A DNA stretch of 64,000 nt from Lysobacter enzymogenes (GTDB lineage Bacteria; Pseudomonadota; Gammaproteobacteria; Xanthomonadales; Xanthomonadaceae). Under the pieces are notes generated by a model that ran no database searches, was not told the origin of the DNA, and worked only from the letters and a program-made list of their open reading frames with translations. The position numbers and the translations under genes are program-made. Of this stretch, positions 1-64,000 are shown one piece after another; position 1 is the stretch's first letter, and every line of letters starts with the position of its first letter. The DNA is taken from assembly GCF_900106525.1 (NCBI RefSeq), contig NZ_FNOG01000003.1, positions 569,987 through 633,986 of the forward strand, given 5' to 3'.

Positions 1-391
1 AACCTGCCGGCGCGCCCATCCAGACGAGGCGCCGCGCGAGTAGCGTCGGCTGCAACGGCCTCGCCCTGTAGGAGCGGCGCAAGCCGCGCCCGCGCCAATC
101 CGGACTACAGCGCAACCCAACCTGCCGGCGCGCCCATCCAGACGAGGCGCCGCGCGAGTAGCGTCGGCTGCAACGGGCTCGCCCTGTAGGAGCGGCGCGA
201 GCCGCGACCGCGCCAACCCGAACTACGGCGCAACCGAGCGTGCCGGCGCGGCCACCCAGACGAGGCGCCGCGAGTAGCGTCGGCTGCAACGGCCTCGCCC
301 TGTAGGAGCGGCGCAAGCCGCGACCGCGCCAATCCGGACTACGGCGCAACCGAGCCTGCCGGCGCGTCCATCCAGACGAGGCGCCGCGCCA
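1..391. repeat. tandem array, 3.3 copies of a 116-118 bp unit carrying REP elements
   Basis: Units begin near 1, 119, 237 and 353, and the last is cut off at about 391. Each full unit contains one copy of the dispersed element GGAGCGGCGCAAGCCGCG (near 71, 189 and 305). The copies differ by scattered substitutions, and unit three lacks two bases in its GCGC run. The array continues off the left edge, so its true size is unknown. I see no coding capacity in it. Units of this kind usually arise by tandem amplification of a REP-containing segment. Confidence 0.9.
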
Positions 392-431
392 GCGACGCCC
401 CGCTTCCGCACCGCATCCCCCGCAACCGCGC

Positions 432-1064
432 TCAGGTCACCCGGAACACCGGCTCCGGCGTGCGGCCGTTGGCGTAGTGGCTGTCGCTGACGCGGGCGTG
501 GTGCTGCAGCAGCGCCAGTTCGGCCAGGCGGTCGCGAACCCAGGCGGCGCGCTGCGCGCCGGCGTCGCCGGCGGGGTGTTCGCGCTGGCGGTAGGCGCAG
601 AAATCGCGGTAGTCCTCCGCTTCGGCGGCGAACGCCGGCCACGCCAGTTCGATCAGCAGCACGTCGTCGAGCAGGCCCAGCAGCGGCACCCGGTCGGGGA
701 TCAGATCCTCGTCCTGGTCGATGTAGGCGAACAGCCGCTCCAGGCGCCGGCGCAGCGCCGGGTCGCAATCCCAGGCCGGGTCGACGGCCATCGCGCGCAG
801 GTCCTGCAGGCATTGCAGGCGGGTGTCGATCGCGCGGCGCGCGTCGGCCGGCGGCAGCTGCGCCAGCCACTGCGCCAGGCGCTGCAGACGGTCGGCGTCG
901 ACCCGGGCGGCGTCGGGATGCAGCTCGTGGACCAGCGCGTCGAACGCGGCGATCGCCGCCGGGCGCAGGGCCATCGCTGGCTCATAAGGCTGCACGTGAT
1001 GCGGCGGCGGGGCGCGCTCGAACGGCAGCGGCTCGGCGGTCGGGGTAGGGTGAGGCATGCGCAT
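432..1064 (-). CDS. DUF1232/YkvA-like hypothetical protein
   Basis: This 210-residue protein has no signal peptide. Its middle part (about residues 110-140) has a segment reading LIPDRVPLLGLLDDVLL, which resembles the YkvA/DUF1232 pattern of a Pro-Asp motif followed by a short hydrophobic helix with acidic residues. The flanks are Ala/Arg-rich helical sequence. The start at 1064 is favoured because GAGGTG lies six bases upstream. A second Met two codons later and another near residue 31 are possible. Its function is unknown. It stands alone downstream of rnhB, where other xanthomonads as I recall carry dnaE, so the local order has changed here. Confidence 0.7.
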   Translation of the reverse strand: MRMPHPTPTAEPLPFERAPPPHHVQPYEPAMALRPAAIAAFDALVHELHPDAARVDADRLQRLAQWLAQLPPADARRAIDTRLQCLQDLRAMAVDPAWDCDPALRRRLERLFAYIDQDEDLIPDRVPLLGLLDDVLLIELAWPAFAAEAEDYRDFCAYRQREHPAGDAGAQRAAWVRDRLAELALLQHHARVSDSHYANGRTPEPVFRVT

Positions 1065-1233
1065 GGAACACCTCGCATCCGGCCCATCTTGGGGGCGGGG
1101 AGGGCCGCGTCGCGGGCCGGATTACGACGCGGACCGGTGCGTTGGGAATGTGGCCAACGATGCGCCTGGCCGCAGTCTGCGCGCGCGGGTCTGAAGTCGT
1201 TGTGACCTGTGGCACGCCTGGGCGTTCAGGCTC

Positions 1234-1400
1234 TTGTGGGAGGGCCTTCAGGCCCGAAGCTCTTGTTTCAGATGGTTGCGACCTGAGAGAAGAGCATCGG
1301 GCCTGAAGGCCCTCCCACAAGAGCACTGGCATCGAGCCTCAAGGCCTTCCCACAGAACTGCAGCATCGGGCCTCAAGGCCGTCGCACAAGAACCGCAGCA
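1234..1400. repeat. second dispersed inverted-repeat family with decayed half copies
   Basis: GTGGGAGGGCCTTCAGGC at 1236 is matched by its reverse complement GCCTGAAGGCCCTCCCAC ending near 1318. This gives a long-stem hairpin with a loop of about 35 bases. Two more degenerate right halves follow near 1335-1355 and 1362-1390. The same element recurs at 53488-53574. It fills most of the 363-base gap between rnhB and the DUF1232 gene. No gene is seen in that gap. Confidence 0.85.
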
Positions 1401-1427
1401 TCGCGCCTCGGCGCCCGCGCGACCGCC

Positions 1428-2081
1428 TCAGAACAGCGAGCGCTGCTCGGCCTCGATCCGCACCGGCGCGAAGCTGCGCCGGTGCTGCGGGCACGGCCCG
1501 TGCGCGCGCAGCGCGGCCAGGTGCGCGGCGGTGGAATAGCCTTTGTGGCGGTCGAAGCCGTACTGCGGCCAGGTGTCGTGCAATTGCAGCATCAAGCGGT
1601 CGCGCGCGACCTTGGCCAGGATCGAGGCGGCCATGATCGACGGTTCGAGCGCGTCGCCGCCGATCAGCGCCTCGCCGGGGCAGGGCAGGCCCTTGGGCAG
1701 ATGGTTGCCGTCCACGCGCGCCAGATCGGCCTGCGGCGCCAGCGCCAGCAGCGCGCGGCGCATGCCGGCCATGGTCGCCTGGAAGATGTTGATGCGGTCG
1801 ATTTCCTCGACCTCGACGAACTCGATCCGCCACGCCAGCGCGCGTTCCTGGATCAGCGGGAACAGCGCTTCGCGCTTGGTTTCGGTGAGCTTCTTGGAAT
1901 CGTCCAGGCCATCGATGCGGCGGCGCGGATGCAGGATCACCGCGGCCACCGCGACCGGCCCGGCCAACGGGCCGCGGCCGGCCTCGTCGACGCCGGCGAT
2001 CAGGCGCGGCTTGGCGCGGGGACGGGAGGCGGTGGTATTCAAAGCAGCGGGCGCGAGTCGGGAGAAGTGGGCGTAGCGCAA
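1428..2081 (-). CDS. rnhB: ribonuclease HII
   Basis: RNase HII cleaves RNA in RNA-DNA hybrids, including single embedded ribonucleotides. The 217-residue product has the family start [14 protein letters not shown] near residue 30, with its catalytic Asp-Glu pair. It also has the DSKKL motif near 60 and the later [10 protein letters not shown] and HKGY segments near 150-175. The start is uncertain. The full frame opens at a TTG (2081) with no clear ribosome binding site, and another TTG lies 14 codons in. It follows lpxB in the same direction after 107 bases, as in the standard lpxB-rnhB order. Confidence 0.95.
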
Positions 2082-2188
2082 CGAGGAGCGAGAAAGTGCG
2101 CGGGGGCGGCTTCTACCTACGCCTCCCTCTGCGCGCTCGCTGCTGAGCTTACGTCAATGAAGCGAAAGCGCAGCAACGCCAGCGCGGG

Positions 2189-3427
2189 TCAGCTCGCGGC
2201 TCCGGCCTGCTCGCCGATCAACTCGGCGATGGCATCGGCCGCGCGCGCCGAGGCGTCGCGCTTGAGCTCCAGATGGATGCGCTGGAACTTCGGCAGCAGC
2301 GCCGCGCTCGCGGCCGGGTCACGCAACCAGCGCAAGGTCGCGCCGGCGAGGTTTTCCGGCGTGCAATCGTGCTGCATCAGCTCCGGCACCACGGCCTCGC
2401 CGGCCAGCACGTTCGGCAGCGCGTAGTGATCGACCTTGAGCATGCCCAGGCGCTTGACCAGGGTGTAGGTCAGCGGCGAGACCTTGTAGGCCACCACCAT
2501 CGGCCGCTTGGCCAGCATCGCTTCCAGGGTCGCGGTGCCCGAGGCCAGCAGCACCGCGTCGCTGGCGACCATCACCGTGCGCGCGCCGCGGTCGACGATG
2601 CGCAGCGCGCGGCGCACGCGTTCGCCGTCGGGATGCGCGGCGAGGATGCGCTCGAACGCTGCCCGCGCGCGCGCGCTGGCCATCGGCGCGACGATGCCCA
2701 GGCGCGGTTCGGCCGCCAGCAGCAGCGCGGCGCAGGCGATGAAATCGGCGGCCAGGGTTTCGATCTCGCCCACGCGCGAACCCGGCAGCATCGCCAGCAG
2801 CGGCGCGTCCTCGTCCAGGCCCAGGGTCATGCGCGCACCGTCGCGGTCGGGCTGGATCGGCATTTCGTCGGCGAGCGGATGGCCGACGAAACGCGCGTCC
2901 ACGCCGTATTCGGCGTAGATCGGCGGCTCCATCGGGAACAGGCACAGCACCCGGTCGGCGCTGAGCCCGATCTTCTGCGCGCGCTTGCGCCGCCACGCCC
3001 ACACCGACGGGCTGACGTAATGCGCGGTGCGCACGCCGCGCTGCTTGAGCCAGCGCTCCACGCCGAGATTGAAGTCGGGCGCGTCGATGCCGATGAAGGC
3101 ATCGGGCTTCCAGTCCAGGATGCGCTGGCGCACGTCGCGGCGCAGGCGCAGCAGCCGCGGCAAGTGCTTGAGCACTTCCACCAGGCCCATCACCGCCAGC
3201 TCGCCGGCGTCGAACCAGGTCTCCATGCCGGCCGCGCGCATCTGCTCGCCGCCGATGCCGACGAACTCCGCGCCCGGATAACGGCGGCGCAGTTCCTGGA
3301 TCAGTCCGGCGCCGAGCAGGTCGCCGGAGGCTTCGCCGGCGATCAGGGCGAAGCGCGGCGGCGGGGGCGGCGCGGCGGGGAAGATCTCGTCGATGGGGGC
3401 GGTGGGAGCGGCGGTCGCGGCGTTCAT
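2189..3427 (-). CDS. lpxB: lipid-A-disaccharide synthase
   Basis: LpxB is a peripheral inner-membrane GT19 glycosyltransferase that joins lipid X to UDP-diacylglucosamine to form the lipid A disaccharide. The 412-residue product carries the N-terminal ALIAGEASGDLLGA motif, the VGHPLADE segment, and the PGSRVGEI and LASGTATLEA motifs. The ATG at 3427 gives a family-like N terminus. A longer frame to 3598 would add 57 residues read from a 15-bp tandem repeat and is unlikely. In relatives lpxB follows lpxA directly. Here about 20 kb of catabolic genes and one small gene intervene, so it needs its own promoter, most likely in 3428-3806. Confidence 0.96.
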   Translation of the reverse strand: MNAATAAPTAPIDEIFPAAPPPPPRFALIAGEASGDLLGAGLIQELRRRYPGAEFVGIGGEQMRAAGMETWFDAGELAVMGLVEVLKHLPRLLRLRRDVRQRILDWKPDAFIGIDAPDFNLGVERWLKQRGVRTAHYVSPSVWAWRRKRAQKIGLSADRVLCLFPMEPPIYAEYGVDARFVGHPLADEMPIQPDRDGARMTLGLDEDAPLLAMLPGSRVGEIETLAADFIACAALLLAAEPRLGIVAPMASARARAAFERILAAHPDGERVRRALRIVDRGARTVMVASDAVLLASGTATLEAMLAKRPMVVAYKVSPLTYTLVKRLGMLKVDHYALPNVLAGEAVVPELMQHDCTPENLAGATLRWLRDPAASAALLPKFQRIHLELKRDASARAADAIAELIGEQAGAAS

Positions 3428-3806
3428 CGGGGGATGGGGCGCTCTTGGAAGTGGCGTTCCTGGGAGCGGCGTTCCTGGAAGCGGCCTTCCCGGAAGCGAT
3501 GCTCCAGTTCGAGCCGGCGCCGGGTTCGATCGGATACGAACCACAGCGGACCGGCTGCAGGGGGAGCGCGGACGGCGCCGCGTTCCCTTCCTTAACATTC
3601 TCGCCCGAATCCGGCCCGGGCATGGGGCCGGTATCGTCCTCCAGGGTCACTTGCCGCCAAATGACGTGATCTTTGTCGGGTTCTGCGCCGCACGCGGCCG
3701 TCCGGCGCAGCTGCGCAGGGGGGCGGCGCGAGTGCCGAGAGGCCTGCGCCAGGCCGGTCGCGCGTTTCGAAAGGCCGCACCCGGGCCAACGCCTCGTGCC
3801 GGCGGG
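3428..3806. other. gene-free junction upstream of lpxB
   Basis: No coding frame with family features is visible in these 379 bases. The segment holds the 15-bp tandem repeat at 3446-3505. It must also hold the lpxB promoter on the minus strand and the 3' end of the converging-free aldehyde dehydrogenase transcript. It marks one edge of the accessory block that separates lpxB from lpxA. I see no inverted repeats, transposase remnants or tRNA that would explain insertion. Confidence 0.6.
3446..3505. repeat. four copies of a 15-bp tandem repeat
   Basis: Successive 15-base units start at 3446, 3461, 3476 and 3491, close to TGGAAGCGGCGTTCC with one to four changes each. The array ends 19 bases upstream of the lpxB start codon on the minus strand. 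Because the unit is a multiple of three, copy-number change would not shift a reading frame. It could change the spacing between promoter and start. Confidence 0.85.
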
Positions 3807-5306
3807 TCAACCCACGGCGAGCGCGCCGTCGCTGCGCCTGGGCAGGCCCAGCGGATTGGCCGCTTTCAACTCATCCGGCAGCAGCGCCTCGGGCCAGCCC
3901 TGGAACGTCACCGGCACCAGCCAGCGCCGCAGCGCGGTCATGCCGACCGAGGTGTGCAGCGGATTGGTCGTCGCCGGCCACGGCCCGCCGTGTTGCATGC
4001 CCCAGGCGACGGCGACGCCGGTGGGCCAGGCGTTGTAGACGATGCGTCCGGCGATGCCGCGCAGCGCGTCGCGCGCGTTCGCGGCGGCGCCGGCATCGGC
4101 GTCGGCCGCGTGCACGCTCGCGGTCAACTGGCCAGGCAAGCGCGCCAGTTCGGCGATCGCGCGCTGCGGATCGCAATACGCCACCACCACCGCGGCCGGG
4201 CCGAAGCATTCCTCGCTGTACTTGTCCGGCTCGGCCGCGAAGGCGTCGAGCCCGACGCGGAACAACTGCGGCGCGGCGCCGTAGGCCGCTTCGCCGCCGT
4301 CGCCGTCGGCGATGCGCTCGGCCGCGCCGGCCAGCGCGCGGGCGCCGGCCGCGTAGGCATCGCGGATGCGCTCGCTCAGCATCGCCCCGCCGGCGGTTTG
4401 CCGCACCGCGGCGGCCAGCGCGTCGACCAACCCGTCCGGCGCGAACACCAGTCCCGGATTGGTGCAGAACTGGCCGACGCCGAGAGTCAGCGAGGCGGCG
4501 AATCCGCGCGCGATCTCTTCGCCGCGCTCGGCCGCCGCGCCGGGCAGGATCAGCACCGGGTTGACGCTGCCGAGTTCGCCGTAGAACGGAATCGGGTCGG
4601 GCCGCGCATTGGCCATATCGAACAAGGCGCGTCCGCCGCGGGTGGAGCCGGTGAAGCCGGCGGCCTTGATCCCCGGATGGCGGACCAGTTGCGCGCCCGC
4701 GGCGAGGCCGTGGACGAGGCCGAAGACGCCGTCCGGCGCACCGGCGCGGGCGAGCGCGCCGGCGACCACGCGCGCGGTCGCCTGCGCGGTGTGCGGATGG
4801 GCTTCGTGCGCCTTGACCACGACGCTGCAACCGGCGGCCAGGGCCGAGGCGGTATCGCCGCCGGCGACCGAGAACGCGAACGGGAAATTGCTCGCCGCGA
4901 ACACTGCGACCGGACCGATCGGCTGCAGCATGCGGCGCAGCTCGGGGCGCGGCGGCACGCTGTCCGCGTCGGCGCGGTCGAGCGTGGCCTCCAGGTAGCT
5001 GCCTTCGCGCAAGGCCTGCGCGAACAGGCGCAGTTGGTTGCTGGTGCGCTTGAGCTCGCCGTTCAAGCGCGGCGCGCCCAAGGCGGTTTCGTTGTCGGCG
5101 AGCGCGACCAGTTCGCCCGCGCTCGCGTCGATCGCCTCGGCCACGACCTCCAGCACCGCCGCGCGCTTCGCCGCCGGCAGGCGCGACCACGGGGCGAACG
5201 CGCGATGCGCGCGGGCGCAGGCTGCGTCGACCTGCGCCGGAGTGGTTTCGGCGATCGGCAGGCCGGCGGCCGCGCCGCTGCGCGGGTCGAATCCTTGAAT
5301 GCTCAT
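3807..5306 (-). CDS. 2-oxoglutarate semialdehyde dehydrogenase (ALDH family)
   Basis: This cytosolic NAD(P)-dependent aldehyde dehydrogenase should oxidise 2-oxoglutarate semialdehyde (2,5-dioxopentanoate) to 2-oxoglutarate, the last step of oxidative uronate or aldarate catabolism. The 499-residue protein has the cofactor segment AASNFPFAFS near 155, FTGSTRGGR near 235, the catalytic Glu in FYGELGSVNP near 260, and the catalytic Cys in GVGQFCTNPG near 295. This pattern is typical of the KGSADH subgroup. The start overlaps the stop of the upstream uronate dehydrogenase by four bases (ATGA) and has a GGAGG site. The two are therefore co-translated. The substrate is inferred from subgroup resemblance and the KdgD gene nearby. 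Confidence 0.85.
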   Translation of the reverse strand: MSIQGFDPRSGAAAGLPIAETTPAQVDAACARAHRAFAPWSRLPAAKRAAVLEVVAEAIDASAGELVALADNETALGAPRLNGELKRTSNQLRLFAQALREGSYLEATLDRADADSVPPRPELRRMLQPIGPVAVFAASNFPFAFSVAGGDTASALAAGCSVVVKAHEAHPHTAQATARVVAGALARAGAPDGVFGLVHGLAAGAQLVRHPGIKAAGFTGSTRGGRALFDMANARPDPIPFYGELGSVNPVLILPGAAAERGEEIARGFAASLTLGVGQFCTNPGLVFAPDGLVDALAAAVRQTAGGAMLSERIRDAYAAGARALAGAAERIADGDGGEAAYGAAPQLFRVGLDAFAAEPDKYSEECFGPAAVVVAYCDPQRAIAELARLPGQLTASVHAADADAGAAANARDALRGIAGRIVYNAWPTGVAVAWGMQHGGPWPATTNPLHTSVGMTALRRWLVPVTFQGWPEALLPDELKAANPLGLPRRSDGALAVG

Positions 5307-6124
5307 CGCGCGCTCGCCTCCTTTTCGGCGGTGTTCCAGTCGGGACCGCACCAGGTGCCGCCCAGGTAGGACATCAGGAAGCCGTCCGGATCGGGTTCGC
5401 CCTGGGCGTCGATTTCGGCGGCGAAACGCTCCGAATCGTCCTGCGGCGCATAGCCCAGCGCGCGCGCCGGTTCCAGCGAGACCCAATGGCGGGTGTTGTC
5501 GGAGGCGCCCCAGACCACGCGGAAGCCCGGCGCCGGCGCGGCGAAACAGGCTTCGAACAAGCGCGCGCCGTCGTCGGGCGAGAGCCAGGTGCGCAGCATG
5601 CGCGCGTCCTTGGGCCGCTCGAAGCACGAGCCGATGCGCACCGCGACCACGCCCATGCCGTAGCGGTCGGCGTACAGGCTGCCCAGCGCTTCCAGCGCGA
5701 CCTTGCTGACGCCGTAGTGGGTGTCCGGGCGCGGGAACGCGGCCGCGTCGATGTCGCCGTCTTCCGGGCGCAGGTAGCCGATGGCGTGGTTGGAACTGGC
5801 CAGCACCGCGCGCGCGACGCCGGCGCGGCGGGCGGCGTCGAGGGCGACGTAGCTGCCGTGGATGTTGACCTCGAGGATCTGCGCCCAGCAATGCTCGGTG
5901 CTCAGGCCGCCCAGATGCAGCAGCACGTCGACGTCGCGGCAGGCGGCTTCCATCGCATCGGCGTCGGTGACCGAGGCGCGCACGATCTCGGCGCCGTCGT
6001 CGCCCGGATCGATCGGGGCGATGTCGAGCAGGCGCAGCACGCGCCCGGGCCGGGCCAGGCGCGGCCGCAGCAGCCGGCCCATGCCGCCGGCGGCGCCGGT
6101 GATCAGAATGCGTTGCGGTTTCAT
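5303..6124 (-). CDS. udh: uronate dehydrogenase (NAD-dependent epimerase/dehydratase family)
   Basis: The protein is a 273-residue short-chain Rossmann enzyme. It has the nucleotide motif ITGAAGGMGR at the N terminus, HLGGLS near 70, a Ser-Ser-Asn catalytic segment (ASSNHAIGY) and YGVSK near 135 supplying Tyr and Lys. This matches uronate dehydrogenases, which oxidise C1 of hexuronates to aldarolactones with NAD. The start at 6124 is chosen for the AAGGGA upstream and the family-like N terminus. A longer frame would add 41 Arg/Ala-rich residues overlapping the iclR gene. It is followed by the aldehyde dehydrogenase with a 4-base overlap. It may act on the unsaturated uronate released from the polysaccharide (see findings). 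Confidence 0.85.
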   Translation of the reverse strand: MKPQRILITGAAGGMGRLLRPRLARPGRVLRLLDIAPIDPGDDGAEIVRASVTDADAMEAACRDVDVLLHLGGLSTEHCWAQILEVNIHGSYVALDAARRAGVARAVLASSNHAIGYLRPEDGDIDAAAFPRPDTHYGVSKVALEALGSLYADRYGMGVVAVRIGSCFERPKDARMLRTWLSPDDGARLFEACFAAPAPGFRVVWGASDNTRHWVSLEPARALGYAPQDDSERFAAEIDAQGEPDPDGFLMSYLGGTWCGPDWNTAEKEASAR

Positions 6125-6203
6125 CGTCGAGCGTTTCCCTTGCGTAGAGCCGGGCGCGGGCGCGCCGCCGGCGGATGGATGACGCGGCGGCCGAGCGCGC
6201 CGC

Positions 6204-6986
6204 CTAGACGCCGCGGCGCGCGCCGGCGCCGATCGCGCGCGCCGCATCGAACAGGCCGTCGAGCACCTGCCGCTCGTGCTCCGGGTCGAGCCGCGCCAGC
6301 GGCACCGAACAACTGATCGCGTCCTGCGCGAGCAGACCGTGCGGCAGGGCGACCGCGAAGCAGCACAGGCCCGGCGTGTTCTCCTCGCGTTCGAACGCGT
6401 AGCCGCGCGCGCGCACCTCGGCGAGCTGGCGGTGCAGGGCGCGGCGGTCGCGCACGGTGTTCTCGGTGAGCGCGACGAATTTCGCCGGCAGCAACGCGTC
6501 GACTTCGGCGTCGCTGCGCGCGGCGAGCAGCGCCTTGCCGAGCGAGGTCGCGTACGCCGGCACGCGCCGGCCGACGCGCGAGATCACCCGCAGGTGGTGC
6601 TGCGATTCGCGGCTGGCCAGGTAGACCACGTCGCCGCCGTCCAGCCGCGCCAGGTGCACGGTTTCGTTGATGCGCACGCGCAGTTCGCTGATGACCTGGG
6701 CGGCGGCCTGCACGACCGGGTCCTGATCGAGATAGGAGGTGCCCACGAGCAGGGCGCGCACGCCGATGCCGTAGGTGCCCAGGCGCAGGTCGCAGCTGAG
6801 CCAGCCGCGTGCGACGAGTGTCTGCAGCAGCATGTAGAGGCTTGATTTAGGCACATCCAGTGCTTGCTGCAGTTCGGTGAGCGTCATGGCGTGCGGGCTT
6901 GCGGCCAGCACTTCCAGCAGCATCACGGTGCGGTCGGCGGACTTGACCGCGGCCGGTGCGGTTTTTTCCTTGGATGAGGCGTTCAT
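6204..6986 (-). CDS. IclR-family transcriptional regulator
   Basis: The 260-residue protein has an N-terminal winged helix-turn-helix (about 20-80, with MTLTELQQALDVPKSSLY as the recognition part). A C-terminal IclR effector domain (about 85-250) follows, with SLGKALLA and the typical Cys/Ala-rich core. IclR members such as KdgR control pectin and hexuronate catabolism and bind short AT-rich palindromes. Here the gene lies upstream of udh on the same strand and diverges from kdgD. A perfect 14-bp palindrome sits in the intergenic region. The likely role is effector-controlled repression of the uronate genes on both sides. The ligand is unknown, though a keto-deoxy sugar acid is a reasonable guess. 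Confidence 0.88.
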   Translation of the reverse strand: MNASSKEKTAPAAVKSADRTVMLLEVLAASPHAMTLTELQQALDVPKSSLYMLLQTLVARGWLSCDLRLGTYGIGVRALLVGTSYLDQDPVVQAAAQVISELRVRINETVHLARLDGGDVVYLASRESQHHLRVISRVGRRVPAYATSLGKALLAARSDAEVDALLPAKFVALTENTVRDRRALHRQLAEVRARGYAFEREENTPGLCCFAVALPHGLLAQDAISCSVPLARLDPEHERQVLDGLFDAARAIGAGARRGV

Positions 6987-7019
6987 GGGGGCGAGGGCCT
7001 GAGGTTGCGTCGGAACAAC

Positions 7020-7079
7020 TTGACAGGTTTTGGCGGCTAGACTAGGTTCATGTCCTCGATCTTATTTCATATATATGAA
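7020..7079 (+). promoter_or_regulatory. kdgD promoter and candidate IclR operator
   Basis: A consensus -35 box TTGACA (7020-7025) is followed after 17 bases by TAGGTT (7043-7048). This predicts a transcript start near 7055. The perfect 14-bp palindrome TTCATATATATGAA occupies 7066-7079 and includes the kdgD start codon. A repressor bound there would sit just downstream of the start site. The motif stands out as AT-only sequence in a GC-rich region and is repeated with two changes ahead of the GH88/GH105 gene. Confidence 0.65.
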
Positions 7080-8040
7080 CTTCTCAAGCCCACATACGAC
7101 TGCCGGCGCCGCGCCGCAGGCCACCGACGGCACCGATCTGCTTCACGGCGTGCTGTTCTTCCCGGTCACGCCGTTCGCCGCCGACGGTGAGGTCAACGCG
7201 GTCGCGCTGGCCGAACACATCGAGCGCGGCGTCGCCGCCGGCGCGGGCGGCGTGTTCGTCGCCTGCGGCACCGGCGAATTCCACGCGCTGGAATGCGGCG
7301 AGTACGAGCTCGCCGTGCGCACCGCAGTGGAAGTCACCCGCGGCCGCGTGCCGGTGTTCGCCGGCTGCGGCGGCGCGCTGGCCCAAGCGCGGCAGTTCGC
7401 CGCCGCGGCGCGGCGCGCCGGCGCCGACGGCCTGCTGCTGTTGCCGCCGTACCTGGTCACTTGTCCGCCCGAGGGCATCGCCGATTACGTCGAGCAGGTG
7501 GCGTCGTCGACGCCGCTGTCGGTCATCGTCTACCAGCGCAACAACGCCGTGTTCACTCCGCAGACCGCGGTGCGGGTCGCGCGTTTGCCCAACGTGGTCG
7601 GTTTCAAGGACGGCCTGGGCAACCTCGACGCGATGCAGCGCATCGTGCTGGCGGTGCGCGCAGCGATCGGCGCCAAGCCGTTCCAGTTCTTCAACGGCCT
7701 GCCGACCGCGGAAATGACCCAGCAGGCCTATCGCGCGATCGGCGTGAGCCTGTATTCCTCGGCGGTGTTCTGCTTCGCGCCGGAGATCGCCAACGCGTTC
7801 TATCGCGCGGTGGAGAACGGCGACCGCGCCCGCGCGGAGGCGTTGCTGGCGAATTTCTACGTGCCCCTGGTCGAGCTGCGCGACAAGGTGCCCGGTTACG
7901 CGGTGTCGCTGGTGAAGGCGGCGACGCGCCTGTCCGGCATCGACACCGGTACCGTGCGCGCGCCGCTGGTCGAGGCCAAACCCGAGCACGTGGCTGAGCT
8001 CGAGCGCATCGTCGCCGCCGGCCGCGCGCTGGCCGGGTGA
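7075..8040 (+). CDS. kdgD: 5-dehydro-4-deoxyglucarate dehydratase
   Basis: KdgD decarboxylates and dehydrates 5-dehydro-4-deoxy-D-glucarate to 2-oxoglutarate semialdehyde in the cytosol. The 321-residue TIM-barrel protein belongs to the DapA/NAL superfamily. It has the N-terminal FFPVTPF, the CGTGEFHAL segment near 65 in place of the DapA Thr-Thr-Gly motif, the Tyr of IVYQRNN near 145, and the Schiff-base Lys in VVGFKDGLGN near 175. The ATG at 7075 lies inside the palindrome and has no Shine-Dalgarno sequence, so initiation may be weak or unusual. It is the first gene of the plus-strand part of the locus and is followed by the hexuronate-type transporter. Confidence 0.92.
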   Translation: MNFSSPHTTAGAAPQATDGTDLLHGVLFFPVTPFAADGEVNAVALAEHIERGVAAGAGGVFVACGTGEFHALECGEYELAVRTAVEVTRGRVPVFAGCGGALAQARQFAAAARRAGADGLLLLPPYLVTCPPEGIADYVEQVASSTPLSVIVYQRNNAVFTPQTAVRVARLPNVVGFKDGLGNLDAMQRIVLAVRAAIGAKPFQFFNGLPTAEMTQQAYRAIGVSLYSSAVFCFAPEIANAFYRAVENGDRARAEALLANFYVPLVELRDKVPGYAVSLVKAATRLSGIDTGTVRAPLVEAKPEHVAELERIVAAGRALAG

Positions 8041-8077
8041 GCGCGCCGTCGGTGGGAACCAACCGGGGAGGGATTCG

Positions 8078-9346
8078 GTGACCATGCAAACCAACGCCGG
8101 CTTGGCCGGCGTCGCCCGCCATCGCTGGTGGATCTGCGCGCTGCTGCTGGCGGCGACAACCATCAACTACATGGACCGGCAACTGATCGGCGTGCTCAAG
8201 CCGCTTCTGCAGCAGGAACTGGGCTGGAGCGAGACCGACTACGGCAACATCGTGCTCGCGTTCCAGGCGTCCTACGGCATCGGCCTGCTGCTGGCCGGAC
8301 GCGCGCTCGACCGCGTCGGCACCCGCCTGGGTTTTCCGATCGCGGTCGCGCTATGGAGCCTGGCGGCGATGAGCCACGCATTGGCGCGCGGCGTGCACGG
8401 CTTCGTGATCGCACGGTTCGGCCTGGGCCTGGGCGAGGCCGCGCATTTCCCGGCCGCGATCAAGACCGTCGCCGAATGGTTTCCCGACAGCGAGCGTGCG
8501 TTGGCCACCGGCATCTTCAACGCCGGCGCCACCCTCGGCGCGCTGGCCACGCCGTTAGTCGTGCCGTTGATCGTGGCCGGCTTCGGCTGGCAGGCCGCGT
8601 TCGTCGTGGTCGGCGGCCTGGGCTTCGTCTGGATCGCCTGCTGGGCCGGCACGCATCTGTGGTTGCGCGCGCGCCACGGCGTGGCCAGCCCGCTCGCGCC
8701 GGTCGAGGCGGCGCGCCAGCCCACGCGCTGGCGCGACCTGCTGCGCTATCGCGCGACCTGGGCGTTCGCGCTCGGCAAGTTCCTCACCGACCCGATCTGG
8801 TGGCTGTACCTGTTCTGGCTGCCGGACTTCTTCTCGCGCACCTTCCACATGGATCTCAAGGGCCTGTCGCTGCCGACCGCGGCGGTCTACGTCGCCGCCG
8901 GCGTGGGCAGCATCTTCGGCGGCGCGCTGTCCTCGGTCCTGATCAAGCGCGGTGCATCGATTGATCGAGGGCGCAAGGTCGCGATGCTGGTCTGCGCCCT
9001 GGCGGTCACGCCGGTCTGGCTCGCGCCGTGGGTGACCGACATCTGGGCCGCCGTGGCGCTGATCGGCCTCGCGGCCGCGGCGCATCAGGGCTGGTCGGCG
9101 AATCTGCTGACCCTGGTTTCGGACGCGTTCCCGCGCAGCACGGTCAGTTCGGTCGCCGGCCTGGGCGGGATGTTCGGAGCGGTCGGCGGGATGCTGATCG
9201 CCTGGACCGTGGCGCAGATCCTGCAGTTGAGCGGCAGCTATGTGTGGGTGTTCGCGATCGCCGGCGGCGCTTATCTGGTGGCATTGCTGGCGATCCATCT
9301 GCTGGTGCCGCGGCTGCAGCGGGTGGATCTGGCGGAAGCGGCCTGA
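8078..9346 (+). CDS. MFS hexuronate transporter (ExuT-like)
   Basis: The 422-residue inner-membrane protein has about 12 hydrophobic segments. Its N terminus reads TTINYMDRQLIGVLKP, typical of anion:cation symporters of the ExuT/GudP type, with an acidic-Arg loop between helices 2 and 3 (GRALDRVGTR) and GLGEAAHFPA near 125. It should import uronate or unsaturated mono- or oligo-uronides with protons. The GTG at 8078 is preferred because GGAGG ends six bases upstream. An ATG two codons later is possible. It follows kdgD by 37 bases and is probably co-transcribed. The exact substrate cannot be read from sequence. Confidence 0.85.
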   Translation: MTMQTNAGLAGVARHRWWICALLLAATTINYMDRQLIGVLKPLLQQELGWSETDYGNIVLAFQASYGIGLLLAGRALDRVGTRLGFPIAVALWSLAAMSHALARGVHGFVIARFGLGLGEAAHFPAAIKTVAEWFPDSERALATGIFNAGATLGALATPLVVPLIVAGFGWQAAFVVVGGLGFVWIACWAGTHLWLRARHGVASPLAPVEAARQPTRWRDLLRYRATWAFALGKFLTDPIWWLYLFWLPDFFSRTFHMDLKGLSLPTAAVYVAAGVGSIFGGALSSVLIKRGASIDRGRKVAMLVCALAVTPVWLAPWVTDIWAAVALIGLAAAAHQGWSANLLTLVSDAFPRSTVSSVAGLGGMFGAVGGMLIAWTVAQILQLSGSYVWVFAIAGGAYLVALLAIHLLVPRLQRVDLAEAA

Positions 9347-9393
9347 CGCAGCTCGACGCTCGCCGGTGCAAGGCCGCTCGCGCAACAGGGCGG

Positions 9394-9424
9394 TTCATAT
9401 ATGCGAATCAAATTTACATATTTG
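9394..9424 (+). promoter_or_regulatory. second candidate IclR operator upstream of the GH88/GH105 gene
   Basis: TTCATATATGCGAA (9394-9407) matches the 14-bp palindrome at the kdgD start in 12 positions. It is followed directly by a second inverted repeat, CAAAT-N6-ATTTG (9409-9424). The whole 31-base stretch is AT-rich in a region otherwise near 70 percent GC. It lies about 45 to 75 bases before the start codon, so it could overlap the promoter. A clear -35/-10 pair was not identified. Confidence 0.55.
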
Positions 9425-9467
9425 TTGTGCCTTTTGCGTGGACTGAAGGCAGCTTCCGGGAGAGGAA

Positions 9468-11534
9468 ATGGGCATGAAACTACTGGGTCGGATGGCGAGG
9501 GCGGCGTTGCTGTGCCTTGCGATGGCGGCGTCGCTGGCCGCGTCGGCGAAGGAGCCGCCGCCGCTGGCGGCCGCGCAGGTACGCGCCGCGCTGCTGCGCT
9601 CGGCCGACTGGCAACTGGCCAACCCGCGCCGCATCGAAACCACCGACTGGATCATCGCGCCGATGTACGACGGCCTGCTGCACGCGGCCTTCGCCACCGG
9701 CGAGCCGCGCTTTGCGCAGGCGGTGCTGGGCTTCGGCGAGCAGTCCGGCTGGTCGCCGCGCTGGCGCTACTACCACGCCGACGACCACGCGGTGGGTCAT
9801 GCCTGGCTCGACATCTACCAGCTGGACCCAACGCGCAAGGAGCGCCTGGCGCCGCTGCAGAAGGCATTCGATTACGTCCTGGCCCATCCGGTGACCGAGG
9901 CGCTGGATTTCCGCATCAAGTCGCCGAAGACGCCCGGGATCAGGTTCACCGACCGCTGGACCTGGTGCGACGCCCTGTACATGGGACCGCCGACCCTGGT
10001 GCGCCTGTACCGCGCCACCGGCGACAAGAAGTACCTGGACTTCCTCGACCGCGAGTTCCGCTACACCTACGAGCAGCTCTACGACCACGACGAGCACCTG
10101 TTCTGGCGCGACGGCACCTACATCGGCAAGACCGCGCCGAACGGGCGCAAGCAGTTCTGGAGCCGCGGCAACGGCTGGGTGTACGCCGGTCTGGCCCTGC
10201 TGCTGCAGGAACTGCCGGCCGATCATCCGACCCGGCCGTTCTACGTCAAGCTGTTTCTGGAGATGACCGACGCGGTCGTCGCCGCGCAGCAGCCCGACGG
10301 CCTGTGGCGGCCGAGCATGCTCGACGCCAAGCACATCCCCGGCGGCGAGCAGAGCGGCAGCGCGTTCTTCACCTACGGCCTGGCCTGGGGCATCAACCAC
10401 GGCCTGCTGTCGAAGAAGAAATACTGGCCGGCGGTCGAGCGCGGCTGGCGCGGGCAGATGAGCACGGTCAAGCCGGACGGCTTCGTCGGCTTCGTGCAGC
10501 CGGTGGGCGAGGCGCCCGACAAATTCAACGAGACCTCCACCCAACTGTACGGCACCGGCGCCTTCCTGCTGGCCGGCAGCGAAATCCTGCGCGCGCTCGG
10601 CGGTGCGACCCAAACCGCACCGGAGAAGATCCTCGCCGCCGCGCAGGCCGCCCTTGATGCCGACCGCACCCCGCGCGCCTACGCGCGTCTGGTGCCCGAG
10701 CGCAAGGACGACCTGGCCTGGGAAAACGACCGCGTCGCCTTCCGCATCTACGGCCCGGCGCTGCGCGCATCCATCGAGGACAGCGGCATCGACGCCTGGT
10801 TCAAGAAGGTCGATTACCCGGTGATCGACAAGTGGTATCGCGACGACATCCACAACAAGGTCAGCTACCACAAGGATCACGGCGAAGGCTACGACGCCTA
10901 CGGCGTGGGCGACACGCGCGGCGACGGCGGCCTGGGGCTGTGGCGCGACGGCAAGCTGGTCGCCGCCGACACCTACCGGCACGCCGACGTGATGTGGACC
11001 GCGCCCGACGTGGCCGAGTTCGTGGTCACCTACGACTACCCCGAAATCGACGGACGCAAGATTCGCGAAAAGCGCATCGTGCGCCTGAAGCTGGGCGAGC
11101 AACTCAACGAGGTCGACGCGAACTTCACCGTCGACGGCAAGCCGCTCGCCGGGCTGGAGGTCGCGGTCGGCGTGGCCACGCAGAAACCCGGCGCCACGCT
11201 CACCTTGCGGCCGGAGGGCGGCTGGATGAGCGTGTGGGAAACCATCGACGGCCAGGGCGTCGGCACCGGCGCCACCTTCCTGGCGGGCGAACTGCGCGAG
11301 ATGAAGCGCGCCACGCTGCCCTCCACCGGCCACGACGGCAAGGCCAAGGGCGTCGAACACGCGCTGGCCATCCTGCGCACCGACGCCGACGGGCGGGTGA
11401 ACTATCGGGCCGGTTTCGGCTGGACCGGCGCCGGCAAGATCGCCGACCGCGCCGCATGGGAAGCCTACCTGGCCGATCCCGCGCGCGCGTCGGTGAAGAC
11501 GTCGATGGTGAAGCGACGGGCGGGGGAGGAATGA
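9468..11534 (+). CDS. GH88/GH105-type unsaturated uronyl hydrolase fused to DUF4861
   Basis: The 688-residue protein has a signal peptide (about 1-27, ending ASA) and is probably periplasmic. Residues 35-385 form an alpha/alpha-barrel of the GH88/GH105 kind. Acidic candidates are at HADDHAVGHAW (D105/D106) and TWCDALYM (D168), and there is a SRGNGWVYAG motif near 235. These enzymes hydrate the C4-C5 double bond of unsaturated uronic acids left by lyases and release the uronate. Residues about 400-675 resemble DUF4861, often linked to polysaccharide-degradation loci. A second ATG at 9474 has better spacing to the GAGAGG site. The stop overlaps the next start (ATGA). Family membership is clearer than the exact glycosidic preference. 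Confidence 0.8.
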   Translation: MGMKLLGRMARAALLCLAMAASLAASAKEPPPLAAAQVRAALLRSADWQLANPRRIETTDWIIAPMYDGLLHAAFATGEPRFAQAVLGFGEQSGWSPRWRYYHADDHAVGHAWLDIYQLDPTRKERLAPLQKAFDYVLAHPVTEALDFRIKSPKTPGIRFTDRWTWCDALYMGPPTLVRLYRATGDKKYLDFLDREFRYTYEQLYDHDEHLFWRDGTYIGKTAPNGRKQFWSRGNGWVYAGLALLLQELPADHPTRPFYVKLFLEMTDAVVAAQQPDGLWRPSMLDAKHIPGGEQSGSAFFTYGLAWGINHGLLSKKKYWPAVERGWRGQMSTVKPDGFVGFVQPVGEAPDKFNETSTQLYGTGAFLLAGSEILRALGGATQTAPEKILAAAQAALDADRTPRAYARLVPERKDDLAWENDRVAFRIYGPALRASIEDSGIDAWFKKVDYPVIDKWYRDDIHNKVSYHKDHGEGYDAYGVGDTRGDGGLGLWRDGKLVAADTYRHADVMWTAPDVAEFVVTYDYPEIDGRKIREKRIVRLKLGEQLNEVDANFTVDGKPLAGLEVAVGVATQKPGATLTLRPEGGWMSVWETIDGQGVGTGATFLAGELREMKRATLPSTGHDGKAKGVEHALAILRTDADGRVNYRAGFGWTGAGKIADRAAWEAYLADPARASVKTSMVKRRAGEE

Positions 11535-13612
11535 TGACCTTCGCGCTGCGCGACGCCTGGTCGTTCGTGCTTGCCATCGCGGCGGCCTGCGCATTGGCCG
11601 CGACGGACGCGCGCGCCGCCGACAAGGCCGGGCCGGCCGATGCCTTCGCCTTGCTCGACTTGAACCGGCCCGGTCTGGCGCAGGTCAAGCGCGAGGTCGA
11701 GGCGCGCGACTACGATGCGGCCGCGGCGGCGTTGCTGGAGTACTTCCGCCAACGGCGCGCGGGAAAACTGCCCGATTACGGCAACGAGGAATTCCCCGTC
11801 GATGCGGCGCGGAAGCCCGACCCGGCGACCGTGGAGGCCGCGGACAATGCCCTGTTGCATCGCTTCAAGCCGCACAAGGGCTACGGCTTCTTCGATTACG
11901 GCGCGGACATCGACTGGCAGCACTGGCCGGTCAAGGACAACGAAGTCCGCTGGCAACTGCATCGCGTGAAGTGGTGGGACGCGATGGCGCGGGTTTATCG
12001 CGACACCCGCGACGAGCGCTACGCCCGGGAATGGATGGCGCAGTTCTCGGACTGGGGGCGCAAGAACCCGCCCGACGGGCCCACCCGCTCGTATGCGTGG
12101 CGGCCGCTGGAGGTTTCCGACCGGGTGATGAGCCTGACGACGACGTTCCACTCGTTCGTTGGCTCGCCCAGCATGACTCCGGCTTTCCTGCTCGAGTTCC
12201 TCGCGGGCTATCACCGACAGGCCGACTATCTGCCCGGGCACTACGCCAAGGAAGGCAACCATCGCCTGTTCGAGGCCCAGCGCCTGCTCCTGGCCGGCGC
12301 GTTCTTTCCCGAATTCAGGCGCGCCGGCGCCTGGCGCAGCAGCGGCATCGAGATGCTCAACGGGGAAATCGGCAAGCAGGTGTACGCCGATGGCATCCAG
12401 TACGAACTGTCGCCGGCGTATCACCTCGCCAGCATCGACATATTCCTCAAGGCCTACGCCACCGCCAGGAAGGCCGGCCTGGAAAGCGAATTCCCGGCCA
12501 GCTACCGGCGGACCGTGGCGAACATGACGCACGCGTATTTCGACTTTTCCTTCCCGGACTACAACGCACCGATGTTCGGCGACGCCTGGCTTGGCGAAAA
12601 ATCGGCGTATCTCAAGCGTTTCCAGGGCTGGCTGGCGGCGTTCCCCGACGATCCCGCGATCCGCTATTTCGCCAGCGACAGAATGGAAGGAAGCCCTCCC
12701 GCGCATCTGTCGAAAGGCCTGACCGTCGGCGGCTTCTACACGTTCCGCAGCGGCTGGACGCCGGATTCGACCGTGCTGATCCTCAAGGCCAGCCCGCCGG
12801 GCAAGTTCCATGCGCAGCCGGACAACGGCACGTTCGAGCTGTGGGTGGACGGGCGCAACTTCATGCCCGACTCCGGGGTGTACGTCTACAGCGGCGACGC
12901 GGAAGTCATGAGGCTGCGCAACTGGTACCGCCAGACCCGCGTGCACAACACGCTGACGCTGGACGATGCGGACATGCAGATCACCAAGGCCGCGCTGGCC
13001 CGGTGGCAGCCGGACGGCGACGTGCAGGTGCTCGCTTACGCCAATCCGAGCTATCCGGGGCTGGACCACCAGCGCACGGTGCTGTTCGTCGACCAGACAT
13101 ATTTCGTGATCGTCGATCGCGCCGTCGGCACGGCCACCGGCAAGCTGGGCACGCATTTCGTGCTGCGCGAAGACAGCAATCCCGCGTTCGACGAACGCGG
13201 CAACCGCGTGCGCACCCGCTATGCCGATGGCAACAACCTGCTGGTGCAGAACCTCGACGACGACGCGACTGTCCTGCGCGAAGAGCAGGGCAAGGTTTCC
13301 TACCTCTACCGCAAGGAGACGGCGCGCCCGGCCTTCGTCTTCGAGAAGCCGAAGACCGACGCCGCACCGCGCACCTTCGTCAGTGTGCTGTTCCCGTACC
13401 GCGGCGCCACGCCGCCTTCGATCCGCGTGAAGCGCAACGCCGGCAACGACTTCGAGCGCGGCCGGCTGGATCTGACCCTGGTCGTCGACGGCAAGGAAAA
13501 GCGCCTGCGGGTTTTGACCCGGCAAGACGACAAGGACGTACGCGCGGCAGGCGCCGGACCCGGCGCCGGCGCGACGGTCGAACCGGCGACCGCCGCGGGG
13601 AGGCGGCAATGA
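11531..13612 (+). CDS. heparinase II/III-family lyase (PL12-like heparan-sulfate lyase)
   Basis: The 693-residue protein has a signal peptide (1-29, ARA cut) and should act in the periplasm, cleaving GAG chains by beta-elimination. It has a helical N-terminal toroid domain (about 35-390) and a beta-sandwich C-terminal domain (about 395-675). Asn243 in EGNHRLFEAQ, Tyr297 in YELSPAYH and His427 in FHAQPDNG fall three residues from Asn240, Tyr294 and His424, the catalytic residues I recall for Pedobacter heparinase III. NWYRQTRVHNTL near 465-475 is another family motif. The gene overlaps the upstream hydrolase by four bases, and a second ATG at 11534 is better spaced. PL12 fits best, but a different GAG or uronan target cannot be excluded. 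Confidence 0.83.
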   Translation: MMTFALRDAWSFVLAIAAACALAATDARAADKAGPADAFALLDLNRPGLAQVKREVEARDYDAAAAALLEYFRQRRAGKLPDYGNEEFPVDAARKPDPATVEAADNALLHRFKPHKGYGFFDYGADIDWQHWPVKDNEVRWQLHRVKWWDAMARVYRDTRDERYAREWMAQFSDWGRKNPPDGPTRSYAWRPLEVSDRVMSLTTTFHSFVGSPSMTPAFLLEFLAGYHRQADYLPGHYAKEGNHRLFEAQRLLLAGAFFPEFRRAGAWRSSGIEMLNGEIGKQVYADGIQYELSPAYHLASIDIFLKAYATARKAGLESEFPASYRRTVANMTHAYFDFSFPDYNAPMFGDAWLGEKSAYLKRFQGWLAAFPDDPAIRYFASDRMEGSPPAHLSKGLTVGGFYTFRSGWTPDSTVLILKASPPGKFHAQPDNGTFELWVDGRNFMPDSGVYVYSGDAEVMRLRNWYRQTRVHNTLTLDDADMQITKAALARWQPDGDVQVLAYANPSYPGLDHQRTVLFVDQTYFVIVDRAVGTATGKLGTHFVLREDSNPAFDERGNRVRTRYADGNNLLVQNLDDDATVLREEQGKVSYLYRKETARPAFVFEKPKTDAAPRTFVSVLFPYRGATPPSIRVKRNAGNDFERGRLDLTLVVDGKEKRLRVLTRQDDKDVRAAGAGPGAGATVEPATAAGRRQ

Positions 13613-13727
13613 GCCGGCACCGCGGCTGCGGCGTTCCTGGGAATGCGCAGTTCCGCAACACCCGCGTCGGCCTGCGCGATTGGGCGCCCAGGCCGAGGCA
13701 GTCGAACGAGCCTTGGGGAGAAGGAAA

Positions 13728-16700
13728 GTGAATAGATCGCATCAATACCGCGTGAGGCAATCGCTGCTGCGGCTGACGGCGCTGGCCGCCGGCATCGGCA
13801 TCGGACTGGTCGGCCAGGCCCAGGCGCAGACCGCGCCCGCGGCAGGCGAGTCCGCTGCGTCGTCCCAGGCCGAGGCGAAGACCCTCGACCGCGTCGCGGT
13901 CACCGGCTCCAAGATCAAGGGCGTGGACATGGAAAGCGCGGTGCCGCTGACCTCGGTTACGCGCGCCGAGATCGAGCGCATGGGCGTGACCTCGGTGGAC
14001 GACGTTCTCAGGATGCTGGCCGTGTCGGGAGAGGGCATGGGCCGCATGTCCAACAACAACCAGAACTCCTACGCCAACCTGCGCAATATCGGTTCGAACC
14101 GCACGCTGGTGCTGGTCAACGGCCATCGCTGGGTCGGCGGCTCCGACAACGGAGGCGTCGTCAATCTGAACTCGATCCCGCTGGGGGCGATCGAGCGCGT
14201 GGACGTGCTGAAGGACGGCGGTTCGGTGTTGTACGGCGCCGATGCGATGGTCGGCCTGGTCAACATCATCCTGAAGGAAGACTACGACGGCATCGAGGGC
14301 AGCGTCCGTTACGGCACCTACGGCAAGGGCGGCGCGGAGCGCAGCCTGCAGTTGGCCGGCGGTTACTCGGGCGACCGATTCTCCGCCATGCTGGGTGTGC
14401 AATTCGCCGAGGGCGAAGGCATCAGCAATACCGAGTACGAGATCACCAGCGAGCCGCCGCCATTCGGCGCGCCGCACTCGCTGCTGTGGAGCAACTCCAC
14501 GCCCGCCGGCCGGTTCCTGCTCTGCAGGACGGGAACGGCGCTCGCCGGCGGCATTTGCCCCACCGGTTCGCAACAGGATCCGTCGGGCAGCCGCGGCAGG
14601 TTCTTCACTTACGACGAAGGCAAGACCGGCAGGGACTGGCGTCCCTATGACAGCAACACCGATCCGTTCAACGACCGCGGCTATCGCGACCTGATCGTCG
14701 GATACAAGCGGCACTCGGCAGTGGGTTCGATGAAGTTCGACATCGGCGAACGCATGCAGTTCAAGGTGTTCGCGGAGTACATGGAAGAAAGCATGAAACG
14801 GCCGCTGCCGCCGGCTGCGATCGATGTGGGCACGACCGCCAATGCGTTCGTGATTCCCGCAAACAGCTTTTACAACCCGTTCGGCCAGCCCATCGCGCGC
14901 GCCCAGCGTTCGCTGGCGGAAGCCGGCGGGCGGCAGTTCGCAAGCCGGGTGCTGACCCGCGTCATCTCGCCGTCGCTGACCGGCAATTTCGAACTGCTCG
15001 ACCGTAACTTCGACTGGGAGGTCGGCTTCATGACCGGCACCACCTCCCAGCATGCCGACGCCCTGTACGAGATCAGCGCCGGCAGACTGCGCAACGCCCT
15101 GGGTCCGTCCTACAAGGACGCCAGCGGCCGGATCGTTTGCGGGACGCCGGCCACGCCGGGCGCCCCGGCCCGACCGGGCCGGCCGGCCGTGCCGGCAGCG
15201 CCGGCCACGGTGATCCCGGATTGCGTACCGCTGAACCTGCTGGGCGCTGGCGCGGTCACGCCCGAAATGCTCAATTACCTTCAAGTTCCCGGTGCGGATG
15301 CGGGCTTCGCCAATCATTTCCGCGACAACGATTACTTCGTCCAGATCAGCACACCGAACTTGTTCGGCTTGCCGGCCGGCGATGTAGGCATGGCGGGCGG
15401 ATTCGAGCGCCATACCGTCAGCGCCCGTTTCACCCCGGGCGAAGCGCTGCGCCTGGGCGACGTGGTGGGGAGCGCCTCCCGCCAGGCCTCGGGCGGCGGT
15501 TACGGGACCAAGGAGATCTTCGCCGAGTTCTACGTGCCGGTGCTGAAAGACCTGCCGCTGGTCAAGCAGCTCGACTTCAGCATCGCCGGCCGCTATTCGA
15601 AGTTCGACAACGGAGTGAACACGTTCAACAAGAAGCTGGGCGTGAAGTGGAAGGTCTCCGATGATCTTGCGCTGCGCGGCAGCTACAGCACCGGCTTCCG
15701 TTATGACCTGAACGGCCTCAATCAGAACGACATGGTCAGCGCCATCGCGCTGGGCGGATCGACGTTCGATCCTTGCTCGTTCACCACCAATTCGAGCAAC
15801 GCGGTCACCGCCAATCGCTACGCGCAGCTGTCGCCCGAATTGCAGGCGAAATGCCGCAGCTTCGGGGTTCCGGCGGGCGGTTACGACAGCCGGTTCGCGC
15901 CCAGCGTGACCTCGCAGAGAAACGCCAACAGGGAACTGAAGCCCGAGCGCGACGTGTTCCGAACCCTGGGCGTGCTCTACAGCCCCCATTTCATCGAAGG
16001 GCTGGATCTGTCGGTGGATTACTGGGACGTGCGTTTCCGCGACAGCATCGTCAGGCCCGATGTGCAGGACATGCTGGACAATTGCCTGGCCTACTACGGC
16101 GATGCGCAGCGGTGCCCGGAAACCTGGGTGTTGCGCGATGCGCAGGGCGCCGTGACCTACGTGCGCAACGCCGCCCTCAACAGCGGCGCCGGGGAGCGCT
16201 ATACCGGTTACGACTTCCGTGCGGCCTATCGCTTGAACACCGAGTCCTGGGGCAATTTCCGGGTCGAGTGGAGCAACACCTATCTCGCGCTCTTCCAACA
16301 AAGCGCCTTCCCGCCGTTCCAGAGCCTGGCCGGAACCTACAGCGCCAACTCCGCGCCGACGCGGCCGAACTGGCGCCTGCGCTCGAACCTGTCGGTGGGC
16401 TGGAGCCTGGGCAACTGGGGCGTGCAGTGGACCACGCGCTACTACTCCAGCCTCAAGGAGCAATGCCGCTTCGTGGGCACCATCGCGGTGGAGATGTGCA
16501 ATGACCTGGGCGAGCCGACCTTCGCGGATCCGAACGGCAACGTCGCCAACAACACGTACCTGCCGTTCCTGCGTGGCGGCAGCGCCAACCGCCTTGGCGC
16601 GTATGCCATCCACGACATCAACGTCTCCTACAAGACGCCTTGGCTGAACGATGGACGCATCTCGGGCGGCGTACGCAACGCGTTCAACAAGCAGCCTTCG

Positions 16701-16802
16701 GTATCGATGACCCCGGGCCTGTCAGGCAGCGGCATCGGCTACAGCCCCGCCTTCGGCGTGCCGGACCGCTACTACTACGTGGAATACAAACAGAAGTTCT
16801 GA
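13728..16802 (+). CDS. TonB-dependent outer-membrane receptor
   Basis: The 1024-residue protein starts at a GTG with a strong GGGGAGAAGGAAA site. The signal peptide (about 1-30, QAQA cut) is followed by a short Ala/Gln linker. The plug domain (about 50-165) has RVAVTGSKIKG and EIERMGVTSVDDVLRML, and the beta-barrel ends in an aromatic residue (YKQKF). It should import oligosaccharides across the outer membrane with TonB energy. No SusD partner is present, as is usual in gammaproteobacteria. It sits between the heparinase II/III-like lyase and the sulfatase. A Pro/Ala/Gly-rich insertion near residues 480-500 is probably a surface loop. Confidence 0.93.
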   Translation: MNRSHQYRVRQSLLRLTALAAGIGIGLVGQAQAQTAPAAGESAASSQAEAKTLDRVAVTGSKIKGVDMESAVPLTSVTRAEIERMGVTSVDDVLRMLAVSGEGMGRMSNNNQNSYANLRNIGSNRTLVLVNGHRWVGGSDNGGVVNLNSIPLGAIERVDVLKDGGSVLYGADAMVGLVNIILKEDYDGIEGSVRYGTYGKGGAERSLQLAGGYSGDRFSAMLGVQFAEGEGISNTEYEITSEPPPFGAPHSLLWSNSTPAGRFLLCRTGTALAGGICPTGSQQDPSGSRGRFFTYDEGKTGRDWRPYDSNTDPFNDRGYRDLIVGYKRHSAVGSMKFDIGERMQFKVFAEYMEESMKRPLPPAAIDVGTTANAFVIPANSFYNPFGQPIARAQRSLAEAGGRQFASRVLTRVISPSLTGNFELLDRNFDWEVGFMTGTTSQHADALYEISAGRLRNALGPSYKDASGRIVCGTPATPGAPARPGRPAVPAAPATVIPDCVPLNLLGAGAVTPEMLNYLQVPGADAGFANHFRDNDYFVQISTPNLFGLPAGDVGMAGGFERHTVSARFTPGEALRLGDVVGSASRQASGGGYGTKEIFAEFYVPVLKDLPLVKQLDFSIAGRYSKFDNGVNTFNKKLGVKWKVSDDLALRGSYSTGFRYDLNGLNQNDMVSAIALGGSTFDPCSFTTNSSNAVTANRYAQLSPELQAKCRSFGVPAGGYDSRFAPSVTSQRNANRELKPERDVFRTLGVLYSPHFIEGLDLSVDYWDVRFRDSIVRPDVQDMLDNCLAYYGDAQRCPETWVLRDAQGAVTYVRNAALNSGAGERYTGYDFRAAYRLNTESWGNFRVEWSNTYLALFQQSAFPPFQSLAGTYSANSAPTRPNWRLRSNLSVGWSLGNWGVQWTTRYYSSLKEQCRFVGTIAVEMCNDLGEPTFADPNGNVANNTYLPFLRGGSANRLGAYAIHDINVSYKTPWLNDGRISGGVRNAFNKQPSVSMTPGLSGSGIGYSPAFGVPDRYYYVEYKQKF

Positions 16803-16989
16803 GCCCGTGTATCCGGTTTCGAAGCCCAACGCCGAGCGGATGCGCGATTCGCGTATTCGGCCGGGAACAAGGTTTCTTTTCCGGGGCGGAGAGTCGATGT
16901 AACCCCGTGGCCCCAAGTCGGCATTGCGCGCGGCGGCGGGCGAATCGCGCGGATGCGGTATCGGTCAGATCGTTGAGGAGGCAGGGCAA

Positions 16990-18504
16990 ATGAAAGCGAG
17001 GTTGCAGGTTTTCGCAATCCTGTTGATGGTCATTGTGTTCATCGCAGGGTGCGAGCCGAACAAGCAAGGCGAAACCAAGACCGCCGACCGGCCGAACATC
17101 CTGGTCGTCATGTCCGACAACCAGTACTGGTCGCACGCCGGCATCTACGGCGACAAGGTCGTGCGCACGCCCAATATGGATCGCGTCGCGCGGGAAGGCG
17201 TGCGCTTCACCAACGCCTTCGACGGTTCGCCGTCGTGCACGCCGTCGCGCGCGGGTTTCCTGACCGGGCAGGACATATGGCGTCTGCGCGAGGGGGCCGA
17301 CCTGTGGAGCATCCTGCCCACGCAGTACAAGACCTATCCCGACCTGCTGGAGGCGTCCGGCTACCAGGTGGGCTTCGACGGAAAAGGATGGGGCCCCGGA
17401 AGCTTCGAGGCCAACGGACGCAAGCGCAATCCCGCCGGCAACCCGTACAACAGCTTCCCCGATTTCCTGAAGGCCAAGAAAGCTGGAACGCCCTGGACCT
17501 ATTGGGTCAGCAGCCTGCATCCGCATCGCCCCTACGAAGTGGGCAGCGGCGTCAAGGCAGGCATTGATCCGGCCAGGATCGACGTGCCCGGCTACCTCCC
17601 GGACAGCCCGGAAGTGCGCAGCGACATCGCCGACTATTACGCCGCGGTCGAGGCCTTCGACAAGGATCTGGGCGACGCCCTGCAGGCTTTGCAGCGAAGC
17701 GGCGAGGCAGGCAATACCGTCGTCGTGGTGGTCAGCGACAACGGCTGGCAGATGCCGCGCGGCTTGGCCAATCTCTACGATTCGGGCACGCACGTACCGC
17801 TGATCGTGTCATGGCCCGGAAAATTCAAGGCCGGCTCCGTCTCCGAGCGGTTGCTGACGTTGAACGATCTGGCGCCCACCTTCCTGGACTTGGCCAAGGT
17901 GCCGGTGCCTGGCGAGATGACCGGGAAAAGCATTCTGTCCCTTCTGGAGCGAGGTGGCGCGGAACCGACGCCGCGCGAGTTCGTGGTGTACGGCAGGGAG
18001 CGGCATGCCTTCGTGCGCCAGCACGGACTGGGTTATCCCGGCAGGGCGATCCGCACCCACGACTATCTGTACATCAAGAACTACGAGGCCTCCCGCTGGC
18101 CCGCCGGCGATCCCCCGCTTTTCGGCGACATCGATCCTTACATGATGCATTACCCGGGCGGCGCCAAGCTCTATCTGATGGCTCACCGAGACGACCCGGC
18201 GATAAAGCCCCTGTTCGACTTGAGCATGGGTAAACGGCCGCAAGAGGAGCTCTACGATGTCCGCAGGGATCCCGATCAGTTGCGCAACCTGGCCGCCGAT
18301 CCCGCTTTCAAGGCGGTGAAGGAAAAGCTGCATGCGCAAATGCGCCAGTACCTGATCGAGACCGCAGATCCGCGCGAAACCGGTGGCGATGTCCAAATTT
18401 TCGATACAGCGCCTTATTTCAGCGAAATAGACAAGAAGCCGCGCCCCGGCGCGGAGGCGATCGAGATGTTCGGGCTTGAGCACGAGTATGACTACACCAA
18501 GTGA
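16990..18504 (+). CDS. lipoprotein sulfatase, N-sulfoglucosamine sulfohydrolase-like
   Basis: The 504-residue protein begins with a lipoprotein signal (lipobox FIAGC, Cys21). The alkaline-phosphatase-fold sulfatase core follows: PNILVVMSDNQ near 35, the signature SCTPSRAGFLTG with Cys83 as the formylglycine precursor, and the metal-binding VVSDNGW near 255. The segment VPGYLPDSPEVRSDIADYY and the following Asn-Leu-Tyr region resemble human sulfamidase (SGSH), suggesting removal of N-sulfate from glucosamine in heparan sulfate. One canonical Asp of the N-terminal Asp-Asp pair is Asn here. The start has a GAGGAGG site. The end overlaps the next gene by 17 bases. Subfamily assignment is from memory of motifs and needs a SulfAtlas search. 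Confidence 0.82.
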   Translation: MKARLQVFAILLMVIVFIAGCEPNKQGETKTADRPNILVVMSDNQYWSHAGIYGDKVVRTPNMDRVAREGVRFTNAFDGSPSCTPSRAGFLTGQDIWRLREGADLWSILPTQYKTYPDLLEASGYQVGFDGKGWGPGSFEANGRKRNPAGNPYNSFPDFLKAKKAGTPWTYWVSSLHPHRPYEVGSGVKAGIDPARIDVPGYLPDSPEVRSDIADYYAAVEAFDKDLGDALQALQRSGEAGNTVVVVVSDNGWQMPRGLANLYDSGTHVPLIVSWPGKFKAGSVSERLLTLNDLAPTFLDLAKVPVPGEMTGKSILSLLERGGAEPTPREFVVYGRERHAFVRQHGLGYPGRAIRTHDYLYIKNYEASRWPAGDPPLFGDIDPYMMHYPGGAKLYLMAHRDDPAIKPLFDLSMGKRPQEELYDVRRDPDQLRNLAADPAFKAVKEKLHAQMRQYLIETADPRETGGDVQIFDTAPYFSEIDKKPRPGAEAIEMFGLEHEYDYTK

Positions 18505-19432
18505 TGTCGTTCTTCGGGGCCTCAGGCGAGGCATCGCCGTCGTGCTTCTGTTCGCCTTGCTGCCGCCGGGGCCGAGCCCTGCGGCGGGGAAATGGGCGGC
18601 GACGCGCTCGGCGCGACCTGCGGCGATGGTGCATGTTCCAGGTGGGACGTTCGCGATGGGCTCCGCCGCCAAGGAAGATGGTGCGATGTCGATGCGCCAC
18701 GAGAAGCCGGTGCACGAAGTCGCGGTCCATTCGTTCTGGATGGATGCGACCGAAGTGACCGTCGCCCAGTTCGCCAGATTCGTTGCGGCGACGCATTACA
18801 GGACCGAGGCCGAGAAGTTCGGCTGGTCGGGTGTGTTCCGCATCGATCTGGCGAAATGGACCCGCGTGGACGGCGCCGATTGGCGGCATCCGAACGGCCC
18901 CAAGTCGAATGCAAAACCGGACGATCCGGTCAGCCACGTGTCCTGGAACGACGCCGACGCCTATGCGAAATGGCTCGGCCACCGCCTGCCGACCGAGGCC
19001 GAATGGGAATACGCCGCGCGCGGCGGGCTCGAAGGCAAGACCTACAGTTGGGGCGATGAACTCAATCCCGGCGGCAAGGCCATGGCCAATTGGTGGCAAG
19101 GCCACTTTCCTGATCGCAACGAAGGCAGGGACGGCTATTCGGGGCTGGCGCCGGTAGCCCGTTTCCCGCCGAACGGCTATGGCCTTTACGACATGACCGG
19201 CAATGTCTGGGAGTGGGTCGCCGATCGCTGGGACGAAAACTATTACGCGCATTCGCCGAAGCGCGATCCGCGCGGACCGGCCGGCGGGAGCGAACGGGTG
19301 ATGCGCGGCGGTTCGTATCTGTGTTCGGAAAACTTCTGCAGCAACTACCGCGTCGCCGGGCGATCGCATGCGACGCCCGACTCGACCCTTTCCAATGTCG
19401 GTTTTCGCACCGTGAAGGACCGTCGCAGGTAG
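18488..19432 (+). CDS. formylglycine-generating enzyme (SUMF1-like), apparently exported
   Basis: The enzyme oxidises the active-site Cys of type I sulfatases to formylglycine using oxygen and copper. The 314-residue protein has the FGE-sulfatase fold from about residue 45 (HVPGGTFAMGS) to the end. It also has PVSHVSWNDADAYAKWL near 150, RLPTEAEWEYAARGG near 175, and GGSYLCSENFCSNYR near 275. Cys279 and Cys284 keep the spacing of the copper-binding catalytic pair of genuine FGEs, unlike non-catalytic relatives. Residues 1-36 look like a Sec signal peptide, so maturation may take place in the periplasm. The 17-base overlap with the sulfatase points to a dedicated partner. Confidence 0.87.
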   Translation: MTTPSDVVLRGLRRGIAVVLLFALLPPGPSPAAGKWAATRSARPAAMVHVPGGTFAMGSAAKEDGAMSMRHEKPVHEVAVHSFWMDATEVTVAQFARFVAATHYRTEAEKFGWSGVFRIDLAKWTRVDGADWRHPNGPKSNAKPDDPVSHVSWNDADAYAKWLGHRLPTEAEWEYAARGGLEGKTYSWGDELNPGGKAMANWWQGHFPDRNEGRDGYSGLAPVARFPPNGYGLYDMTGNVWEWVADRWDENYYAHSPKRDPRGPAGGSERVMRGGSYLCSENFCSNYRVAGRSHATPDSTLSNVGFRTVKDRRR

Positions 19433-19554
19433 ATCGCGCCGGCCCTCGGCGTAAGCGTTCGACATGAGCGCCGATCGCAAGCCCTGCGCCCTTTCGCAGC
19501 ATCCGTTTCGCCCGATTTCCGAATCCCATCTCGTCAAAGGCTTGTGCCACCACC

Positions 19555-20505
19555 ATGCCTCCCATCGCTTCGAATCTTCGTTGTGTCGCACTATTCGTTT
19601 TGATCGCGTGCATTCCCGCCACCGCTTGGGCAAAAGACGGGGACGATCCTCAGGCGGGCATGCAACCCACCTGGATCAAGCGCGAAGGCGTCCTGATGTT
19701 TCAGGACGGTTTCGACCAGGGTTCGTTCCTGAAATGGAGCAAGTACACGCTCGACGACCGCTATGCGCTCGAACTGGAACCGCCGCGCGCCGAGTGGGGC
19801 AAGCAGGAACGAATCAAGGTCGTCGACGCTCCGTTACCGGCGCATTCGGGCGACAAGGCGCTGCAGTTCACCGTGAAGCGCGGACTCGATACGTTCCGGT
19901 CGGAGCTGGCGCTCACCGCCGAGCCGGGTTTCCAGGAGCGTTGGTACGGTCTGCGCATCTTCGTGCCCGCCGACTGGACGTTCGGCAGCCCGAACGCCAC
20001 CGACCATGGCGACATCGTGACGCAATGGCATCACATCAGCAGTTTGCCCAGCACGGCGCGCGGCAAATATCCCCCGCTGGCGCTGGCGATCAAGGGTCGG
20101 ACCTGGGAGATCGACAACAACTACGGCATCGAGGGCGAGGGGACGAACGACGACTCCGATGCGGGCCCGGTAGACGCGGGACGCTGGACCGCCTGGGTTT
20201 TCCACGTCAAGTGGTCGTCCGATGGCGAGGGACTGCTTCAGGTCTGGAAGGACGGCGTGCCCGTCCTCGACAAGCGCGGCCCTACCACGTATCGGCCGGG
20301 CCACGTGCGCACGCCCTATTGGAAGATCGGCCTCTACCACCCGGGCTGGAAGAAGCGGAACGAGGACAAGTTCAACGCGGTTCCGTCCACGGTCGCCGAG
20401 CGCGTCGTCTATATCGACGACGTGAAGATGGGCGACGAGCATGCGGCCTACGCGGACGTCGCGCCGCCCGGCGGATTGCCGATCCGCAAGGCCGGCCGCC
20501 GGTGA
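19555..20505 (+). CDS. polysaccharide lyase, heparin-lyase-I-like (jelly-roll family)
   Basis: The 316-residue protein has a signal peptide (about 1-26, AWA cut). Its features suggest the heparin lyase I / PF14099-type jelly roll. These are FQDGFDQGSF near 50, a SGDKALQFTVKRG strand with an Arg near 110, WHHISSLPS near 160, and a C-terminal PYWKIGLYHPGWK segment followed by VVYIDDVKMG. Such enzymes cleave heparin or related glucuronans by elimination. The call is weaker than for the PL12-like gene because I cannot place all catalytic residues. A glucuronan lyase (PL20) or an uncharacterised carbohydrate-binding protein are alternatives. It lies 122 bases after the FGE gene, in line with the sulfatase operon. 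Confidence 0.6.
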   Translation: MPPIASNLRCVALFVLIACIPATAWAKDGDDPQAGMQPTWIKREGVLMFQDGFDQGSFLKWSKYTLDDRYALELEPPRAEWGKQERIKVVDAPLPAHSGDKALQFTVKRGLDTFRSELALTAEPGFQERWYGLRIFVPADWTFGSPNATDHGDIVTQWHHISSLPSTARGKYPPLALAIKGRTWEIDNNYGIEGEGTNDDSDAGPVDAGRWTAWVFHVKWSSDGEGLLQVWKDGVPVLDKRGPTTYRPGHVRTPYWKIGLYHPGWKKRNEDKFNAVPSTVAERVVYIDDVKMGDEHAAYADVAPPGGLPIRKAGRR

Positions 20506-20530
20506 CGCCGGCGCTGCGGAAACAGTCCCG

Positions 20531-21346
20531 ATGAGCGCTACGGACTTCGTCCTCGGCATCGATATCGGCGGCTCGTCGATCAAGGCGGCGCCGATCGACC
20601 CGGCTTGTGGACGCCTGAAAGCCGGCGTGCGGGCGATATCCACGCCGGAGCCGATGTCGCGCCGCCAATTGGTGGCCGCCATCGTCGAACTGGCCTCCGA
20701 ATTCGGCCGCCCTGTCGCGATCGGAATCGGTTTTCCATGCACGGTGCAACAGGGCAGGGTACTTACCTCGGACAACCTGCATCCGGAGGTCGCCGGCATC
20801 GATGCCGAGATGCTCGCGCAGGCGACCGGGCATCCGGTCGCGATCCTCAACGATGCCGAAGCCGCCGCGCGCGCCGAAATGCGCTACGGCGCAGGGCGCG
20901 GACGTACGGAAAAGACGCTGATCCTGACCTTCGGGACCGGTATCGGATCCTCGCTGGCGTACGAGGGAGCGGTCATCCCGTGCGAGTTCGGCCTGCTTCC
21001 GCTGCATGGTGGGTTCGCCGAGCAGTACGCCGCGGCCGGCGCGCGCACGCGCGAGCAACTGACCTGGCCCGTTTGGGCGGCCCGGGTGAGCGAGTACCTC
21101 GCGCTCGTCGAAACGGTGGTCCAGCCTGAACTGATCATCTTGGGCGGTGGCGTGAGTGCCGAGCATCGACAGTTCTTCCAGCACCTGAAGCACCGCGTCG
21201 AGTTGGTGCCGGCAGCGCTGGGCAACGAGGCCGGCATCATCGGCGCTGCTGCGCAAGCGATGGGGCTGTTGTCCGGAGCCGGGTGTGAGTCCACGGCTTC
21301 CAGCCGTTCATCGTCGTCGCGTCGACTCAAGGGCATCCGTACATGA
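20531..21346 (+). CDS. ROK-family kinase, polyphosphate-glucokinase-like
   Basis: The 271-residue cytosolic protein has the ASKHA phosphate motif GIDIGGSSIKAAPID at the N terminus, AILNDAEAAARAE near 110 (sugar-binding Asn-Asp), LTFGTGIGSSLA near 140 and ILGGGVSAE near 205. Overall length and motif order match polyphosphate glucokinases, including the lack of the ROK zinc cluster. The usual EFGH segment, whose His contacts the sugar, reads EFGLLPLHGG here, so the His is replaced. This could change sugar choice, for example towards glucosamine, or lower activity. The C terminus is extended by a Ser/Arg-rich tail. The stop overlaps the permease start by four bases. The role in the locus is probably phosphorylation of released amino sugar or glucose. 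Confidence 0.75.
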   Translation: MSATDFVLGIDIGGSSIKAAPIDPACGRLKAGVRAISTPEPMSRRQLVAAIVELASEFGRPVAIGIGFPCTVQQGRVLTSDNLHPEVAGIDAEMLAQATGHPVAILNDAEAAARAEMRYGAGRGRTEKTLILTFGTGIGSSLAYEGAVIPCEFGLLPLHGGFAEQYAAAGARTREQLTWPVWAARVSEYLALVETVVQPELIILGGGVSAEHRQFFQHLKHRVELVPAALGNEAGIIGAAAQAMGLLSGAGCESTASSRSSSSRRLKGIRT

Positions 21347-22716
21347 GCCAGTCCACCTCCCCAGCGTTGTCTAGGGATCAAGGGGCGTTGCATCTCAAGC
21401 GCACGCTCAAGCTGCGCGATCTGATCCTGTTCGGTGTGATCGCTATCCAGCCGGTGGCGCCCATGGCCTCCTTCGGCGTGTTGTACGAAAGCGGTCGCGG
21501 GCACGTCGTTACGATGGTGCTCATCGCGATGCTGGCCATGCTGCTCACCGGCATCAGCTATGGGCGCATGGCGCAGGTGTATCCCAACGCGGGCTCGGCG
21601 TTCGCATACGTCTCCCGCGCCATCCATCCTTCGTTAGGATGGGCGACGGGTTGGAGCATGTTGATGGACTACGTGCTCAACCCGGTGATCTGTACCATCT
21701 GGTGTGCGCAGCAGGCGTTCCAATTAGCGCCAGTGGTGCCGTTGTGGCTATGGAAGATCGGATTTGCCGCGTTTTTCACCCTGCTGAATATCCGCGGCGT
21801 GCACTCGTCTGCGAGAACCAATGCCTGGCTCGCCGCCGGCATGGGCGTCGTGGTCGTACTCGTGTTCGTCGCGGTGATCCGCTACTTGACCGGCGAGCAG
21901 CTCGATGCGTCCGCGCTGACCCGGCCGTTCTACGATCCGTCCACTTTCACGGTTTCGACACTCATGCACGGCACGTCCATCGCCGTGCTCACCTACATCG
22001 GCTTCGATAGCATCTCGACACTTTCTGAGGAAGTGGAGAACCCGCGTCGCAACATTCTCGTGGCTACGGTGCTGACCTGCGTGGCCATCGGCACGTTGGC
22101 CGCTGCGGAAGTGTATCTGGCACAGTTGGTGTGGCCGGCCGGGGAGACGTTCGCGAACGTGGAAACGGCCTATGTCGTAGCGGTCTCGCGCGCCTGGGCG
22201 CCGCTGGCGTTGATCCTCGGCGTTACGCTGCTGGTCGCCAATTTCGGCTCAGGCATGGCGGCGCAAATGGGCGCGGCGCGTCTGCTCTACAGCATGGGGC
22301 GCAGCGGTGCGTTGCCTGGGCGCGCATTCGCGACGCTCGATCCGGATACCCGGATCCCGCGCAACAACGTGATCTTCGTCGGATCCATCGTGATGGTCGG
22401 CGCGTTCTTGATGTCCTTTTCGCTGGGCGCCGAGATGTTGAACTTCGGCGCCCTCCTCGGCTTCATGGGCGTGAACATGGCGGCTTTCCTGCACTATTTC
22501 GTGCGCGCGAAGCAGCGAACGTTCTGGAACGCGGCCTTGCCGCTGGCCGGCTTTCTGGTCTGTTTCGTCCTGTGGATCAGCCTCAGCCTGCCTGCGAAGC
22601 TGATCGGCGCCGCCTGGATGGGGTTGGGCGTGGCGATCGGCGCGTGGCGCACGAACGGGTTCCGGCGCAAGTTCGATTTCGACGGCGACGATTCCACCGA
22701 ACCGGATGCGGTGTGA
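21343..22716 (+). CDS. APC-superfamily permease
   Basis: The 457-residue inner-membrane protein has about 12 hydrophobic segments. The N-terminal unwound-helix region reads FGVIAIQPVAPMASFG, followed by SYGRMAQVYPNAGSAFAYV and later GFDSISTLSEEVENPRRN, all typical of amino acid/polyamine/organocation permeases, near the PuuP/YjeH branch. Its place at the end of a glycosaminoglycan locus, translationally coupled to the ROK kinase (ATGA overlap), suggests import of an amino compound such as glucosamine. That is inference only, and an amino acid substrate is equally compatible. Confidence 0.8.
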   Translation: MSQSTSPALSRDQGALHLKRTLKLRDLILFGVIAIQPVAPMASFGVLYESGRGHVVTMVLIAMLAMLLTGISYGRMAQVYPNAGSAFAYVSRAIHPSLGWATGWSMLMDYVLNPVICTIWCAQQAFQLAPVVPLWLWKIGFAAFFTLLNIRGVHSSARTNAWLAAGMGVVVVLVFVAVIRYLTGEQLDASALTRPFYDPSTFTVSTLMHGTSIAVLTYIGFDSISTLSEEVENPRRNILVATVLTCVAIGTLAAAEVYLAQLVWPAGETFANVETAYVVAVSRAWAPLALILGVTLLVANFGSGMAAQMGAARLLYSMGRSGALPGRAFATLDPDTRIPRNNVIFVGSIVMVGAFLMSFSLGAEMLNFGALLGFMGVNMAAFLHYFVRAKQRTFWNAALPLAGFLVCFVLWISLSLPAKLIGAAWMGLGVAIGAWRTNGFRRKFDFDGDDSTEPDAV

Positions 22717-23067
22717 GGTTGAGGGCGTACCGACGGCTCGCGCGGAGCCGGTACGTCGATACGCGCCCCGGTTCCGGCTTCTTCGGCGCATCGCTCGGCG
22801 ACAGCCGGGCAACCGCTCGGCCTGGAACTTCGATGGTGGGTCTTCGGGCGAGGCACGGGTGAAGTTGCGTCATTCGAAGGCAGCCCCGACTGAGGGGGGA
22901 TTTCTGCTGGAATGCCGAGGCAAGACGCTCGCCATGCCGATTGTTCTGGCCGAATCCGTCACGGACCTGACGCCGGGCAAGCCGTTCCGCAGTGCCGCGG
23001 CCATGCATGGCGCTCGCGCGCCGCAAGGGCGTTCATCGGAAGAGGGACGCCCTTCGGCGTCATGCCG
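22717..23067. other. gene-free junction with a hairpin after the permease
   Basis: I see no credible gene in these 351 bases between the plus-strand permease and the minus-strand hypothetical gene. A hairpin lies at 22727-22755 (GTACC and GGCTC pairing with GAGCC and GGTAC around a short internal loop). It begins ten bases after the permease stop but lacks a T-tract, so it is only a possible terminator. This is the second edge of the block that separates lpxA from lpxB. Confidence 0.5.
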
Positions 23068-23562
23068 TCAGGACGGACGCGGCTGGAAGTGGCGTTCCAG
23101 TTCGGCCTGGTATTGGGCGCGGTCGAAGACGAAACGCAACGGCCCGCTTGGGGGAAACAGACTGTCTTCGGGCGCTTCGTCCGGATCGCGCTCGAGCATG
23201 GGGCCGTCCTCGGTTTCGTAGGTCAACTGATCCCACACGACGCGATCGCCGTCGAAATTCGCCAGGCAGGACACGACGCCGCAGTAGTCGCAGCCGCAGT
23301 GGCAACGGTACAGCACCAGGCGGCCGCTGCCGTTCTGGTTGTCGGCCGGCGTCAGCCCGAGGAAGGCCTCGCGCGCCCATGCGCGCCGCGGCGCGCTCGT
23401 GCGCGGGTCGAAATCGGTATGGCAGTTGCCCAGGTGGCGCGCGCTGCCGAGCCAGTCGGCGAGCGGGCGCTCATCGATGAACAACTCGCCGATTTCGATC
23501 GTGTAGTCGCGCTGCTCGATCCGGTACTCGAACGCGATCGAACCGATGCGCAAGCGATGCAC
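23068..23562 (-). CDS. hypothetical protein with a Cys/His cluster
   Basis: The 164-residue soluble protein starts at a GTG and has no signal peptide. The recognisable feature is a Cys-His cluster YRCHCGCDYCGVVSC near residues 85-100, which could bind zinc. The rest is acidic and aromatic mixed sequence (HTDFDPRT near 48, YETEDGPM near 118). I do not recognise the family. It starts 19 bases downstream of lpxA on the same strand, where lpxB would be expected, and so is likely co-transcribed with the lipid A genes. Confidence 0.7.
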   Translation of the reverse strand: MHRLRIGSIAFEYRIEQRDYTIEIGELFIDERPLADWLGSARHLGNCHTDFDPRTSAPRRAWAREAFLGLTPADNQNGSGRLVLYRCHCGCDYCGVVSCLANFDGDRVVWDQLTYETEDGPMLERDPDEAPEDSLFPPSGPLRFVFDRAQYQAELERHFQPRPS

Positions 23563-23581
23563 GCTGGCCGCCGCGACGGAC

Positions 23582-24364
23582 TCAGCGCAACAGCGGCCGT
23601 TCGCCGGTGCCGATGAAGTCCAGCAGCGCGCGCACGTCCGCGCTGTCGGCGGCGAGCTCTTCTAGCTTGGCGCGCGCGTCTTCCAGCGACGCGCCGGACA
23701 TGAACACCGCGCGGTAGGCGCGCTTGATCGCGGCGATGCGCTCGGGGCCGAAGCCGCGGCGCTTGAGGCCTTCGGTGTTGATCCCGCGCGGGCGGCCGTA
23801 GCCGTCCTGGGCCACCATCAGGAACGGCGCGACATCGCCGTTGACCAGCGCGCCCATGCCGATGAAGGCGTGCGCGCCGACCCGGCAGAACTGATGGATG
23901 CCGGAGAAGCCGCTCATGATGACGTGGTCTTCGATGGTGACGTGGCCGGCCAGGGTGGAGTTGTTGGAGAACACGCAGTCGTTGCCGATGTGGCAATCGT
24001 GGGCGACGTGGGTGTAGGCCAGCAGCCAGTTGCGGTCGCCGATGCGGGTGACGCCGCCGCCGCTGCCGGTGCCGCGGTTGACGGTGACGAACTCGCGGAA
24101 GCTGTTGCCGTCGCCGATGACCAGTTCGGTGCGCTCGCCGGCGAACTTCTTGTCCTGCGGATCGCCGCCGATCGCGCACTGCGCGTGGAAGCGATTGTCG
24201 CGGCCGATCCGGGTCGGCCCGTGGACCACGCAATGCGGGCCGAACTGGGTGCCGGCGCCGACCTCGACGTCCGCGCCGATGTAGCAGAACGCGCCGACCA
24301 CGACGCCGTCGCCGAGCTTCGCGGCGGGGTCGACGAAGGCGGTGGGGTGGATGGCGGCGCTCAT
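23582..24364 (-). CDS. lpxA: UDP-N-acetylglucosamine acyltransferase
   Basis: LpxA transfers a 3-hydroxyacyl chain from acyl carrier protein to the 3-OH of UDP-GlcNAc, the first step of lipid A synthesis in the cytosol. The 260-residue protein has the left-handed beta-helix hexapeptide repeats from residue 5 to about 180. It has the [12 protein letters not shown] motif near 70, the catalytic His in AHDCHIGN near 125, and a helical C terminus with GLKRRGF. The start at 24364 leaves five bases after the fabZ stop. An alternative nine codons upstream would overlap fabZ. Confidence 0.97.
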
Positions 24365-24369
24365 CGCGA

Positions 24370-24825
24370 TTATTCCTTGGCCTCGGCGCACATGATCTCG
24401 GCGCAGGCCACCACGTTGCCGTCGACGCGGGCGACGCCGTCGAACAGGGCCATGTTGCGGATCATGCGCTTGAGCGTGACTTCCAGTTCCAGGCGGTCGC
24501 CGGGCACGACCATGCGCGAGAACTTGGCCTTGTCGACTTTGACCAGATAGAACGAGCGGCCGGCGGCGACGCCGCCGTGCGAGACCTGGGTCAGCAGGCC
24601 GCCGGCCTGCGCCAAGGCCTCGATCACCAGCACGCCGGGCATGACCGGGTTGCCGGGGAAATGGCCGTTGAAGAAGGGCTCGTTGCAGCTCACGCTCTTG
24701 ATCGCGAGCACGCGCTTGTGGGGTTCCAGTTCGAGCACGCGGTCGATCAGCAGGAACGGGTAGCGGTGCGGCAGCAGCTGCTGGATCGCCGGCACGTCGA
24801 GCGGGAGTTGCAGGGTCTGGCTCAT
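24370..24825 (-). CDS. fabZ: 3-hydroxyacyl-ACP dehydratase
   Basis: FabZ removes water from 3-hydroxyacyl-ACP in fatty acid elongation. It competes with LpxA and LpxD for the same substrate, which explains its place here. The 151-residue hot-dog protein has [14 protein letters not shown] near 20, the catalytic His in [16 protein letters not shown] near 55, and the catalytic Glu in [10 protein letters not shown] near 70. The gene follows lpxD by 167 bases, longer than usual, and I see no gene in that space. It is spaced five bases from lpxA. Confidence 0.97.
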
Positions 24826-24992
24826 CTTGTCTTTCGTCCTTTATCGCACGTCCTGTGCTCGCAGCCGCCGTGCCTGGCGGCCCTTGGGGTGTGACGCGGT
24901 TCCGTCATTGTCCCGCAGTTTCCCCGGCGGGTGTGGCGGCACCGTATGGAAGCACGTCGGCGCGCGTATCCGAAAGGCAGGCCCGGCGAGGC

Positions 24993-26021
24993 TCAGGCGT
25001 CGTCGCGCTCGCCGCCGGCGCCGCGGGTGCGCCGGGCGATCGCGTCGAGCTGCTTGAAGCGCGCGGCGTTCTTGCGCCAGCTGCGGTTGTCCATCAGCGG
25101 GGTGCCGGAGGAGTATTCGCCGGGTTCGCGGATCGAGCTGGTCACCAGGCTCATCGCGGTGACGGTGACCTTGTCGCAGACCTCCAGGTGGCCCAGCACG
25201 CCGGCGCCGCCGCCGATCAGGCAGTAGCGGCCGATTTTCGCGCTGCCGGCCGCGGCCGAGCAGCCGGCCATGGCGCTGTGCGCGCCGATGTGGACGTTGT
25301 GGCCGATCTGGATCTGGTTATCCAGGCGCACGTCTTCCTCGAGCACGGTGTCCTCGATGGCGCCGCGGTCGATGGTGGTGTTGGCGCCGATCTCGCAGTC
25401 GTCGCCGACCAGGACCCCGCCGAGCTGCGGCACCTTGAGCCAGCGGCCGGACTCCATCGCCAGGCCGAAGCCGTCGGCGCCGAGCACCGCGCCGGGATGG
25501 ATCAGCACGCGCTTGCCCAGCCGCACCCGGGTCACCAGGGTGACGCGTGCGACCAGTTCGCAGCCTTCGCCGACGATGCAGTCCTCGCCGATCACGCAGC
25601 CCGGGCCGAGCACCGCGCCGGCCTCGACGCGGCTGCGCGCGCCGATGCTGACGAACGCGCCGACGTGGGCGAGCGGGGAGATTTCGGCGCTGGGATCGAT
25701 CGCGGCGGAGGCATGAATGCCGGCCGGGCGTTCGGGCCGGGGTTCGAACAGCGCGGAGATCTTGGCGAAGGCCGCGTAGGGATCGCGCGCGATCAGCGCG
25801 GTGCCGGCGTAGCCGGCGGCCGCGTCCTCGCGCATCACCACCACGCCGGCGGTGCTGGTGTCGAGTTGCGAGCGGTATTTGGGGTTGGCCAGGAACGCCA
25901 GCTGCGTCGGCCCGGCCTTGGCCAGGGTGCCCACGCCGCCGACCCGGACCTCGCCGTCGCCGTGCAGGCCGAGCGCGAAACGCTCGGCCAGTTCGCGCGC
26001 GCTGTGCGCCTGGATGTCCAC
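24993..26021 (-). CDS. lpxD: UDP-3-O-(3-hydroxyacyl)glucosamine N-acyltransferase
   Basis: LpxD adds the second 3-hydroxyacyl chain, to the amino group of UDP-3-O-acylglucosamine. The 342-residue protein has the N-terminal uridine-binding domain (to about 95), with LAFLANPKY near 40. The beta-helix hexapeptide repeats follow (about 100-300), with IGHNVHIGAHSAMAG, whose His is the likely catalytic base. A helical C terminus closes the protein. The start is uncertain. The GTG at 26021 is 26 bases after the bamA stop and lacks a clear ribosome binding site, and a CTG overlapping the bamA stop (26051) is the alternative. No skp gene lies between bamA and lpxD. Confidence 0.94.
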   Translation of the reverse strand: MDIQAHSARELAERFALGLHGDGEVRVGGVGTLAKAGPTQLAFLANPKYRSQLDTSTAGVVVMREDAAAGYAGTALIARDPYAAFAKISALFEPRPERPAGIHASAAIDPSAEISPLAHVGAFVSIGARSRVEAGAVLGPGCVIGEDCIVGEGCELVARVTLVTRVRLGKRVLIHPGAVLGADGFGLAMESGRWLKVPQLGGVLVGDDCEIGANTTIDRGAIEDTVLEEDVRLDNQIQIGHNVHIGAHSAMAGCSAAAGSAKIGRYCLIGGGAGVLGHLEVCDKVTVTAMSLVTSSIREPGEYSSGTPLMDNRSWRKNAARFKQLDAIARRTRGAGGERDDA

Positions 26022-26047
26022 GTCGGCGTGCTGCGGCGCGGCCGCGC

Positions 26048-28516
26048 TCAGAACGTGCCGCCGAAGGTGAACTGCAGGCGCTCGAGTTCGTCGCCGCGGC
26101 CGGTCTTCTTGCCGTTGACGTCGAGCACGTCGTCCTGCTTCTTGAACGGGAACGCGTAGCTGATCGAGATCGGGCCCATCGGCGAGCGCCACATCATCGC
26201 GATGCCGGCCGAAGCGCGCAGCTCGCCCGCGTCGAAGGAGTCGTAGTCCTTGTACACGTTGCCGAAGTCGACGAACGCCGACACGCGCGCGGCCGGGGTG
26301 TCGAGCAGGGTCGGGAAGTACATTTCCAGCGAGCCGGTGGTCTTGAACGCGCCGCCCAGCGGCTGCGCGTAGGTGCCGTTGTTGGAGGCTTCGCGCGGGC
26401 CCAGGGTGTTGTCGGTGAAGCCGCGCACCGAGCGCACGCCGCCGGCGTAGAAGTTCTCGAAGAACGGCAGGCCGGTGGCGGTGATGGTCTCGGGCGGCAG
26501 CGGGCCGTTGGGACCGTCGCGGTCGATCACGCGGCTGGTGTCCTTGCCGTAGCTGTCGCCGTAGCCCAGTTCGGCGCGGGTGTTGAGCACCAGGTGGCGC
26601 GACAGCGGCCAGAACTTGGAGAAGCTGTAGTTGATCTTGTAGTACTCGACCGTCGAGCCCGGCAGGGTCGCTTCCAGCCACAGGCGCTGCTGGGTGCCGG
26701 CGGTCGGGGTCAGCGCGTGGTTGAGGCTGTTGCGGCCCCAGCCGATCTGCGCGCGCCAGGCGTGGAAGGTCTGGCGGCCGAGCGCGTCGAGGTAGTCGAC
26801 GATGCTCTGCGGGGTGTAGCTGCGGCCGATCAGGATCTCGTTGCTGTCGATGCCGACCAGGCCGGTGATGGCGTCGGTTTCCGTCAGCGGAATGCCCAGC
26901 ACCACCTGCGCGGTGCCGTTGGTGGTCGAGTACTGCGCGGTGTTGAAGTCGGAGTAGTCGAGCTTGCGCCAGGACAGGTTGTAGCCCAGCGAGACGCCGT
27001 CGTCGGTGAAGTAGGGGTTGGTGTAGGAGAAGTCGAAGCGCTCTTGGTAGTAGCTGCGCTGCGCCTGCACCGACACGCGGTTGCCGCTGCCGAGGAAGTT
27101 GTTCTGCGACAGCTGGATCTGCGTGGTCAGCTTGCCCAGCTGCGAATAGCCCAGGCCGAACACGAAGCTGCCCGAAGTGGTTTCCTTCAGGTTGTAGATC
27201 ACGTCGACCTGGTCGTTGCTGCCGGGCACCGGCTTGCTCTCGACGTCGACGGTTTCGAAGTAGCCCAGGCCCTGCAGGCGGATCTTGGAGCGGTCGATCG
27301 CCGCCTGCGAATACCAGGTGCCTTCGAACTGGCGCATCTCGCGGCGCAAGACTTCGTCGCCGGTGCGCGTGTTGCCCTTGAAGACGACCCGGCGCACGTT
27401 GACGCGCGGGCCCGGCACCACCTGCATGTTGATGCCGACGGTCTTGTTTTCGCGGTTGATGTCCGGGATCGGATTGACCTGGGCGAAGGCGTAGCCGACG
27501 TTGCCCAGGGTCGCGGTGATCGCGTCGGAGCTGATTTCCAGCAGGCGCCGCGAGAAGATCTGCTCGGGCTTGACGATGACCAGCTTCTCGATGTCTTCCT
27601 TCGGCAGGACCGTGTCGCCGGTGACCTGCACGCTGGAGATCTTGTACTGGTCGCCCTCGGTCAGGCCGGCGGTGAGGAACATGTCCTGGCGGTCGGGGCT
27701 GATCGAGACCTGGGTCGAGTCGATGGCGAAATCGACGTAGCCGCGGTCGAGGTAGTAGGCGTTGAGCTTTTCCAGATCGCCGGAGAGCTTCTCGCGCGAG
27801 TACTGGTCGTCGCGGCGGTACCAGCTCAGCCAGTTGTGCTCGCGCGACTCCCAGCTGTTGAGGATGTCCTTCTGCTCGAACTTGTCGTTGCCGATCAGGT
27901 TGATGTGGCGGATCTTGGCCGCCTTGCCTTCCTTGACGTTGATCGTGATGTCGACGCGGTTGCGGTCCAGCCGCGACACGGTCGGGGTGATCTCGACGTT
28001 GTACTTGCCGCGGTTGTTGTACTGGCGCGCCAAGTCCTGGGTGACCTTGTCCAGCGCCAGCCGGTCGAAGGTTTCGCCTTCGGCCAGGCCGATGTCCTTC
28101 AGGCCCTTGAGCAGGTCGTCGGACTTGATGTCCTTGTTGCCGCTCAGGGTGAGCTTGTTGATCGCCGGGCGCTCGGCCACGGTCACCACCAGGATGTTGC
28201 CCTGGCGGTCCAGATGCACGTCTTCGAAGAAACCGGTCTTGTACAGCGCGCGGATGGCGTCGCCGGCCTTGGCGCTGTCCATGGTGTCGCCGCGCTCGAC
28301 CGGCAGGTAGGTGAAGACCGTACCGGCGGAAATGCGCTGCAGGCCGTCGATGCGGATGTCGCTGACGGTGAACGAACCGGCCGCCGGCGTCTTGGCGCCG
28401 CCTCCCAGCGCGAACGGATCGGCGGACTGCGCCATCGCGGGAATCGCCGGGGCCGAGGTCATTGCCGTGGCAAGGGCGAGGGCGAGCAGGCGGCGATTAG
28501 GAATTCGCGTCATCAT
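26048..28516 (-). CDS. bamA: outer-membrane protein assembly factor BamA
   Basis: BamA is the Omp85 core of the complex that folds beta-barrel proteins into the outer membrane. The 822-residue protein has a signal peptide (about 1-30, AMAQ), five POTRA domains (about 48-450) starting at FTVSDIRIDGLQRISAGTVF, and a C-terminal 16-strand barrel. The barrel contains the VRGF lid motif (GVRSVRGFTDNTLGP near 690) and ends with Phe as the assembly signal. It follows rseP by 117 bases and precedes lpxD, the standard order. Tandem ATGs at the start give a one-codon ambiguity. Confidence 0.98.
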   Translation of the reverse strand: MMTRIPNRRLLALALATAMTSAPAIPAMAQSADPFALGGGAKTPAAGSFTVSDIRIDGLQRISAGTVFTYLPVERGDTMDSAKAGDAIRALYKTGFFEDVHLDRQGNILVVTVAERPAINKLTLSGNKDIKSDDLLKGLKDIGLAEGETFDRLALDKVTQDLARQYNNRGKYNVEITPTVSRLDRNRVDITINVKEGKAAKIRHINLIGNDKFEQKDILNSWESREHNWLSWYRRDDQYSREKLSGDLEKLNAYYLDRGYVDFAIDSTQVSISPDRQDMFLTAGLTEGDQYKISSVQVTGDTVLPKEDIEKLVIVKPEQIFSRRLLEISSDAITATLGNVGYAFAQVNPIPDINRENKTVGINMQVVPGPRVNVRRVVFKGNTRTGDEVLRREMRQFEGTWYSQAAIDRSKIRLQGLGYFETVDVESKPVPGSNDQVDVIYNLKETTSGSFVFGLGYSQLGKLTTQIQLSQNNFLGSGNRVSVQAQRSYYQERFDFSYTNPYFTDDGVSLGYNLSWRKLDYSDFNTAQYSTTNGTAQVVLGIPLTETDAITGLVGIDSNEILIGRSYTPQSIVDYLDALGRQTFHAWRAQIGWGRNSLNHALTPTAGTQQRLWLEATLPGSTVEYYKINYSFSKFWPLSRHLVLNTRAELGYGDSYGKDTSRVIDRDGPNGPLPPETITATGLPFFENFYAGGVRSVRGFTDNTLGPREASNNGTYAQPLGGAFKTTGSLEMYFPTLLDTPAARVSAFVDFGNVYKDYDSFDAGELRASAGIAMMWRSPMGPISISYAFPFKKQDDVLDVNGKKTGRGDELERLQFTFGGTF

Positions 28517-28633
28517 TACGTCCGTTGGGGGCTGGTTTGCCGCGCTAAGGCGCTGGCAGGGGGCGAAGCGGGCTGGGGAAGCGTGCTTGGAAAGGGCGTG
28601 GGCGAAGCGTAGGAGCGAGCGTCAGGCCGGCAT

Positions 28634-29992
28634 TCAGCGCACCAGGTTGTTCAAGATGTCGTTGTAGAACGCCAGGCCCATGAGGCTCGCGATCAACGCC
28701 AGGCCGACGAAATGCCCGGCCGCCATGGCGCGCTCGCTGACCGGGCTGCCTTTAACAAGCTCGATAAGGTAATACAGCAGGTGTCCGCCGTCCAAGATCG
28801 GGATCGGCAGCAGGTTCAGGATGCCCAGGCTCAGCGAGAGCATGGCCAGCAGCTGCAGGTACCAGGCCAGGCCGTTGTTGGCGTAGGCGTTGGCGGCGCG
28901 GCCGATGGTGACCGGGCCGGCCACGGTGTTCTGCAGCGAGACCCGGCCGGTGAAGGCGCGGCCGATCATCGCGTACAGCTCGCCGGCCTGGTGCCAGCTC
29001 TCGCGCAGGGCGGCCGGCACCGCGTCCAGCGGGCCGTAGCGCAGCACCGCGTCGCGTTTGGGCGCGGCCGGGGTCGCCGGCTCGATGCCGAAGCCCCAGA
29101 ACTCCTTGCCGTCGCGCTGGAGCCGTGCCGGCTGGATTTCCAGTGCCAGGCGGTCGCCGTTGCGCTGGACTTCGATCATGGCCTTGCCGCCGCGCTGGCC
29201 GAGCCGGTCGATCGCGGCCGGCAGGTCGTTCCAGCTCGGGATCGGGTCGCCGTCCAGGGCGGTGATGCGGTCGCCCTCGGCCAGGATGCGCCAGGCCGGA
29301 TCGTCCGGCACGACCCGGCCGATCACCGCCGGGACCAGTTCGTGGCGGCCGCTCAGGCCGATGGCCTGGACCGCGCGGCGCTCGTCGATGACCGCCGGCA
29401 GGCGCGACAGGCGCAGGGTGCGGACCAGCTCGCTGCCGTTTTCGGCGCGGACCTTGACCGGCACGTCCTCGCGGTCGAGGGCGTGCGGGATCAGCGCCAT
29501 CTGCACCTCGCTCCAGGTCGGAGTGGCGCGCGCGCCGATGGATTCGATGGTGTCGCCGTGGCGCAGCCCAGACTCGGCGGCGATGCCGGCGCTGGCGCCG
29601 ACCACCGGGGCGAAATCGGGCCGGCCGATCACGAACATGCCCCACAGGAACGCCACGCACAGGATCAAATTGGCGACCGGGCCGGCGGCGACGATCGCGA
29701 TGCGCTGCCACACCGGCTTGCGGTTGAAGGCGTAGGGCTGCAGCGCTTCGCCGATCTCGAACTCGCGCTCGTCGAGCATCTTGACGTAGCCGCCCAGCGG
29801 GATGCGGCCGATCGCGTATTCGGTGCCGTCCTTGCCGACCCGCATGAACAGCGGTTTGCCGAAGCCGACCGAGAAGCGCAGGACCTTGACCCCGCAACGG
29901 CGGGCGACCCAGAAATGGCCGAATTCGTGGAAGGTCACCAGCAAACCGATGCTGATGATCAGCCACCACAGGGAGCCCAGGATTTCGCTCAT
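28634..29992 (-). CDS. rseP: RIP metalloprotease RseP
   Basis: RseP is the inner-membrane site-2 protease that cuts anti-sigma factors such as RseA after DegS and releases the envelope-stress sigma factor. The 452-residue protein has the zinc motif HEFGH near 23 in the first transmembrane segment. Two central PDZ domains (about 115-310) follow, then the second active-site motif NLLPIPILDGGHL near 400 with the third zinc ligand Asp. The start at 29992 gives the normal N terminus. It lies 16 bases after dxr. Confidence 0.97.
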   Translation of the reverse strand: MSEILGSLWWLIISIGLLVTFHEFGHFWVARRCGVKVLRFSVGFGKPLFMRVGKDGTEYAIGRIPLGGYVKMLDEREFEIGEALQPYAFNRKPVWQRIAIVAAGPVANLILCVAFLWGMFVIGRPDFAPVVGASAGIAAESGLRHGDTIESIGARATPTWSEVQMALIPHALDREDVPVKVRAENGSELVRTLRLSRLPAVIDERRAVQAIGLSGRHELVPAVIGRVVPDDPAWRILAEGDRITALDGDPIPSWNDLPAAIDRLGQRGGKAMIEVQRNGDRLALEIQPARLQRDGKEFWGFGIEPATPAAPKRDAVLRYGPLDAVPAALRESWHQAGELYAMIGRAFTGRVSLQNTVAGPVTIGRAANAYANNGLAWYLQLLAMLSLSLGILNLLPIPILDGGHLLYYLIELVKGSPVSERAMAAGHFVGLALIASLMGLAFYNDILNNLVR

Positions 29993-30008
29993 GGCCGGAT
30001 CAGGCTCG

Positions 30009-31193
30009 TCAGGGTCGGGCAGCGCGGCCGATCGCCTGCTCGGCGCGGCGACGGGCCTGGACATCGGCCTCGCGCAGCGCCGCCAGCGAGCTGGCCGGGG
30101 TGGGCGGGAGCGCGGCGAGGGTATCCTCGACCAGCGCGGGAATCGCTAGGAAGCCTACGCGCCGCTGAAGAAAGGCTGAAACGGCCACTTCGTTGGCGGC
30201 GTTGAGCGTGGCCGGCGCGGTGCCGCCCGCGGCCAGGGCCTGGAAGGCCAGGCGCAGGCAGGGGAAGGCGTCCAGGTCGGGCGGTTCGAACTCGAGCTTG
30301 CCGTGGGCCAGCAGGTCCAGCCCGGCCACGCCCGACTCGATCCGCCGCGGCCAGCCGAAGCCGACCGCCAGCGAGGTGCGCATGTCCGGCAGGCCGAGCT
30401 GGGCCAGGGTCGAGCCGTCGACGAACTCGACCAGCGAATGGACCAGACTCTGCGGGTGCACCAGCACCTCGATCGGCAGCCCCGGGCGGCCGAACAGGTG
30501 GTGGGCCTCGATCACTTCCAGGCCCTTGTTCATCAGCGTGGCCGAGTCGACCGAGATCTTCGGGCCCATCGACCACTTCGGGTGGGCGACCGCCTGTTCG
30601 GGCGTGACCTCGCCCAATTGGGAACGTGTACGCCCGCGGAACGGCCCGCCCGAGGCGGTCAGCAGGATCCGCCGCAGCCCGGCGTGGGCGTGGGCGTCGG
30701 GCAGGCACTGGAAGATCGCGTTGTGCTCGCTGTCGATCGGCACGATGCAGGCGCCGGCCTCGTGCGCGGCGCGCATCAGCAGTTCGCCGGCCAACACCAG
30801 CGATTCCTTGTTGGCCAGCAGCAGGCGCTTGCCGGCGCGCGCGGCGGCCAGGGTCGAATCCAGGCCGGCGGCGCCGACGATCGCGGCGACCACGGTGTCG
30901 CAGGCGTCGGAGCCGACCAGGTCGTCCAGCGCCTGGCTGCCGCAGTGCGCCTGCGTGTCCAGGCCGCGCGCGCGCAGGCCCTCGCGCAGCGCGTCGAAGC
31001 CGGCGGCATCGGCGATCACCGCGTGTTCGGGGCGGTGGCGCTCGCACAGCGCCAGCAGCGCCTCGACCTTGCCGCCGGCGGCGAGCACGCTCGCGCTCAG
31101 CGCCTGCGGGTGGCGGGCGATCACGTCCAGCGCCGAAGCGCCGATGGAACCGGTGGCGCCGAGCACGGCGACCTTGCGCGAAGGCAGCGTCAT
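30009..31193 (-). CDS. dxr: 1-deoxy-D-xylulose 5-phosphate reductoisomerase
   Basis: Dxr converts DXP to 2-C-methylerythritol 4-phosphate with NADPH, the committed step of the MEP isoprenoid pathway. The 394-residue protein has the N-terminal Rossmann motif [19 protein letters not shown] near 125, and the metal and substrate segment [14 protein letters not shown] near 150. The flexible loop with [23 protein letters not shown] near 210 is also present. The gene starts four bases after the cdsA stop and is followed by rseP. Confidence 0.97.
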
Positions 31194-31197
31194 CGGC

Positions 31198-32052
31198 TCA
31201 GAACCCGAAAATGGCCTTGCCCAGGGCGAACACCGGCAGCGCGGCGAGCACGCCGTCGATGCGGTCGAGCACGCCGCCGTGGCCCGGAATCAGGTGGCCG
31301 GAATCCTTGACCCCGGCATGGCGCTTGAGCAGGCTCTCGAACAGGTCGCCGACCACCGAGAACAGCACCGCGACCAGCGACACCACCGCCACCCAGGGCA
31401 GTTGCGCGACGGTCGCGCCGGCCAGCAGCGACAGGCCGACGCCGGCTGCGACGCCGGCGACGGCGCCGCCGATCAGGCCTTCGACGGTCTTGTTCGGGCT
31501 GACCCGCGGGGCCAGCTTGAGCATGCCGAACTTGCGCCCGGCGAAATACGCGCCCGAGTCGGCCGCCCACACCACCGCCAGCGCGGTCAGCAGCCACCAG
31601 TGGCCGTTGGGGCCGTCGGCGTGGATCCAGGTCAGCGCGCACCAGGCCGGGATCACGCTCAGCGCGGCCGCGGCCAGCTTGAACATGCGCGCATAGGTGC
31701 GGTGGTCGCTGGCGAAGTTGAAGCGCTGCAGCCACAGCAGCGCCAGCAGCCACCAGATCACCCCGACCAGGGAGGCGATCTTGAACAGCACCATCGATGG
31801 CGCCTGGGCCGGGTCGCCGGCGCCGCCGCCGCGCGAGGCCCACACGATCGCCACCATCAGCGCCATGTGCACCACCAGCAGCACGGTGCGCGAGAGGGTG
31901 TCCTCGATCTCGGCCAGGTCGAACCACTCCCACAGCCCGGCCAGGAACACCACCGCGGCCGCGGCGATCATCCACGGGGTCGGCAGCAGCAAGATCGCGG
32001 CGATCGCCACGGGAGCCATCACCAGCGCGGCAATCAGGCGGGTTTGGGTCAT
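31198..32052 (-). CDS. cdsA: phosphatidate cytidylyltransferase
   Basis: CdsA makes CDP-diacylglycerol from CTP and phosphatidate at the inner membrane, the precursor of all phospholipids. The 284-residue protein has about eight transmembrane segments. The family signature lies near residues 190-270 ([12 protein letters not shown], then [34 protein letters not shown]) and contains the Asp residues that bind metal. The start overlaps the uppS stop by four bases, indicating coupling. Confidence 0.97.
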
Positions 32053-32816
32053 TCAACGGTCTCGTTGGTCTGGGACGCGATCTGCGCCCCGGTCAGGCCG
32101 AAGCGGCGTTCGCGCCCGGCGAACTCGTCCAGCGCGCGCTGCAGCATGGCCGCGTCGAGCTCGGGCCACAGCGCTTCGGTGAACCACAGTTCGGTGTAGG
32201 CCAGCTGCCACAGCAGGAAGTTGCTGATGCGGGTGTCGCCGCCGGTGCGGATGAATAGGTCCGGCGGCGGCAGGTCGGCCAGGCACATGCGCGCGGACAG
32301 CAGGCCTTCGTCGATGGCCTCCGGCGCCAGCCGCCCGGCGGCCACGTCCTGGGCCAGCGAGCGCGCGGCCTGGGCGATGTCCCAGCGCCCGCCGTAGCTG
32401 GCGGCGATGGTCAGGTGCAGCACGGTGTTGGCCTGGGTCTGGCGCTCGGCCGCGGCCATGCGTTCGCGGATCTTGTCGGAGAAGCGGTCGCGCTCGCCGA
32501 TGAAGCGCACGCGCACGCCGCGCCGGTGCAGTTCCTCGACCTCGCGCTCCAGCGCGTTGAGGAACAGCTTCATCAGGCCGCCGACCTCGTCCTCGGGCCG
32601 GCCCCAGTTTTCGCTGGAGAAGGCGAACAGGGTCAGCGCCTGGACGCCGCGCGCGATGCAGAAATCGATGCAGACGTTGACCGCGCGCGCGCCGGCGCGG
32701 TGGCCGATGATGCGCGGACGGCGCCGGCGCTCGGCCCAGCGGCCGTTGCCGTCCATGATGACGGCGAGATGGCGCGGGATGCGTGCGGGCGCGGCGGTGG
32801 CGGGCTCGGAAGGCAT
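32049..32816 (-). CDS. uppS: undecaprenyl diphosphate synthase (cis-prenyltransferase)
   Basis: UppS condenses isopentenyl diphosphate onto farnesyl diphosphate to make the C55 carrier for peptidoglycan and O-antigen. The 255-residue protein has HLAVIMDGNGRWAERR with the catalytic Asp near 22, HRAGARAV near 40, LTLFAFSSENWGRP near 65, and the C-terminal PDLFIRTGGDTRISNFLLWQ near 195. It is the first gene of the uppS-cdsA-dxr-rseP run. The 155 bases between it and frr show no gene. Confidence 0.97.
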   Translation of the reverse strand: MPSEPATAAPARIPRHLAVIMDGNGRWAERRRRPRIIGHRAGARAVNVCIDFCIARGVQALTLFAFSSENWGRPEDEVGGLMKLFLNALEREVEELHRRGVRVRFIGERDRFSDKIRERMAAAERQTQANTVLHLTIAASYGGRWDIAQAARSLAQDVAAGRLAPEAIDEGLLSARMCLADLPPPDLFIRTGGDTRISNFLLWQLAYTELWFTEALWPELDAAMLQRALDEFAGRERRFGLTGAQIASQTNETVE

Positions 32817-32971
32817 GGCGCCGATGACGGAAACCTCAGGCGGGAAGGACGGGCGAGGAAGCGGCCCGGCGCGCCGCGGCGCGCGGGCCGGCGGCGAGCC
32901 GGTCGCGGCAGGCCGGGGGACTGGACCCGCGCGCGGCGCGGAAGTTCAGTGCCGGACCGCCGCGCACGGCG

Positions 32972-33529
32972 TCAGACCGCCATGAGTTCCTGTTCCTTGG
33001 CCTTGACCACGCCGTCGACGTCCTTGATCGCGTTGTCGGTGATCTTCTGGATGTCGCCCTCGAAGCCGCGCAGCTCGTCCTCGGTGACCTTCTTGTCCTT
33101 GAGCAGTTCCTTGGCCTGGTGGATCGCGTCGCGGCGGATGTTGCGGATCGCGACCTTGGCGTTCTCGCTCTCGCTGTGCACGACCTTGGTCAGCTCCTTG
33201 CGGCGCTCTTCGGTCAGCGCCGGCAGGTTGATGCGGATCACCGTGCCGGCCGTGTTCGGGGTCAGGCCCAGGTCGGAGGCGAGGATGGCCTTCTCGACCG
33301 CGCCGACGATCTGCTTCTCCCACGGGGTGATGGTGAGGGTGCGCGCGTCGCTGACCTGGACGCTGGCGACCTGGTTCAACGGCATCTCCGAACCGTGGTA
33401 GTTGACCTTCAGGTGGTCGACCAGCGCGGTGGAGGCGCGGCCGGTGCGGACCTTGGTCAGATCGTGGCGGAAGGCTTCCACGCTCTTGGCCATGCGGTTC
33501 TGTGCGTCTTTCTTGATGTCGTTGAGCAT
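32972..33529 (-). CDS. frr: ribosome recycling factor
   Basis: Frr works with EF-G to split post-termination ribosomes. The 185-residue protein matches the family length. It has the N-terminal helix MLNDIKKDAQNRMAKSVEAF, the RTGRASTALVDHL segment near 30, and the C-terminal helices with RRDAIHQAKELLKDK. The start at 33529 is preceded by AAAGGA and GGAG. In relatives frr follows pyrH directly. Here a 4-kb block lies between them, and frr has its own -10-like TATAAT upstream. Confidence 0.97.
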   Translation of the reverse strand: MLNDIKKDAQNRMAKSVEAFRHDLTKVRTGRASTALVDHLKVNYHGSEMPLNQVASVQVSDARTLTITPWEKQIVGAVEKAILASDLGLTPNTAGTVIRINLPALTEERRKELTKVVHSESENAKVAIRNIRRDAIHQAKELLKDKKVTEDELRGFEGDIQKITDNAIKDVDGVVKAKEQELMAV

Positions 33530-33883
33530 CGCCGGCTCCGGTCCTTTCGTAACGGTAACTGCAAGGGTAATCGCGGGATTATATGGGCTCGGGCCGGTTT
33601 TGCGGACCACGTCGGCCGCAGGCGGGGCCGCGCGGGCGCGCGCCGGGGCGGCGCGCAGGCGTCGCGAGCGGCGCAAAAGCGGCGTTTACGCGGGCGCAAA
33701 CGGGTGCGGCCCGGCGTCGTGTGAGGCGCGTCAGGGCGCGCGGATCGCTGCGATGGGGCGAGATCCGCGGGCGCCGCGGGTGCTCCGGGGCGCTGCGGCG
33801 ATCACGGTTTGGCGGGCGTCGGCCAGGCTTGGGCGCAGGGCCGCGGCGCGGGGCCGGCCCGCGCTGCATTGCAACATCGGGGC
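33530..33883 (-). promoter_or_regulatory. frr upstream region with a consensus -10 box
   Basis: No gene is visible in these 354 bases. On the minus strand a perfect TATAAT occupies 33583-33578, predicting a transcript start near 33571 and a leader of about 42 bases before frr. No good -35 is found at 16 to 18 bases spacing. An independent frr promoter fits the separation of frr from pyrH. Confidence 0.5.
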
Positions 33884-35080
33884 TCAGCCGCGCGGGTCGT
33901 GGCTGTGCTGGCGCGGGTGGTCGTGACGCTCGCGCTCGCGTTCGCGCGCCTGGGCGAGGCGGTCGGCCTCGTCGTCGTGGCTGTGGGCGTGACCGGCGTG
34001 GTCGTGGCCGGCGCAGGCGTGCTGCTTGTCGTGGTCGTGATCGTGGCCGCCGTGGTCATGGCCATGATCGTGACCTTCGTGGTCGTGATCGTGGTCGTGA
34101 CCGGCATGCCCATGATCGTGCCCGCCGTGCGCCCGCGCCGCGTGGCCGTGCGGCGCGCGGTCGTGGCGGTCGTGCTCGCAGGCGCCGCCGTGCTCGACCT
34201 GCAGGGTCGGGTGGTTGATGTTGAAGCGCCGGTCCAGCTCGCGGTTGAGCGTGTCGATGAACACGTCGTGGTCGCGATCGTCCGGACGCACGATGTGCGC
34301 GGTCATCGCGATCTCGCCCGCGCCCAGCGACCAGATGTGCACGTGATGGACCGCGAGCACGCCGGGCTGGGCCAGCAGCAGCGCTTCGACTTCGCCGCGG
34401 TCGATGTTCGAAGGCACCGCGTCCATCGCTGCGTTGAAGCTCTCGCGCAGCAGGCCGAACGCGCCGGCCGCGACCACTGCGCCGATCAGCAGGGCGATCG
34501 CCGGATCCAGCCATTCCCAGCCGGTCAGCCACATGCCCGCGCCGGCCAGCACCGCCGCCAGCGAGACCGCGGCGTCGGCCATCAGGTGCAAGAACGCGCC
34601 GCGGCGGTTGAGGTCGTGGTCGTGGCCGTCGCGCACCATCCACGCCGCGCCGAGATTGACCGCGATGCCGAGCGCGGCGACCAGAATCACCGGCAGCGCC
34701 GGAATCTGCGGCGGCGCATCGAAGCGGCGGATCGCCTCCCACGCCAGCGCGCCGGAGAAGCCCACCACGAGCAATGCATTGGCCAACGGCGACAGCAGGG
34801 TGGCGCGGCGCCAGCCGTAGGTGTGGCGGTCGGTCGGCAGGCGCTGGGCCAGCACCGCCGCGCCCCAGGCCAGGCCCAGGCCGAGCACGTCGCCGAGGTT
34901 GTGCAGCGCGTCCGACAACAGCGCCAGCGAATTGGTCCAGAAGCCGTAGCCGGCTTCCAGCGCGGTGTAGGCCAGGTTGATCAGGGTCACCACCGCGAAC
35001 GCGCGGGTGCCGCTTTGCAGGCCGTGGTGGTGGCCGTGGCCGCCGTGGGAATGACCGTGGGAATGGCTGTGCGAGTGCAT
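33884..35080 (-). CDS. cation diffusion facilitator (zinc/cobalt-type) with a long His-rich tail
   Basis: The 398-residue inner-membrane exporter moves Zn2+ or similar divalent metals out in exchange for protons. It starts with a His/Gly-rich segment (1-20). Six transmembrane helices follow, with the metal site Asp residues in LLSDALHNLGD near 60 and HLMADAAVS near 165. Then comes a cytosolic CDF dimerisation domain (about 215-300) with HVHIWSLG. From about residue 300 to the end, nearly 100 residues are dominated by His, Asp and Gly, with Cys at two places. Family members usually stop near residue 310, so this tail is unusual and probably binds metal. The coding DNA of the tail is a GC-rich imperfect repeat. 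Confidence 0.9.
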   Translation of the reverse strand: MHSHSHSHGHSHGGHGHHHGLQSGTRAFAVVTLINLAYTALEAGYGFWTNSLALLSDALHNLGDVLGLGLAWGAAVLAQRLPTDRHTYGWRRATLLSPLANALLVVGFSGALAWEAIRRFDAPPQIPALPVILVAALGIAVNLGAAWMVRDGHDHDLNRRGAFLHLMADAAVSLAAVLAGAGMWLTGWEWLDPAIALLIGAVVAAGAFGLLRESFNAAMDAVPSNIDRGEVEALLLAQPGVLAVHHVHIWSLGAGEIAMTAHIVRPDDRDHDVFIDTLNRELDRRFNINHPTLQVEHGGACEHDRHDRAPHGHAARAHGGHDHGHAGHDHDHDHEGHDHGHDHGGHDHDHDKQHACAGHDHAGHAHSHDDEADRLAQARERERERHDHPRQHSHDPRG

Positions 35081-35237
35081 GGGCGAATGCTGTCACGGCC
35101 GCCGCCGCGAACACTATTACAGCGCTGCGGCGAGCGGACCGGCGGGTCTCGCAAGGCCGGATTAAACCCTCGTGGGCCGGGGCGAATCCCAATGCCGAGC
35201 CCGCCACGCCGAACCCCTCCCCATGACTTCAGTCACG

Positions 35238-35280
35238 TTGACGACAGCTGTAGTCACCGGCACAGTTGACTACAACTGTA
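35238..35280 (+). promoter_or_regulatory. candidate BlaI-type operators upstream of the blaI-like gene
   Basis: TACAACTGTA (35271-35280) fits the TACA-N2-TGTA core bound by BlaI/MecI regulators. About 20 bases upstream a related element reads GACAGCTGTAGTC (35243-35255). TTGACG (35238) and TTGACT (35266) are possible -35 boxes overlapped by these sites. The arrangement suggests autoregulation of the blaI-M56 pair, and possibly of the diverging metal-exporter gene 200 bases away. Confidence 0.55.
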
Positions 35281-35297
35281 GCTACAAGGCGCAAGCG

Positions 35298-35684
35298 ATG
35301 GCCCGCAAGTCGATCGGCGACCAGGAACTGGCGCTGCTGAACCACATCTCCGAGCGCGGCGACGCTTCGGTCGGCGAGGTCGCCGCCGAGTTCGGCGAAG
35401 CGCGCGGGCTGGCCCGCTCGACGGTGCTGACGATGATGGAGCGGCTGCGGGCCAAGTCCTACCTGCGCCGGCGCAAAGCCGGCGGCGTGTACCGCTACGC
35501 CACCCAGACCCCGGCCGACGACGTGATGCGTTCGGCGGTCGGCAGCTTCGTCGCCAACACCTTGCAAGGTTCGCTGTCGCCGTTCGTGGCGTGGATGTCG
35601 CAGCGCGCCGATGTCAGCGATCAGGAACTGGCCGAACTGGAAAGCTTGGTCGCCGATCTGCAGTCGCGGCGCAAGGAGGACTGA
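35298..35684 (+). CDS. BlaI/MecI/CopY-family repressor
   Basis: The 128-residue winged-helix repressor has the DNA-binding domain in its first 75 residues (GDASVGEVAAEF, then LARSTVLTMMERLRAKSYLRRRK). A C-terminal dimer region contains the expected hydrophobic helices. Such repressors are removed from operators when a membrane M56 protease cuts them or on metal binding. The start at 35298 matches the usual N terminus. In-frame ATGs further upstream would translate the operator region. The next gene, an M56 protease, begins one base after this stop codon, so the pair is a sensor-repressor unit. Confidence 0.9.
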   Translation: MARKSIGDQELALLNHISERGDASVGEVAAEFGEARGLARSTVLTMMERLRAKSYLRRRKAGGVYRYATQTPADDVMRSAVGSFVANTLQGSLSPFVAWMSQRADVSDQELAELESLVADLQSRRKED

Positions 35685-35685
35685 C

Positions 35686-37947
35686 ATGACGCTTCAATGG
35701 ATCGGCGAAGTCTGGTTGCCGCGTTTGCTCGCGGCGGGTCTGCAATCGTTGCTGCTGGTCGCGGCGATCGTGCTGCTGGTGCGCTGGCTGCGGCCGAGCG
35801 CGGCGGTGCGCTGCTGGCTGTGGTGGTGCGCCTCGCTGCAACTGCTGCTCGGCGCGCTGTGGCCGGCGCCGCTGGAACTGCCGCTGCTGCCGGCGCAATG
35901 GCGGCAGGCCGCCGAAGCGGTGGCCGCACCGGCCGCACCGCAACTGTCGCCGACGGCGCAGTTGCCGTTCCTGGTGACGCGCGAATTGGCCGCGCGCGGC
36001 GAAGCCGTCGCAGCGCCCGCCGCCGCGACGCTGGCGGCCGACTGGTTGGCGTGGCCGGCGCTGTTCGCCGCGCTGTGGCTGGCCGGCGTGATCGTGCTGG
36101 CCGTGTTCGGCGTGCGCAGCTATCTCGGCGTGCGCCGCCGCGTCGCCGCCGCGCACGATTGCGAACACGCGCCTGCGCTGCGCACTTACCGCAACCTCGG
36201 CGCCAGCCTCGGCCTGCGCCGCTTGCCGCCGCTGCGGGTGTCGGCGCAGATCGATTCGCCGCAACTGGTCGGCCCGCCGGCGACGGTGCTGCTGCCGCAG
36301 CGCCAGCTGGCCCAGCTCAGCGACGACGAACTGGCGATGGCCCTGCATCACGAACTCACCCATCTGCGCCGCCGCGACCTGTGGTGGGGCTGGGTGCCGG
36401 CGCTGGCGCGGCACCTGTTCTTCTTCCACCCGCTCGCCCACGTGATCGCGCGCGAATACGCGATCGCCCGCGAGCAGGCCTGCGACGCGGCCGTACTCGA
36501 CAGCCGCCGCTACGCCGCCCACGACTACGGCCGGCTGCTGCTGCGCCTGGGCGTGGCGCCGCGTCCGGCGACGGCGCTGGCCGGCGCGTCGCCCACCTAC
36601 ACCGTGCTCAAACGGAGACTGACCATGCTGCAGAACTCGACTTCCCCCGCGCGCCTGGGCGGCGTGGCCCTGGCCGCCGCCGTGGCGGTGCTGGGACTGG
36701 TGCCGTACAAGGTCACCGCCGCGGCCGAAGCGGCGGCGGCGACGATGACCGTGACGGTCGCGCCGGTCGCGGCCGCCGCCGGCACCGCCGCTGTGCGCGA
36801 GGAGTCCAAAGTCACCATCCATCACGGCAAGTCCGCCGCCGGCGAACAGCGCATCACCGAGATCGACAACGGCGACCCGCGCGTGTGGGCGATCAAGGAC
36901 GGACAGTACTTCCGCGTGCGCGACGACGGCCGCTACGAGCCGGTGCGCGACGCCGCCACCCGCGCGCACCTGGACACGCTGCAGCGCGACGCGGCGCGGG
37001 CCGAGGTCGAAGCGGCCCAGGCCGAAGTCCAGGCCGAACGCGCGATGCGCGAGGCCGAAGCGGCCGGCCGCGAAGCCGAGCGCGCCGGGCGCCAGGCCGA
37101 GCAGGACGCCCGCCGCGCCCAGGCCGAAGGCGAACGCGCGCGCCGCGAGGCCCAGCAGGACCATGCCCAGGCGCTGCGCGATGCCGAACAGGCCCGCCGC
37201 GACGCCGACCAGGCCTTGCGCGAAGCCGCGCAGGCGCGCGCCCAGGGCCAGCGCGACCGCGAACAGGCCCTGCGCGATGCCGAGCAAGCGCGCCGCGCCG
37301 GCGACGACGCGCGCCGCGCCGGCGAGCAGGCCCGGCGCGATGCGCAGCAGGCCAGCCGCAACGGCGAGCGGGCCCGCCGCGACGCGGAACAGGCGCGCCG
37401 CAACGGCGAGCTGGCGCGTCGCGACGCGCAGGCCTCGCAGCGCAACGCGGAGATCGCGCGCCGCAACGCCGAACAAGCCCGGCGCAACGACGACCAGACC
37501 CGCCGCGACGCCGATCAGGCCCGGCGCAACGGCGAGCAGGCCCAGCGCGATGCGGATCAAGCGCAGCGCAATGCCGATCAGGCGCAGCGCAACGCCGAGC
37601 GCAACCGTCAGGCCGCGCTTGCCGCGAGCCGGCAGGCGTCGGAATCGGGGCCGTGGCAGCGCGATATCGAACAAGCCATGCGCGAGACCCAGCAGGCGCA
37701 TCGCCAGATCGTCCAGGCGCAGCGCGAGGGCCGCATCGGCGCGGCCGATCAGGCGCGCTTGCTGGCTTTCGCCGACACCGCCCGCCGCGCCGTGCAGGCG
37801 ATCGACATGCACGCCGTCAGCCGCGAGGCCGCCACCGCCGTGCAGGCCGCCGGGCCGGCCAACGCCGCGATGCGGCGCGAAGCCTTGCGCGCCACCGATG
37901 AGGCGATGCGCCAGTTCCAGCGCGAATTGGCCGACGCGGGCATCTGA
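35686..37947 (+). CDS. M56 (BlaR1-like) membrane protease with a 7-residue-repeat extension
   Basis: The 753-residue protein has two N-terminal transmembrane segments (about 10-33 and 45-62), a third near 120-140, the zinc protease motif HHELTH (H222, E223, H226), and a fourth transmembrane segment near 322-342. This is the BlaR1 layout, in which an external signal triggers cleavage of the BlaI partner. Instead of a penicillin-binding sensor domain, the C-terminal part carries about 210 residues (434-645) of Ala/Arg/Glu/Gln-rich 7-residue repeats such as ARRDAEQ and ARRNGEQ. About 100 more helical residues follow. The repeat should form a long charged helix or coiled coil in the periplasm. 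What it senses is unknown. Confidence 0.88.
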   Translation: MTLQWIGEVWLPRLLAAGLQSLLLVAAIVLLVRWLRPSAAVRCWLWWCASLQLLLGALWPAPLELPLLPAQWRQAAEAVAAPAAPQLSPTAQLPFLVTRELAARGEAVAAPAAATLAADWLAWPALFAALWLAGVIVLAVFGVRSYLGVRRRVAAAHDCEHAPALRTYRNLGASLGLRRLPPLRVSAQIDSPQLVGPPATVLLPQRQLAQLSDDELAMALHHELTHLRRRDLWWGWVPALARHLFFFHPLAHVIAREYAIAREQACDAAVLDSRRYAAHDYGRLLLRLGVAPRPATALAGASPTYTVLKRRLTMLQNSTSPARLGGVALAAAVAVLGLVPYKVTAAAEAAAATMTVTVAPVAAAAGTAAVREESKVTIHHGKSAAGEQRITEIDNGDPRVWAIKDGQYFRVRDDGRYEPVRDAATRAHLDTLQRDAARAEVEAAQAEVQAERAMREAEAAGREAERAGRQAEQDARRAQAEGERARREAQQDHAQALRDAEQARRDADQALREAAQARAQGQRDREQALRDAEQARRAGDDARRAGEQARRDAQQASRNGERARRDAEQARRNGELARRDAQASQRNAEIARRNAEQARRNDDQTRRDADQARRNGEQAQRDADQAQRNADQAQRNAERNRQAALAASRQASESGPWQRDIEQAMRETQQAHRQIVQAQREGRIGAADQARLLAFADTARRAVQAIDMHAVSREAATAVQAAGPANAAMRREALRATDEAMRQFQRELADAGI
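36985..37620 (+). repeat. 21-bp-period coding repeat in the M56 gene
   Basis: About 30 imperfect units of seven codons encode variants of A-R-R-(D/N)-(A/G)-(E/D)-Q. Several consecutive units near 37360-37600 are close to identical, for example alternating GCCCGCCGCGAC and CAGGCGCAGCGCAAC stretches. Slippage or recombination could change copy number in steps of seven residues without breaking the frame. Confidence 0.85.
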
Positions 37948-38019
37948 GCCGCGCGCCGGCGGGCTCGCTTCGCCAGCGTGTCGCGGCGACGGCCGCCCGG
38001 CGCATCCCGGATAAAACGA

Positions 38020-38052
38020 CGGCCCCGGTCGCAGCGCGCCCGGGGCCGTTGG
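38020..38052. terminator. bidirectional terminator between the M56 gene and pyrH
   Basis: CGGCCCCGG (38020-38028) pairs with CCGGGGCCG (38040-38048) over an 11-base loop. The right side runs into TTGGTTTCGCTTGTTTC and the left into AAAA on the top strand (TTTT on the bottom). It lies between convergent genes and probably ends both. Confidence 0.75.
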
Positions 38053-38089
38053 TTTCGCTTGTTTCTTGCGGCAACGCGGCCGTGCAGCC

Positions 38090-38812
38090 TCAGCCGCGGC
38101 CCTGCACCAGCGTGCCGATGTCCGCGCCGCGCAGGATCTTCAACAGCACGCCCGGCTGGCTCATGTCGAAGATGCGCAGCGGCAGTTCGCTGTCGCGCGC
38201 CAGCGCGAACGCGGCGGTGTCCATGACCTGCAGGTCGCGGGTGATCACTTCGTCGTAGCTGAGCTTGTCGAAGCGCACCGCGTCGTTGTGCTTCTTGGGA
38301 TCCTTGTCGTACACGCCGTCGACCTTGGTCGCCTTGAGCAGCAGGTCGGCGCCGATCTCGATCGCGCGCAGCGCCGCGCCCGAGTCGGTGGTGAAGAACG
38401 GGCTGCCGACGCCGGCGGCGAAGATGGCGATGCGGCCCTTTTCCAGATGGCGGATTGCGCGGCGGCGGATGTAGTCCTCGCACACGTCGTTGATCTTGAT
38501 CGCGCTCATCACCCGCACCTTGGCGCCGAGCTTTTCCAGCGAATCTTGCATCGCCAGGGCGTTGATGACCGTGGCCAGCATGCCCATCTGGTCGCCGGTG
38601 ACCCGGTCCATGCCGCCGGCCGCCAGGCCCGCGCCGCGGAAGATGTTGCCGCCGCCGATCACCAGCGCCACTTCGGCGCCGGCTTGTTGCACTTCGATGA
38701 CTTCGCGCGCGAGCCGGCCGATGACCTTGGGGTCGATGCCGTAGTCCTCGTCCCCCATCAACGCCTCGCCGGAAAGTTTCAACAGGACACGGCGATAGGC
38801 GAGCTGGGACAT
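38090..38812 (-). CDS. pyrH: UMP kinase
   Basis: PyrH phosphorylates UMP to UDP as a hexamer regulated by GTP and UTP. The 240-residue protein has the amino-acid-kinase start [23 protein letters not shown] near 55, [15 protein letters not shown] near 75, and [18 protein letters not shown] near 140. A C-terminal [11 protein letters not shown] segment is also present. The start at 38812 removes a Pro-rich extension of 15 residues. It is separated from tsf by three plus-strand genes and from frr by the metal/BlaI block, so it is transcribed on its own here. Confidence 0.97.
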
Positions 38813-38845
38813 GGGCGATCTCGGGGGAGGCGGAAAACGGCCGGA

Positions 38846-38851
38846 ATTGTA
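38846..38851 (-). promoter_or_regulatory. candidate pyrH -10 box
   Basis: On the minus strand TACAAT lies 34 bases before the pyrH start codon. It is a five-of-six match to TATAAT in a GC-rich stretch. No good -35 is found at normal spacing. Confidence 0.35.
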
Positions 38852-39031
38852 GCCCAAGCCCGGCGCCCGCGGCGTGCGGGAATGGGCCGGCCGCGGCGCT
38901 TTCGCGTCCGCGCCGGGGCCGGCGGCCGGTCTCGTTCAGCCTGTATGATCGCCGCCGCAGGTCCGCCACAGGAACCGCCGCGGCCCGCGCCGCCCCCGGG
39001 CGCGCCGCGCACCACCCAAGGAGATGGCTAC

Positions 39032-39724
39032 GTGACGATCAAGAACCTCAACGAATTCCTCGAGAGCTCCAAGCAGAAAGACCTCAGCCCGGAGGCGTTC
39101 GAGCTGGAAAGTTCGCACCTGCTGGAGGTCAAGCTCAACGGCCGGGTCTGGGCCAAGTCCGGCTCGATGGTCGCCTACCGCGGCGGGGTCAAGTTCGTGC
39201 GCCAGGGCCTGATGGAGCAGGGGCTGGGCAATCTGCTGAAGAAGGCGATCAGCGGCGAAGGCACCCAGCTGATGAAGATGGAAGGCCAGGGCCGGGTCTA
39301 CGTCGCCGACGCCGGCAAAAAGATCACCCTGCTGCGCTTGAACGGCGAGTCGATCTTCGTCAACGGCAACGACGTGCTGGCCTTCGAGGACGGCATCGCG
39401 TCCGACATCAAGATGATGCGCAAGGTCGCCGGGATGATGTCGGGCGGCCTGTTCAACATCAAGCTCAGCGGCAGCGGCGTGGTCGCGATCACCTCGCACT
39501 ACGAGCCGCTGACCCTGGCGGTGACGCCGGACCAGCCGGTGTTCACCGATCCCAACGCCACCGTGGCCTGGTCGGGCGGGCTGAGCCCGGACATCGTCAC
39601 CGACATCTCGCTGGGCACGCTGTTCGGCCGCGGCTCGGGCGAGAGCATCCAGCTCAAGTTCGCCGGCACCGGCTGGGTGGTGGTGCAGCCGTACGAAGAG
39701 ATCTATTTCCAGCACGCCGACTGA
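39032..39724 (+). CDS. AIM24-family protein
   Basis: The 230-residue protein starts at a GTG eight bases after AAGGAG. It has the AIM24/TraT-like beta-sandwich signature: ELESSHLLEVKLNGRVWAK, MVAYRGGVKF near 45, and later GGLFNIKLSGSGVVAITSHYEPL. There is no signal peptide. Bacterial members have no settled function. An upstream in-frame ATG near 38945 is possible, but it would add a Pro-rich tail of about 29 residues before the well-placed ribosome binding site. A TATGAT at 38944 may be its -10. Confidence 0.85.
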   Translation: MTIKNLNEFLESSKQKDLSPEAFELESSHLLEVKLNGRVWAKSGSMVAYRGGVKFVRQGLMEQGLGNLLKKAISGEGTQLMKMEGQGRVYVADAGKKITLLRLNGESIFVNGNDVLAFEDGIASDIKMMRKVAGMMSGGLFNIKLSGSGVVAITSHYEPLTLAVTPDQPVFTDPNATVAWSGGLSPDIVTDISLGTLFGRGSGESIQLKFAGTGWVVVQPYEEIYFQHAD

Positions 39725-39799
39725 TCGGCGCCGCCGCCACGGGCGCGCCGCTGCGGCGGCGCGTTCGCGATCGGATTCGACGCGAGAAGGAGCTTTGCG

Positions 39800-40207
39800 A
39801 TGAAAACGACCCAAGCGGCGCGGCTGGCGGCCGCGCTGATGCTGCCGGCGATGCTGGCCCAGGCCGCGCCGCCGCGCGCGGTGCCGGTGCAAGTCGGCGG
39901 CAGCGTGGAGTGGGACGCCTGCGGTTCGAGCGGGCGTGTGCGCGGGCTCAAGGCCGACGGCGACGGTTTTCTCGCCGTGCGCGCCGGGCCCGGCGCCGAC
40001 TACCGGATGCTCGACAAGCTCGGCAACGGGCGGCTGGTCTATCTGTGCGGAAGCCGCGGCGGCTGGACGGCCGTGGTGTACGCAGCGCCGGGCGCGGACG
40101 CCGGCGAGTGCGGCGTGAGTGGGGCCATCGCCGAGGTCGAGATCTACCGCGGCCCGTGCAGATCCGGTTGGGTCAACACGACCTGGATCGAAGTGGTCGC
40201 CGGTTGA
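39800..40207 (+). CDS. secreted SH3-like domain protein, copy 1
   Basis: The 135-residue protein has a signal peptide (about 1-22, AQA cut). A bacterial SH3-like fold follows, with GLKADGDGFLAVRAGPGADYRMLDKL near 50 and four to five Cys residues that could form disulfides. It is a tandem paralogue of the next gene: both share APPRAVPV after the signal peptide, DACGS, the GDGFLAVR core and the YRGPCRSGWV ending. Such domains often bind cell-wall peptides, but no enzyme domain is attached. The function is unknown. Confidence 0.8.
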   Translation: MKTTQAARLAAALMLPAMLAQAAPPRAVPVQVGGSVEWDACGSSGRVRGLKADGDGFLAVRAGPGADYRMLDKLGNGRLVYLCGSRGGWTAVVYAAPGADAGECGVSGAIAEVEIYRGPCRSGWVNTTWIEVVAG

Positions 40208-40226
40208 AGCCGCGAAGGAGAGGGCG

Positions 40227-40643
40227 ATGCAGCGCACTGCGATGACCTCCGGCAAAACCGCGCTGCTGGCGCTGGCGTTGCTGCTGCCGGCGTTGCTGGC
40301 CGACGCCGCGCCGCCGCGCGCGGTGCCGGTGATGGTCGGCGGCAACGACGTGCTCGACGCCTGCGGCTCGCTCGGTGAAGTGCGCGGGCTCAAGGCCGAC
40401 GGCGACGGCTTCCTGGCCGTGCGCAACGGCCCCGGCGCGGCGTATGCGATGACCGACCAACTGCCCGAAGGCCGCGAGGTGATGATGTGCGACCAGCGCG
40501 GCGACTGGATCGCGGTGGTCTACCGCGATGCGCGGCTCGGCCGTTGCGGGGTGGGCTCGCCGATCGGCAAGCGCCAGGCGTATCGAGGCCCGTGCAGGTC
40601 GGGCTGGGTGCACGGCAAGTGGATCGTGCTGATGGCCGGTTGA
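40227..40643 (+). CDS. secreted SH3-like domain protein, copy 2
   Basis: The 138-residue paralogue of the preceding gene starts 20 bases after it with a GAAGGAGAGGG site. The signal peptide (about 1-27, ADA cut) is followed by the same SH3-like core (LKADGDGFLAVRNGPGAAYAMTDQL) and the same YRGPCRSGWV ending with conserved Cys. The two copies differ most in the middle loop, where copy 2 lacks a few residues. They probably arose by local duplication and are co-transcribed. The terminator at 40719 follows. Confidence 0.8.
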   Translation: MQRTAMTSGKTALLALALLLPALLADAAPPRAVPVMVGGNDVLDACGSLGEVRGLKADGDGFLAVRNGPGAAYAMTDQLPEGREVMMCDQRGDWIAVVYRDARLGRCGVGSPIGKRQAYRGPCRSGWVHGKWIVLMAG

Positions 40644-40718
40644 TCGCGCAGGTCGGCGCGCGGGCGGCTTGAACGAATCCCGCGACGCAGGCCGGGCCGG
40701 ATTTGCCTGCGTCGAAAC

Positions 40719-40746
40719 GAAAAACCCGCCTTGCGGCGGGTTTTTC
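40719..40746. terminator. bidirectional rho-independent terminator
   Basis: AAAAACCCGCC pairs with GGCGGGTTTTT over a four-base TTGC loop, giving T-tracts on both strands. It sits between the plus-strand SH3 genes and the minus-strand tsf and can end both transcripts. Confidence 0.93.
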
Positions 40747-40795
40747 GTGGGTGCAGGCCGGACTGCGGCCTACGCCTCGGGAGGCAGGGCCAGGA

Positions 40796-41674
40796 TCAGA
40801 CCTGCATCGCCTTGGCCACTTCCGCGGCGTAGTCCTCGACCACCTTCTCGATGCCTTCGCCCACGACCAGACGGGTCATGCTGACCACGTCGGCGCCGGC
40901 GGCCTTGACCGCCTGCTCGACGGTCTGGTCCGAGTTCAGCACGTACGGCTGGCCGTACAGGGTGACCTCGTTGACGATCTTGGCGATCTTGCCGCTGATG
41001 ATCTTCTCCAGGATGTCGGCCGGCTTGGCCTTGTCCTTGTCCGACATCTTGGCCAGCTCGATTTCCTTTTCCTTGGCCACGAACTCGGCCGGGACGTCGG
41101 AAGCCTTGATGTGCGGCGGGTTCATCGCCGCGACGTGCATCGCGATGCCGCGCGCCAGCTCGGCGTCGCCGCCCTTGAGCTCGATCAGCACGCCGATCTT
41201 GCCTCCGTGCACGTAGGCGGCGATGTTGTTGGCGCTTTCCAGGCGGACCATGCGGCGCACCTGCAGGTTCTCGCCGACCTTGGCGATGACCGCGGCGCGG
41301 GTTTCCTCGACGGTCTCGCCGCTCGGCAGCTTGGCGGCCTTCAGGGCGTCCACGTCGGCGGCGCCGGAGGTCAGGGCGATCTGGGCGACGGCGTCGGTGA
41401 AGGCCAGGAAGTTGCTGTCCTTGGCGACGAAGTCGGTTTCCGAGTTGATCTCGACCAGCACGGCCTTGCCGCCGTCCTGGGCGACCGCGATGCGGCCTTC
41501 GGCGGCGACGCGGTCGGCCTTCTTCTCGGCCTTGACGGCGCCGGACTTGCGCAGCCACTCGACGGCGGCTTCCAGGTCGCCGTTGGTTTCGGTCAGGGCC
41601 TTCTTGCACTCCATCATGCCGGCGCCGGTGCGCTCGCGGAGTTCCTTGACCAGGGAAGCGGTGATTTCAGCCAT
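40796..41674 (-). CDS. tsf: elongation factor Ts
   Basis: EF-Ts recycles EF-Tu by releasing GDP. The 292-residue protein has the N-terminal UBA-like domain with [41 protein letters not shown] near 23, and the core motif [11 protein letters not shown] near 75, which contacts EF-Tu. The C-terminal coiled-coil and dimer parts are of normal length. It follows rpsB after 270 bases, unusually long because a REP pair lies between them. This may uncouple tsf from the rpsB transcript. Confidence 0.98.
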
Positions 41675-41705
41675 GAGATTACCTCGGGTATTCGTGTGGC
41701 TCGTT

Positions 41706-41872
41706 GCAGGAGCGGCGTAAGCCGCGACGAATCGAGTCGACGCAATGCGCGAAATCGGCCGGAGCGATGGTGTTCGGCCAGCCTTTCGCTCCGATTCGCG
41801 CGCAAGGACCGGATGGGGCCCTCGATGGTTCGCGCGCGGAGCTTCGTTCGTCGCGGCTTACGCCGCTCCTGC
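41706..41872. repeat. REP pair in inverted orientation between rpsB and tsf
   Basis: Two 26-base copies form a perfect inverted repeat: 41706-41731 (GCAGGAGCGGCGTAAGCC as its first part) and 41847-41872. About 115 bases separate them. They belong to the same family as the elements at the left edge, 50829-50927 and 63245. Transcribed, they could form a long hairpin inside the rpsB-tsf messenger. Confidence 0.9.
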
Positions 41873-41944
41873 AGGAGCGGGATGCGGGTGTCGCAGCCGC
41901 GCAGTGTCGCGCGGCTGCATGACGGTGCGGCGACTGCCGGCCGA

Positions 41945-42790
<846 letters not shown>

Positions 42791-43079
42791 TGCAAAACTC
42801 CGAAGGCAAGGGAACCGGCGCCTTGATAGGTGTGGGCGCTGCGTCCGCGGCGAGCGCGGGCGCGTGGTTCCGGGGTTGGGCCTCCCTGTCGCTTCCGTGT
42901 CCGAACCGCTGCGGGCGGAGCTTGCGGCTCCGGCCCTGGGCGGCACCCCGGCACGGGGGATGGCGGCAGGTGTGAATTCGCCGGTGACGTCCGGCGTGGA
43001 CGGCTGCGGTCGGGGCTCGGGAATGAGCGGCCCGGTCGCAGAGCCGCGGAAGTTTAACCGCAGCGGGCGTCGCGGGCAA
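42791..43079 (-). promoter_or_regulatory. rpsB promoter and long leader
   Basis: On the minus strand TTGCCC (43079-43074) is followed after exactly 17 bases by TAAACT (43056-43051). This gives a transcript start near 43044 and a leader of about 250 bases before rpsB. No gene is seen in it. In other gammaproteobacteria the rpsB leader folds into a structure bound by S2, which represses rpsB-tsf. I infer the same here but have not folded the sequence. Confidence 0.6.
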
Positions 43080-43118
43080 CTTTGCGTGGGACGGGCGCTG
43101 TGCGGACCCGGGCGGGCG

Positions 43119-43625
43119 TCAAGCCGGGTTGACCGGTTGCCATCTCAATTCGCTGTGATACCTGCCCCAAGGGTGAGGCGCCGGTTCGAGCAGGCCGCCG
43201 CCGCGGTAGACGAAGCTGGGCAAGTCCTGTCCGTCCAGCACGCACAGGACCGTGACGCCAGGCGTCCGCGACAGGTGCCGGGCCAGGGTGTCGGCGACGC
43301 AGTAGACATAGTCGGCGGCCGCCGATTCGTTGGGGGCCGCGAGCTCGACACTTGTATAGAACGTTCCCGGCGAGCCGTCCGGAATGTAGTCGCCTTCGTC
43401 CTGGATCCCGCGTTCGCGGCAGAAATCCCGGGCATAGGTCACTTCGTAGGTGAAATCGTAGATTTCCAGGCGCAGGCCGAGCAGGTAGGCGAACCAGTAG
43501 CTCCGCGGGCCGGGGTTGTGGTGCGGCCAGTGTTCGATGCCGAGGATTTGCGCGGTCTGGTGCGCTACGGCTTCCGCGGTGATTTCTTCCAGGTGCAGGG
43601 TAACGCTGGCCATGAGGTCGTCCAT
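43119..43625 (-). CDS. hypothetical protein
   Basis: The 168-residue soluble protein has no signal peptide and a visibly lower GC content than its neighbours. Its sequence has an N-terminal helical start ([19 protein letters not shown]), a Trp/Pro-rich segment near 33-45, an acidic region near 70-85 and a C-terminal RYHSELRW. I do not recognise the family. Short, acidic, lone genes like this can be immunity or accessory proteins, but nothing here proves it. A second ATG four codons in is possible. It lies between the rpsB promoter and map. Confidence 0.65.
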
Positions 43626-43786
43626 GAAGCGGGCGGAAGGGAGCGAGGGGGCTGGTCGTTGCGGGCAACGGCGATCCGGGCGTGCGACGGCTTTGCGGTC
43701 TCTTTTTCGTGTGAGATCGTTTCAATCCCCCCGTCCCGGCACGCTGCGGACCGTACGGTGCGGTGATCCCGACAGCCTGAATGAGC

Positions 43787-43792
43787 GATAAT
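43787..43792 (+). promoter_or_regulatory. candidate map -10 box, possibly giving a leaderless transcript
   Basis: GATAAT lies seven bases before the map ATG at 43799. A start site at the usual distance would coincide with that ATG. The -35 region is weak (TGATCC at 43764-43769, 17-base spacing). There is no ribosome binding site before 43799. Confidence 0.4.
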
Positions 43793-43798
43793 GCCGAC

Positions 43799-44575
43799 AT
43801 GGCCATTTCCATCAAGACCCCCGAAGACATCGAGAAGATGCGCGTCGCCGGCCGCCTGGCCGCCGAGGTGCTCCAGGTCGTCGCTCCTTACGTCAAGCCG
43901 GGCGTGAGCACCGGCGAGCTGGACCGCATCTGCTACGACCATATCGTCAACGTGCAGAAGGCGATCCCGGCCAACGTCGGCTACAAGGGATTTCCCAAGA
44001 CCGTGTGCACCTCGGTCAACAACGTCATCTGCCACGGCATCCCCAGCGACACGAAAATCCTCAAGGACGGCGATATCGTCAATATCGACGTCACCGTGAT
44101 CAAGGATGGCTGGCACGGCGACACCAGCCGCATGTATTTCGCCGGCACGCCTTCGGTCATGGCCAAGCGCCTGGTCGAGGTGACCCGCGAGGCGATGTTC
44201 CGCGCGATCCGCTTCGTCAAGCCGGGCGCCACCCTCGGCGACATCGGCCACATCATCCAGACCTACGCCGAGGCCGAGCGCTTCAGCGTGGTGCGCGATT
44301 ACTGCGGCCACGGCATCGGCCGGGTCTACCACGAAGAGCCGCAGGTGCTGCACGTGGGCCGCGCGGGCGAGGGCATCAAGCTGGTTCCCGGCATGACCTT
44401 CACCATCGAGCCGATGATCAACGAAGGCACCTACCGGCATAAGACCCTGCCGGACGGCTGGACCGTGGTGACCAAGGACCGCAAGCTGTCGGCGCAGTGG
44501 GAGCACACCGTCGCGGTGACCGAAGACGGGGTCGAAATCCTGACCCGCGTGCCCGGCGACGACAACGACCTATGA
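43799..44575 (+). CDS. map: methionine aminopeptidase, type I
   Basis: Map removes the initiator Met from new proteins using two metal ions. The 258-residue protein has the family start MAISIKTPEDIEKMRVAGRLAAEV and the metal ligands in VNIDVTVIKDGWHGDTSRMY (two Asp), YCGHGIGRVYHEEP (His) and TFTIEPM and QWEHTVAVTEDG (two Glu). An ATG six codons upstream exists, but the inner ATG matches relatives. The stop overlaps the glnD start. It opens a plus-strand operon running to dapE. Confidence 0.98.
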   Translation: MAISIKTPEDIEKMRVAGRLAAEVLQVVAPYVKPGVSTGELDRICYDHIVNVQKAIPANVGYKGFPKTVCTSVNNVICHGIPSDTKILKDGDIVNIDVTVIKDGWHGDTSRMYFAGTPSVMAKRLVEVTREAMFRAIRFVKPGATLGDIGHIIQTYAEAERFSVVRDYCGHGIGRVYHEEPQVLHVGRAGEGIKLVPGMTFTIEPMINEGTYRHKTLPDGWTVVTKDRKLSAQWEHTVAVTEDGVEILTRVPGDDNDL

Positions 44576-47243
44576 CCGGCCCCGTCGCCGACGAACGCTC
44601 GGCGACGCCCGCGGCGGCGGCCGAGGCCGCCGCTGACGCCGCGCCCGGCAGTCCCGCCGCGATCCGCGCCGCGCTCGCGGCGGTGGACGCCGCGCTGGCC
44701 GAGCGCTTCGACAACGGCGGCGACGCCGACATCGACAAACTGCTGCGCGCGCGCGCCGACGCGGTCGACGCGCAGGTGCGCGCGGCCTGGCGCGCCTGCA
44801 TCGCCAGCGACGCGCCGCTGGCGCTGTTCGCGGTCGGCGGCTACGGCCGCGGCGAGCTGTTCCCGCAGTCGGACATCGACCTGCTGGTGCTGGCCGAACC
44901 CGAAGCCCAGGCGGCGCAGGCCGAGCACTTGGGCTGCTTCTTCGCCAGCCTGTGGGACGCCGGCCTGCCGGTCGGCCACGCGGTGCGTTCGGCCGCGCAA
45001 TGCACCGAAGCCGGCAGCGACCTGACCGTGCTGACCGCGATGCTGGAGGCGCGCCCGATCGCCGCCGATGCGGTCGCGCGCATGGCCTTGCAGGCGGCGA
45101 TCGCGCCGTCGCAAGTGTGGCCGGCACGCGAGTTCTTCCTCGCCAAGCGCGACGAACTGCGCCAGCGCCACGCGCGCTACGGCGACACCGCCGACAACCT
45201 CGAGCCCAACCTCAAGGAAGGCCCGGGCGGCATGCGCGACGTGCAGACCCTGCACTGGATGGCGCTGCGCATCATCGGCACCTCCGATCTGGAATCGCTG
45301 GTTTCCATCGGCCAGCTCGGCGCCGACGAATGGGCGACGCTGGAACGCGAGCGCCGCGCGCTGTCGCGGCTGCGCTTCGGCCTGCACCTGGTCGCGCGCA
45401 AGCGCGAGGAGCGGCTGCGCTTCGATTATCAAAAGCTGCTGGCCGAGCGCCTGGGCCACGTCGACAGCGCCGACAACCTCGCCGTCGAGCAGATGATGCA
45501 GGGCTTCTATCGCAGCGCCGCGCTGGTGCAGCGCGTCGGCGAGCGCCTGCTGCAGCGGTTCGAGGAACAGATCGAAGGCGAGGCCGCGCCGGCGCCGCTG
45601 GCCGCGCCGTTCGATGCCTTCGAACTGCGCCGCGAATACATCGCCGCGTGCGACCCGCATTGGCCCAACGACGCCTACGACGTGTTCGGCCTGTTCGCCG
45701 CCTGGGCCGCGCACGACGAGATCCGCGGCCTGCACTCGCGCACCGCGCGCGCGCTGGCCGAAGCGCTGACCAAGGTGCCGAGCTTCGATGCGGCCGAGCC
45801 GGCGCTGCGCGAGCGTTTCCTGAAAATCCTGCGCGGCCCGCATCCGGTGCACGCGCTGGAACGCATGGCGCGCCTGGGCGTGCTCGGGCGCTGGATTCCG
45901 GCGTTCTCGAAAGTCTCCGGACGCATGCAGTTCGACCTGTTCCACGTCTACACCGTCGACCAGCACACCCTGGCGGTGCTGCGCAATCTGGCGCGCTTCG
46001 CTTCCGGCGTGGCCGACGAGCGTTTCAGCATCGCCCACGAAGTGTGGCCGCGCCTGCGCAAGCCGGAACTGCTGCTGCTGGCCGGGCTGTTCCACGACAT
46101 CGCCAAGGGCCGCGGCGGCGACCACTCCGAACTCGGCGGCGACGATGCGCGTGCGTTCGGCACGACCATGGGCTTGAGCGAATCCGACACTGCGCTGGTG
46201 GAGTGGTTGGTGCGCCAGCACCTGCTGATGTCGGTGACCGCGCAGAAGCAGGACATCGCCGATCCCGAGGTGATCCACCGCTTCGCCAGCAAGGTCGCCG
46301 ATCGCGAGCATCTGGATCATCTGTATCTGCTGACCTGCGCCGACATCGCCGGCACCTCGCCCAAGCTGTGGAATGCGTGGAAGGACCGGCTGCTGGCCGA
46401 TCTGTACACCGCCACCCGCCTGGCCTTGCGCCGCGGTCTGGAGCATCCGGTCGCGGGCGCCGAGCGCGCGGCCGAGACGCGCGAGGCCGCGCACGCGATG
46501 CTTGCCGCGTTCGGCGCGCGCGATGAGGACATCGCCGCGCTGTTCGCGCGCATGCCGCAGATCGCGTTCCAGCGCGGCCGGCCCGACCAGATCGCGTGGC
46601 AGGCGGCGTCCTTGCGCGGCGTCGCGCTCGGCGACACCCGGGTGCGCGCGCGGCCGGTCAGCGCGCACGGCGGCGCCCATGCCGGCGCGCTGGAAGTGTT
46701 CGTGCATTCGCCCGACCGCGACGGCCTGTTCGCGGCGATCGTCGCCACGCTCGACCGGCTCGGCCTGGCGATCCAGCAGGCGCGCGTGCTCGACGGCCCG
46801 CACAACGCGATCTTCGACACCTTCGAAGTGGTGCCGACCGATCCGCGCCAGCCGCCCAGCGCCGAGGACGTCGAGCGCCGGCTGGCCGCGGCGCTGGCCG
46901 GGCCGCTGGAGAAGATCCGCCCGGCGCGGCGCGCCCAGCCGCGTCATCTGCGTCATTTCCGCATCGCCCCGCAGATCGAGTTTTCCGCTTATCACAAAGA
47001 CGACCAGGCGCGGCCGCGGACCATGCTGAGCCTGGTCTGCACCGACCGCCCGGGGCTGCTGGCCGATGTCGCCCAGACCCTGCGCCGGCAGAACCTGCGC
47101 GTCTACGACGCGCGCATCGCCACCTTCGGCGAGCGCGCCGAGGACGTATTCCAGATCACCGACGAGCGCGACCTGGCGCTCGACGAAACGCAACAGCAGG
47201 CCCTGCGCGATGCGCTGCTGGCCTGCCTCGAAGGAGAAAGCCG

Positions 47244-47247
<4 letters not shown>
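44572..47247 (+). CDS. glnD: bifunctional uridylyltransferase/uridylyl-removing enzyme
   Basis: GlnD senses glutamine and adds or removes UMP on PII proteins to control nitrogen assimilation. The 891-residue protein has the nucleotidyltransferase motif [19 protein letters not shown] near 90. A helical linker follows, then the HD hydrolase domain with [24 protein letters not shown] near 505-530, and two C-terminal ACT domains (about 700-780 and 810-885). The N terminus is preceded by an Ala-rich segment of about 40 residues. It overlaps map and dapD by four bases each. Confidence 0.97.
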
Positions 47248-48146
<899 letters not shown>

Positions 48147-48148
48147 GC

Positions 48149-48619
48149 ATGAGCGCGCCCGCGGCGTCGAGCCTGTCCAACGCGTTCATGACCCGGCTGG
48201 TGAAAAAGCCGTTCCCGGGCATGGCCCTGGCCGTGCTCGGGGCGATGCTGGTGGGCGGCGTCTTCAGCCGCCCCCTGCAGCCGGCGAGCGTGATCGTCGC
48301 TTTGGCGCTGGTCGCATTGACGGTGCTGATCCAAAGAGCGATGGCCCGGCATCTGGCCGACGAGGTCATCGACGGCGGCGAGTATCTGCTGGTGCGTTGC
48401 GACGGGATCGAAGAAAAGGTGATGCTGCGCGATGTGGCAGCGGTGCGCCGCGGCTTCGGCAACAATCCCGAGCGTCTGATCCTGACGCTGCGCCGGCCGG
48501 GGCGGCTAGGCGACACGATCGCGTTCATTCCCAAGGGTATTCGATGGTTTCCCTACGTCGAGCATCCGCTGGCTTATGAGCTCAGGACGCGCGCGCAGCT
48601 ATTGCGCTTGCACGCCTGA
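48149..48619 (+). CDS. membrane protein of unknown function, duplicate A
   Basis: The 156-residue protein has two hydrophobic segments (about 24-40 and 46-61). A soluble part follows with HLADEVIDGGEYLLVR, EEKVMLRDVAAVRRG and LGDTIAFIPKG. It is clearly homologous to the protein at 48767-49270, in which the matching segments are DLADEVVDLGNRISVRR, EEVLLDNVRSVQF and FGDRVTFIPR. The family is unknown to me. The pattern of two membrane helices followed by a small beta-rich domain recalls PH-like membrane proteins. It starts two bases after the dapD stop. Confidence 0.75.
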   Translation: MSAPAASSLSNAFMTRLVKKPFPGMALAVLGAMLVGGVFSRPLQPASVIVALALVALTVLIQRAMARHLADEVIDGGEYLLVRCDGIEEKVMLRDVAAVRRGFGNNPERLILTLRRPGRLGDTIAFIPKGIRWFPYVEHPLAYELRTRAQLLRLHA

Positions 48620-48689
48620 GTCGGCGGACATGCGCCGGCTGCCATCGTCGCGAGCGCCTGCTTGCGCCGGTCGAAAAGGTCGATCTGCG

Positions 48690-48770
48690 ATGACCATGTT
48701 GTGCGGCCTCTACAACTGCGGCGCCTGCAAGCAAGCCCGCGAGCGAATCGGGCTGCGGAGGCAGGCATGA
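48690..48770 (+). pseudogene. N-terminal fragment of an ArsC/Spx-like reductase
   Basis: The 26-codon frame reads MTMLCGLYNCGACKQARERIGL and ends at a TGA overlapping the next start. It matches the first 22 residues of the intact reductase at 49305 ([20 protein letters not shown]), including both Cys positions. It then breaks off after GL, with the rest of the fold missing. It therefore looks like the decayed partner of duplicate A in a tandem duplication. A short functional peptide cannot be excluded. Confidence 0.75.
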
Positions 48771-49270
48771 GCGAGGACAGCGGAACTTCCGCGCACGATG
48801 ATGTGCCTGCGCGCCGCGATGTGATCTCCAGCCGCACGGTGGTTTGGTACAAGACCGTTTATCTGGTCGTGTTTCCCGTGCTGGGTTTGCTCGCGATCGT
48901 GGCGATGTTGTTCGCGAGTGTCGCCTGGCCGTTCTTGCTCGGCGCTGCGATCGGACTGCCGTTGGTCTACGGGTTCTGTTACTTCTTTCTGATCGATCTG
49001 GCCGATGAAGTGGTCGATCTTGGCAATCGCATAAGCGTGCGGCGCGGCGGCAAGGTCGAAGAGGTCTTGCTCGACAACGTGCGCTCGGTGCAGTTCGATC
49101 TGTCTTCCAATCCATCGCGCGTGGTCTTGTGGCTGAGCCGGGGTTCGCGGCGATTCGGCGACCGGGTTACATTTATCCCGCGTAGCGACCCGAGCCTGAA
49201 TCTGCTCCGGGAGAATCAGGTCGTGGCCGATCTGAAGAGCCGCGTCGCCCGCCGTGCGCACCCGCGCTGA
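48767..49270 (+). CDS. membrane protein of unknown function, duplicate B
   Basis: The 167-residue paralogue of the gene at 48149 has hydrophobic segments near 28-46 and 50-72. It has the same C-terminal pattern (DLADEVVDLG, then VEEVLLDNVRSVQF, then RFGDRVTFIPR). The N-terminal 25 residues are charged and differ from copy A. The start (ATGA) overlaps the end of the reductase fragment, and an AGG-rich site precedes it. It is followed after 34 bases by the intact reductase, repeating the order membrane protein then reductase. Confidence 0.75.
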   Translation: MSEDSGTSAHDDVPARRDVISSRTVVWYKTVYLVVFPVLGLLAIVAMLFASVAWPFLLGAAIGLPLVYGFCYFFLIDLADEVVDLGNRISVRRGGKVEEVLLDNVRSVQFDLSSNPSRVVLWLSRGSRRFGDRVTFIPRSDPSLNLLRENQVVADLKSRVARRAHPR

Positions 49271-49304
49271 TGCGCGATTTTTCCGTTCTTAGCCGAGTCG
49301 AACC

Positions 49305-49664
49305 ATGACCACTCTCTACGGCCTCAACAACTGCGACACCTGCAAGAAAGCGCGCAAGTGGCTCGACCGCTTCGGCGTCGCCCACACGTTCGTCGACTAC
49401 CGCGACAATCGTCAGTCGCCGGAAACGCTGATCGAGTGGAAGACCCAGCTTGGCGGTTGGGAAGCGCTGATCAACAAGTCCTCGACCACCTGGCGCACGC
49501 TGGCGCCGAACCGCAAGGAGCCGGCGTCGGATGCGGAGTGGAAGCTGCTGCTCAAGGAATACCCGCAGCTGATCCGCCGGCCGGTGGTGGTTACCGACGA
49601 CGGCAAGGTGACCCAGGGTTTCAGCGACAACGGGTTCAAGCAGCGTTTCGGGATCGGCGCGTGA
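49305..49664 (+). CDS. ArsC/Spx-family thioredoxin-fold reductase (YffB-like)
   Basis: The 119-residue protein has the N-terminal [17 protein letters not shown] with a CxxC motif, the segment FVDYRDN near 30, and the [10 protein letters not shown] cis-Pro region near 90. These mark the ArsC/Spx superfamily, near YffB, which is often encoded beside dapE. Arsenate reduction is not certain; a glutathione-dependent thiol role is possible. The stop overlaps the dapE start (GTGA). Confidence 0.88.
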
Positions 49665-50809
49665 GCGCGACCGGTGCGCCGAGCGAGGTGCTGGCGCTGA
49701 CCTGCGAGCTGATTTCGCGGGCGTCGGTGACGCCTGCGGACCTGGGCTGCCAGGAACTGATCGCGCAGCGTCTGCAGCGCGCGGGCTTCGTCTGCGAGCA
49801 TCTGCGTTATGGCGAGGTCGACAATTTGTGGGCCACGCACGGCGACGGCGACGGGCCGACCTTGGTATTGCTCGGCCACACCGACGTGGTGCCGTCCGGG
49901 CCGGTGGAGAGTTGGGCCAGCGATCCGTTCGTGCCGCAGATCCGCGACGGCGTGCTGTACGGCCGCGGCGCGGCCGACATGAAGGGCAGCGTGGCCGCGT
50001 TCGTGGTCGCGCTGGAACGCTTCGCCGCGGCGCATCCGCACCATCGCGGCCGGGTCGCGCTGCTGCTGACTTCGGACGAAGAAGGCGACGCCATCGACGG
50101 CGTGCGCCGCGTCGCCGAGACCTTCCGCGCGCGCGGCGAGCGCATCGACTGGTGCGTGACCGGCGAGCCTTCGTCCACGCGCAAACTCGGCGATCTGCTG
50201 CGCGTGGGGCGTCGCGGCACCTTGTCGGCGACGCTCAAGGTGATCGGCGTGCAGGGCCACGTCGCCTATCCGGACAAGGCGCGCAATCCGATCCACCAGG
50301 CGATGCCGGCGCTGTCGGAACTGGCGGCGCGGCGCTGGGACGAGGGCTACGAGACCTTCCCGCCGACCTCGTTGCAGATCAGCAATATCCACGCCGGCAC
50401 CGGCGCCAACAACGTGATCCCGGGCGAGCTGCAGGTATTGTTCAACCTGCGCTACAACCCGAGCTGGAACGCCGAGCGGCTGGAGCGCGAGTGCGAGGCG
50501 ATCCTGCGCGCGCACGGGCTGGAGTACGACATCGCCTGGTTCCGCGGCGGCGAACCGTTCTACACCCCCGAAGGCCCGCTGCGCGCAGCCGCGCGCGAGG
50601 TGCTGGCACGCTTCGCCGGCGCGGCGCCGGAGGAGAGCACCGGCGGCGGCACCTCGGATGCGCGCTTCATCGCGCCGCTGGGCGCGCAGAGCATCGAGAT
50701 CGGGCCGGTCAACGCGAGCATCCACAAGGTGGACGAGAATGTCGCGGTGGCGGATCTGGAGGCGTTGCCGGATTTGTATCTGGCCTTGATCGAACGCTTG
50801 ATGCGCTGA
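49661..50809 (+). CDS. dapE: succinyl-diaminopimelate desuccinylase
   Basis: DapE hydrolyses N-succinyl-LL-diaminopimelate using two zinc ions. The 382-residue M20 enzyme has [12 protein letters not shown] near 65 (His, Asp ligands), [17 protein letters not shown] near 98 (bridging Asp), and [12 protein letters not shown] near 133 (catalytic Glu-Glu). A dimerisation insert with [17 protein letters not shown] near 195 follows, then [13 protein letters not shown] near 325. It starts at a GTG overlapping the reductase stop. It ends the operon before a REP pair. Confidence 0.97.
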
Positions 50810-50828
50810 ACGTGGTTTCACCCGCGCC

Positions 50829-50927
50829 CTGTAGGAGCGGCGCGAGCCGCGACTGCGACAACGCAGTTACGTCGAAAGTTGCGTCGTAGTTGTGTTGTCG
50901 CGGTCGCGGCTCGCGCCGCTCCTACAG
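50829..50927. repeat. REP pair in inverted orientation after dapE
   Basis: A 25-base copy at 50829-50853 (GGAGCGGCGCGAGCCGCG core) is matched by its exact reverse complement at 50903-50927, with about 49 bases between. It lies between convergent genes, dapE and the acylase. The hairpin may act as a transcription end or RNA stabiliser. Confidence 0.9.
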
Positions 50928-50955
50928 GTAGCTGTCGAGGCGGCGCGGGCGCGGG

Positions 50956-53379
50956 TTACTTCGCGTTCGCCGGCTCCAGGGTCATCGTGTACTTCGCCGG
51001 ACCCGGCAGGAACGGCGTCGGCCGGCCGTGCACCCAGTCGTCGTGGCCGGCGCCCCAGAACGGCGACAGCGGGTGGCCGCTCTGGCCGCCGGGCATGTGC
51101 ACGATGCCGTCGGCCTCGTGGCCGGGCGACACCACCATGCGTTCGGACGCGCCGAAGTTCGGCCGCTGCACGCGCGGCATCGCCGCGTCGCCCGGCAACT
51201 GGTCCGGCGGCATGCACAGCGCGCGGCGAGCGAAGCCGGGCAGGGCCGAGGCCAGCGGATGGCAGATCGACGCGGTGTTGTGCTCGCCCCAGGTGCGCTG
51301 CGCCAGTTGCGCGGCGGCGTCGGCGCCGGGTTTCACGCCCAGGCCGTCCAGCGCGTCCTGCGCGGCGTGTTCGAGCAGGCCGTCCCACGACTCTTCGTTG
51401 CGCGGCAGCAGGTGCGCGGGGCGCTGGGTCAGCAGCGGCCAGATCACGCCTTCCATCTGCTTGAGGTCGGGCATTTCGAACTGCGCGCCCAGCGCAGACT
51501 GCGCCGGCGCGGTCAGGCCGTTGGCGATGCGGGTGAACACCGCGCGGCGCCAGTCGCGGACCAGGCGATAGCTCACCGAGCCCGGCTCGGCGCGGCCTTC
51601 CCAGCGCCTGGACGCCTGCGCCAGCGCGGCCAGCGCGGGCCGGTCCTTGCGCTGCGCGGCCTGGCCGCCTTCGCTCTGCAGCAGGTCCCACCAGTGCTTG
51701 AGGAACAGCGCGCGGTCGTCGAGCTGGATCGCCAGCAGGTCGCGTTCGTCGAAGCGCTGCTTGGCGAACAGTCCGTCGCGGATCTGCCCGGCGCGCGCGC
51801 CGAGCACGTAATCGCCCTGGCCGATGCGTTCGAGTTCCAGGCCTTCGAGCGTGCGCGTGTTCGCGGTCCACAGCCGGCCCGACGGCGGCGCCACCAGGCT
51901 CGGCGCGTCGGCGGTCTGGATCGCCCACGGCGGGCAGGTCGGCGCCGGCAGCGCGCGGCCGGCGGCGTCGGCGTTTTCGACCAGGGCCTCGGTGGAGCAG
52001 GCGCCTTCGCGCTCGGGAATCGGGCCGAGCAGGCGCCAGGCGATCTTGCCGTCGCGGTCGCCGACTACCAGGTTCTGCACTGGCAGGGCGACGCCGCGCG
52101 CGACTTGCAGCGCGTCGTCGACCGAGCGCGCGCGCAGCAGACCGGTCAGGCCCAGGTTGAGCGCGCCCGGCAGGTGCGCGCTCCAGCGCAGCGCCAGCGC
52201 GCTGCCGTCGGGGTTGTCGTGCAGCAGCGGGCCCCACGCGGTTTCGCGCACCAGCAGCTTCTCCGGCGCGCGACCGGCGACGGCGATGGATTCCTCGAAG
52301 GTCTTCAGGCCCGCGCAGGCGCCGGGCTTGGCGTCGCTCGCGCAGCCGGGCTGCAGCGACCAGTCGGCCCAGTCGCCGTAGCTGTTGGTGAAGGCCCAGG
52401 CGACGTGGCCGTTGCTGCCGACCACCACCGCCGGCAGGCCGGGCAGGGTGAAGCCGGCGGCATCGGTCTTGCCGCCGGGCGCCTGCGGGTCCGGATAGCG
52501 CAGGCGCGCGCGGAACCAGATGTTGGGCGCGCGCAGGCCCAGGTGCATGTCGTCGGCGACGATGGCGCGGCGGTCCTTGGTCAGGCTGCCGGCGACGGCG
52601 AAGTTGTTGCTGCCGATTTCGTCGAGGAACGGCAGCGGCACCAGCGTGCCCGGCGGCGGCGCGGGCAGCTTGCGCAGGTCGAGCTGGTCGGGGCCCGGCA
52701 GCGCGGCGTCGCCGAACGGCGCGCCGTACAGCGGCGCGTCCCAGGTGCTGCCGGGATTGGTCAGCAGCGCGAACAACGCCGGCGGCACGTGCGGCTGGAT
52801 CCGCCACAGCGCCAGCTCGCGCGCGTTGTCGCCGCCTTGCAGGTCGAAATACATGGCGTAACCGACCAGGGCCGAGTCCGCCGTCGTCCACGGTTGCGGA
52901 TCGGCGCGTAGCAACAGATACGGCCAGGGCTTGCGCGACAGCCCGTTCAAGCCGGCGTTGACGCCGTCGGTGTAGGCCTGCAGCAGCGCGGCCTGATCGC
53001 CTTCGAACGCGGCCAGCTCGGCCTGCACCCGCGCGCGCAGGCGGTGCACGCGATGGCGGCGGTCGTAATCGAGCGCGCGTTCGCCGAACAGCGCCGACAG
53101 CTCGCCGGCGGCGGTGCGGCGCAGCAGGTCCATCTCGAAATAGCGCTCCTGGCCGTGCACGTAGCCGAGCGCGCGCATCGCATCGATCTGGCTGGCCGCG
53201 TCGATGGTGACCACGCCGATCGCGTCGCGCTGGACCTGAGCCGGCGCCGACAGTCCGCTCAGCGCGGGCGTGCCTTGCAGTTGCGGGAGACTGCCGCGCA
53301 GCAACCACCAGGCGCCGCCGGCAAGGAGCAGGAACAGGCAAAACAGCGCGAGTACGACGCGCTTGATCCATTTGGCCAT
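50956..53379 (-). CDS. penicillin acylase family (S45) Ntn-hydrolase
   Basis: The 807-residue protein has an N-terminal hydrophobic segment (about 8-27) acting as signal or anchor and should work in the periplasm. The alpha chain includes GYVHGQERYFEMDLLRRTAAGELS. The self-cleavage site and beta-chain nucleophile lie in EIGSNNFAVAG near 255, with Ser as nucleophile. The later FTNSYGDWADW and a C-terminal PNFGASERMVVSPG with GGQSGHPLSP are typical of the family. Members hydrolyse beta-lactam side chains, acyl-homoserine lactones or other amides. The substrate cannot be chosen from sequence. GGAGGA precedes the start. Confidence 0.9.
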   Translation of the reverse strand: MAKWIKRVVLALFCLFLLLAGGAWWLLRGSLPQLQGTPALSGLSAPAQVQRDAIGVVTIDAASQIDAMRALGYVHGQERYFEMDLLRRTAAGELSALFGERALDYDRRHRVHRLRARVQAELAAFEGDQAALLQAYTDGVNAGLNGLSRKPWPYLLLRADPQPWTTADSALVGYAMYFDLQGGDNARELALWRIQPHVPPALFALLTNPGSTWDAPLYGAPFGDAALPGPDQLDLRKLPAPPPGTLVPLPFLDEIGSNNFAVAGSLTKDRRAIVADDMHLGLRAPNIWFRARLRYPDPQAPGGKTDAAGFTLPGLPAVVVGSNGHVAWAFTNSYGDWADWSLQPGCASDAKPGACAGLKTFEESIAVAGRAPEKLLVRETAWGPLLHDNPDGSALALRWSAHLPGALNLGLTGLLRARSVDDALQVARGVALPVQNLVVGDRDGKIAWRLLGPIPEREGACSTEALVENADAAGRALPAPTCPPWAIQTADAPSLVAPPSGRLWTANTRTLEGLELERIGQGDYVLGARAGQIRDGLFAKQRFDERDLLAIQLDDRALFLKHWWDLLQSEGGQAAQRKDRPALAALAQASRRWEGRAEPGSVSYRLVRDWRRAVFTRIANGLTAPAQSALGAQFEMPDLKQMEGVIWPLLTQRPAHLLPRNEESWDGLLEHAAQDALDGLGVKPGADAAAQLAQRTWGEHNTASICHPLASALPGFARRALCMPPDQLPGDAAMPRVQRPNFGASERMVVSPGHEADGIVHMPGGQSGHPLSPFWGAGHDDWVHGRPTPFLPGPAKYTMTLEPANAK

Positions 53380-53487
53380 GAGGGTCCTCCGTTGCTCGCG
53401 AGCTTAGCCGATGCGGGTGCGTATGCGGTGCCGCGCCGTACCGGCAGCGCCGTCTCATGGAACCGGCTCGATGGGGCTGCAGCTGTT

Positions 53488-53574
53488 TTGTGGGAGGGCC
53501 TTCAGGCCCGAAGCTCTTCTTTCGGATCGCCGCGATCTGAGACAAAGGCATCGGGCCTGAAGGCCCTCCCACAA
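53488..53574. repeat. second copy of the GTGGGAGGGCC inverted-repeat family
   Basis: The left arm starting at 53488 and the right arm ending at 53574 repeat the element at 1234-1322 almost exactly (arms of about 24 bases, different loop). It lies between the divergent acylase and the asnB leader. No gene is seen in the 287 bases between them apart from this element. Confidence 0.88.
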
Positions 53575-53666
53575 CCGCGCGCCCGAACGCAGCCAAAGCG
53601 AGGCGGCCGCCGCCGATTCGACCGGCGGCGCTTGCATCCGGCCCGAACCTCAAGCAGGATCGGCCC

Positions 53667-53798
53667 ATGACCTCCCGCTTCGCCACCGCCGAATTCCGCC
53701 GCGCCGCTTCCGCCGGCCGCGCGCGCGAGGCCGTGTCGAACCTGGGCGCCAACAACAATAACCGCAATAACGCCAGCCTCCCGCGGGCCGGCGATTAG
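53667..53798 (+). CDS. 43-codon Asn-rich leader peptide upstream of asnB
   Basis: The frame starts at an ATG seven bases after AGGA and ends at TAG. It has Asn at codons 25, 29, 30, 31, 32, 34 and 35, so six of seven consecutive codons (53751-53771) are Asn. Two of the seven are the AAT codon, which GC-rich coding regions avoid. The next gene is asparagine synthetase, and a strong hairpin follows the stop. This is the design of a leader peptide whose translation reports charged Asn-tRNA. A peptide product with its own function (for example a RiPP) is less likely because no maturation gene is present. Confidence 0.75.
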   Translation: MTSRFATAEFRRAASAGRAREAVSNLGANNNNRNNASLPRAGD

Positions 53799-53861
53799 CG
53801 CGCGCAACACACGCTAAATCGCTCACGAAGCCCGCGCCGACCAGCGCGGGCTTCGTCGTTT
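53782..53861 (+). terminator. asnB attenuator: terminator hairpin and competing antiterminator
   Basis: ACGAAGCCCGCGC (53825-53837) and GCGCGGGCTTCGT (53844-53856) form a perfect 13-bp stem with a six-base loop, then CGTTTC. CGCGGGC at 53782-53788 can instead pair with GCCCGCG at 53830-53836, which would break the terminator. A ribosome finishing the leader peptide (stop at 53796) would cover 53782-53788 and allow termination. One stalled on the Asn codons (53751-53771) would leave it free and allow read-through into asnB. The same 53786-53793 segment can also pair with 53711-53718. The T-tract is short (three T), a weak point. Confidence 0.7.
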
Positions 53862-53912
53862 CAGGCCTTCGAAATCCCAACCCATCGCTGCAACCTTCCT
53901 GGAGATTCCCCG

Positions 53913-55598
53913 ATGTGCTCGATCCTCGGCTTGTTCGACCTGCGCGCCGGCGCCGACCTGCGCCCGCTCAGGCCCCTGGCGTTGTCGCTGTCGGCGCGAC
54001 AACGCCACCGCGGCCCCGACTGGTCCGGCGTGCACGCCGAACCGCGCGCGATCCTGGTGCACGAGCGTCTGGCCATCGTCGATCCCAGCGGCGGCTCGCA
54101 GCCGCTGCGCTCGGCCGACGGCGAACTGGCGCTGGCGGTCAACGGCGAGATCTACAACCACCGCGAACTCGAGCAGCAGCTCGCCCAGCCCTATGCGTTC
54201 CAGACCAAGTCCGACTGCGAAGTGGTCAACGCGCTCTATCGCGAAGGCCTGGAGCCGGCCGAGCTGCTGAACCGCCTCAACGGCATCTTCGCTTTCGCCC
54301 TGTGGGACAGCGCGCGCGGGCGCTACCTGATCGCGCGCGATCCGATCGGCGTGTGCCCGCTGTACTGGGGCCACGACGCCGACGGCCGCCTGTGGGTGGC
54401 CTCGGAAATGAAGGCGCTGGCGCGGCTGTGCGACGACGTCGCGCCGTTCCCGCCCGGCCACTACTACGACAGCGACGTCGGCGCGCCGGTGAAGTATTAC
54501 CAGCGCCCGTGGCGCGACTACGACGCGGTGCAGGGCGTGGAAGCCGACAAGCGCGAACTGCGCGAAGCGTTCGAGCGCGCCGTGCACCGGCAGATGATGA
54601 GCGACGTGCCCTACGGCGTGCTGCTGTCCGGCGGCCTGGATTCCTCGCTGGTCGCCGCCTGCGCGGCGCGCTTCGCCCGCCGCCGGATCGAGGAGGACGA
54701 CCAGTCCGAAGCCTGGTGGCCGCGCCTGCATTCCTTCGCCATCGGCCTGGACGGCTCGCCCGACCTGGCCGCGGCCGAAATCGCGGCGCAGGCGCTGGGC
54801 ACCGTGCACCACGGCTTCACCTACACCTTCGAGGAAGGCCTGGACGCGTTGCCGGACGTGATCGCCCACATCGAGACCTACGATGTCACCACCATCCGCG
54901 CCTCCACGCCGATGTTCCTGCTGGCGCGGCGGATCAAGGCGATGGGGGTGAAGATGGTGCTCTCGGGCGAGGGCAGCGACGAGATCTTCGGCGGCTATCT
55001 GTATTTCCACAAAGCGCCCAACGCGCGCGAGTTCCACGAAGAGCTGGTGCGCAAGCTCGACGCGCTGCACAGCTTCGACTGCCTGCGCGCGAACAAGTCG
55101 ATGATGGCCTGGGGCGTGGAGCCGCGGGTGCCGTTCCTGGACGTGGAGTTCCTGGACGCGGCCATGCGCATCGACGCGAGCGCCAAGATGGTCGACAAGG
55201 CCGCCGGCAAGATCGAGAAGTCGATCCTGCGCGAAGCGTTCGAAGGCTATCTGCCCGATTCGATCCTGTGGCGGCAGAAGGAGCAGTTCAGCGACGGCGT
55301 CGGCTACGGCTGGATCGACGGGCTCAAGGCCCATGCCGAGGCCCAGGTCAGCGACCGCGACCTCGCCGCGGCGGCGGTGCGCTTCCCGATCAACACCCCG
55401 CAGACCAAAGAAGCGTATTACTACCGCAGCATCTTCGAGCGCCACTTTCCCGGCGACGCTTGCGCCAACACAGTCCCGGGCGGCAAGTCGATCGCCTGCT
55501 CTTCGCCGGCGGCGATCGCCTGGGACGCGGCCTTCGCCAACGCGGCCGATCCGTCGGGGCGCGCGGTGGCGGGAGTGCATCAGGCGGCGTTGGCCTGA
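53913..55598 (+). CDS. asnB: asparagine synthetase B, glutamine-hydrolysing
   Basis: AsnB makes asparagine from aspartate, ATP and glutamine. The 561-residue protein has the N-terminal Cys2 of the class II glutaminase domain (MCSILGLFD) with RHRGPDWSG and LAVNGEIYNHREL. The synthetase domain has the PP-loop VLLSGGLDSSLVA near 230, LSGEGSDEIFGGYLYFHKAP near 350 and EPRVPFLDVEFLD near 405. Its length and order match Escherichia coli AsnB. GGAG lies eight bases before the start. The 114 bases upstream hold the attenuator described above. No lasso-peptide partner genes are nearby. Confidence 0.97.
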   Translation: MCSILGLFDLRAGADLRPLRPLALSLSARQRHRGPDWSGVHAEPRAILVHERLAIVDPSGGSQPLRSADGELALAVNGEIYNHRELEQQLAQPYAFQTKSDCEVVNALYREGLEPAELLNRLNGIFAFALWDSARGRYLIARDPIGVCPLYWGHDADGRLWVASEMKALARLCDDVAPFPPGHYYDSDVGAPVKYYQRPWRDYDAVQGVEADKRELREAFERAVHRQMMSDVPYGVLLSGGLDSSLVAACAARFARRRIEEDDQSEAWWPRLHSFAIGLDGSPDLAAAEIAAQALGTVHHGFTYTFEEGLDALPDVIAHIETYDVTTIRASTPMFLLARRIKAMGVKMVLSGEGSDEIFGGYLYFHKAPNAREFHEELVRKLDALHSFDCLRANKSMMAWGVEPRVPFLDVEFLDAAMRIDASAKMVDKAAGKIEKSILREAFEGYLPDSILWRQKEQFSDGVGYGWIDGLKAHAEAQVSDRDLAAAAVRFPINTPQTKEAYYYRSIFERHFPGDACANTVPGGKSIACSSPAAIAWDAAFANAADPSGRAVAGVHQAALA

Positions 55599-55652
55599 GG
55601 CGGGCGTTGCGGGCGTCGTCGCGGCCGCTGGCTGCGACGGCGCGAACCCGGC

Positions 55653-56126
55653 TTACAGGCCGCAACCGTCCCAGTTGCGGGTGAAGGTCTTGGTTTCGAT
55701 CGCCGCGCTGCCCGGGCACTGCACGCTGACCCGGGCGGTGGCGAGCAGTTTGCAACCGGCGTTCTTGAACACCACGGTGCCGACTTGCACCGGCTCGCCC
55801 GAGTAGCTGTCGTAACCGTCGCGCTCGCGGCTGTCGACGACCCAGTTCGGGTGCACGTCGCTGCGGCTGGAGACTTCGACTTCGACCAGGTAGTAGGCCG
55901 GATTCGGGAACGAGCCGTGCGCGAACGGATGACGCACGACGCCGGCTTCGCCGCGCACGCCGGCCGTGGTCGCGGTTTCGTAGAAGGTGTGCTTCATCTG
56001 AGCGCTGTACTTGCCGTTGCACACGGACGCGTTCTGCCAGTCGCTCGGCGGCGGCGATGCGAGCGCGGCCAGCGGCAGGGCGGCCAGGAGCGCGGCAAGC
56101 ATGGGGAGGGTACGGATAAGGCGCAT
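55653..56126 (-). CDS. secreted hypothetical protein
   Basis: The 157-residue protein has a clear signal peptide (about 1-23, LAALAS). The mature part holds four Cys residues, enough for two disulfides, in a beta-rich sequence (CNGKYSAQMKHTFYETATTAG, SRSDVHPNWVVDSRERDGYDSYSG, FKNAGCKLLATARVSVQCPG). I do not recognise the family. It converges with asnB, and only 54 bases separate the two stops. Confidence 0.75.
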   Translation of the reverse strand: MRLIRTLPMLAALLAALPLAALASPPPSDWQNASVCNGKYSAQMKHTFYETATTAGVRGEAGVVRHPFAHGSFPNPAYYLVEVEVSSRSDVHPNWVVDSRERDGYDSYSGEPVQVGTVVFKNAGCKLLATARVSVQCPGSAAIETKTFTRNWDGCGL

Positions 56127-56281
56127 GGGATGTCCCTGAGTGTGGTGATCGGGTCCGCGCCCGGCCGCCGGCTGCACCGGGGCCGAACGCGGGACCGCCG
56201 CCGCAAGCGATGCGGGGGCTGTTACCTGACTCGCAAACTCCAGGGAAAACGGCTCACGCCGCCCAGGTTGTTCCGCGTTGT

Positions 56282-57451
56282 TCAGTCCGCCAGCGGATAA
56301 CGCCGGCAATCGAACCATTGCACGCCCGCGCCGCGGGTCTGGCGCAGCACCCACGGCAGCGCCGTGCGCGCCTTGTCGTGGATGTCGTGGAACAGGATCG
56401 TGCCGTGCCGCCACAGCAGCATCAGGCTCAGCAGCCGGCCCTGGACCTGGCCGGCATCGACCTTGGCGTTCCAGTCCTGCGAGTCGATGGTCCACAGCGC
56501 CACGCGCAGGCCTTGTTCGCGGAAGAATTCGCCGCTGTCGGCGCGGCGCTGGCCGTAGGGCGGGCGGAACAGCGGGCGGTACAGCGCGCCGGTCTCGCTC
56601 CGCACCAGCGCATTGCTGCGGATCACCGAGTCCTGCCACTGGGGCCAGCGCGAATGCGATTGATGCTGCCAGCCGTGCGAGGCCACGCACATGCCGGCAT
56701 AGGTCTTGGCCGGCGCTTCGGCCGCCAGTCGCGGTTGCAATCGCTCGCCGAGCACGAAGAAGGTCGCGTTGAGCTTGTGCTCGCGCAGGGTGCGCAGCAA
56801 CGCGTCGGTGCTGCCGCCGGGCGCGGTCGGGCCGTCGTCGAAGGTCAGCAGGAACTGGCGGTCGGGCAGCTCGCTGCCGTCGACTTCCTGCGCCGAATAG
56901 GTGTCGATCTCGCTGCTGGTGCGCGGGAACAACGCGGCCAGGCGCAATTGTTCGTCGAGGTAGATGCGGTGGAAACGCGCCGCATCGCTGCGCCACGCGG
57001 CGAACGCGGGCGTGGGCGCGGCGTCGAAGCCGGCGGCGAGCTTGCGCAGCGCGGCGGCGTCGGCGGCCGGCGCGCAGAACGGCTCGCGCGGCGCGCAGGC
57101 GCGCGCGGCCAGCCGGTAGTTGTCGGCGAGCCGCTGCCACCAGCGCGCGCGGATCTTGTCGAGGCTGGCGCGGTCGATCTGCTTGAGCCGCAGGCGCTGC
57201 GCCAGCGCGGCGTCGTCGAGCGGTTCGGCCAGGGTCAGCTCGTGGGCGAAGGCGAGGATCTCCGCGCGCGAAGCGCGGTCGAACGCGGCCGGCGAGTCGA
57301 TCGGCTGCGGCCACAGGGCGCGGTCGGCGCTGGCGATTTCGGCCGGGCCGGCGGCGTACAGCGGGGCGGCGGCGAGCAGCGCGCACAGCGCGGCGATGCT
57401 GGCGAAGGCGCGTCGGCGTCCTTGCGTGGTTTCCATCGGGTTCCTCTCCAT
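56282..57451 (-). CDS. polysaccharide deacetylase (CE4, NodB-homology domain)
   Basis: The 389-residue protein has a signal peptide (about 1-33) and an N-terminal helical region (about 35-195). A NodB domain follows, with motif 1 TFDDGP near 205, motif 2 SHGWQHQSH near 262, motif 3 RPPYG near 300, motif 4 LWTIDSQDW near 325 and motif 5 FHDIH near 355. CE4 enzymes remove N- or O-acetyl groups from chitin, peptidoglycan or other glycans, using a divalent metal bound by Asp and two His. Two ATGs, at 57451 and 57436, each have their own GAGGAACCC site within a short direct repeat, so the start is ambiguous by five codons. Confidence 0.9.
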   Translation of the reverse strand: MERNPMETTQGRRRAFASIAALCALLAAAPLYAAGPAEIASADRALWPQPIDSPAAFDRASRAEILAFAHELTLAEPLDDAALAQRLRLKQIDRASLDKIRARWWQRLADNYRLAARACAPREPFCAPAADAAALRKLAAGFDAAPTPAFAAWRSDAARFHRIYLDEQLRLAALFPRTSSEIDTYSAQEVDGSELPDRQFLLTFDDGPTAPGGSTDALLRTLREHKLNATFFVLGERLQPRLAAEAPAKTYAGMCVASHGWQHQSHSRWPQWQDSVIRSNALVRSETGALYRPLFRPPYGQRRADSGEFFREQGLRVALWTIDSQDWNAKVDAGQVQGRLLSLMLLWRHGTILFHDIHDKARTALPWVLRQTRGAGVQWFDCRRYPLAD

Positions 57452-57476
57452 AGGGTTCCTCGGCCTGCTCGATTCG

Positions 57477-57564
57477 TGCGTTGGTGCGTTAACGCGTTAG
57501 TGCGCCAGCGCATTGGTTCGTTAATGCATTGACGTATTAACGCATCAACGCATGGATGCATTCG
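57477..57564. repeat. eleven imperfect copies of an 8-bp repeat (TGCGTTAA type)
   Basis: From 57477 the sequence reads in 8-base units: TGCGTTGG, TGCGTTAA, CGCGTTAG, TGCGCCAG, CGCATTGG, TTCGTTAA, TGCATTGA, CGTATTAA, CGCATCAA, CGCATGGA and TGCATTCG. The consensus is YGCRTTRR. It lies between the deacetylase and the TPR gene, upstream of the deacetylase. It is AT-richer than its surroundings and not coding. Confidence 0.85.
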
Positions 57565-57588
57565 CGCGCCACCGCGGCATCGCCGGCT

Positions 57589-58794
57589 TCAATAGCCGCT
57601 GACCCGCTGCAAGGCTTCGTCGTAACTCTTGTCCGGCTTCTCGCGCCGCGCCGCCAGATAGTTCGACATCGCCCGTTCGTACTGCCCGTCGAGCTCGTAG
57701 AGCTTGCCGATGTTGTAATACGCGCCGGCGCGAATGGTCGCGGCGCCCGCGCCCTTGGCCAGGGCGATGGCGCGGCGCGAGGCCCAGATCGCCTCGGCCG
57801 CGCGGCCCTTGCGCACATAGGCCAGGCCGAGGTTGCTGAAGGCCAGCGCGTAGCCGGGGTCGAGTTCGATCGCTTGCTGATAGGCGGCGATGGCGCCGAC
57901 GAGGTCGCCGCTGCGGTAGGCGGTTTCGCCGCGCTGGTTGGCGGCGACTGCGTTCTCGCCCTCAGCCGCGGTAGCCGGCGCGCCCTGGCCGGGCGCGCGC
58001 GCCAGTTCCGCGCCGAGCGCGTCGGCGCTGGCGCGGCTGGCGGCGATGCGGTCGATCTCCTCGAAGCGGCCGTCGCTGTCGATGCGCAGCACCGTCCACA
58101 CATTGCCGGGCTGCGCCGGCGCCGCGTAGGTACGCACCAGGGTCTGGCCGACATAGACGTAGACCCGCGCGCCGCTGCGCGCCAGCGCATCGCTGTCGGG
58201 CTGCTGGCGATGGCCGAAGTCGTGCACGGCATAGGTGTAGGTCGCACCGGGCAGGCGGCGGGCGATGGTGACGGTCTCCGGCCGGCGATGGTCGGCGGCG
58301 TCGAGGTCGAGCAGCGCGTCGGGCCCGCGCGGACGCTGGAAGTAGACATGGCGGCCGGCGTAGCTCAGGTGCGCATCCAGATCCACGCCGGGCGCGTCCC
58401 AGCTCAGCACCACGCGCAGGCCGTCGAGGCTGGCCAGCGCCGGGCTCAGCGCGTAACGCTTGCCGTCGCAGGGGCATTGCGCCAGCAGTTCGGCATAGCC
58501 CGGCTTGCGGATAGACAGGCCTGCGTCCGGGTCGCGCAGAGCGTCCGGGTCGAACGCGGCGCGGCCCTGCGCGTCGCTGGCCGCGGCCAGCGCGGCCTGG
58601 CCGTCGCGGCGCAGTTCCACACTCGCGCCTTCGATGCGCTGGTCGGCGACGGTGGCGCTGAGCACGGTGACCGCGCCCTCGGGGTCGGCGGCGCCGGCGC
58701 TCGCCGCCCAGGCCAGCAACGCGGTGGCGGCCGCACGTCGCAGCGCGGTGCGGATGGGCGCGCTGCGGATGGGCGCGGTGTGGTGGGCAGACAT
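57589..58794 (-). CDS. secreted YfaP/DUF2135-like and TPR protein
   Basis: The 401-residue protein has a signal peptide (about 1-36, GAADP). An Ig-like or carboxypeptidase-regulatory-like beta domain (about 40-110) follows, with DGQAALAAASDAQGRAAF. Then comes a YfaP/DUF2135-like segment (LSWDAPGVDLDAHLSYAGRHVYF near 130), and TPR repeats from about 275 to 390 (GETAYRSGDLVGAIAAYQQAIELDPGYALAFSNLGLAYV). The start at 58794 is chosen because it gives a normal signal peptide; longer starts add Arg/Ala-rich sequence. It may bind or scaffold proteins in the periplasm. It diverges from the antiporter gene. Confidence 0.75.
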   Translation of the reverse strand: MSAHHTAPIRSAPIRTALRRAAATALLAWAASAGAADPEGAVTVLSATVADQRIEGASVELRRDGQAALAAASDAQGRAAFDPDALRDPDAGLSIRKPGYAELLAQCPCDGKRYALSPALASLDGLRVVLSWDAPGVDLDAHLSYAGRHVYFQRPRGPDALLDLDAADHRRPETVTIARRLPGATYTYAVHDFGHRQQPDSDALARSGARVYVYVGQTLVRTYAAPAQPGNVWTVLRIDSDGRFEEIDRIAASRASADALGAELARAPGQGAPATAAEGENAVAANQRGETAYRSGDLVGAIAAYQQAIELDPGYALAFSNLGLAYVRKGRAAEAIWASRRAIALAKGAGAATIRAGAYYNIGKLYELDGQYERAMSNYLAARREKPDKSYDEALQRVSGY

Positions 58795-59045
58795 GCGGGC
58801 CTTGCGGTCGCGAGCGGCGGGAGCGGGGCGGGAGCGCATCGCCGCGATGATACGTGCACCGTTGCGCGCGGGCGATACGTGCTGGCGGCAGGCGCTGGCG
58901 ACAGGCGCGAGCGATGCGCGCAATGCAGCGTGCGGCCCGGGTGCGCATCGCCTTGCGCCCACGCCTGCTAGGCTGTGACCCCGGCCCCCGCGGCCGGTCT
59001 GACGAACGCGAACGATGCGCCGGCGGCGCGGTAAGGGAGAGTGCG

Positions 59046-60875
59046 ATGGCGGCCGAAGCAGCGGGGGGTAGCGAGCTGGTCAAGGTGGTGGTGCTGTTGG
59101 CGGCCGGCGTGATCGCAGTGCCGATCTTCAAGCGCATCGGCCTGGGCTCGGTGTTGGGCTATCTGGCCGCGGGCCTGTTGATCGGTCCGTTCGGATTGGG
59201 CTTCTTCGCCGATCCGCAGGCGATCCTGCACGTGGCCGAACTCGGCGTGGTGATGTTCTTGTTCATCATCGGCCTGGAGATGCGGCCCTCGCACCTGTGG
59301 AGCCTGCGCCGCGAGATCTTCGGCCTGGGCACCGCGCAGATCGCGCTGTGCTCGGCGGCGATGACCGGCGTCGGCCTGCTCGCCGGGTTTCCGCCGGTGG
59401 TGGCCTTCATCGGCGCGATGGGTTTCGTCTTGACCTCCACCGCCATCGTCATGCAGATCCTCGGCGAGCGCGGCGATCTGGCGCTGCCGCGCGGCCAGCG
59501 CATCGTTTCGATCCTGCTGTTCGAAGACCTGTTGATCGTGCCGCTGCTGGCGCTGGTGGCGCTGATGGCGCCGCCGGATCCGAACGCCGCCGCGGCCGTC
59601 GCGCATTCGCGCTGGGCCGACATCGGCATCGCCCTGGCCTCGCTGGCGGCGCTGATCGGCGCCGGCATCTGGCTGCTCAATCCGATGTTCCGCATCCTCG
59701 CCGCGGCCAAGGCGCGCGAGGTGATGACCGCGGCGGCGCTGCTGGTGGTGCTGGGCGCGGCGCTGCTGATGCAGGTCGGCGGCCTGTCGATGGCGATGGG
59801 CGCGTTCCTGGCCGGCGTGCTGCTGTCGGAATCCAGCTTCCGTCATCAGCTCGAGGCCGACGTCGAACCGTTCCGCGGCATCCTGCTCGGCCTGTTCTTC
59901 CTCAGCGTGGGCATGTCGCTGGACCTCAAGGTGGTCGCGGCCAACTGGCCGCTGATCGTCGGCGGCGTGCTCGCGCTGATGCTGGTCAAGGCGCTGTGCA
60001 TCTACATCGTCGCGCGGCTGCTGAAGTCCTGCCACACCGAGTCCCTGGACCGCGCGGTGCTGATGGCGCAAGGCGGCGAGTTCGCCTTCGTGCTGTTCTC
60101 CGCCGCGGTCAACGCGCGTCTGATCCAGGCCGAGATCGGCGCCAACCTCACCGCCATCGTGGTGCTGTCGATGGTGCTCACGCCGGTGGCGATCATCGCC
60201 CTGCGCAAGCTCTCACCCAAGACCGCGCTGTCGCTGGAAGGCGTGGACGAGCCCAACGGCCTCAGCGGCAGCGTGCTGCTGATCGGCTTCGGCCGCTTCG
60301 GCCAGGTGGTGTCGCAGTCGCTGCTGGCGCGCGCGGTGGAGGTGGCGATCATCGACACCGACGTGGAGATGATCGAAAGCGCGCAGACCTTCGGCTTCAA
60401 GGTCTACTACGGCGACGGCACCCGCCTGGACGTGCTGCGCGCCTCCGGCGCGGCCACCGCTCAGTTGATCGCGATCTGCATCGACGACCGCGCCGCGGCC
60501 ACCAGCACCGCCCAGTTGATCCGCCACGAGTTCCCACAGGCGCGGGTGCTGGCGCGCAGCTTCGACCGCGAGCATGCGCTGGAGCTGGTGCACGCCGGGG
60601 TCGATCTGCAGGTCCGCGAGACCTTCGAATCGGCGATGCGTTTCGGCGAAGCGGCGCTGATCGAACTGGGCGTGTCGGCCGACGATGCGGCCGAGGTGGT
60701 CGCCGACATCCGCCGCCGCGACGCCGAGCGCTTCGAGCTCGAGCTGGTCGACGGCGTGCGCGCCGGTGTGTCGCTGCTTTACGGCAACATGCAGCAGACG
60801 CCGCTGATCGCGCCCAAGCCGCGCCAGGCCCATCGCGACGACGAGGAAGAGCACGCGCCGGGCATTTCGGCGTGA
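59046..60875 (+). CDS. CPA2 cation:proton antiporter (KefB/KefC-like)
   Basis: The 609-residue inner-membrane protein has 12-13 hydrophobic helices (about 8-385) with the CPA2 pattern GLGSVLGYLAAGLLIGPFGLG, ELGVVMFLFIIGLEM and FEDLLIVPLLALVALM. A cytosolic RCK/TrkA-N domain (about 400-520) with VLLIGFGRFGQVVSQSL for nucleotide binding follows, then an acidic tail. Kef systems exchange K+ for H+ under electrophile stress. No KefG/KefF partner is seen beside it, so control may differ. The ATG at 59046 follows AAGGGAGAG. Confidence 0.9.
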   Translation: MAAEAAGGSELVKVVVLLAAGVIAVPIFKRIGLGSVLGYLAAGLLIGPFGLGFFADPQAILHVAELGVVMFLFIIGLEMRPSHLWSLRREIFGLGTAQIALCSAAMTGVGLLAGFPPVVAFIGAMGFVLTSTAIVMQILGERGDLALPRGQRIVSILLFEDLLIVPLLALVALMAPPDPNAAAAVAHSRWADIGIALASLAALIGAGIWLLNPMFRILAAAKAREVMTAAALLVVLGAALLMQVGGLSMAMGAFLAGVLLSESSFRHQLEADVEPFRGILLGLFFLSVGMSLDLKVVAANWPLIVGGVLALMLVKALCIYIVARLLKSCHTESLDRAVLMAQGGEFAFVLFSAAVNARLIQAEIGANLTAIVVLSMVLTPVAIIALRKLSPKTALSLEGVDEPNGLSGSVLLIGFGRFGQVVSQSLLARAVEVAIIDTDVEMIESAQTFGFKVYYGDGTRLDVLRASGAATAQLIAICIDDRAAATSTAQLIRHEFPQARVLARSFDREHALELVHAGVDLQVRETFESAMRFGEAALIELGVSADDAAEVVADIRRRDAERFELELVDGVRAGVSLLYGNMQQTPLIAPKPRQAHRDDEEEHAPGISA

Positions 60876-60999
60876 GCCGGTCGCGCACGCAGGCGCTACG
60901 CACGAACGCGCCGCGTGCGGCGGGCGTGCCGGGTGCGAGCGTGCCGGGTACGAGCCGGTTGCGCGTTGGCGCGGGCCGTATGCGAAGCGCAGGCGGGCG

Positions 61000-61515
61000 A
61001 TGAGCTTCAACCTCTGGGGCCTGCTGTTTCCGCTGCTGTTCGCGGTCGGGCTGTACGCACTGGTGCGCGCGATCGGCTCGCTGTTGCGGCTGACCGGCAC
61101 CGCCGCCGTCGCGCGCGTGCCGGCGCGCAGCGGCGAGCGCCTACAGGTGCCGGCCGGGCGCTACGACCTGTGCGTGGAAGGACGCAGCTTCAGCCTCGAT
61201 TTCCTCGGCGTGGACTACGCGCTGCACGAGGCCGGCGGCGAGCCGGTCCGGATACACCGCAAATACTTGAGCCGCACCAAGGTCAGCGGCTTCGGTTCCA
61301 CTCGCATCAGCACGGGTTGGTTCGAACTCTCGCGCGACAGCGAACTGAGCCTGAGCGTGCAGGGCCTGTCGGCGCAGGCGCAGCAGCGTTGCTGGATCGT
61401 GGTCCAGCGGCCGATCGGCGCGGGCATCGCGATCCGCGTAGTGGCCCTGGTGCTCGGCGGATTCGCCGTCATCGGCGGCCTGGTCGGCAGCGTACACGCC
61501 TGGCTGTTGCCTTAG
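61000..61515 (+). CDS. small membrane protein of unknown function
   Basis: The 171-residue protein has a hydrophobic N-terminal segment (about 5-33) and a C-terminal one (about 145-168). A soluble beta-rich region lies between them (VPAGRYDLCVEGRSFSLDF, then IHRKYLSRTKVSGFGSTRIS). The topology would place the middle part on one side of the inner membrane. I do not recognise the family. It follows the antiporter by 124 bases and may be co-transcribed. Confidence 0.65.
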   Translation: MSFNLWGLLFPLLFAVGLYALVRAIGSLLRLTGTAAVARVPARSGERLQVPAGRYDLCVEGRSFSLDFLGVDYALHEAGGEPVRIHRKYLSRTKVSGFGSTRISTGWFELSRDSELSLSVQGLSAQAQQRCWIVVQRPIGAGIAIRVVALVLGGFAVIGGLVGSVHAWLLP

Positions 61516-61538
61516 CCCGCCGCCATCGGCGGGCGAGA

Positions 61539-62504
61539 CTAGCGCGCGGCGGCGCAATCCGGCGGCCAGCGCTGGTCGGCGCCGGGTTTGAGATCGATCA
61601 CGAAGAACTCGCCCGACCGCGCGCCATCGGCCTGGGCGAACAGCAGCCGGTCGCCGCGCGGCGACAGCAGCGGGCTGACCTGGAAGACGTCCGCGCGCGC
61701 GGCGACCTTGCCGAGTTCGCGCCAACGTCCGTTTTCGAGCCGATAGCGGTACAGGTGAGAGCGATCGCCGCGATCGATGACCGCCACCAGTTCACGTCCG
61801 TTGCGGGAGAGTTCGGCCTCGTACTCGTTGGCCGCGCTGCTGACCGGGGCGCCGAAGTTGCGCACGCGCCAGCTGCCGTCGCGCTGCGGCGCGGCGATGT
61901 AGATATCTCCCCGGCCGAATCCGCCGGCACGGGCCGAGCCGAACAGCAGCCGGCCGTCGGCCAGCGCGCGCGGCAGCAGTTCCGACGCCGGGGAATTCAC
62001 CGGCTTCGGCATTCGTACCGGCTCGCCCCAGCCATCGGCCTCGCGTTCGGCGTAGTAAATGTCGAGATCCTCGCCCTTGGGATCGTGGCGTGCGGACACG
62101 AAGTACACGCGCTTGCCGTCGGCGCTCACGAACGGATCGGCGTCGAGGCCCGGGCGCGCCGCCGCGAAGCCCGGCGGTTGCGGCGGCGACCAGCCGTCGG
62201 CGGTGCAGCGCGACTGCAGAATGCGCCACTGGGCGAAGTTGCGGTCGCTGCGCATGAAATAGAACTCGCGGCCGTCGGGCGAGAAGGTCGGCGAGGATTC
62301 GTACTCGTCGCTGGCGATGCCGGCCGGCGCCCAGCGCTGCGCCGCGCTCGGCGTGGGCGCCGCGGCGCGCGGATAGGCGAGCGCGCAGGCGCTGGCGCAA
62401 GCGGCGGCCAGGATCGCCATCGGCAGCCAGCGCACGCAGGAGAGGGCCGGCGATGGGGCCGGGACGACAGCGCGCAGCAAGCGGTGGAGACGAAGGCGAG
62501 GCAT
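61539..62504 (-). CDS. exported PD40/TolB-like beta-propeller protein
   Basis: The 321-residue protein has a hydrophobic N-terminal segment preceded by Arg-rich sequence (about 1-45). Repeated WD40-like PD40 blades follow: ESSPTFSPDGREFYFMR near 68, DADPFVSADGKRVYFVS near 118, LLPRALADGRLLFGSA near 170, YEAELSRNGRELVAV near 220 and VSPLLSPRGDRLLFAQ near 275. Such propellers bind proteins or glycans in the periplasm. The first Met may lie upstream of the true start, and a Met near residue 29 gives a more compact signal peptide. Confidence 0.8.
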   Translation of the reverse strand: MPRLRLHRLLRAVVPAPSPALSCVRWLPMAILAAACASACALAYPRAAAPTPSAAQRWAPAGIASDEYESSPTFSPDGREFYFMRSDRNFAQWRILQSRCTADGWSPPQPPGFAAARPGLDADPFVSADGKRVYFVSARHDPKGEDLDIYYAEREADGWGEPVRMPKPVNSPASELLPRALADGRLLFGSARAGGFGRGDIYIAAPQRDGSWRVRNFGAPVSSAANEYEAELSRNGRELVAVIDRGDRSHLYRYRLENGRWRELGKVAARADVFQVSPLLSPRGDRLLFAQADGARSGEFFVIDLKPGADQRWPPDCAAAR

Positions 62505-62531
62505 GGCGTCTGCGCAGCGGCGGTGGCGGAT

Positions 62532-63149
62532 TCAGTCCTTGCGGCGTTGCTGGAAGCGTCGCGCCTTGGCGACGTTGCCGCAGGTCGCCATGTCGCACCA
62601 GCGCCGCCGCCCGCTCTTGGAGGTGTCGACGAACACCCAGCCGCAACCGCGCCCGTCGCACACGCGCAGCCGCTCCAGGCGCGCGTCGCGAAGCAGTTCG
62701 ATGGCGAAGGCAGTGGAGACGTGGGCGATCAGGTCCAACCCCGAACGCTCGGCCGACCACTGCGTCTGCAGGCGCCCGTCGTGCGAGACCAGCCGCGCCG
62801 CGCGCGAGGCGGCCAGGCGCGCCTGGTCGAGCGCGTCGAGCTCCGCCGCGTCCGGCTCCTCGCCGGCCGCCAGCGCGTACAGCGCCACGCACAAGGTTTC
62901 GCGTAATTGCTTGCAGCGCGCCAGCGCGGCGGCGGCCTTGGCCGGCGACGCCGCGGCTTGCGCGGCCAGGGCATCCAGATCGGCCGGCGCGACCAGCGCG
63001 GCCTTGCGCGCCCAGCGCAGCAGGGCCGGGTAGCCGTCGAGCCAGTCGCGCGGCTCGGTGTCGCGCGCGGTCACGGTATTGATCAGATCCAGGGCGGGAT
63101 CGCCGCCGACCAGGTCCATAGCGCGGAATTCGTGCGGTTCCAGGCGCAT
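62532..63149 (-). CDS. ABATE/CGNR zinc-finger regulator-like protein
   Basis: The 205-residue protein has an N-terminal ABATE domain (about 10-140, with DPALDLINTVTARD near 17 and WLDGYPALLRWARKAAL near 36). The C-terminal CGNR zinc finger (about 160-200) follows the pattern CDGRGCGWVFVDTSKSGRRRWCDMATCGNVAKARRF, with four Cys ligands. CGNR proteins are thought to be DNA-binding stress or transcription regulators. It is separated from the propeller gene by 27 bases and shares its strand. Confidence 0.87.
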   Translation of the reverse strand: MRLEPHEFRAMDLVGGDPALDLINTVTARDTEPRDWLDGYPALLRWARKAALVAPADLDALAAQAAASPAKAAAALARCKQLRETLCVALYALAAGEEPDAAELDALDQARLAASRAARLVSHDGRLQTQWSAERSGLDLIAHVSTAFAIELLRDARLERLRVCDGRGCGWVFVDTSKSGRRRWCDMATCGNVAKARRFQQRRKD

Positions 63150-63244
63150 ACGTCACCGTTGAAGTGCTTTTTTCAGGTTAGGCCAGCCCTTTATAACCTG
63201 CAATATGGAATTAAAGGGTTTGCGACGAACGGCGCCGATGCCCC

Positions 63245-63272
63245 CTGTAGGAGCGGCGCAAGCCGCGACCGC
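63245..63272. repeat. single REP element
   Basis: CTGTAGGAGCGGCGCAAG begins at 63245 and continues as CCGCGACCGCG. It is one more copy of the dispersed family, alone here without an inverted partner. It lies in the 239-base gap between the CGNR gene and the endopeptidase, which holds no gene. Confidence 0.85.
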
Positions 63273-63330
63273 GCCCCCGCAGCCTCGCGCCGCAAGCCAG
63301 ACGCCACGACGACAACCCGCGATGCCCAAC

Positions 63331-63365
63331 AAAAAAGCCGGCCGTCGCACGCAGCGACGGCCGGC
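63331..63365 (-). terminator. rho-independent terminator of the endopeptidase gene
   Basis: GCCGGCCGTCGC (63337-63348) pairs with GCGACGGCCGGC (63354-63365) over a five-base loop. Read on the minus strand, the stem is followed by six T (63336-63331). It lies 24 bases beyond the stop codon at 63389. Confidence 0.93.
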
Positions 63366-63388
63366 CCATTGCGCCCGAACCTCAGCGC

Positions 63389-64000
63389 TTACGGATTGAA
63401 ATACTGCGACACGCTCGAATAGATGTCGGCGAAGCGCGAGTAGTAATCCGGATCGCGCGGCGCGCTGCAGTACGAGGTGCCGCCGTACAGGCCGCCGCGC
63501 AGCTGGTAGCCGCCGCTGCTGGTCACGGTGAACAGGCCCGAGCCGGAGGAGCCGCCCTCGGTCACGCCGGTGTTCCAGACCACGCGGTACAGCGGCGACT
63601 TGCCGTCGATCGAGGTCGACAGGCCGGTCACCGAACCCAGCGAGTACTTCTTGACGTCGCCGGCCGGGTGGTGGATGCCTTCGATGGCGGTGCCGGTGGC
63701 GGCGATCGCCGCGCTCGACCAGCCGGCGTAGACGGCGCCCGACGGCGGCGCGGTCTTGAGTTCCAGCAGCGAGGTGTCGCGGGTGGTGTTGGCATGGCGC
63801 AGGAACGCGCCGCCGCTGAGGGTGGTGTAGGCCGAGTTGACCACGCTGCCGTTGCAGGTGGTGGCGTCGTAGAACCAGTAGGTCTGCAGGGTATTGGCGA
63901 CGGTCTGGGTGCTGATGCAGTGCGCCGCGGTCCAGAACAGGCGCTTCTTCGGCGAGAAGTTGTTGTTGAGCAGGGTGCCGGTGCACAGGTAGGTGCCGCC
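63389..64000 (-). CDS. lysyl endopeptidase-like secreted serine protease, 5' end outside the window
   Basis: The visible 203 C-terminal residues are a chymotrypsin-fold (S1) protease. FWTAAHCIS supplies the catalytic His, TTRDTSLLELK the Asp, and EGGSSGSGLF the Ser. Cys residues in YLCTGTLL, AAHC, TCNG and SYCSAP fit the disulfides of the Achromobacter/Lysobacter Lys-C type, which cleaves after Lys outside the cell. The frame is open at the right edge, so the signal and propeptide are missing. The terminator at 63331 follows the gene. Confidence 0.88.
   Translation of the reverse strand, partial: GGTYLCTGTLLNNNFSPKKRLFWTAAHCISTQTVANTLQTYWFYDATTCNGSVVNSAYTTLSGGAFLRHANTTRDTSLLELKTAPPSGAVYAGWSSAAIAATGTAIEGIHHPAGDVKKYSLGSVTGLSTSIDGKSPLYRVVWNTGVTEGGSSGSGLFTVTSSGGYQLRGGLYGGTSYCSAPRDPDYYSRFADIYSSVSQYFNP

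Follow-up and report, generated by a model that had tools for sequence, protein, structure and literature searches.

A predicted asparagine-codon attenuator leader ahead of asnB in Lysobacter and related bacteria

Results

Organisation of the asnB upstream region

The window analysed here, a 64,000-nt stretch of the Lysobacter enzymogenes genome, contains a gene for a glutamine-hydrolysing asparagine synthetase, asnB, whose product scores 866.7 bits against the NCBIfam asparagine synthase B model NF006949 (cut-off 499). The DNA in front of this gene carries a short reading frame, a hairpin and a set of mutually exclusive complementary segments, all on the same strand, which we list with their coordinates in the window.

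53632..53637, + strand: −35-like hexamer TTGCAT, 17 nt 5' of the −10-like hexamer; the TTG is kept at about −36 from the leader ATG
53655..53660, + strand: −10-like hexamer CAGGAT, 6 nt 5' of the ATG; taken for a ribosome binding site in the first-pass annotation
53667..53798, + strand: leader peptide reading frame, 43 aa, predicted to be leaderless; a like frame precedes asnB in 155 of 171 distinct family loci
53751..53771, + strand: control codons AAC AAC AAT AAC CGC AAT AAC, six of seven for Asn; AAC and AAT exchange in relatives
53771..53793, + strand: predicted 1:2 hairpin holding strand 2 (53771-53779 with 53785-53793), from the RNAalifold consensus of 57 leaders
53782..53788, + strand: strand 2, the left arm of the putative antiterminator, CGCGGGC, within the reading frame; covaries with 53830-53836
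53830..53836, + strand: strand 3, GCCCGCG, common to antiterminator and terminator; covariation
53825..53856, + strand: predicted intrinsic terminator hairpin, 13 bp with a 6-nt loop; stem pairing kept in relatives
53857..53865, + strand: weak T-rich tail, CGTTTCAGG, in the window sequence
53913..55598, + strand: asnB

The frame runs from an ATG at 53667 to a stop codon at 53796-53798, and the stem of the hairpin is perfect (53825-53837 with 53844-53856). The first-pass annotation, which had proposed an attenuator from the run of six Asn codons in seven within a 43-aa frame, from a perfect 13-bp hairpin followed by asnB at 53913, and from the complementarity of CGCGGGC to GCCCGCG, placed each of these elements correctly. 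The pattern AAYAAYAAYNNNAAYAAY occurs twice in the whole 6.26-Mb genome, and one of the two occurrences is at the asnB leader.

The leader is conserved ahead of asnB throughout the family

The comparison of asnB upstream regions from relatives that the first-pass annotation had proposed was carried out on genomes of the family, 187 of 198 of which have an asnB match at E <= 0.001. Upstream DNA was taken for 150 loci (30 + 120); one of these, L019, has only 6 nt upstream and was dropped, and another, L231, repeats L029, leaving 149 rows and 148 distinct loci. By automatic criteria, namely a reading frame with at least three Asn codons in eight and a CC[CT]GC hairpin as the best hairpin, 142 of the 149 rows have the leader and hairpin before asnB. 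Inspection raised this to 148 rows, or 147 of 148 distinct loci: in L014 and L118 the leader sits further upstream, in L122, L159 and L230 it is there with a hairpin that is outranked, variant or imperfect, and in L135 it is there with a thinned Asn run. L222 is the sole locus of this set with no leader.

We extended the comparison to more divergent family asnB loci (23 from 27 picked), using a criterion of four Asn codons in eight and up to 900 nt of upstream DNA. The Asn run and terminator are found in eight of them (L253-L259 and L275) and are absent from the 900 nt or less upstream of the other 15 (L260-L274). Taken together, the Asn run and the hairpin are kept in 155 of 171 distinct family loci; the 16 of the 187 matching genomes outside this count comprise that of L019 and others with strong (such as G176) as well as weak matches. 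The nearest named relative among the loci fetched is Lysobacter sp. yr284. The asnB genes of L260-L274 (family f1), which are without the leader, are 64-67% identical to that of the window.

The spacing between the hairpin and asnB ranges from about 25 to about 360 nt across relatives. In L014 and L118, some 280-360 nt that include G+C-rich repeats lie between the leader and terminator and asnB, as if inserted. In one genus, g7 (L119, L130, L131, L133, L135-L137 and L139), the Asn run is thinner (ANARNHALANHP in L135) and the terminator is kept, as if attenuation were relaxing. The short T-tract had been named as a weak point of the attenuator reading, and for the window this is a fair description, with 6 T in the 12 nt after GCGGG; relatives are better, with a median of 8 over 180 leaders.

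Presence outside the family and chance expectation

A second set of loci came from named-genome contigs; it shares organisms with the family set, and the two counts are kept apart. Of its 43 members L031-L073, 40 of 42 scorable loci pass both criteria; L042 and L067 fail, and L051 is without a scorable frame and without a leader. Beyond these, none of 37 further loci, mostly from marine gammaproteobacteria (L074-L110), passes both: six have only a frame with three or four Asn in eight codons and one has only the hairpin core. At the level of the order (20 loci), the Asn run and terminator occur together in both f2 loci and in three of five f12 loci, a fourth f12 locus having the terminator only, and do not occur together in f9 (0/8), f7 (0/2), f5 (0/1), f10 (0/1) or a divergent f1 locus (0/1).

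Among 1096 random 450-nt windows drawn from loci L001-L073, 16 had a frame with three Asn in eight codons, none had more, and none met the joint criterion of an Asn frame with a CC[CT]GC hairpin. At a threshold of E <= 0.01, an RNA model of the leader matched at least 97 of the 119 family genomes. We considered whether the leader might belong to a wider Asn regulon and rejected this, as 16 stretches examined around secondary matches of the model gave no Asn leader before any gene other than asnB. They comprise four ilvC leaders, four terminators behind tRNA-Glu genes, an asnB leader at a contig edge (L278), a stretch that looks like coding sequence (L287) and, for the remainder, mostly gene ends with a terminator. 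The ilvC leaders (L280, L283, L285 and L291) have a frame of the SILVVVLIT or LVLVLIT type and a CCCCGCACT terminator before ketol-acid reductoisomerase, the gene having been checked in L283. Judged from their sequences, they are apparently branched-chain attenuators; they differ from the asnB leader in using codons for Ile, Leu and Val and match its RNA model weakly.

Control codons and the leader peptide

Across relatives the Asn positions exchange AAC and AAT and stay Asn. The share of AAT is far larger in the leader tails (199 of 413 Asn codons) than in the bodies of the asnB genes that follow them (84 of 607); attenuation leaders with a codon bias have been described before (PMC1183508). 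The frame 5' of the Asn run differs in length and sequence among relatives, conservation being confined to the Asn run and the RNA-pairing tail. The peptide has no NCBIfam match.

A promoter-like pattern abuts the leader ATG

The first-pass annotation had credited the leader frame with a good ribosome binding site and had noted the lack of a recognised promoter. A plain consensus scan of 53380-53930 does indeed find no promoter, because CAGGAT is a poor −10. Over the relatives, however, a promoter-like pattern lies directly 5' of the leader ATG: of 100 unique leaders in which just one ATG can serve as the start, 94 contain TTG-N19-21-NANNNT, and in 92 the pattern stops 6 or 7 nt short of that ATG, against 1.75 per 100 in single-base shuffles over all distances. 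In a wider set 157 of 169 leaders fit the pattern, a looser count since several in-frame ATG or GTG starts were allowed. Fifteen leaders from Rhodanobacteraceae or neighbouring groups have similar spacing and a different −10, with 2/15 fitting the strict pattern and 15/15 a much looser one. Among some 15 f2, f12 and f1 loci with an Asn run or terminator (L233-L236, L238, L239, L253-L259 and L275), only L253-L257 and L275 fit strictly, and none of the order-level f2 and f12 loci does.

Shine-Dalgarno-like 4-mers occur 5' of the leader ATG about as often as expected by chance (20 of 100 leaders; 19.8 in shuffles), and on these grounds we rejected a Shine-Dalgarno start for the leader. Of 191 loci, 182 do have such a word ahead of asnB itself. 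The AGGA that had been read as a ribosome binding site is present in the window's genus and falls inside the conserved −10-like hexamer; in that genus it could be both −10 and ribosome site. Since the promoter-like pattern ends 6-7 nt before the ATG, the leader transcript probably starts at the leader ATG and is leaderless.

Covariation of the terminator and antiterminator

For the pairing analysis we aligned the distinct leaders of the PRAGD/PQAGD type, 57 in all, defined by the tail motif P[RQ][AV][GD][DR] (alignment A1), and the covariation counts refer to that leader type. The terminator is paired in 97.4% of cells, 7 of its 11 pairs have changes on both sides, and 65 cells are changed on both sides as compared with 15.9 in shuffles; sliding the arms against each other destroys the signal. 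The antiterminator formed by strands 2 and 3 is paired in 83.6% of cells, with 18 double changes (5.4 in shuffles). In these 57 rows, codon 16 of the frame changes from CGG to CAG exactly where the left arm of the terminator changes from CCCGC to CCTGC, and column pair 47-110 is GC in 40 rows, AU in 17 and broken in none (48 and 19, again with no exception, when identical rows are kept). The other terminator arm keeps its G in 15 of the 17 AU rows, leaving a U.G wobble in the terminator. This indicates that the left arm follows the reading frame rather than the other terminator arm, and that the 2:3 pairing is what is kept. Thus the covariation called for in the first-pass annotation is found in the terminator and in pair 47-110 of the antiterminator, and the complementarity of 53782-53788 and 53830-53836 is one that covaries in relatives. 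For doubly changed pairs and for pair types the antiterminator in A1 does not exceed shuffles, its count being equalled or passed by 142 of 500 for the former and by all 500 for the latter, so that its signal is mostly that of one column pair in related rows.

Over all leader types, 136 of 182 leaders scored above 95 of 100 shuffles for the 2:3 pairing and the other 46 fell short of that mark; these are simple shuffles, a weaker test than the alignment. With every fourth leader scored against swapped partners, the mean 2:3 score was 21.7 for true partners and 18.1 for swapped ones, the highest of 200 swaps being 20.1. The pairing is often just 6-8 bp. Where strand 2 is clear (150 of 182 leaders tried), it follows the last Asn codon by 9-13 nt in 130.

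RNAalifold, run on the 57 rows of this one leader type with no structure given, adds a predicted hairpin between 53771-53779 and 53785-53793, in which strand 1 holds strand 2. This 1:2 hairpin is, on sequence grounds, the element that completes a trp-like set of pairings. When the segment 53772-53839 is folded alone it adopts the antiterminator fold (−26.4 kcal/mol), and when the whole leader to 53860 is folded the terminator is formed.

Asparagine supply and the history of the leader

None of 40 family genomes has AsnA and none has GatB, while AsnS is above cut-off in 39, the fortieth being a fragmented genome. With AsnA and GatB absent and AsnS present, free asparagine should be what Asn-tRNA is made from, and the charging of this tRNA should report the free asparagine of the cell. 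Since asnB is the synthetase gene seen, a sensor of Asn-tRNA ahead of it would be the expected feedback.

In a quick, midpoint-rooted protein tree of 130 AsnB sequences, 76 of them with a leader, the leader label needs three changes, compared with a mean of 41.6 when labels are shuffled. L019, L051, a repeat of the window's gene and loci known by upstream DNA alone were left out of this tree. All 76 leader-bearing genes fall in one clade with an SH-aLRT support of 99, and the distribution fits one gain and two losses. Two genes in the clade have no leader: one comes from a Holophagales MAG (L042) and the other from Rhodococcus sp. RD6.2 (L067). Both look like cases of asnB transfer or of misbinned contigs.

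Discussion

Leader-peptide attenuators are well known for other amino acids, and the mechanism class is classical. The enterobacterial trp, his, thr, leu and ilv leaders consist of a short reading frame rich in codons for the end product, alternative 1:2, 2:3 and 3:4 pairings, and an intrinsic terminator. The asnB leader has the same type of frame, the same pairings and a terminator before a biosynthetic gene, and differs in the amino acid, in the gene and in its predicted leaderless start. In other words, the sequence features of the class are all found at this locus: a frame of Asn codons, a predicted terminator, a mutually exclusive antiterminator and a competing 1:2 hairpin.

We consider it very likely that the leader is a ribosome-mediated transcription attenuator that senses the charging of Asn-tRNA and controls asnB. 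In this model transcription would start at, or within one base of, the leader ATG, and the bare 5' end would be where a ribosome loads. Under a shortage of charged Asn-tRNA, the ribosome would stall in the Asn run and cover strand 1 (53771-53779). This would leave strand 2 (53782-53788) available to strand 3 (53830-53836); their pairing would block the terminator, and asnB would be transcribed. When Asn-tRNA is charged, the ribosome would reach the stop codon and cover strand 2; alternatively, with no ribosome on the leader, the 1:2 hairpin would form. With strand 2 covered or held in either way, the 3:4 hairpin could form and transcription would end at about 53860. The Asn frame, the predicted terminator, the antiterminator pairing, the promoter geometry and the link to asnB are conserved, as is the 1:2 hairpin within one leader type; the transcription start, translation, stalling, termination and the response to asparagine are steps that we infer. 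The interpretation of the locus as an Asn leader-peptide attenuator in the first-pass annotation is upheld with corrections: the supposed ribosome binding site is more probably the −10 of a leaderless transcript, and the 1:2 hairpin is added.

The frame could instead be the gene of a small conserved protein, complete with a terminator, asnB being served by a separate downstream promoter. The promoter-like pattern, the conserved C-terminal motif and the terminator would all suit such a gene. Conservation of the peptide is limited, however, to the Asn run and the RNA-pairing tail, the R to Q change in that tail is matched in the non-coding arm of the terminator, and the peptide is without an NCBIfam match, all of which makes us regard a small-protein gene as highly improbable. 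A simple scan also finds no promoter between the terminator and asnB, which counts for little as the same scan misses the promoter of the leader. Scarcely more credible is a leader that reads Asn codons and acts through Rho-dependent polarity, translation coupling or RNA stability in place of an intrinsic terminator. The weak T tract of the window would favour such a mode of action. Against it, covariation preserves the terminator stem across the 57 rows, and a T-rich tail is present in most relatives; the widely varying gap between hairpin and gene also argues against a masked ribosome site at asnB.

A different kind of possibility is that, besides attenuation, the terminated leader RNA or its peptide works in trans, in the manner of rnTrpL and peTrpL of Sinorhizobium. 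S. meliloti trpL offers the precedent, as an attenuator leader that is leaderless and has trans roles (PMC7298713). The stretch of the asnB leader peptide ahead of the Asn run lacks conservation, and we think an added role in trans unlikely, if somewhat less so than the two readings above. We return to the attenuator itself, for which the leaderless start has precedents. The leader transcript of S. meliloti trpL (rnTrpL) is described in the same paper as beginning at the ATG of its reading frame, the arrangement predicted here; there the amino acid is Trp, the organism Sinorhizobium, and functions in trans were shown. The leader frames LeuL and TrpL of Streptomyces lividans are likewise transcribed leaderless according to PMC8079986; these concern Leu and Trp, and some of them are described there as being without a typical terminator.

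The mechanism is therefore a known one, and the amino acid appears to be new. Asparagine is sensed in another way in Firmicutes, where Asn T-box leaders respond to the charging of Asn-tRNA ahead of asparagine genes; in a T-box the tRNA is bound directly by the RNA and no leader peptide is involved. A T-box or other known Rfam leader was rejected for this locus, as nothing in the window matches at gathering score. The Rfam search suggested in the first-pass annotation gave, for the asnB leader, sub-threshold scores to Thr_leader (24.9 bits; gathering 55) and Leu_leader (22.8 bits; gathering 50) and no leader family at gathering score. That annotation knew of no Asn leader-peptide attenuator, and within Rfam and the open-access PMC papers searched we likewise found no Asn or asnB leader described; a printed prediction may exist elsewhere. 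In the passages of the Xanthomonas sX13 paper that bear on it (PMC3771888), the AsnB2 gene is named only as a tested transcript.

We suggest as likely that this is the first ribosome-mediated attenuator to respond to asparagine, that it arose a single time in the asnB lineage of the Xanthomonadaceae (Lysobacteraceae) and Rhodanobacteraceae, and that it is leaderless, with ribosome loading tied to the start of transcription, and enriched in AAU relative to the asnB genes. If this is correct, asparagine is one more amino acid that leader peptides sense, and the model would explain a possible regulation of asnB in a group that includes Xanthomonas, Stenotrophomonas and Lysobacter and in which AsnA was found in 0/40 genomes. 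The covariation and steady geometry of more than 100 leaders would also offer a natural series for studying stall position, leaderless initiation and codon choice.

Two further observations concern the surroundings of the leader and its distribution. A 22-bp inverted repeat, with arms at 53490-53511 and 53551-53572, lies 5' of the leader promoter; similar stretches occupy roughly the corresponding position in L002 and L031, and it looks like a REP-type element. Among L074-L110 there are two odd cases, L079 and L085. In the latter, a Rubrivirga MAG with a distant asnB, a GTG-initiated frame containing NLTNANRN, a 13-bp hairpin and a long run of T come one after the other about 200 to 40 nt 5' of the gene, and their sequence makes an independent Asn attenuator possible.
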